DNA of 28,138 nt from positions 1 through 28,138 of IMG/VR virus record IMGVR_UViG_3300023278_002031, one strand, 5' to 3'. The notes under the pieces were generated by a model. That model made no database searches and was not told the DNA's origin. It worked only from the letters and a program-made list of their open reading frames with translations. Source of the stretch: a virus. Positions 1 through 28,138 of this stretch are shown here, piece by piece (positions within the stretch are counted from its first letter, which is position 1; each line of letters starts with the position of its first letter). The position numbers and the translations under genes are program-made.

Positions 1-1445
1 GAAGGAAGCTTGAGAGCAATGAACAACTAAGAGAACTAGACGGACTTGATACAACCATTGACTGGAAAAACACGGGTGATAACTCTTATGATGGTGAAAA
101 GCTAAAACTACTAGCACATGATGAAAGTGGCAAATGGGAGAGACCTGATAATATATTAAACAACTGGAGAGTTACAAAAACTACATTAAGGCTAGGATCT
201 AGAATCGTAGGTAAATGTATGATGGGCTCAACTTCAAATGCTTTAGATAAAGGTGGAGACAATTTCAAAAAATTATACAACAATTCAGACGTTAATAAAA
301 GAAATCGAAACGGACAAACATCTTCTGGACTCTATAGCTTGTTCGTTCCTATGGAATGGAACTATGAGGGATTCATTAATACTTATGGACTACCTGTCTT
401 CATTGGAGGTAAAAATCCAGTCAAAGGAGTTGATGGTTTTGACATTACAACGGGAGTTATTGAACACTGGGAAAACGAAGTAGAAGGATTAAAGTCTGAT
501 CAAGATAGTTTAAATGAATATTATAGGCAGTTTCCAAGAACTGAAAAACATGCTTTTAGAGATGAAACTAAACAAAGTCTTTTTAATCTTACTAAAATAT
601 ACGAACAAGTAGATTATAACGAAGAGTTTAATAATAGAACAAACATAACTAAAGGTAGTTTTCAATGGTTAAATGGTGTTAAAGATACACAAGTAATATT
701 TGTACCAAATAAAGATGGTAGATTTAAAATTAGTTGGGTGCCACCTAAATTACTTCAAAATCAAGTAATTATGAAAACTGGAACTAAATATCCAGGTAAT
801 GATCATATAGGCGCTTTTGGTTGTGATAGTTACGATATATCAGGAACTGTTGATGGTAGAGGTTCTAAAGGAGCTTTACATGGCTTAACTAAGTTTTCTA
901 TGGACGAAGCACCATCTAATCATTTTTTCTTAGAATATATATCAAGACCACAAACAGCTGAAATATTCTTTGAAGATGTTTTAATGGCTTGTGTATTTTA
1001 TGGTATGCCAATACTAGCTGAGAATAATAAGCCTAGATTATTGTATTATTTTAAACGTAGAGGTTATAGAGGTTTTTCAATGAATCGTCCTGATAAAGTT
1101 TGGAATAAACTATCTACAACAGAAAAAGAAATAGGTGGTATACCTAATTCTAGTGAAGATATTAAACAAGCACACGCTGCAGCTATTGAAGCTTACATTG
1201 ATACTTATGTGGGTTTAAACGAACATGGATATGGAGACATGTATCATCAAGATACATTAGAAGACTGGGGAAAATTTAATATAAACAATAGAACAAAACA
1301 CGATGCATCTATTAGTTCTGGACTTGCTATTATGGCTTGTAATAGAAATAAATATAAACCAATAGCAGACAGAACGTTAAAAAAAGTAAATTTAGGAATA
1401 AAAAAGTATAATAATGATGGATTTCTTTCAAAAATTAATAAATAA
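1..1445 (+). CDS. terL: Terminase large subunit, 5'-truncated by the window edge
   Basis: This is the ATPase/nuclease motor that packages and cuts phage DNA at the portal. The frame is open to the left edge (first full codon 3-5), so the ATG at 219 is internal, not the true start; 480 residues are visible. Counting from codon 3, a Walker B-type strand ends in Asp40-Glu41 (LLAHDE), followed by a GSTSN coupling motif at 75-79. The C-terminal half has an RNase H-like nuclease pattern: Asp275 (GCDSYD), Glu340 (LAENN) and Asp434 (KHDAS) are well placed as metal ligands. The Walker A motif must lie upstream of the window. The TAA stop abuts the portal ATG directly, as expected for a terL-portal pair. 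Leucine codon use shifts along the gene, CTN-rich at the left and TTA-rich later. The family call is firm; the subfamily is not assigned. Confidence 0.9.
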   Translation, partial: RKLESNEQLRELDGLDTTIDWKNTGDNSYDGEKLKLLAHDESGKWERPDNILNNWRVTKTTLRLGSRIVGKCMMGSTSNALDKGGDNFKKLYNNSDVNKRNRNGQTSSGLYSLFVPMEWNYEGFINTYGLPVFIGGKNPVKGVDGFDITTGVIEHWENEVEGLKSDQDSLNEYYRQFPRTEKHAFRDETKQSLFNLTKIYEQVDYNEEFNNRTNITKGSFQWLNGVKDTQVIFVPNKDGRFKISWVPPKLLQNQVIMKTGTKYPGNDHIGAFGCDSYDISGTVDGRGSKGALHGLTKFSMDEAPSNHFFLEYISRPQTAEIFFEDVLMACVFYGMPILAENNKPRLLYYFKRRGYRGFSMNRPDKVWNKLSTTEKEIGGIPNSSEDIKQAHAAAIEAYIDTYVGLNEHGYGDMYHQDTLEDWGKFNINNRTKHDASISSGLAIMACNRNKYKPIADRTLKKVNLGIKKYNNDGFLSKINK

Positions 1446-3803
1446 ATGATATACACTAATACTAGAAGCTCTTTTCCAGATCAAGTAATTCCACAAGAAG
1501 AGAAAATGACTGCAGAATATGGTCTGCAAGTAGCAAGAGCTATAGAAGGTGAATGGTTTAGTCAAGGAGTCGGTGGTAATAGATATTCTTTTAATTATAC
1601 TATATTTCACCAAAGAAGGCTTTATGCTAGAGGAGAACAATCTGTTCAGAAATATAAAGATGAGTTATCTATTAATGGTGACTTGTCTTATTTAAACTTA
1701 GATTGGAAGCCAGTTCCTGTTATACCTAAATTTGTAGATATAGTAGTAAATGGTATGTCAGATAAGATGTACGAAATAAAAGCTTTTTCTCAAGATCCAG
1801 CTTCACAAAAGAAAAGAACTGAATACGCAAATAAAATATACAGAGATATTCAAGCTAGAGAGTTTATTCAAACAATGCAGCAGGAACTAGGTATAGATTT
1901 AAAAGAAGCGCCTGCAGGAGCTCCAGAAACAGAAGAAGAGCTAGAAATACATATGCAGCTAGACTACAAGCAGTCTATAGAAATAGCAGAAGAAGAATTA
2001 ATAGACAATACTTTAGCTAAAAACAAATATGATTTAACTAGAGCTAGATTCAACAGAGACTTAGTTGTATTAGGTATTGGAGCTGTTAAAACTTCTTGGA
2101 ATAAATCAGAAGGTATTGTTGTTGACTATGTTGATCCAGCTAATTTAGTTTGGTCTTATACGGAAGATCCTAATTTTGAAGATATATATTACGTTGGTGA
2201 AGTTAAAAATATTAGCTTACCAGAACTTAAAAAAGAGTTTCCTGAGTTAACAACTCAACAATTAGAACAAATACAAAAATTCCCAGGTAATACTAATTAC
2301 ACTAGAAACTGGACAGGCAAAGATAATAACAACACTGTACAAGTATTATATTTTGAATATAAAACTTATATGGATCAAGTATATAAAATTAAATATACTG
2401 AAAACGGTTTAGAAAAAGCTTTAGAAAAGCCTGACTTCTTTAATCCACCACCAAGCGATAACTTTGACAAAGTTTCTAGATCAATAGAAGTATTGTATTC
2501 TGGGGCTAAAATATTAGGCCACGACATAATGTTAGACTGGAAGATAGCAGAAAACATGACTAGACCTTATTCAAATACTGTTAAAGTTAATATGAATTAC
2601 CAACTAGTTGCACCTCACATGTATAAAGGCCGTATAGAGTCAACTGTAGAACGTATGATAGGTTTTGCTGACATGATTCAATTAACTTCCTTAAAACTGC
2701 AGCAAGTGCTTTCTAGAGTAGTTCCAGACGGTGTGTTTATGGATGTAGATGGATTAGCTGAGGTAGATTTAGGTAATGGAACTAACTATAATCCAGCAGA
2801 AGCTTTAAACATGTATTTTCAAACAGGTAGTATAGTTGGTAGATCAATGACTCAGGATGGTGATATTAACCAAGGTAAAGTTCCAATACAAGAATTAAAT
2901 ACTTCTTCAGGTGGTCAAAAAATAAACTCTCTTATATCTACATACGAGTATTATTTAAAAATGATTAGAGATGTAACCGGACTTAATGAAGCTAGAGATG
3001 GTACAATGCCAGACAAACAATCATTAGTTGGTTTACAAAAACTTGCTGCAGCTAATTCAAACGTAGCAACTAGACATATATTAAATGCTAGTTTGTTTTT
3101 AACATTAAGAGCTTGTGAAAATATATCATTAAGAGTTGCCGATAGTATACAATTTGATTTATTAAGAGAAAGTTTAATAGACAGTATAAGTTTATACAAT
3201 GTTAAAACATTAGAAGAAATACAAAATCTTCACTTATATGATTTTGGTATATATCTAGAGGTTGAACCAGACGAGGAAGCAAAAGCATCACTTGAACAAA
3301 ACATACAAGTAGCTTTACAACAACAGTCAATAAGCTTGCCAGACGCTATAGAAATTAGAGAAATAAAAAATCTAAAATTAGCTAATAAGTTGCTAAAACT
3401 TAAGCAAGAACAAAAAGCTGAAAAAGATCAACAAAATAACTTAGCTAATATAAAAGCTCAAGCAGACGCAAATGCACAAGCTTCTGAAAGAGCAGCTATG
3501 GCTGAAGTTCAAAAACAACAAGCTTTAGCACAAACTACTTTACAAATAGAGCAAGGAAAATCTCAATTTGAATTACAAAGAATGCAGAGCGAAACTGAAT
3601 TAAAAAAGCAATTAATAGAATTACAGTATGGATTTGACAAAGAGTTAAAATCTATGGAAGTTCAAGGAATGAGAGATAAAGAAGCTTTCATAGAAGATCG
3701 TAAAGATGAAAGAACTAAAATACAAGCAACTCAACAAAGTCAACTAATACAACAAAGACAGGATGGCACATTGCCAACCAATTTTGAAATGCCTAATAAC
3801 TAG
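1446..3803 (+). CDS. Portal protein
   Basis: This is the probable portal, the dodecameric ring at the unique capsid vertex through which DNA enters and leaves. It is 785 aa, within the range of large podovirus portals. The body (about residues 40-600) is mixed alpha/beta, with a portal-like N-terminal stretch (YARGEQ, then a KPVPVIPKFVDIVV segment) and a DPANLVWSY segment near residue 237. Residues about 645-770 form a long Gln/Lys/Glu/Ala-rich coiled coil, which fits a C-terminal barrel projecting into the capsid. It lies directly after terL with no spacer (TAA then ATG). A second possible start is the Met at 1506, preceded by a purine-rich stretch; I kept 1446 because the extra residues look like part of the protein. 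The call rests on position, size and resemblance to the family; no alignment was run. Confidence 0.85.
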   Translation: MIYTNTRSSFPDQVIPQEEKMTAEYGLQVARAIEGEWFSQGVGGNRYSFNYTIFHQRRLYARGEQSVQKYKDELSINGDLSYLNLDWKPVPVIPKFVDIVVNGMSDKMYEIKAFSQDPASQKKRTEYANKIYRDIQAREFIQTMQQELGIDLKEAPAGAPETEEELEIHMQLDYKQSIEIAEEELIDNTLAKNKYDLTRARFNRDLVVLGIGAVKTSWNKSEGIVVDYVDPANLVWSYTEDPNFEDIYYVGEVKNISLPELKKEFPELTTQQLEQIQKFPGNTNYTRNWTGKDNNNTVQVLYFEYKTYMDQVYKIKYTENGLEKALEKPDFFNPPPSDNFDKVSRSIEVLYSGAKILGHDIMLDWKIAENMTRPYSNTVKVNMNYQLVAPHMYKGRIESTVERMIGFADMIQLTSLKLQQVLSRVVPDGVFMDVDGLAEVDLGNGTNYNPAEALNMYFQTGSIVGRSMTQDGDINQGKVPIQELNTSSGGQKINSLISTYEYYLKMIRDVTGLNEARDGTMPDKQSLVGLQKLAAANSNVATRHILNASLFLTLRACENISLRVADSIQFDLLRESLIDSISLYNVKTLEEIQNLHLYDFGIYLEVEPDEEAKASLEQNIQVALQQQSISLPDAIEIREIKNLKLANKLLKLKQEQKAEKDQQNNLANIKAQADANAQASERAAMAEVQKQQALAQTTLQIEQGKSQFELQRMQSETELKKQLIELQYGFDKELKSMEVQGMRDKEAFIEDRKDERTKIQATQQSQLIQQRQDGTLPTNFEMPNN

Positions 3804-3828
3804 GCAAATTATTATATAATATCATATC

Positions 3829-5025
3829 ATGGAAAATAAAGAAAACATACCACAGGAGGGTGACTTTAAAATAAAAAAGCGTCCTAAAAAATTATCCAAT
3901 AACAAACCAGAATCTAACAAAATAGATTTATCTAAAAAACCAGAAGTAAAAGAAACTGAAGTAGCTAAGATAGATTTAAATAAAAACAAAGAAGATGCCA
4001 TTCAAACACAAAGCACAAATGATAGCAATGTTATTGTCGAAGAAAAGAAAAACGAGACAAGTAGCAAAGAAGTGGTTGAAGAAGTACGGAGCACCGAAGA
4101 AGTAGTTTCACCAATAGTAGAAGTAAAAGAAGAAGAAGTTAAAGAAGAAGTTAAGGAAGCTACTAGTGAATTAAAAGAAGCTATAAGAGATGAGAAAGTA
4201 ACAGGAAAACCTTTACCAGAAAATATAGAAAAACTAGTTTCATTTATGGAAGAAACTGGTGGAACAGTTGAAGACTATGTAAGATTAAATGCTGATTATT
4301 CATCAGCTGATGATGTTACTTTATTAAAAGAATTTTATAAACAATCTAAACCTCATTTAGATAACGAAGAAATTGAGTTTTTACTTAATGATGAATTTTC
4401 GTATGATGAGGAAGAAGATGATGAAAAAACTGTACGTAAGCGTAAGCTTGCAATAAAGGAAGAGGTTGCTAAAGCCAAAAACTTTTTAGAGCAAACTAAG
4501 AGTAAATATTACGACGAGATCAAGTTGAGACCGGGCGTTACTCAAGAGCAACAAAAAGCTATGGATTTTTTCAATCGATACAATAGTGAGCAAGACAAGG
4601 TAAATAAGACTCGTGAAGATTTTATTGATAGATCAAACCAGTTTTTTAATGAAGATTTCAAAGGTTTTGATTTTAAATTAAAAGACAAAAACGTAAAATA
4701 TCAAGTTAGTAATCCAAATGAGTTAGCAAAAAATCAAAATGATATTGCAAATTTTCTTAAGAAGTTCTTAAATGAAGATGGGGCAATTACAGATTTAAGT
4801 AACTACCACAAATCTTTGTTTGCGGCACAAAACATAGACACTATAGCTAGTCACTTTTATGAACAAGGAAAAGCTGACGCTGTGAAAACAGAGTTTGCTA
4901 AGTCTAAAAATATAAATTCTGAGCCAAGATTATCTCCTGATCCAGATGCAGTATTTTTAGGTGGCATGAAAATAAAAGCGGTTAGTGGAATAAATAGTGC
5001 TAAATTAAAAATAAGAAAAAAATAA
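3829..5025 (+). CDS. Probable scaffolding / head assembly protein
   Basis: This is probably the internal scaffold that guides capsid protein into a procapsid. The 398-aa protein sits between portal and major capsid genes, the usual scaffold position. Residues 1-125 are low-complexity and very rich in Lys and Glu, with a near-repeat of the type EEVKEEVKEA around 100-110. The middle part (about 130-330) is predicted helical and acidic. The basic C-terminus (…KLKIRKK), after a short DPDAVFLGGMK segment, could bind capsid protein, as scaffold C-termini do in P22-like phages. No protease motif is present in it, and there is no separate prohead protease gene in this head cluster. The upstream gap is only A/T with no Shine-Dalgarno. 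The role is inferred from position and composition; a minor head protein is the alternative. Confidence 0.65.
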   Translation: MENKENIPQEGDFKIKKRPKKLSNNKPESNKIDLSKKPEVKETEVAKIDLNKNKEDAIQTQSTNDSNVIVEEKKNETSSKEVVEEVRSTEEVVSPIVEVKEEEVKEEVKEATSELKEAIRDEKVTGKPLPENIEKLVSFMEETGGTVEDYVRLNADYSSADDVTLLKEFYKQSKPHLDNEEIEFLLNDEFSYDEEEDDEKTVRKRKLAIKEEVAKAKNFLEQTKSKYYDEIKLRPGVTQEQQKAMDFFNRYNSEQDKVNKTREDFIDRSNQFFNEDFKGFDFKLKDKNVKYQVSNPNELAKNQNDIANFLKKFLNEDGAITDLSNYHKSLFAAQNIDTIASHFYEQGKADAVKTEFAKSKNINSEPRLSPDPDAVFLGGMKIKAVSGINSAKLKIRKK

Positions 5026-5037
5026 AAACTCAATATA

Positions 5038-6504
5038 ATGGGACAATTCACAGTGACTAATGCTGGATTATCACCTACTCAAGATCAATCGATCCTTTCT
5101 ACTAATTATTTACAGTGGAATGATGCAGCTGGTGCTAATTTTGCAGATTTTGCACAACAATATCTACCTGAGCTCTATGAGCAAGAAGTAGAAAGATTTG
5201 GTAACAGAACGTTATCAGGTTTCTTAAGAATGGTTGGCGCTGAAATGCCAATGACATCGGATCAAGTAATTTGGTCTGAACAAAATAGACTACATGTTGG
5301 TTATGATAATGTAGACAAAGTTGATAATGCTGCTGGTACAGTTTTTACTGTGCAAGCACCTCTTGGAGCTGCTCCTAACGAAGTAGTTGTAAGAGTAAAT
5401 CAAAGCATAGTGGTATTTGATCCGGCTTCTGGATTAACACTAAAAGGTTTGGTTACTGCAGCTGCTAACGACGCTACTCCAGCACCTGGAACTTTTACTT
5501 TTACTGCTGTTTGTTATACTGCTGCTACTTTTGGAGCGTTAGGTAACTCAGACTTAAAAGTGTTTGTTTACGGTTCTGACTTTGCTAAAGGTACTGAGGG
5601 AATGATAGGTTCTGTTACTCCTCAAGTAACTCAATTTAGCAATAGACCAATTATCATTAAAGATAAATATTTCGTAAACGGTTCTGACACTGCTCAGATC
5701 GGTTGGATAGAAGTTGCTACTGAAGATGGTACATCTGGATATTTGTGGTATATGAAAGCTGAATCAGAAACTAGATTAAGATATGAAGATTATCTTGAAA
5801 TGGCTATGGTTGAAGGTGAAAAAGCTACTGCTGCTTCTGGTGTTACTGTTAACACTGCTGCTAATAACTATGGTTCAGGTACTGAAGGTTTATTCGCTTC
5901 TCTAAATGCTAGAGGTAACGTTTATTCTGGATTTGCTGGTGCTGCTGCTCCTGGAGCTGGTGCATTAGGAGATTTTGATGCTATCTTACAACAATTAGAT
6001 TTACAAGGTGCTATTGAAGAAAACATGTTATTTTTAGATAGAGCTACTGCTCTTGATTTTGATGATATGATTGCTGCTCAAGCTGGTGGAGGTTTTGCTT
6101 CTACTGCTGCTGCGTCTTACGGTTTATTTGACAACGAAGCTGAAATGGCTCTTAACTTTGGTTTCTCTGGTTTTAGAAGAGGTTCTTATGACTTCTATAA
6201 AACTGACTGGAAATATTTAAATGATGCTTCTACAAGAGGTATGGTTACAAATATTAAAGGTGTGTTAGTTCCTGCTGGAACTTCTACAGTGTATGATCAA
6301 ATGTTAGGATCAAATATTAGACGTCCTTTCTTACATGTAAGATATAGAGCTTCTGAAACTGACGATAGAAGAATGAAGTCATGGATCACCGGTTCTGTTG
6401 GTGGTGCTTACACTTCTTCTCTTGATGCTATGGAAGTACATTACTTATCTGAAAGATGTTTAGTAACACAAGCTGCAAACAATTTCGTATTGTTTACATC
6501 TTAA
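5038..6504 (+). CDS. Major capsid protein
   Basis: This is the likely shell-forming protein of HK97-like fold. It has 488 aa, a normal size, and follows the scaffold-like gene by 12 bases. The N-terminal part (LYEQEVERFGNRTLSGFLR, residues about 46-64) resembles the N-arm and spine region of phage capsid proteins. The middle is rich in Ala, Gly and Thr, and the C-terminal half contains an RRPFLHVRYRAS segment. Codon use differs visibly from the neighbours: Ala is mostly GCT, Gly mostly GGT and Thr mostly ACT. That is typical of the most highly expressed structural gene of a phage. It is followed by an 88-aa gene and then a strong terminator, so the capsid transcript can accumulate separately. 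The call rests on context, size, composition and codon bias. Confidence 0.85.
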   Translation: MGQFTVTNAGLSPTQDQSILSTNYLQWNDAAGANFADFAQQYLPELYEQEVERFGNRTLSGFLRMVGAEMPMTSDQVIWSEQNRLHVGYDNVDKVDNAAGTVFTVQAPLGAAPNEVVVRVNQSIVVFDPASGLTLKGLVTAAANDATPAPGTFTFTAVCYTAATFGALGNSDLKVFVYGSDFAKGTEGMIGSVTPQVTQFSNRPIIIKDKYFVNGSDTAQIGWIEVATEDGTSGYLWYMKAESETRLRYEDYLEMAMVEGEKATAASGVTVNTAANNYGSGTEGLFASLNARGNVYSGFAGAAAPGAGALGDFDAILQQLDLQGAIEENMLFLDRATALDFDDMIAAQAGGGFASTAAASYGLFDNEAEMALNFGFSGFRRGSYDFYKTDWKYLNDASTRGMVTNIKGVLVPAGTSTVYDQMLGSNIRRPFLHVRYRASETDDRRMKSWITGSVGGAYTSSLDAMEVHYLSERCLVTQAANNFVLFTS

Positions 6505-6533
6505 TTAATTATTAACATTTAAAAGATAAGAAA

Positions 6534-6800
6534 ATGGGTTATATTAAACTACAAAAAACAGGTGCTGAATTTGATTTAGTATCTGCTGAAAACATAGGTG
6601 ACGTTAAATTGGGCTCTGGTGATATAGTAATTCAGTATCTTTCGGGATATAAAGTTACTATTGCTGGTACTGGCAATTTTACGTCAAAAGACACAAATAT
6701 TGTGGAAAATGCAATTGATGTTATGAACGGCGCTTCTGGCGTTGCTCCAATGACAAAATTAAGCCAAGCTGTTGAAGTGACAATGACTGTTATTTCGTAG
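6534..6800 (+). CDS. Small protein after the capsid gene, possible capsid accessory protein
   Basis: This is an 88-aa protein of unknown function. The sequence is mostly short beta-type segments (GDIVIQYLSGYKVTIAG, about residues 30-45) with no signal peptide, membrane helix or cysteine. It lies 29 bases behind the capsid gene and just before the terminator at 6814, so it is probably cotranscribed with the capsid and made in similar amounts. Small proteins in this position are often decoration or cement proteins, and that is my best guess, but nothing in the sequence proves it. The leader before the ATG is A-rich (AAAAGATAAGAAA), with no proper Shine-Dalgarno. Confidence 0.7.
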   Translation: MGYIKLQKTGAEFDLVSAENIGDVKLGSGDIVIQYLSGYKVTIAGTGNFTSKDTNIVENAIDVMNGASGVAPMTKLSQAVEVTMTVIS

Positions 6801-6810
6801 CTAACAATAA

Positions 6811-6840
6811 TAAGATCCCGCTTCGGCGGGGTCTTTTTTA
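6811..6840 (+). terminator. Intrinsic terminator after the capsid genes
   Basis: The arms 6814-6821 (GATCCCGC) and 6826-6833 (GCGGGGTC) pair over 8 bp with one T-G wobble, around a TTCG loop. The closing C-G pair makes this the very stable cUUCGg tetraloop. Two more A-T pairs (6812-6813 with 6834-6835) can form at the base, and six T residues follow (6834-6839). It is by far the most GC-rich short stretch in this region. It lies 11 bases after the stop of the 88-aa gene and should limit read-through from the capsid transcript. Confidence 0.93.
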
Positions 6841-6843
6841 ATT

Positions 6844-6863
6844 ATTATATTATATTATATTAT
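6844..6863 (+). repeat. Tandem ATTAT pentamer, four copies, running into the start codon
   Basis: Four exact copies of ATTAT (6844-6848, 6849-6853, 6854-6858, 6859-6863) fill the space between the terminator and the next gene. The last copy supplies the AT of the ATG at 6862. The stretch has no G or C at all. It may act as an unstructured A/T leader for translation, or contain a promoter -10 region, because the gene directly downstream is otherwise cut off by the terminator. I see no clear -35 element, so a promoter role is only a possibility. Confidence 0.6.
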
Positions 6864-7680
6864 GGAAAAAACAAATAAAAAACCTGCAGCAAAAGCTGTA
6901 GAAACGGTTGAACAAATCGTTGAAACTCCTAAAGTAAAAAAAGATACTTGGGAAATAAAAGATAGACTTTATTATCTTACACACGATTATGCACCGTTAA
7001 CTTATACTTTACCTTCAAGACACACAAGAAGATTTCCTTTATTGTGGTTTGATCCTAAAGAAGGTAAACAAAAAGAAATTAGACATGCTTCTAATCAAAA
7101 TAGTCCATTTGTTGAAGAACAAAAAGGTGAATGTACTATGGAGCATATAATATTTAAAGATGGAACTCTATTTGTACCTAAAGAAAAACAAGCTTTACAA
7201 AAACTATTATCTATATATCACCCACAATTAAATAAAAGATATGAAGAAAAAGATGATGTTAAAGAAGCTGTTGATGATTTAGAATATTTAGAGTATGAGT
7301 TTCAAGCATTAGCTTTATCTAGAGAATTAGATATTGATCATGCGGAAGCTATTTTAAGAACTGAAGTTGGTTCTGAAGTTAATAAGATGAGTTCTAAAGA
7401 GCTTAAAAGAGATTTATTAGTATTTGCTAAAAGTAATCCTACTTTGTTCTTACAACTTGCTAATGATGAAAATATACAATTAAGAAACATTGCTGTTAAA
7501 GCTACTGAAGAACGTATAATTACATTATCACAAGATCAAAGAACATTTTCTTGGGCTTCTAATGGTAAAAAATTAATGAAAGTACCTTTTGAAGAAAATC
7601 CATACTCAGCGTTTGCTGCTTTTCTAAAAACAGACGAAGGAGTTGAAGTTTTTAAATCAATAGATAAAAAACTTAAATAA
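6862..7680 (+). CDS. Conserved-looking phage protein of unknown function
   Basis: This 272-aa protein is not assigned a function. Residues 1-25 are a Lys/Ala/Pro/Glu-rich flexible lead. Residues about 28-125 look like a small beta-rich domain ending in KDGTLFVPKEKQ. Residues about 125-220 are acidic and helical, and the last 50 residues form another alpha/beta stretch (RTFSWASNGKKL … FLKTDEGVEVF). There are no cysteines in obvious metal sites, no membrane helix and no catalytic motif I recognise. Proteins of this general plan occur in structural modules of marine phages, so a minor virion or assembly role is plausible. It is the only gene in the module flanked on both sides by intrinsic terminators, which suggests a level or timing of expression different from its neighbours. 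Confidence 0.75.
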   Translation: MEKTNKKPAAKAVETVEQIVETPKVKKDTWEIKDRLYYLTHDYAPLTYTLPSRHTRRFPLLWFDPKEGKQKEIRHASNQNSPFVEEQKGECTMEHIIFKDGTLFVPKEKQALQKLLSIYHPQLNKRYEEKDDVKEAVDDLEYLEYEFQALALSRELDIDHAEAILRTEVGSEVNKMSSKELKRDLLVFAKSNPTLFLQLANDENIQLRNIAVKATEERIITLSQDQRTFSWASNGKKLMKVPFEENPYSAFAAFLKTDEGVEVFKSIDKKLK

Positions 7681-7695
7681 CAAGTGATTATAAGT

Positions 7696-7724
7696 AAGGG
7701 TGGTTTTATCACCACCCTTTTTTT
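7696..7724 (+). terminator. Intrinsic terminator
   Basis: Arms 7696-7704 (AAGGGTGGT) and 7711-7719 (ACCACCCTT) pair perfectly over 9 bp with a 6-base loop (TTTATC). The T run 7718-7724 overlaps the 3' arm. It starts 15 bases after the stop codon of the 272-aa gene and 43 bases before the next ATG. It should end, or attenuate, transcription between the head and the neck/tail genes. Confidence 0.92.
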
Positions 7725-7738
7725 AAAAAAATATTAAA

Positions 7739-8485
7739 ATGGCAATAAACGTAAATACGGTATATACCACAGTGTTAACTGTCTTAAACAAAGAACAAAG
7801 AGGATATTTAACGCCTGATGAGTTTAATAAAGTAGGTGCTCAAGCTCAATTAGAGATATTTGAAGACTTTTTTGAACAATATAACCAGTATACGCGTATG
7901 CCAAAGACAGATGTAGAGTTTGCCTCTCGTATGGACAAAATGAGAGACGAGTTTCAAGTATTTGAGAAAAACGCAGCTGCATCTACTGTTACGGGTAATG
8001 TATACACCTTACCAACTGACCTACATAGGTTTGGATCAGCTTTTTACGAAAAAGCAATAGGATCTCCTGAAATAGAAATAGTTAGCAAAAGAGAGTATCA
8101 TCAACAAATTCTTTCACCATTATTGCAGCCAAGCATTAATAATCCAATAGCTACTTATCAACAAAATAAATTAACGGTTTATCCAGCTTTATCAACCCCG
8201 TCTACTGCTGACATAGGTTTTAATTATGTAAGAAAACCACTTGATCCTATATGGGGATATGGAGTTGGAACACTAGGTCAATACATTTGGGATGGAACAC
8301 CTGGGTTTAGTTTAACTCCGGTTATACCATCAACTGGATCAGTTAACTTTGAAATAAGCGAAATGCAACAAACTGAGCTTATATTAAAAATATTGCAATA
8401 TGCAGGAGTTATAATAAGAGATCAAGCAGTTATTCAAGCAGCTTCATCTCAACTAAATCAAGATACTCAAAATGAAAAATCATAA
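7739..8485 (+). CDS. Probable head-tail connector / adaptor protein
   Basis: This 248-aa protein is probably one of the rings attached below the portal. Its N-terminal part (about residues 1-75) is helical, the middle has beta-type segments (VTGNVYTLPTDLHRFGS, about 84-100), and the C-terminal 45 residues are helical (MQQTELILKILQYAGVII). This helical-beta-helical plan with a long C-terminal helix is common among connector proteins of short-tailed phages. The position, first after the head genes and directly before a second neck-type protein, supports this. The gene ends with tandem TAA stops (8483-8488), and the next ATG overlaps nothing but follows at 8489. I did not align it to a named family, so the exact ring it forms is unknown. 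Confidence 0.65.
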   Translation: MAINVNTVYTTVLTVLNKEQRGYLTPDEFNKVGAQAQLEIFEDFFEQYNQYTRMPKTDVEFASRMDKMRDEFQVFEKNAAASTVTGNVYTLPTDLHRFGSAFYEKAIGSPEIEIVSKREYHQQILSPLLQPSINNPIATYQQNKLTVYPALSTPSTADIGFNYVRKPLDPIWGYGVGTLGQYIWDGTPGFSLTPVIPSTGSVNFEISEMQQTELILKILQYAGVIIRDQAVIQAASSQLNQDTQNEKS

Positions 8486-8488
8486 TAA

Positions 8489-9643
8489 ATGGGATTAATA
8501 ACTGAAACAAACGCGCAATATTACTCTGGCCAACAAGTTTTTACATCTTTAAATGCTGTTGTAAATCCTACTTTCACATGTACATTTAATACTAGTGTAG
8601 TAAGCGCTTATAATAACCTAGGAGTTCAAACTAGTCAAGCCTCTAATTATCTCATATATTTAGATGGTGTTGCACAAGCTGAAAACTTATCTTATGTATC
8701 TGATTCTTTAAATAACATAATAACACTGACTGGAACTTATACTGCTGCTTCTGTTTATGTCGAATTAAAACAAAATGCTATAGGAGCTAATTATGGTAGC
8801 TATTCTTACATAAGCTTAAAAGATATAGTAAACAACTTTATAGTAGGATATGTAGGTATAGATAAAATAATACCAAGAGTTAAAAAATCAGATGTTTTAT
8901 TCCATGCTAAAAGAGGTTTACAAGAATTTAGTTATGACACTTTAAAAAGTATTAAATCTCAAGAATTAACAATACCTACAAGTTTATCAGTACCAATACC
9001 TCAAGATTATGTTAATTACGTAAGATTATCTTGGGTAGATGATTCTGGAGCTCAACATATAATATACCCAGTAAACAATTTAACTAATAGTCCTTACACT
9101 TTGCCATTACAAGATTCTCAAGGTATACCAACGCAAAATGAGTTTGGCGGTAACAATTTAGCAGAGCAATCTTTAACAGAGCAAAGATGGAATACAGCTA
9201 ACGATAGTAATATATCTGGTAGTGGGACCAATGATAATATGTATGTATTTGATTACGCTTGGTGGAAGTTAAATTACGGTGAAAGATACGGTTTAGAACC
9301 TCAAACTAGTCAATCAAATGGTTGGTTTCAATTAAATGAAAGATTAGGTACTTTTACTTTTTCTAGTAATTTAGTTGATAAACTCATAGTGCTAGAATAC
9401 ATATCTGATGGATTAGCTTATGATATAGATACTAAGATACCTAAAATGGCAGAAGATGCAATGTATGCTCACATAGCTTATTCTATAATAGCTAGTAGAA
9501 CTAACGTTCAGGAGTTTCAAGTTGCTAGATTTAAAAAAGACAGATCTGCTAAGTTAAGAAATGCTAAAATAAGATTATCAAATATTAAACTTGGAGAAAT
9601 ATCTCAAGTAATGAGAGGTAAGTCTAAGTGGATAAAACACTAA
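8489..9643 (+). CDS. Probable neck / tail-connector structural protein
   Basis: This 384-aa protein appears to be a second connector component. Residues about 20-100 form a beta-rich domain resembling those that tail and fibre-attachment proteins use (YLIYLDGVAQAENLSYV; NIITLTGTYTAASVYVEL). Next comes a helical segment with the distinctive HAKRGLQEFSYDTLK stretch (about 136-150). After that follow a PIPQDYVNYVRLSWVDD strand pair and a C-terminal helical bundle (about 310-384) ending in basic residues. Helical-beta-helical proteins of this type form neck rings in podoviruses and related phages. It starts 3 bases after the stop of the preceding gene and is followed 1 base later by the large nozzle-like gene, so all are surely cotranscribed. 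Confidence 0.65.
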   Translation: MGLITETNAQYYSGQQVFTSLNAVVNPTFTCTFNTSVVSAYNNLGVQTSQASNYLIYLDGVAQAENLSYVSDSLNNIITLTGTYTAASVYVELKQNAIGANYGSYSYISLKDIVNNFIVGYVGIDKIIPRVKKSDVLFHAKRGLQEFSYDTLKSIKSQELTIPTSLSVPIPQDYVNYVRLSWVDDSGAQHIIYPVNNLTNSPYTLPLQDSQGIPTQNEFGGNNLAEQSLTEQRWNTANDSNISGSGTNDNMYVFDYAWWKLNYGERYGLEPQTSQSNGWFQLNERLGTFTFSSNLVDKLIVLEYISDGLAYDIDTKIPKMAEDAMYAHIAYSIIASRTNVQEFQVARFKKDRSAKLRNAKIRLSNIKLGEISQVMRGKSKWIKH

Positions 9644-9644
9644 T

Positions 9645-12600
9645 ATGCCAGAAGTAAGGAACTTGTTTACCGGGTCTAAAATGAATAAAGACCTAGACGA
9701 AAGACTACTACCTCAAGGAGAATATAGAGATGGTCAAAATATATCAGTAAGTAAAAGTGAGGGACCCGACGAAGGTGTAGTTGAAAATATACTTGGAAAC
9801 TCTCAATATTCAAATTTTAACTTTAGATCAGGTACAGAAATAATAGGGTATTATGTAGATACAAATAAAGATAGAATATTTATTTTTGCAACTAATTTTA
9901 GTGATTCATCACCTGATCAATTAAGTAATTTTCCACAAGGAGACTTAAATAATCCAGCTGGAGGTATAATATTAGGTTCTCAATGTATAATAGCATATAT
10001 AGAAGGTCCTTTAACAGGAGGTAATCCAGCTAGCGGCGTAATAGTTCAAGGTAATTTCTTAAACTTCTCTAAAACACACCAAATGCTAGGTGTTGATTTA
10101 ATAGAAGATTTATTATTTTTTACAGACAATAGAAATCAACCTAGAAAAATAAACATAGAAACAGCTATAGCTGATCCTACCTACTATACTAATGAAGATC
10201 ATATTTCAGTTGCTAAATTTGCTCCTTTTATTCCCATATCTTTTATAAACCAAAGTACTAATATGCCAACGGCTAAAGATACTTTAAGTGAATATCTTCC
10301 AGCTAATTCTTCAGCAGTAACAGCTACTGTGACTGGATCATCTTTAGTAATAAGTTTTGGTACAGTTGATATGAATATAACTAATACAACTACAAGGTTT
10401 TTAAACATAAACAAGCCAGAGTTAGGATACTTTAAAGTTACTAATATATTTGGTGGACCGCCTGCAAATAGTATACAATTTGAATATCCAATAGGTTCTG
10501 GTAATAACGCAACTGACTCAATGACAGCCGCTAATACAGCTGCAGTATCACTAATAGGGCCAGGAAATTTTCCTTTTTCTTCTGGAAATATACTTCAATT
10601 TGAACAATTAAATCCCTACTACGAAGCTAATTTTGAAGGTGATGAAAATTATTTAAAAAATAAATTTGTAAGATTTAGTTATCGTTTTAAGTATGATGAT
10701 AATGAATACTCTTTAATGGCTCCTTTTAGCCAATCATTATTTATACCTAAACAATATGGATATTTTTTAGATAGTGCTTATAATGGCACCAAAACTAGAA
10801 AAGATGAAAAAAACACTGCAGAAAGTGGTATTTTAAAATTAATGGAAAACCAAATAACAAAAGCAGATCTTGTAATAAACATGCCAACAGGTTTCAATAC
10901 TTCCGGATCTAATCCATTGGGCGGAGATAGAATATCACAATCTCAACTAGCTAGTGAATTTAAAGTTTCTCAAGTACAAATATTATTAAAAGAATCAGAT
11001 AGCAACGCTATAAGAGTAGTTGATGAAATTAATGTAGAAGACAATTTTACTTCTAGTGATAAATTTTATTCTTATAATTACGTTTCTAACAAACCTTATA
11101 AAGTTTTACCTGACGAAGTTTCGTTAAGAATACATGATAAAGTACCTATAAAAGCAGCAGCTCAAGCAACTGTAGGTAATAGAATAATATATGGTAATTT
11201 TACTGAAAAACACGCATCTCCAGAAAACTTAAATTATAACTTAGGTGTAAGTGAAAAATTTGCCGATGGAAATCCTAGTCTTGCTAATCCACAACGAAGC
11301 AGAGTAAGAAGAGAATACATTAACCACACTGTAAAACAAAATAGATCATATAAAATAGGTGTTGTACTAGTAGACAGATACGGGAGATCATCTAATGTAA
11401 TACTTAGAGATGAATCTATAGTTACAGGTTCAGTTCCTGGAGAATTTAGTAGTTTATATGCTCCATATCAAAACGTAGAAAGTGTTTTAAATTGGCCAGG
11501 AAATAGTTTAAAAGTTCAATTTAATGATTTAATACCTTCAAACAAAATAGATGGTTATCCAGGTATTTTTAATTCAAGTAATCCATTAGGTTATTTAAGC
11601 TACAAAATAGTTGTTCAACAAAAAGAACAAGAGTATTATAATGTGTTTACCCCTGGCGCAACGTCTGGAAAAATAGTTTTAGATAGAGAATTAGGAAGTT
11701 CTTCTATTGACAGTACTGGTTTAAATTATCAAAACCCAGCAGCTGTTTCTAATATATCATTGTTTGGAGATAATGTTAATAAAGTTCCTAAGCAGTTATC
11801 AGATGTAGGTCCTACAGAAACTATATATGGAAGTGAAACTTTACTATACCCTAGAGTTGTAACAAAATATATATTAAATGCTACTAATTATAACGCTTCT
11901 TCTCCTACTTCAGCTTGGTCTCCTGTTTGCGCTTTTTCAGAGTCATCTCAAGTAACTTTTAAAAATGAGTTTACAATAAACTCTATATTGTCTTATAAAG
12001 ACTTAGGAGACTGGGTAGGTCAAAAAGGATTATTTAATAAAAACTCTGCTTATCCTAATAATAATGTTAGCCCCAATACCGAGTATTTTGATCCATTATA
12101 TTTAGATGCTAGTGCTAATCCTTTTGTTGCACAATTAGAAACAAGCTTTTTAGTAGGTTTTGCGCCGGCTGTTCAAGGAAATCCAGCAAACAATGGAGAT
12201 AGATCTTTTTCAAAAAATTTAAACGTATTTGAAACAAACCCAGTAGAGTCAGAACTAGATATATATTGGGAAACTAGTACTTCTGGTACTATATTTGAAT
12301 TAAATAAGTTTATAAACAATGGGTCAGGCGGTGGTATAGGTGTTGATATAGGTACCCCAACGTCACCTCCAATACCAGTATCTTTTAGTCTAGAAGAAAC
12401 TCAAGTACCTAGCGGTACGTCGTGGATAGGTGGAGAGTTTCAAGCTGTTGATAGTAATAATTCTTTAATGCTAACTGGAACAATAGAACTAGCAGGTGTT
12501 ACAGATGGCAACGGTAATATTTTAAATCCAGCTCCTTTTGAATTGGTTAATACAACTGGACTAAAATACAGGCTAAGAGTAAGAACTTCTTCGCCAGCTC

Positions 12601-13157
12601 AATATTTTTATTATGGAGCTGACTCTGCTACAAGAACTTTTAATATAAGCTTAAGAATATTAGCTAATGGCGATAATATAGTTACTAAAACATGTTTATT
12701 AACTAATGAAAAGCCATCTATCAATCCATCATTATCCACTCAAGCTAATATTAATGGTTTTGATTGGTATGAAGGTGAAATTGGTAACCCATCTTCAGGA
12801 TCTGCTGGTAGTGAATCGTATCCATATCCTATATTTGCAATTCCTCCAACAGCGCAAAGAGGGCCAAATGCTTTAATAGGTGCTTTTAATACTCAGACTA
12901 CTGTTTTTAACGGATCTGCTGGAACTTCTTTAGATAACTTAGAAGTTTTAGTGCAAAAAGACGGTACATCTACTGCTAAAACATTTTTTTACTTCAATAC
13001 AGTAACTCCAGATACTTATATAAGAATAGTAAATGATCAACAGTATTTATTAGATAATGCTTACGAGAAAGTTTTATTAAAAGTAATAGTAAAAGACTGC
13101 AATGGATCAACTGGCTTTGCTTTTAAGTATTATTCAACATGGATAGAAATTAATTAA
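9645..13157 (+). CDS. Large tail protein, nozzle/hub type
   Basis: This 1170-aa protein is rich in beta strands, Asn, Ser, Thr and Gly. It opens with a short segment common to phage tail hub/nozzle proteins (KMNKDLDERLLPQGEYRDG, about residues 13-31, followed by NILGN). The remainder is repeated beta-type sequence, consistent with beta-propeller or sandwich domains that form the tail nozzle (the role of P22 gp10 or T7 gp12). It contains FSYRFKYDDNEYS (about 344-356), seen in such proteins where the chain builds propeller blades. Residues about 850-1170 look like extra Ig-like or receptor-facing domains, since they are less charged and more Gly/Ser/Thr-rich. The next gene seems to hold the rest of the same functional unit. 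The fold is inferred from the look of the sequence, not from alignment. Confidence 0.7.
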   Translation: MPEVRNLFTGSKMNKDLDERLLPQGEYRDGQNISVSKSEGPDEGVVENILGNSQYSNFNFRSGTEIIGYYVDTNKDRIFIFATNFSDSSPDQLSNFPQGDLNNPAGGIILGSQCIIAYIEGPLTGGNPASGVIVQGNFLNFSKTHQMLGVDLIEDLLFFTDNRNQPRKINIETAIADPTYYTNEDHISVAKFAPFIPISFINQSTNMPTAKDTLSEYLPANSSAVTATVTGSSLVISFGTVDMNITNTTTRFLNINKPELGYFKVTNIFGGPPANSIQFEYPIGSGNNATDSMTAANTAAVSLIGPGNFPFSSGNILQFEQLNPYYEANFEGDENYLKNKFVRFSYRFKYDDNEYSLMAPFSQSLFIPKQYGYFLDSAYNGTKTRKDEKNTAESGILKLMENQITKADLVINMPTGFNTSGSNPLGGDRISQSQLASEFKVSQVQILLKESDSNAIRVVDEINVEDNFTSSDKFYSYNYVSNKPYKVLPDEVSLRIHDKVPIKAAAQATVGNRIIYGNFTEKHASPENLNYNLGVSEKFADGNPSLANPQRSRVRREYINHTVKQNRSYKIGVVLVDRYGRSSNVILRDESIVTGSVPGEFSSLYAPYQNVESVLNWPGNSLKVQFNDLIPSNKIDGYPGIFNSSNPLGYLSYKIVVQQKEQEYYNVFTPGATSGKIVLDRELGSSSIDSTGLNYQNPAAVSNISLFGDNVNKVPKQLSDVGPTETIYGSETLLYPRVVTKYILNATNYNASSPTSAWSPVCAFSESSQVTFKNEFTINSILSYKDLGDWVGQKGLFNKNSAYPNNNVSPNTEYFDPLYLDASANPFVAQLETSFLVGFAPAVQGNPANNGDRSFSKNLNVFETNPVESELDIYWETSTSGTIFELNKFINNGSGGGIGVDIGTPTSPPIPVSFSLEETQVPSGTSWIGGEFQAVDSNNSLMLTGTIELAGVTDGNGNILNPAPFELVNTTGLKYRLRVRTSSPAQYFYYGADSATRTFNISLRILANGDNIVTKTCLLTNEKPSINPSLSTQANINGFDWYEGEIGNPSSGSAGSESYPYPIFAIPPTAQRGPNALIGAFNTQTTVFNGSAGTSLDNLEVLVQKDGTSTAKTFFYFNTVTPDTYIRIVNDQQYLLDNAYEKVLLKVIVKDCNGSTGFAFKYYSTWIEIN

Positions 13158-13159
13158 AT

Positions 13160-15007
13160 ATGGCATATTTTAAATTAGAAGTTAGTTATTTTAATTCTTT
13201 TTGGTTAAAAAAGACTATATATACAGGAACTCCTGGTAATGATAATGCTGGAGTTCCTTATACTTATAATAATTTTGCAACTCCTCAACAATATAGAGGT
13301 GGTATTGCTTCTAATTTTCCTGGTTTACCATTTAGTCCACCTGCTCCGACTGGCACGATTTGGCCTATATTTCCTTCTGGATGCGGTAGCGAAACTGGTA
13401 GTTTTGGAACTAGTGGTTACGATGAAGTGGAAAATTGGTTTATAGAAGGTTCTAGATACCAAGAAGACTTTAACGCTGTATCAGTTGACTATGGAGCCAA
13501 GGCTTATTTAAAAGAAGATTTTAATACTCAAGAAAAAAGACCAAACGCTTTAATATATTCTGGTATTTATAATTCTAGAACTGGCGTAAATGAAACTAAT
13601 GTTTTTTCAGTAGGAGAAAATATAACAAAAGCAGCTGATCCACAAAAAGGTAGCATCCAAAAACTTTACGCTGAAGACACTAATTTAATAGTTTTTCAAG
13701 AAGATAAAGTAAATAGAGCTTTAATAGATAAAGACACTATATACACGTCTGAAGGTGGTACACAAACTTTACCTCCTGGAACAGTAATAGGTCAGTTAAG
13801 TCCATATGCAGGTGAATTTGGAATAAGTAAAAATCCAGAGTCTTTTGGAGTATATGGTTTTAGAAAATATTTTGCAGACAAAGATAGAGGTTCTATATTA
13901 AGACTATCAGGAGATGGTATGACTGAAATATCTGAAAATGGATTATCTAATTTTTTTAGAGATAAATTAAAAGAAATAAACGAAAATAATGATGCTGTAG
14001 ATATTGCCGCTGTTTCTGCAGCTGGTCAAGCTGATTACGATCCTTTTAGTGGTTTTCCAGCATATATAAGTATAGTAAGTGGTCCAGTAGTTACTTTAGG
14101 TTCTCAGTTGATTATAAATGGTATTGAGTATGATATATACGTTAATGGGCAATCAAGTGGTAGTGGTACAATAATAACTCTTACACAATCTGTAGACTTT
14201 ACAATTGGTGCTGGTGTTAATTTAACTTTTAGAACTTTTGAAAGAGATAAAATAATTGGTGGTTGGGATATACATGATAGAGAGTATGTTGTTTCTATGC
14301 AAAAAGCTGGATCAGGTACTTTTGCAGATGGTACTAACTACAATACTTTAGCTTGGGACGAAAACATTTTAGGTTGGCCAACTTTTTACAGTTACAAGCC
14401 TAATAATATATTTAGTTTAAAAAATACTTATTTTACTACTAACTCTTCTGAAATATACGAACATTATTTTACTGGTGCGTCTAACAATAGAAACGTGTAT
14501 TATGGTGCGGCGCCGGCTGCTTCTTCTTTAACATTTGTTTTTAACCCTCAAGTTAATATAAACAAAAACTTTTTAACTATAGGTTATGAAGGAAGTAACG
14601 GTTGGAAAGGTCAAAGTTTTATATCTGATGAACAAGGAAAACAATTAGTTAATGACAATTATATAAATCCATCAGCTAGTATATCAGAATATGTAAATTA
14701 TACGGATAATAGTGTAATTATAAATAGTTACTACGAAGGTGCTTATGATAACTTTGGAAATGAATTTCCAGCAGCATTAACTCCGCCAATACAAAGAGCT
14801 GGTTTTACACTAAAAGAAGGTAAATATGTATCTAATATTAGAAACAATAGCACAGCTAGAGTTGGTGAAGTATCTTTTGGTAGTTCAATATCTGGAATTA
14901 AAGGGTATTTTGCAACAGTAAAATTAGAAACAGATGGTACTACAGATTTAGGTGGATCAAAACAAATCTTTGCAGCATCGACTAACATAAATGTATCGTC
15001 ACAATAA
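13160..15007 (+). CDS. Tail protein, probable partner half of the nozzle/hub
   Basis: This 615-aa beta-rich protein starts 2 bases after the preceding tail gene. Its central part (about residues 120-280) contains a run typical of large phage tail proteins: RPNALIYSGIYNSRTGVNE, GSIQKLYAEDTNLIVFQEDKV, and a GEFGISKNPESFGVYG segment, then FADKDRGSILRLSGDG. These read as consecutive strands of a propeller. In other phages I recall such segments lying downstream of a GEYRDG-type N-terminus like that of the gene before, so the two may be one ancestral protein divided in two. The first 100 residues are Pro/Gly/Thr-rich, with no signal peptide. There is no catalytic motif for a sugar-degrading tailspike. 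A tail structural role is likely; the exact part is not. Confidence 0.7.
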   Translation: MAYFKLEVSYFNSFWLKKTIYTGTPGNDNAGVPYTYNNFATPQQYRGGIASNFPGLPFSPPAPTGTIWPIFPSGCGSETGSFGTSGYDEVENWFIEGSRYQEDFNAVSVDYGAKAYLKEDFNTQEKRPNALIYSGIYNSRTGVNETNVFSVGENITKAADPQKGSIQKLYAEDTNLIVFQEDKVNRALIDKDTIYTSEGGTQTLPPGTVIGQLSPYAGEFGISKNPESFGVYGFRKYFADKDRGSILRLSGDGMTEISENGLSNFFRDKLKEINENNDAVDIAAVSAAGQADYDPFSGFPAYISIVSGPVVTLGSQLIINGIEYDIYVNGQSSGSGTIITLTQSVDFTIGAGVNLTFRTFERDKIIGGWDIHDREYVVSMQKAGSGTFADGTNYNTLAWDENILGWPTFYSYKPNNIFSLKNTYFTTNSSEIYEHYFTGASNNRNVYYGAAPAASSLTFVFNPQVNINKNFLTIGYEGSNGWKGQSFISDEQGKQLVNDNYINPSASISEYVNYTDNSVIINSYYEGAYDNFGNEFPAALTPPIQRAGFTLKEGKYVSNIRNNSTARVGEVSFGSSISGIKGYFATVKLETDGTTDLGGSKQIFAASTNINVSSQ

Positions 15008-15013
15008 AATTAA

Positions 15014-15415
15014 ATGGAATTAAATATTAGAAAGTTAAAACAAGGTGATTTAACTTTTATAAAAAAATGGTGGGAAGCTTGGCCTGAATGGGTATCTCCT
15101 TCCGATGATTTTCTACCTGAGACCGGTGTTGTAGTTGAAAACAATAAGAAACCTGTAGCAGCTGGATTTATATATTTAACAAATGCTAAAGTAGCTTTAT
15201 TAGAGTGGATAATATCAGATCCAGAGTATAGAGAAGATAATAGAAAGCAAGCTTTAGAGTTATTAATAACTGGAGCTGAAGAAATTATAAAAGATCTTGG
15301 TTACAAGTATTCTTTTAGTATATGTAGACATAAAGGTCTAATAGAAACACATAAAAAATTAGGATGGCATGTGGATGAAAAGCCGTCTCATGAACTAGTT
15401 AAAATTTTAAAATAA
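15014..15415 (+). CDS. GNAT-family N-acetyltransferase
   Basis: This 133-aa protein has the length and layout of a compact GNAT enzyme, which moves an acetyl group from acetyl-CoA to an amine. The first strand and helix (MELNIRKLKQGDLTFIKKWW) start at residue 1. The central beta hairpin (PVAAGFIYLTNAKVALLEWI, about 47-66) leads into DPEYREDNRKQALELLI (about 69-85). This is where GNATs bind the CoA pyrophosphate, with Arg72 and Arg76 in the likely loop. The rest (GYKYSF, then KKLGWHVDE) completes the fold. The substrate is unknown. It lies between tail and internal-virion genes, 6 bases after the stop of the preceding gene, so it is expressed late. It may modify a virion protein or a host target. 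The fold call is fairly firm. Confidence 0.75.
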   Translation: MELNIRKLKQGDLTFIKKWWEAWPEWVSPSDDFLPETGVVVENNKKPVAAGFIYLTNAKVALLEWIISDPEYREDNRKQALELLITGAEEIIKDLGYKYSFSICRHKGLIETHKKLGWHVDEKPSHELVKILK

Positions 15416-15420
15416 TAAAT

Positions 15421-15981
15421 ATGGCAGTAGCAACATCAATATTGGTAGGCGCGGCAGTTGTAGCAGTAGGTGCTAGTGCAGCAACAGCTATAGATGCTAA
15501 TAAAAAAGAAAAAGAAGCTAAAGGGGAGCAGCAAGTACTTAAAGACTCTATAGCAGATCAAGAAAAAGCTTTACAAAAAATAGGTAATCCTTATGCTAAT
15601 TTAGGTGTTGCAGCTAAAGCTTCTGAGTTTCAAGCTGAGCAAGCTGATATATCACTAGCTAACACTTTAGATACTATTAGAGCTACCGGTGGTGGTTCAG
15701 GTGGTGCTACAGCACTAGCTCAAGCAGCTTTAACTAGTAAACAAGGTATTTCAGCTGATATACAAAGACAAGAAGCCTCTAACCAAAAACTATACGCTCA
15801 AGGTGAAGATACTAAATTCCAAAGACAAGAATCAAGAGATTTAATGAAGCTAGACAGAACACAAGCTATGCTTGATCAAGAAAGACAAACAGAAGTTGAT
15901 ATGAGAGCTGCTAAGTATCAAGCATTTGGAAATATTGCAGGTACAGCTACTAGTGTACTTTCAGCAGGTGCAGGGCAATAA
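15421..15981 (+). CDS. Probable internal virion / DNA-ejection protein
   Basis: This 186-aa protein opens with an Ala/Val/Gly-rich hydrophobic segment (residues 3-27), likely a membrane-spanning or membrane-inserting helix. A charged helical region follows, then a small Gly-rich turn (RATGGGSGGATALAQAA, about 87-103). The last 75 residues are Gln/Arg-rich amphipathic helix (KLDRTQAMLDQERQTEVD), ending in another Ala/Gly-rich hydrophobic tail (FGNIAGTATSVLSAG). This plan matches small ejected proteins of short-tailed phages (the T7 gp14 role), which help to open a path for DNA across the cell envelope. It starts 5 bases after the stop of the acetyltransferase gene and is followed by two larger proteins that could be the other ejection components. 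The role is inferred from composition and position. Confidence 0.65.
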   Translation: MAVATSILVGAAVVAVGASAATAIDANKKEKEAKGEQQVLKDSIADQEKALQKIGNPYANLGVAAKASEFQAEQADISLANTLDTIRATGGGSGGATALAQAALTSKQGISADIQRQEASNQKLYAQGEDTKFQRQESRDLMKLDRTQAMLDQERQTEVDMRAAKYQAFGNIAGTATSVLSAGAGQ

Positions 15982-15993
15982 ATATATAAACAT

Positions 15994-17529
15994 ATGGGAA
16001 CTTACAGACAACCAGCAATAATAGACGAATCAGCAGCTTTAAAACAGGCTAATGCTGAAATATCAAAATTTAACGATTCTATTGCTAAAATGGGCGATAG
16101 CGCAGATCCTTGTATAGGTCTTGAAGGAGAAGAGTTAAAAGCATGTAGAGCTAAAAATAATGAAACAAGCGGTTTTAAAACACTTCAAGCTCAAAATAAC
16201 CAAATACTAGATGAGTTAGATTTATTTAGAGCACAGCAAAATAAATCGCAAATTGCAGACTTAAAAAAACCTTCTAATCCTAATGCTTTTCTGCAGCAAC
16301 TAGGTATGGATGCTAAGGATAAATACTTAAAACATATTGCTGAAGGAAATAAGTTTGCAGCAAATCAAATGCTAAAACTAGCAGATGGTTTAAAAGGAAC
16401 TATGACAGGTTTAAACAATATGAAAAACGAACTTACAGCTTCATTAGATGTTCCAAGAGGAGGTCCTAAGTCTGTCAATGCTCATTTAATTGATAATGAT
16501 ATATTTAAAATGGGTAAAAACCTAGTGATGGATCCAGAGTTTAAAAACTTTGAAGCATCGTTAAATGAAGACGGCACCTCGCTAGAGTTTGGATTAAAAG
16601 GAGGAGCTAAGTTTGATATGAATAAATTTAATGCTAATTTAATGTCACCAAATGGCGTTAGTCTAATACAAACTAATGGAGATATGGCTGATGTTACTAA
16701 AAATATGGCAGCTGGTGGTGAAAACAAGCAAACTATAGTAGAAAAAGTATTTGAAACTAAAGGTATAAAGCCTAATAAAGAAGGTATAATAACATTTGAA
16801 GATGGCAACAACGTACTAGATGAAATTGCTAATTATGATCAAGAAGCTATATTAAATAATCAAGATTATTCCACAAGTATATACCCACAAGTCTTAGATC
16901 AAACTTTAGCTGTTTACAATGAAGTAAAAGATAAAGATGGTAATTCTTTAGATCCAATACAAAGTCAAATTAAAAACTTATGGGATAATAATCCTTACGG
17001 TATGAAAGATCCAGTAAACGATTACAAGAAAAACGGATCTGAAATCATTGGCAACTATGTTGGTGCTCAAGTAGCTGTTAACAGACAAAACTCTCCAGAA
17101 GTTATTTTTGATAGAAAAATTGTACAACTAGGGTTGAATGAAGCTTATGCTAGAGAATTTGCTAGACCTATTATAGAGACAAAGCCAGAGGTTGAAGCTG
17201 AGGTTTTAGACATGACAACTGCTCAAGATCAACGTAAAGCAAAAAGACTTGATAGAAAAAAAGATAATCTACCACTCGAGGAAAAATTAAATCAAATGAC
17301 TGAAAGTGATAGAAATCAATTAGCTGCTGATCGATTTAAAGAGCTTGATGATTTTGGTCCTGATGAAGATATGAAAAATATAATGAACACCCCAGGAATA
17401 CCATCTGGAACATATACTGGTAATAGAGCCGTAGCATTATCTAGAGCTGCTGCAAGAATTCAAAATGAAAATTTAACTAATGATATAGTTGAGTTTAATT
17501 CAGATGAAAAATTAAATACTATAGATTAA
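15994..17529 (+). CDS. Probable internal virion protein, function unknown
   Basis: This 511-aa protein is hydrophilic, mostly helical and rich in Lys, Asp, Asn and Met. It has no membrane helix or signal peptide. Two cysteines lie close together near residues 34 and 44 (DPCIGLEGEELKACRAK) and could form a disulfide or metal site. A long central section is Asn/Asp/Gly-rich, and the end (about 400-440) is very basic (QRKAKRLDRKKDNLPLEEK). It lies between the 186-aa hydrophobic protein and the giant protein, one base before the giant's ATG, so these three are almost certainly made together. A T7 gp15-like place in the ejection machinery is possible. I do not recognise a family. Confidence 0.6.
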   Translation: MGTYRQPAIIDESAALKQANAEISKFNDSIAKMGDSADPCIGLEGEELKACRAKNNETSGFKTLQAQNNQILDELDLFRAQQNKSQIADLKKPSNPNAFLQQLGMDAKDKYLKHIAEGNKFAANQMLKLADGLKGTMTGLNNMKNELTASLDVPRGGPKSVNAHLIDNDIFKMGKNLVMDPEFKNFEASLNEDGTSLEFGLKGGAKFDMNKFNANLMSPNGVSLIQTNGDMADVTKNMAAGGENKQTIVEKVFETKGIKPNKEGIITFEDGNNVLDEIANYDQEAILNNQDYSTSIYPQVLDQTLAVYNEVKDKDGNSLDPIQSQIKNLWDNNPYGMKDPVNDYKKNGSEIIGNYVGAQVAVNRQNSPEVIFDRKIVQLGLNEAYAREFARPIIETKPEVEAEVLDMTTAQDQRKAKRLDRKKDNLPLEEKLNQMTESDRNQLAADRFKELDDFGPDEDMKNIMNTPGIPSGTYTGNRAVALSRAAARIQNENLTNDIVEFNSDEKLNTID

Positions 17530-17530
17530 T

Positions 17531-20500
17531 ATGGCAACCCCACCAAAAACAAAATCAAATAGATTTGGACTTTACGGAGGTTTCAAACCATTGAAATCTT
17601 TTAAAGTAAAGCCAAAAAATGTTCGTTTAGCAGAAAAAGATGCTAAAAGAAGAAAAAAAGAACAAGAAAAACAACAAAAAGCAGCTGCCAAAGCTGCAAA
17701 GCCGGCTAAAGTAAAAACTACTAAAAAATTAAATACTTCTATAGGGCAAGTAGCTACTATTAAAACACCTAAGCCTGTAATCACACCTAAAGATTATAAA
17801 CCTCATTTTAAAAAGAAGAGACAAGCTAGAAAAGTTAAAATTATAGGTAAACTACAAGAATCTTTACCTGCGGTTATAGAACCATCAACTGTTATTGATA
17901 CTGGTAATAAAAAGTTAGATGACTATGTTAAAAATACAATTGACAATTGGTATGAAGGACCATTAGACAAAGATGACATAGAAGGTATTGAAAAAAGAAA
18001 ACAAGGTTTAACTATAGAAGAAATTACATCTATTGTTTCTAAAGATTTAGATATTGATTCGGTAACTAACTTAAATCTAGATGATGAACCAGGTGAAAAA
18101 CCTTATATAGAACTAGAAGAAATAGATCAAAATACAGCTGATTTTATAAGACAAAACAATCAAACAGTTGGACCAACTGGGGAAACTAAACAAGCAATTG
18201 GTTTTATACCAGGTGATTCTAAAGAAAAAGTATCTGTAGTTAAAGCAACTCCTATTCCAGGAATGTTTAAACCAGATGGTAAAGGTGGTTATGAAGCTCT
18301 TAAAGAAAAACAAGAAGTAGTAATACAGCAAGACATTGGAGATGACGATAGAGTTGTCATAGCAGATAAAGCTGGAAATATAGAAACACAAGCTAATCAA
18401 GGCCAAGAGTATACTTTGCCTGAGTTTGAAGTTGCAGTAACTAAAGAAGAGTTAAATAAGTGGAAAAAAGATGCTTATTGGAACTCTCAAGTACAGAAAT
18501 ATAAAGATGATTGGTATAACCCAGATCCTAGCACTTTCTTTATTGAAGAAATGAAAGAAGAAGGTGGAGAACTTATTGAAGATGTTTTCATAGGACCAAA
18601 TGAATCTTCTTTTGAAAGTTCTATTTCTAATCTACCTAGCATGGACGAGGTTGGTGCTGAAGAACTTTGGGAAAAGTTTAATGATTCAGAATTTAGAGCT
18701 CATGGTTTTAAATATGAAAACGGAAAACTTTATGCTAACGTTGAAGATGAAAACATTTTTAACGAAACACCAAGAGAAGAAGTAATTTTAGATATATATG
18801 ATGGTGAACCTTTAGATGTTAATGGACAAGTAGCTAAGTCTATAGATATTGATGCTTTATTTTTGCCAGTAGATTTAGACAACATGGATGGTATTAGTAT
18901 ATCTACAGCTAGAGCTACAAATGAAGAAGGTATGAAGAAGTTAAAAAACTTCTTAAAAAATAATAAAACAGAATACAATAAAGATTATGACGATTCTGAA
19001 AATCTTTTAAATATAGAGCAAATATATAGGGATCAACAAAGGGTTAGCAACAACCTAGCTGCTCAAATAGATCAATTACAGGCTGATCTAGCGGACTCTA
19101 ACGTAATGCAAGATAAGAAAGACATAGAAGATAAAGTTAGTTCTTTAAAAGCAGCTTATACTCAAGCTATGTTAGATGCTTTTGCTGATAAAAAAATTAG
19201 TAAAGAGCAAATGATAGAGCTAAAAGAAACTGGTAATACAAAACAGTATGACAGGTTAGTTCCTTCTTATAATGCTAAAATAGATATATTTAATAATATT
19301 GTGGATGAATATGCTAAAAAACCTTTTTCAGAATTTGATATTAAAAGATCTGGTGATAAAGTTATTGTAACAAGTCCTGAAACTGGAATAAGTGTAGACT
19401 TAGATAGCGATTTAATATTAGAAGAAAATAATAGTAACTTGTCTTTGTTAGATATAATAGCTAGCAATGAAGATAAATTTAACGATGTTGTAGATAAAAT
19501 AGTAGATTACCAAGATAAGTTAAACTACTTGCAGGCGTTAATGAGAGATAATAGCGTTATATTAGGTAAGCAATTTACTACTTATATTGAAAAAGTTAAT
19601 TTAGAGAAAAAACAAGAAGTAGATGGTAGTATAGCTGATTATGCTGCTACATTATTAAATAGAATAAAAGATACTATTATAAAACTACCTGCTGGTTTAG
19701 TAGAATTATTATTACAAGGTGTTCAAGCGGCTGCTTTAGCAACAAGCAAAGAAGAATTTGCTAATGAAATAGCTGAAAGTATTGTAAGAGTTGTAGAAAG
19801 ATCTGAAGAAATAATGAGAGCTTTAGATGTTAAACCAGGTGATGATGAAAAGTTTGATAAATTTAACCAAGATTTTCAATCAAGTAGAAAAGGTCAATTA
19901 GAAAAAGCTTTAGTAGAGTTAATAATGGATATATACACAATGAAAGGTGGGGTATATTTATTAGGATCAGGTAGTAAGTTGAGAAAAACAAAATTATTAA
20001 AACTACTAAGAAGTAATAGATTAACTAGAGGACAAAAAATAGGTCAAATAGGTAAAGCTTTATTAAATATAAATTTACCTATGATGTCTAGAACATCTCA
20101 TGATTTTAAATTTGAAATATTAAATTATAGAAAAAAAGGTAGGTTAACAAAAATGACACCTACTGAAGAAATAATTCTTAGTACTGGACTGTCTTATGCT
20201 ATAAGTTTACTAGATAAAATAGGTATTGACGCTATGGCTTCACCAGCTAACAAAGCTCTAGTACTTAGACTTCTTGATAGTATGTTTAAAAAAGGAGTTA
20301 CTACAAGAGAAGCTTTAAATAATATAGTAAAAAAGTTTGCTGCTAATAAGCTGTTTACTATACCAACATCAATGGCAACTGAGGTTGCAACAGAGGTTAG
20401 TCAAGAAGAATTAGAAAGACTTACTAGAAAAGTATACAACTCAATAAAAAATATTCCTGAAGGTAAAGGTTTTCAAATAGCTGAATTTTTATCTGAAGAG

Positions 20501-23500
20501 TGGAAAGAAAACACAGCTGATGTAGTATGGGTTAGTTTGATGACTGTTGGTGCTTATTCAGGTTTTAATGCTGCTGTTGACATAGTAGTTAAAGCTAATG
20601 ACATAAATGAGTTAAAAAAACAAAGTGATGAATCTTTAAAGGCTTATTTAACATTTAGAGATCCAGAAGTATATAGAATGTGGAAAGCTAGTCTTATGGC
20701 TAACTTAAAAATGAATAAAGATAGAAGCGAAGGTGATATATTAAAAGCTAATGAAGAAATAAAAGCCGCTAAGCAGATACATGATATATTACAAAAAATT
20801 CCTGCAGATTTAAACATAAAAGATGCTAAAGAAGCTTTTGACTTATTGTTAAATAAATCTGAATTAGAGCAAGAAATATCAAAATTAGATCCAAGTTTAG
20901 CCGCTGCTAAAGTAGAAGAACTAAAAGGTACTGATGAGAAACTTAAAAAACTAGCTTTAGAGTCTACAGTGGGTGGTGAGTTTAAAGAAGAAGCTGAAGC
21001 AACACCTAAAAAAGTAGATCCTACTATCAAAGAAATAAGACAAACATCAGAGCAACAAGAAAAAGATTATCCTGAAGTAACTGTTGTAGTTGCTAAAACA
21101 GGCGTAGAGGCTGATAAAAAAGCCAAGGAGATTGGTAGTAAAGAAGGCATGGGTCTCATCACTAGTGGACCAAAGATTGGAAGAACTGAAGCAGCAGCTA
21201 AGTTTATTAGAGGCACAGATGGTAAACAATATTTTATATACAATGAGCAAGAAGGTTTAATTACTGGAAAAAACAAAGGCCCTCATGAAGAGTTTCATAA
21301 ATTAGTTGATGACATTGAAAAAAGCACAGGTGACGAAAGTTCCACTTTTGCTATGGCTAATGCTATAATAAATGAAATAGAAAAAGGTAATATAGATGTT
21401 GAAAATTCTGAGTTTTTAAAAATTTTAAAACTTTATGAAAGCAAAGGAAGTAGTGACGTCGAATTAGCCGATGAAATAATAGCAAACTTTATGGACGCCG
21501 TAAAAGATGGTGATATAACCGTAAAAACTTCTTTAAAAAATATTAAAAGCAAATATAAAAAAGCTTTAACAAAGTTTTATAATAAATTGCCTAAGTCTTT
21601 AAAAAGTAAATTACCTGATTTTGGTAAAATAACTTTTGAAACAGATTCAGATTTTATACAATATTTAAAAGATTTTGGCAAAGGCGATAAAACACCGTTT
21701 GAACCAATGGTAGATAAAGACGCTGAAACTAAATTTACAACTAAAGTAAAACCAGTACTTGGAGTTGAAGGAAGTAAAGAAGAGTCTGACAAAACAGAAG
21801 ATAAAGAAAGAGCAGCTATAACTAATCAAGATAATATTAACGAAAGAACTAGTTTAATAAATAAGATTAAAGAACTTGTAGCCGATAGAGGAAACATGTC
21901 TATTGAAGAATACAATAAAAAAGTTGGTCCATTACAAAAGAGAGTTAAAATTTTAACAAAAGGTATTCAAAATGCTGAAGACGTTGCAACTATAGAAGAT
22001 CCTAATAGTGGACCAGGAGCCATCCAAAGAGCTGAAAACAGATTAGATGCTAATAACAAAGAAGCTATTGTTCAGTCTGTAGTTAATGAAAAAATGACTG
22101 GAGATACTTATATGGGTACAATAACTCTTAAAGATGGCACAAAGTTAAAAGCTGCTGTACCTCGTTTTGAAATAGAAGAACTATTAAGAAGTAAAGAATA
22201 TCCTAGTATTTATGCTGCTTATTTTAAACGTGGTCCTAAGTTTAAAGATATGCCATTTGGCTTAAAAGTTAAAAATGATTTAATACTAAGATGGCAGCAA
22301 ACAGTAAAACCTTTGGTAGAAAAATATGCTAGAGAACAAAGAGACAGAGAAGAAGGAACTAGTTTATTTGATGGTGAAGTAGAAACTAACATAGATAACA
22401 TAGAGGTAAAGCCAAAGGAAATTGTTGATGAGAAAATAAACATGCGTAGAGCTTTAGGTATAATACCTGGTAGTGATGTTTATCAAAAAGTTAAAAATGC
22501 TGTAATAAAAACATTTGGAGGTAAGTTACCTACAGTTGCTTCAAGAAAGCTTAAAAAAGCTTTACAAGATAGTTACGTTACAGAGTTAACAGACGACATG
22601 AAAGAAATGGTTCAGGATATGGGTGCTGAAAATTTCTTGCGTACGTATGGTGAAGACATGTATAATGCTATTGATCAAGCTGACATGAATATGTCTTACT
22701 CTGATTTTATAATAAAAGGTCCTAGATTAAGCGTTGAAGAAACTAGAAAAGCTGAAAGAGAAGGTTTAATACCTAAAAAGAAAAAAGGTAAAGATGGTAA
22801 AGATCCTGCAGCTGCTGGAGTTTTTCTATTTACTAAAAAACCTTATGACGAACAAGCTTGGGTTGATTACCACTTAAAACCAACTAAAGGAACTAAATAT
22901 ACTAAGTTAAATCAATTATATGCTATAGCTGCTAAAGGATTAGGTAAAGATGCTACTATGGAAGTTCTTCAAGAAGATGAAGTAATGAACATGTATAATG
23001 AAAGAAACAAGCTACTTAATCAAGCTGAAGTTATTGTTTCAGAGTTAGCTGAGGAAATACAAAGAGATCCTAAAGATAGATTTGCTTTGAATCCTGACAA
23101 ATCTAGTGATATGGTTTTTAAAGCTGTTACAGAAGCCATGAACAATGGTGGTGACATGGATGCGTGGGAAACTGCTCAAGCTAAGTTACCAAAAGATTTA
23201 AGAACTAGTTATAAAGATATTTTTGAAAGATTAAACGACTTATTTGGCGAAGCACAAAGGTTTAAGCAAAAAATAAGAGAGTCATTAAAAGAATATCCCG
23301 AAGAACTTCAAAATGAAATTGATGAATATTTTAAAGTAAATACTCAAGTAAAGAAAAAAATATCTGAAGAAGGAGCTAAACAATTAGATGCTTTTAATAA
23401 TGAATTAGTAAACATAGTAGATCCAGAAGTTTTAAACGCTTTAAATGCACCTACATTTCTTGGCTATATATATGGTTATTTAGATGGAGGTAAAAAAGAC

Positions 23501-26500
23501 AAAGCTGGTAATGTTTTTGGACCTTATAAAAAACAACTTGATGCTATAAAAAAGAAAATACAAAAAAGTAAAGTACAGAGTAATTTAGATTTTAATCCAA
23601 AAGATATTAGATTAATTAATTCAGGTTTTGGCTTATTAGGAAAAGCTGAAAATATATTAAATAAAGAAGGTAGTGTAGATTCTAAATTTGAAGAACTAGG
23701 ATTAGTAGATGGCAAGATAGTTCCAGGAAGTATAATGGATCAGTTGCAAAAAGCTGATGTAGCTAACAAAAAAGCTTTTAGTTATATGATGGTAAAGTCT
23801 GCAGAGGCATTAGCAAATAATCCATCTTTAATACCTGGTTTTTTAAGAAACTTAGAAACAAGCGCTAACAACACTAAAGGTTGGAGAGCTATATCTGGAG
23901 TTTCTTTATTTCAAAAACCTACAGAAGAATCTCAATCTGTTTACTTTAACAATGATCCAGAACAAGGGGTAAATACAAATCATCCTTATTATAACCTAGC
24001 GGTTGAAGTAACCAATATTCAATTTAGCATCAAAGCTACTAAAAAAGGTGGAGATGTTATAACAGCAGAAGCTTATGAAGAAAAACTAGCAGAAAACTTA
24101 AAGTTTAAAGGTGAGCATGTAACTCCTGTTTCTAGTTTAAACGCTGTTCTTGCTGAAAAAATATTAGATACTGTTCAAAAACTAAGAGAAACTAATAGCA
24201 AAAATGAAAAAGATGCAATTTTAAAAACACTTGGACTAGAGGTTGATTTAATATTAAACACTTATGACCAAGTTGTAGGAGTTAAAGCTGCTTCAGAATT
24301 AATAGATATAATAGGTGGAACTACATCTTCTGCAGATTACGCTAGACTTTTTATTGAAGGTGGTTTTGATCTTGATGAGTATTTCCCTATAACAGATCCC
24401 TCTAGCGATGCTGAAACTGTTGTAAAAAATAAAATAATACCAGAAAAAACAGCTATAGAACAAAATACTGAAAACCAATTAGAGCCTAAAGAAAGAAATG
24501 CTAAAGCTTTAGATGATTCTGGTGTAGAAGAAGTTGACAAGAAAACTTCTAATCCTGAGATATTAGGTAAAATGGCAACTATTGATGCTGTTATAGTAGA
24601 AGCTAGAAATCCAACAGGTGAAATTAAAAAAATTAGAGTGTTTGACTTTGATGACACCGTAGCTACTAGTAATAGTTTAGTATTTTATACAATGCCTGAT
24701 GGAACTAGAGGAGAATTAACAGCTGAAGAGTTTGCTAAAGAAGGTTCTAAAATGTTAAATGAAGGAGCTGAATTTGATTTTACAGATTTTAACACTGTTA
24801 GAGAAGGAGAAAAAGGACCTTTATTTGATCTTCTTAAAACAATAAAAGAAAGTCCAGGCAGTAGAGATGTATTTATACTAACAGCCAGAGCTCCTGAATC
24901 TGCAGCTGCTATACATACATTTTTAAAACTAAATGGAGTTGATATACCATTAGAAAATATAGTTGGACTAGGTAATAGCTCTCCTTTTGCAAAGTCAAAT
25001 TGGATGGCAGGTAAAATAGCTGAAGGTTACAACGACATATATTTTGCAGATGATGCTAAGCAAAATGTAGATGCTATGAAAGATTTAGTTGAAGTAGCGG
25101 ACGTGAAAGGTAAGATACAACAAGCTAAAGAAAGATTTGCATTAGATGGTGAGCAAATAGCTAAAAAATTGTTTGATTTAACAGCCGCTAAAAACAAAGA
25201 AGGTTTAAGTTCTGAAGCTTTAAAAAACATATCTGAAGCTAAAGCAGAATTAAAAGGATCTAAAATAAAAGATGAAAGGTTGATGGCTGCATCAGCTCAA
25301 AACTTTACAGGTTTATTATATAGATTTTTAGGAACAGGTGATCAAGGTAATGCAGATTATAAATTTTTAAAAGAAAACTTAGTAGAGCCTTATACTAGAG
25401 CTTTAAATGAAGTTAATAATTTTCAAAACTCATTAATAGCTGACCATAAACAATTAATGAAAACTTTTGTAGGTAAAGATAAACCTATAAAAAACTTACA
25501 AGATCAAGTTCCAGGATTAGGTGGATACACTTATCAAGACATGGTTAGAGCTTTAGCTTGGGATAAACAAGGGTTAACTGTAGATGGATTACCTAAGTCT
25601 ACATTAGATAAAATGAAAAGTATAGCTTCTAAAAATGAAAGCATAAATACTTTTGCCCAACAACTTGTTGATATAAATAAAGGTGATGGTTATTACTACC
25701 CAGGTGATACTTGGAGAGCTGGAACAATTATGGGAGATCTACTACAAGGAGTTACAAAAGTTAAAAGACCTAAAGCTATGTCTGAGTGGTTAGAAAACAT
25801 AGAAACTATTTTTGGTGAATATTCAAACGGTAAATATAGAGGTCAACTAATGAATGCTATTGAAGCTACTTATGGCTCTAAATATAGAGAAGCTTTAGAA
25901 GACATGTTAAGACGTATGACAACTGGCATAAATAGAAGACAAACTAATAGTCGTTTAGAAAATCAATTTTACAACTGGGTAAACAATTCTGTTGGTGCTG
26001 TTATGTTCTTTAACATGAGATCTGGATTATTACAAACATTGTCTGCGGCTAACTATATTAACTGGAGTTTTAATAACCCAGCTAAAGCTGCTGCTGCATT
26101 TGCTAATCAAAAACAATATTGGTCTGACTTTATGGAGTTAATGAACTCTGATTTTCTAGTAGATAGAAGAACAGGTTTAAAAATAAATGTATCTGAATCT
26201 GAAATATTTAGTGAAGCTGCAGGGGCAAAAGATAAAGCATCAGCCGTTTTAAATGCTTTTTTAAGAGCTGGTTTTAGTATTACTCAAGTTGCGGATAGTT
26301 TTGCTATTGCATCTGGTGGTGCTACTTTTTATAGAAATAGAATAAATGATTTAGTAAATAAAGGAAGTACAGAGGCTGAAGCTAAAAAACAAGCTTATAC
26401 AGAGTGGACTGCACTTTCAAGAGAAGCTCAGCAATCTTCTGATGCGTTAGAAGTATCTTCTCAACAAGCTGGTGGCTTAGGTAGAATACTATTAGCTTTT

Positions 26501-27511
26501 GCTAACACACCAATGCAGTATAATAGAATAATATACAAAGCAGTGTCTGATGTTAAAAATGGTAGAGGAGATTTAAAAACTAACTTATCAAGAATAGCTT
26601 ATTATGGAGCTTTGCAAAACTTAATGTTTAATGCTTTACAGCAGGCGGTGTTTGCTGCTTTAGGTAGTGATGATGAAGAAGAAATAGATGAAAAAACAAT
26701 CGGTGTTATAAACGGAATGTTAGATAGTTTGCTTAGGGGAATGGGTGTATCTGGAACAATTGTATCAGCTTTAAAAGATATTGGGGTAGATATATATGAT
26801 AGATCGCAAAAACCTAGACCAGAATACGTTAAAGTTGTTTCTAAGGCTTTTAATATAACACCTCCAATAGATGTTAAAATGTCTAAAGCTGCTAGAGCCG
26901 CAAACACATATGAGTATAATAGGAAAAATCCTATGATTAAAGATCCTTTTAATCCAAATAATCCTTTGTATATGTCTGGCGCTTTATTAGTTGCGTCAAC
27001 TACAAATGTTCCTCTTGATAGAGTATTACAAAAAATTATCAATGTGAACGATGCTATGCGTGAAGATCAAGAAAATTGGAAAAGAATTATGCTAGTTATG
27101 GGTTGGAGTGAATGGCAGTTAAATAGCAAACAAGAGCAAGAGGAAAAAGAAAAAATGCAAAAAGAGTATTATGATTCTATAAAAGAAAATAGAGTTTATA
27201 ACTACAAGCCTATTGAGTCTGTACCGGAGTCTATTAACGAAACTGATCCAACTATAGAAAAAATAGAAACAAAAGAAAAAGAAAAAATAATTAAAACAAA
27301 AGGTGAAAAAGTAAACTTTACAGAAAATACAAGTTTTAAAAACAATAGAGTACCTGTTGAAAAAAGAAATAAAAGCGAAAAAGAGCTTTATGAATTACCT
27401 GCTGCACAACAAAGAGATAGTTTAAAAAGCTTAGGACTAACAGATAAAGAAATAAAAGCTTTAAAATACGAAGGTGATAGAGTTAGAAAAATTCTTGAAC
27501 TACAAAAATAG
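17531..27511 (+). CDS. Giant multi-domain virion (ejection-type) protein with zinc-peptidase-like and HAD-phosphatase domains
   Basis: This 3326-aa protein takes up over a third of the window. Residues 1-110 are very basic (Lys/Arg/Ala/Pro), suited to contact with DNA. About 780-1030 are helical with hydrophobic stretches (ILSTGLSYAISLLDKIG; VWVSLMTVGAYSGF) that may touch membranes, followed by coiled coil to about 1150. An HEEFH motif (His1252, Glu1253, His1256) with Glu1315 in DEIIANF fits a zinc peptidase. A HAD domain spans about 2368-2515: DFDDT (Asp2372, Asp2374), Thr2451 in ILTAR, Lys2488 or Lys2495, and Asp2507-Asp2508. Residues about 2815-3060 form a block I recall from giant phage proteins, including NTPMQYNR at 2992-2999. 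The last 60 residues are charged helix. Position and size suggest an internal protein ejected with the DNA, like N4 or T7 large ejection proteins. The domain motifs are seen; the roles are inferred. Confidence 0.8.
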   Translation: MATPPKTKSNRFGLYGGFKPLKSFKVKPKNVRLAEKDAKRRKKEQEKQQKAAAKAAKPAKVKTTKKLNTSIGQVATIKTPKPVITPKDYKPHFKKKRQARKVKIIGKLQESLPAVIEPSTVIDTGNKKLDDYVKNTIDNWYEGPLDKDDIEGIEKRKQGLTIEEITSIVSKDLDIDSVTNLNLDDEPGEKPYIELEEIDQNTADFIRQNNQTVGPTGETKQAIGFIPGDSKEKVSVVKATPIPGMFKPDGKGGYEALKEKQEVVIQQDIGDDDRVVIADKAGNIETQANQGQEYTLPEFEVAVTKEELNKWKKDAYWNSQVQKYKDDWYNPDPSTFFIEEMKEEGGELIEDVFIGPNESSFESSISNLPSMDEVGAEELWEKFNDSEFRAHGFKYENGKLYANVEDENIFNETPREEVILDIYDGEPLDVNGQVAKSIDIDALFLPVDLDNMDGISISTARATNEEGMKKLKNFLKNNKTEYNKDYDDSENLLNIEQIYRDQQRVSNNLAAQIDQLQADLADSNVMQDKKDIEDKVSSLKAAYTQAMLDAFADKKISKEQMIELKETGNTKQYDRLVPSYNAKIDIFNNIVDEYAKKPFSEFDIKRSGDKVIVTSPETGISVDLDSDLILEENNSNLSLLDIIASNEDKFNDVVDKIVDYQDKLNYLQALMRDNSVILGKQFTTYIEKVNLEKKQEVDGSIADYAATLLNRIKDTIIKLPAGLVELLLQGVQAAALATSKEEFANEIAESIVRVVERSEEIMRALDVKPGDDEKFDKFNQDFQSSRKGQLEKALVELIMDIYTMKGGVYLLGSGSKLRKTKLLKLLRSNRLTRGQKIGQIGKALLNINLPMMSRTSHDFKFEILNYRKKGRLTKMTPTEEIILSTGLSYAISLLDKIGIDAMASPANKALVLRLLDSMFKKGVTTREALNNIVKKFAANKLFTIPTSMATEVATEVSQEELERLTRKVYNSIKNIPEGKGFQIAEFLSEEWKENTADVVWVSLMTVGAYSGFNAAVDIVVKANDINELKKQSDESLKAYLTFRDPEVYRMWKASLMANLKMNKDRSEGDILKANEEIKAAKQIHDILQKIPADLNIKDAKEAFDLLLNKSELEQEISKLDPSLAAAKVEELKGTDEKLKKLALESTVGGEFKEEAEATPKKVDPTIKEIRQTSEQQEKDYPEVTVVVAKTGVEADKKAKEIGSKEGMGLITSGPKIGRTEAAAKFIRGTDGKQYFIYNEQEGLITGKNKGPHEEFHKLVDDIEKSTGDESSTFAMANAIINEIEKGNIDVENSEFLKILKLYESKGSSDVELADEIIANFMDAVKDGDITVKTSLKNIKSKYKKALTKFYNKLPKSLKSKLPDFGKITFETDSDFIQYLKDFGKGDKTPFEPMVDKDAETKFTTKVKPVLGVEGSKEESDKTEDKERAAITNQDNINERTSLINKIKELVADRGNMSIEEYNKKVGPLQKRVKILTKGIQNAEDVATIEDPNSGPGAIQRAENRLDANNKEAIVQSVVNEKMTGDTYMGTITLKDGTKLKAAVPRFEIEELLRSKEYPSIYAAYFKRGPKFKDMPFGLKVKNDLILRWQQTVKPLVEKYAREQRDREEGTSLFDGEVETNIDNIEVKPKEIVDEKINMRRALGIIPGSDVYQKVKNAVIKTFGGKLPTVASRKLKKALQDSYVTELTDDMKEMVQDMGAENFLRTYGEDMYNAIDQADMNMSYSDFIIKGPRLSVEETRKAEREGLIPKKKKGKDGKDPAAAGVFLFTKKPYDEQAWVDYHLKPTKGTKYTKLNQLYAIAAKGLGKDATMEVLQEDEVMNMYNERNKLLNQAEVIVSELAEEIQRDPKDRFALNPDKSSDMVFKAVTEAMNNGGDMDAWETAQAKLPKDLRTSYKDIFERLNDLFGEAQRFKQKIRESLKEYPEELQNEIDEYFKVNTQVKKKISEEGAKQLDAFNNELVNIVDPEVLNALNAPTFLGYIYGYLDGGKKDKAGNVFGPYKKQLDAIKKKIQKSKVQSNLDFNPKDIRLINSGFGLLGKAENILNKEGSVDSKFEELGLVDGKIVPGSIMDQLQKADVANKKAFSYMMVKSAEALANNPSLIPGFLRNLETSANNTKGWRAISGVSLFQKPTEESQSVYFNNDPEQGVNTNHPYYNLAVEVTNIQFSIKATKKGGDVITAEAYEEKLAENLKFKGEHVTPVSSLNAVLAEKILDTVQKLRETNSKNEKDAILKTLGLEVDLILNTYDQVVGVKAASELIDIIGGTTSSADYARLFIEGGFDLDEYFPITDPSSDAETVVKNKIIPEKTAIEQNTENQLEPKERNAKALDDSGVEEVDKKTSNPEILGKMATIDAVIVEARNPTGEIKKIRVFDFDDTVATSNSLVFYTMPDGTRGELTAEEFAKEGSKMLNEGAEFDFTDFNTVREGEKGPLFDLLKTIKESPGSRDVFILTARAPESAAAIHTFLKLNGVDIPLENIVGLGNSSPFAKSNWMAGKIAEGYNDIYFADDAKQNVDAMKDLVEVADVKGKIQQAKERFALDGEQIAKKLFDLTAAKNKEGLSSEALKNISEAKAELKGSKIKDERLMAASAQNFTGLLYRFLGTGDQGNADYKFLKENLVEPYTRALNEVNNFQNSLIADHKQLMKTFVGKDKPIKNLQDQVPGLGGYTYQDMVRALAWDKQGLTVDGLPKSTLDKMKSIASKNESINTFAQQLVDINKGDGYYYPGDTWRAGTIMGDLLQGVTKVKRPKAMSEWLENIETIFGEYSNGKYRGQLMNAIEATYGSKYREALEDMLRRMTTGINRRQTNSRLENQFYNWVNNSVGAVMFFNMRSGLLQTLSAANYINWSFNNPAKAAAAFANQKQYWSDFMELMNSDFLVDRRTGLKINVSESEIFSEAAGAKDKASAVLNAFLRAGFSITQVADSFAIASGGATFYRNRINDLVNKGSTEAEAKKQAYTEWTALSREAQQSSDALEVSSQQAGGLGRILLAFANTPMQYNRIIYKAVSDVKNGRGDLKTNLSRIAYYGALQNLMFNALQQAVFAALGSDDEEEIDEKTIGVINGMLDSLLRGMGVSGTIVSALKDIGVDIYDRSQKPRPEYVKVVSKAFNITPPIDVKMSKAARAANTYEYNRKNPMIKDPFNPNNPLYMSGALLVASTTNVPLDRVLQKIINVNDAMREDQENWKRIMLVMGWSEWQLNSKQEQEEKEKMQKEYYDSIKENRVYNYKPIESVPESINETDPTIEKIETKEKEKIIKTKGEKVNFTENTSFKNNRVPVEKRNKSEKELYELPAAQQRDSLKSLGLTDKEIKALKYEGDRVRKILELQK

Positions 27512-27556
27512 GAGCAATAAAAAACTGGGCACCATACCCAAAGTTCCTGTAACCAA

Positions 27557-27587
27557 AAAAGGGGAAGTCGTAATGACCTCCCCTTTT
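27557..27587. terminator. Bidirectional intrinsic terminator between convergent operons
   Basis: Arms 27557-27569 and 27575-27587 pair over 13 positions with one A/C mismatch (27566 with 27578): AAAAGGGGA against TCCCCTTTT at the base, then GTC against GAC beneath a 5-base loop (GTAAT). On the + strand it is followed by a short T run within the 3' arm (27584-27587). On the - strand the mirror arm ends in a run of six T residues (positions 27560-27555). It therefore can stop transcription from both the giant gene and the - strand reductase operon. A weaker TGGG/CCCA hairpin lies just upstream at 27526-27540. Confidence 0.88.
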
Positions 27588-27593
27588 ATTGTT

Positions 27594-27641
27594 TTAACTG
27601 TTACAGTATTCACAAATACCGCCTAGACATAATCCGCACAT
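27594..27641 (-). CDS. Candidate micro-ORF, 15 aa with two CxxC motifs
   Basis: Read on the - strand, the ATG at 27641-27639 opens a 15-codon frame ending at a TAA (27596-27594) and giving MCGLCLGGICEYCNS. Four of 15 residues are Cys, arranged as CxxC-x4-CxxC, a zinc-knuckle-like or redox-like spacing that is striking in an A+T-rich genome where Cys is rare. It lies 10 bases after the stop of the 52-aa protein and just before the - strand terminator, so it would be the last cistron of the reductase operon. A metal-binding or thiol-redox mini-peptide serving the reductase is a speculation. It is too short for coding statistics, so it may be chance. Confidence 0.35.
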   Translation of the reverse strand: MCGLCLGGICEYCNS

Positions 27642-27651
27642 ATTTTTAATT

Positions 27652-27810
27652 TTAGAATTTAATACTTATTCCAAAAGATAAGACTACAGCTCCAGTAGCT
27701 ACTGCTAACTCGTTTGGTCCTAGCTTTAGTTTTTGGCTATGCCACAGCATATTGCCAGCACCGAAAGACATCAACGAGATGCCTCCGATTATTGCTAACT
27801 TCTTTGTCAT
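27652..27810 (-). CDS. Small two-helix membrane protein, translationally coupled to the reductase
   Basis: A 52-aa frame runs from the ATG at 27810-27808 to TAA at 27654-27652. Two hydrophobic segments, residues about 5-22 (LAIIGGISLMSFGAGNML) and about 34-51 (ELAVATGAVVLSFGISI), read as two transmembrane helices joined by a short basic loop (HSQKLKLGPN). The N-terminus is basic (MTKK), pointing to an N-in/C-in topology. Its ATG overlaps the TGA of the reductase in an ATGA junction, a hallmark of translational coupling, which makes it likely to be real despite its size. Its function is unknown; a holin-like or membrane-anchoring role is possible but unproven. Confidence 0.65.
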   Translation of the reverse strand: MTKKLAIIGGISLMSFGAGNMLWHSQKLKLGPNELAVATGAVVLSFGISIKF

Positions 27811-28138
27811 TTAATTTCACAATTATCACCTGCACAAGCTAACTCTCCTGCAAGGTCTGTTTCATCTTCTGTTTCTACAATTTTACTAAGATCAACATCT
27901 TTAAGATGTGTCATAGCCATATCGTAGTTTACTTTACTTATATCTTCAAATGGTGCTTGAGTATATGTACCTCCATCATAAGGTAGTACAGATAAACCAT
28001 TGTAATGATCTCTATTTTCCCACATCCATTTACCTGCTGCATCCCACTCTTCTTGTTTTAAACTAACAGTAGCTGAAACATTGTGAGTGTTAGATCCTTT
28101 TCTATGACCAGGCTTAACCCATTCAGTAGCTACCTTCT
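27807..28138 (-). CDS. nrdJ: Class II (adenosylcobalamin-dependent) ribonucleotide reductase, C-terminal end
   Basis: The frame is open to the right edge; 109 residues of the C-terminal end are visible, and the ATG at 28025 is internal. The sequence THNVSATVSLKQEEWD followed by WENRDHYNGLSVLPYDGG and TYTQAPFEDI matches the end of monomeric class II reductases, which convert ribonucleotides to deoxyribonucleotides. The very end, CAGDNCEIK, has two cysteines in a CxxxxC spacing, the same as the redox-active C-terminal pair of the Lactobacillus leichmannii enzyme (Cys731, Cys736). This pair passes electrons from thioredoxin to the active site. It is on the opposite strand from the structural genes, as expected for early/middle nucleotide-metabolism genes. 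Class II is preferred; class I is less likely because of the tail sequence. Confidence 0.85.
   Translation of the reverse strand, partial: KVATEWVKPGHRKGSNTHNVSATVSLKQEEWDAAGKWMWENRDHYNGLSVLPYDGGTYTQAPFEDISKVNYDMAMTHLKDVDLSKIVETEDETDLAGELACAGDNCEIK

Follow-up and report, generated by a model that had tools for sequence, protein, structure and literature searches.

The gene at positions 17531 to 27511 of a 28,138-base IMG/VR virus record, which at its full length is called the window here, encodes a protein of 3326 amino acids (aa). We consider it quite likely that this giant is a polyvalent ejection protein, similar to gp50 of phage N4 but without an RNA polymerase and with a HAD domain. From sequence, predicted models and analogy to known systems we infer its packaging, ejection, processing and substrates. 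The family of the giant is very common and undescribed, and it sits within the known class of phage polyvalent ejection proteins. New here are the size of the family, the probable exchange of cargo while the core stays constant, the presence of a HAD domain and the exclusion of cysteine as a marker of ejected proteins. If the ejection reading is true, a putative peptidase and a putative phosphatase would be delivered at time zero, before transcription.

The giant gene and its locus

The giant is the final gene of a podovirus TerL-portal-MCP-tail operon, the end of which comprises the following features.

15421..15981, plus strand: small ejection-type protein, 186 aa, without cysteine (hhalign to phi38:1 gp099 and Elemovirus gp20; conserved position)
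15994..17529, plus strand: middle ejection-type protein, 511 aa, fast-evolving (conserved position and size; divergence)
17531..27511, plus strand: giant ejection-type polyvalent protein, 3326 aa, without cysteine (ORF reading, composition, dN/dS)
27557..27587, no strand assigned: terminator-like hairpin with one mismatch, 3' of the giant gene (read from the sequence; absent from the scanner's list)

The frame of the giant starts with ATG and comprises 3326 codons, the sole stop being terminal; coordinates and length are exactly those of the single gene of about 10 kb described in an earlier sequence-only reading. In the relative L007 the frame is kept across 2,820 residues with 71% identity to the giant of the window. 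The dN/dS values against L007 were 0.12-0.21 in all segments except a relaxed stretch at aa 1421-1640 (0.55), the lowest value (0.12) being that of the HAD domain. The entire frame is therefore constrained as protein, and the ORF is a real and continuous coding unit under purifying selection. The whole giant gave no match above cut-off to Pfam, NCBIfam or PHROG models, nor did either of its two predicted models (zincin region and core) match a solved structure.

The gene order of the window is TerL (partial), portal, a 398-aa protein, MCP, several head and tail genes, then proteins of 1170, 615, 133, 186 and 511 aa, and the giant. Beyond the hairpin, the next gene has the opposite orientation. 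TerL, portal and MCP match head-and-packaging PHROGs. Among the matches listed, the portal shares 42-49% identity across 94-99% of its length with those of a Flavobacterium Elemovirus, Maribacter phage Panino and ctfjg026, and it was matched by Cellulophaga and Tenacibaculum phages, too. Judged by sequence, the structural operon appears to be related to those of Cellulophaga phi38:1 (Pervagoviridae) and Elemovirus. In the four phages examined, Elemovirus, phi38:1, Panino and ctfjg026, a giant gene closes the structural operon as well (3694, 1691, 1829 and 3859 aa, respectively), and no sequence alignment was found between these giants and that of the window. Furthermore, 18 matches lie in bacterial or archaeal genomes, all of them on metagenome-assembled contigs, about half of which are binned to Bacteroidota; we read them as stray phage contigs. 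A marine Bacteroidota host is likely because of the kinship of the portal with podoviruses of Flavobacteriia and because of the Bacteroidota-binned contigs.

Small and middle genes (median 233 and 517 aa) directly precede the giant gene in about 95 relative loci. The same order of small, middle and giant gene is found in phi38:1, Elemovirus, Panino and ctfjg026, and by size it matches gp14-15-16 of T7 and gp52-51-50 of N4. The 186-aa protein shows a profile match (hhalign) to phi38:1 gp099 and Elemovirus gp20. The small protein is conserved; the 511-aa middle protein, which contains 2 cysteines in the window, has diverged as much as the cargo, with 0 invariant columns across 23 relatives, and may co-vary with the giant.

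Two further observations concern the genes upstream. The 133-aa protein at 15014-15415 is acetyltransferase-like, its sole Pfam match being weak and unrelated. In many relatives the small ejection gene is likewise directly preceded by an ORF of about 133-136 aa, and the ctfjg026 copy is annotated as N-terminal acetyltransferase subunit. At 9645-15007 the window has two genes (1170 and 615 aa) in the place that a single large tail protein takes in phi38:1 and Elemovirus (1324 and 1493 aa, respectively), and the 615-aa protein showed a match to part of PHROG_14478.

Exclusion of cysteine and probable ejection

The giant contains no cysteine in 3326 aa. Its 104 relatives together have 27 cysteines in 285,500 residues, 12 of the 27 within the last 40 residues, compared to 8.2 cysteines per 1000 in other ORFs of at least 200 aa from the same loci and 1.6 per 1000 in upstream structural ORFs. 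The same absence was found in proven ejection proteins, namely P22 gp7, gp20 and gp16 (0 in 1309 aa), N4 gp50, gp51 and gp52 (0 in 4294 aa) and T7 gp15 and gp16 (0 in 2065 aa), with a single cysteine in T7 gp14. Virion polymerase-type proteins of the crAss-like phages phi14:2 and crAss001 contain 0.4-1.2 cysteines per 1000, and portals, tails and enzymes of the compared phages mostly 2-20 per 1000. Hence the cysteine test held in P22, T7 and N4, and more loosely in crAss-like phages. A few other proteins, among them scaffolds, the N4 MCP and the P22 needle, are free of cysteine as well, so that the marker has little weight when a protein is short. A limited full-text literature search found no earlier statement of such a marker. 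Cysteine exclusion, as seen at 15421-27511 of the window and in L148, L125, L126, L127 and L149, may offer a general way to recognise ejected phage proteins by sequence. The C-termini of L024, L028 and L034 carry cysteines within a finger-like C...C-Y-x-H tail, which suggests that metal-bound cysteines are tolerated.

The avoidance of cysteine likely keeps the chain free of disulphides during unfolding and passage of the periplasm. In the model published for crAss001, proteins unfold in part as they are ejected (PMC10172136). The term ejection-type used in the sequence-only reading agrees with the three-gene layout, with the cysteine exclusion common to proven ejection proteins and with a locus position like that of the phi38:1 and Elemovirus giants. 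These two are labelled 'structural protein', an annotation that is untraced to mass spectrometry. According to the mechanism we propose, the giant would be the largest of three ejection proteins in a podovirus probably infecting marine Bacteroidota. It would be packed in the capsid and leave through the short tail at least partly unfolded, ahead of the DNA. Together with the two smaller ejection proteins it would help to move the genome over the cell envelope.

The exclusion of cysteine spans the full chain, cargo and core, which fits a transfer of the full-length giant. This bears on a different possibility, namely that the giant is an intracellular late polyprotein which is cut by its own peptidase during assembly, so that only some products reach the virion. 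P1 DdrB, which also has a zincin, is indeed proteolytically processed before packaging (PMC5512222). N4 gp50, however, is packaged unprocessed (PMC5512222), and no protease cleavage site was identified in the giant. Together with the chain-wide lack of cysteine this makes a late polyprotein unlikely, and we prefer the ejection of the giant as one chain.

The zincin-like metallopeptidase domain

21020..21505, plus strand: zincin-like metallopeptidase domain, about aa 1164-1325 (AF2 secondary structure; motif invariance in alignments)
21284..21298, plus strand: HEEFH zinc-binding/catalytic motif, aa 1252-1256 (HExxH counts across relatives)
21473..21475, plus strand: E1315, predicted third zinc ligand (invariant in alignments)

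Of 102 distinct relatives, 95 contain the motif HExxH exactly once and 7 lack it; in shuffled copies it was found in 0 of 102. In a first alignment of 17 giants H1252, E1253, H1256 and E1315 were invariant. When 38 copies of the region 1150-1860 were aligned, only E1253, H1256 and E1315 remained so, H1252 being nearly invariant. In the AlphaFold2 model (mean pLDDT 77.5, pTM 0.40) a helix and three strands precede the HExxH helix, and E1315 lies on a helix further on. For the polyvalent zincin, Iyer et al. report an HEXXH helix with a Glu on the next conserved helix (PMC5512222), and the predicted order of helices and strands in the giant agrees with it. Motif and model indicate that aa 1164-1325 approximately form a zincin metallopeptidase with putative activity; the peptidase-like domain noticed from the sequence alone is supported by HEEFH at 1252-1256, by E1315 and by the counts in relatives and shuffles. 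The peptidase probably frees parts of the chain by cutting, or it cleaves a host protein. According to Iyer et al. such zincins may release chain parts before packaging or after entry (PMC5512222), and both would fit the zincin of the giant. An injected host-takeover machine that is processed after entry, as suggested in the sequence-only reading, is possible.

The HAD domain and inserted kinases

24602..25150, plus strand: HAD phosphatase-like domain, aa 2358-2540 (motifs I-IV; PHROG_415 matches in relatives; dN/dS 0.12)

As had been noted before, a HAD domain is present, and its motifs are complete: I, FDFDDT (D2372, D2374); II, LTAR (2450-2453); III, AK (2487-2488); and IV, DD (2507-2508). 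The domain with its four catalytic motifs was found in 83 of 102 relatives and is absent in 19, and every aligned relative having the domain shows DxD[DE]T, LTAR, AK and DD. The best named relative is PHROG_415 'polynucleotide kinase', which was matched by the HAD domain in 15 members of two scans (E 2e-7 in L006). A comparison of the HAD profile with PDB sequences gave nothing meaningful. The motifs suggest a phosphatase activity of the giant. In most members the domain separates the cargo from the core; it probably dephosphorylates a small molecule or a nucleic-acid end early in infection. Taking the PHROG name as the single basis, one may speculate that nucleic-acid end repair by the HAD domain, together with an inserted kinase, is a counter-defence against host nucleases.

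These conserved residues also bear on the question whether the giant is purely structural, an internal scaffold or channel in which zincin and HAD are inactive relics. It is true that the non-enzymatic helical core is the most conserved part and that HAD or HExxH are missing in some members. However, the zinc ligands and the HAD catalytic residues are invariant amid almost unrecognisable surrounding sequence, which argues against relics, since these would lose such residues first, and the HAD domain has the lowest dN/dS of the giant (0.12). A purely structural giant is therefore quite unlikely, and we favour an ejection protein with presumably active enzyme domains.

In L036, L087 and L119 the HAD domain is interrupted by a P-loop kinase, about 34 residues past motif I. 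This insertion (L036 aa 2184-2374, L087 near 2334, L119 near 609) is of the Zeta/PNK type and gives a kinase-phosphatase pair within the HAD domain. In L042 the start of a P-loop kinase lies at aa 2055-2086, where the contig ends, within a loop of the C-terminal core that is conserved apart from this insertion. Zeta_toxin/AAA_33 was named by Pfam in relatives of two scans. Other Walker A motifs in relatives mostly look like chance; the P-loop is convincing as that of a kinase only in L036, L087, L119 and L042. Upstream of the HAD domain there is an EHxxP motif (aa 2195-2196, 24113-24118), which is conserved in most giants.

The C-terminal core

25163..27145, plus strand: conserved all-helical C-terminal core, aa 2545-3205 (alignments, IMG/VR count, model, fold match)

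The C-terminal block, already described as conserved in the sequence-only reading, is indeed the most conserved part of the giant. Present in at least 580 IMG/VR contigs, the core is yet without a Pfam, NCBIfam or PHROG model; by sequence it matched nothing in these collections or in 50,697 phage records. The predicted model (pLDDT 68.5) is all helical. In a viral structure library Foldseek found four close relatives with 35-41% identity, one of them named UDP-GlcNAc kinase. Furthermore, the fold matches LPD-containing, PolyVal ADP-ribosyltransferase and MuF-C phage proteins with E values of 1e-10 to 1e-4 (TM 0.45-0.59 for LPD/PolyVal-annotated proteins), and more weakly a structural protein of Tenacibaculum phage Gundel. 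Thus, by predicted fold, the core appears to resemble the C-terminal region of polyvalent proteins already known from phages. The Pfam LPD models matched neither the giant nor its relatives. In the proposed mechanism the core would stay constant and serve to anchor the chain or to package it.

Sequence and profile comparisons revealed no homology between the core and N4 gp50 C2, phi38:1 gp101 or Elemovirus gp18. The ctfjg026 giant gave a colinear alignment of 195 columns with the core at a probability of only 6%, and a scan for relatives from which to build a profile of this giant found none.

The N-terminal region

17531..17860, plus strand: basic leader, aa 1-110, net charge +29 (composition; similar start only in L006, L007)
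19685..19741, plus strand: weak hydrophobic segment, aa 719-737, hydropathy 1.44 (Kyte-Doolittle)
20171..20227, plus strand: weak hydrophobic segment, aa 881-899, hydropathy 1.42 (Kyte-Doolittle)

With 35 K/R and 6 D/E in aa 1-110, the N-terminus is as basic as the sequence-only reading had stated. The same reading called it DNA-binding, an assignment we dropped since charge is its sole support; a similar start was found among the relatives in L006 and L007 only, so that such a leader is no general feature of the family. The membrane-type helices that had been suggested turned out to be marginal: two segments exceed the cut-off (19-residue Kyte-Doolittle mean above 1.4), both of them weakly. 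An N-terminal tag was considered and dropped as well, two short leader patterns being present in 11 and 15 of 118 giants; they occur in no other ORF except another giant.

Comparison with known ejection and polyvalent proteins

The sequence-only reading regarded the domain order of the giant as not explained by a simple structural role. That the order lacks an explanation is incorrect: N4 gp50 (PMC12633501) and the phage polyvalent proteins, a class already described (PMC5512222), are precedents for it. N4 gp50 (Schitoviridae) comprises a membrane-type N-terminus, an RNA polymerase, the HExxH subdomain C1 and the 110-kDa helical C2 without known relatives (PMC12633501). Like the giant of the window it is very large (about 3,500 aa) and cysteine-free; it is ejected, is the third member of an ejection trio and has, after its HExxH domain, a large helical C-terminus for which there are no solved relatives (PMC12633501). 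In contrast to N4 gp50, no RNA polymerase was detected in the giant, a HAD domain lies between zincin and core, and the C-terminal cores share no sequence homology. By analogy, N4 gp50 may serve as the closest working model.

Gene position and size as in N4 gp50, itself a protein with an HExxH domain and a helical C-terminus, could also mean that the giant is a virion RNA polymerase, as in N4 or crAss-like phages, whose polymerase domain is too diverged to be detected. At the sequence level, however, phmmer searches with N4 gp50 and phi14:2 g066 matched 0 of 92 giants and none of the four cultured-phage giants. PF00940 matched T7 RNAP and 0 of 22 IMG/VR relatives of 58-72 kb, a weak test since N4 gp50 was missed, too. 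Moreover, DFDDT is HAD motif I, followed by motifs II-IV, and not a polymerase motif. With the phmmer and PF00940 searches negative, a virion RNA polymerase was rejected as leading idea and appears very unlikely; a polyvalent ejection protein without polymerase remains our preferred reading.

With the polyvalent proteins of Iyer et al. 2017 (PMC5512222) the giant shares the character of a giant multidomain late protein, a zincin with HEXXH and a downstream Glu, a zeta-type kinase in some relatives and a core fold similar to LPD/PolyVal-annotated proteins. Unrelated enzyme domains are combined in one chain, zincin and HAD by motif and a zeta/AAA_33 kinase in relatives. It differs in that there is no LPD Pfam match, that the main text of PMC5512222 does not mention haloacid dehalogenase or phosphatase, and that the family has a fixed C-terminal core with N-terminal exchange as whole cassettes. 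Phi38:1 gp101 (Callevirus, Pervagoviridae) and Elemovirus gp18 occupy the same locus position, are preceded by a homologous small protein and are cysteine-free. Elemovirus gp18 (3694 aa) contains one HExxH like the window family, whereas phi38:1 gp101 (1691 aa) has none. Unlike the giant, both lack a HAD motif and detectable sequence homology to the core. T7 gp16 and P22 gp16 are large cysteine-free members of ejection trios as well, but at 1318 and 609 aa they fall far short of the giant in length. T7 gp16, most of which is helical (PMC8954989), carries a peptidoglycan hydrolase instead.

Probable exchange of the N-terminal cargo

Relatives with cores 72-100% identical can carry N-terminal halves of about 2,000 residues that are unalignable, between conserved neighbours. 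In the pair L083 and L114, identity per 50-residue bin is 72-100% over approximately the C-terminal 1,000 residues; within one bin it drops to 8-36% for the remaining 1,950 or so residues, and for the two genes upstream it amounts to 74% and 68%. Among 111 pairs with a core identity of at least 75%, the N-terminal part was shared to less than 25% in 39 and to at least 75% in 26. Rate differences alone would hardly yield both outcomes at one core distance, so that replacement of the N-terminal half by a diverged allele seems the better reading of these sequences. The N-terminal 2,000 or so residues would be a variable cargo, nearly always with one zincin. A delivered half that is diversified by cassette exchange would suggest an arms race over early infection.

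Tentatively, the giant could be a phage counterpart of polymorphic toxin systems, in which the constant ejection core delivers a swappable cargo of about 2,000 residues as in-frame cassettes. The zincin would act in the host, freeing cargo or cutting a target, and the HAD domain, in a few members with a zeta/PNK-type kinase, would provide end repair or nucleotide-phosphate chemistry before phage expression. We regard this extended picture as conceivable rather than probable.

Horizontal transfer as the sole cause of the cargo differences is unproven, as only few blocks were clearly transferred, such as that shared by L066 and L103 (73% identity vs 52% in the core). Between distant members, cargo similarity is mostly about 25% identity. 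The giant of the window and that of L006 represent a milder case, with about 81% identity in the core and about 27% in the N-terminal part.
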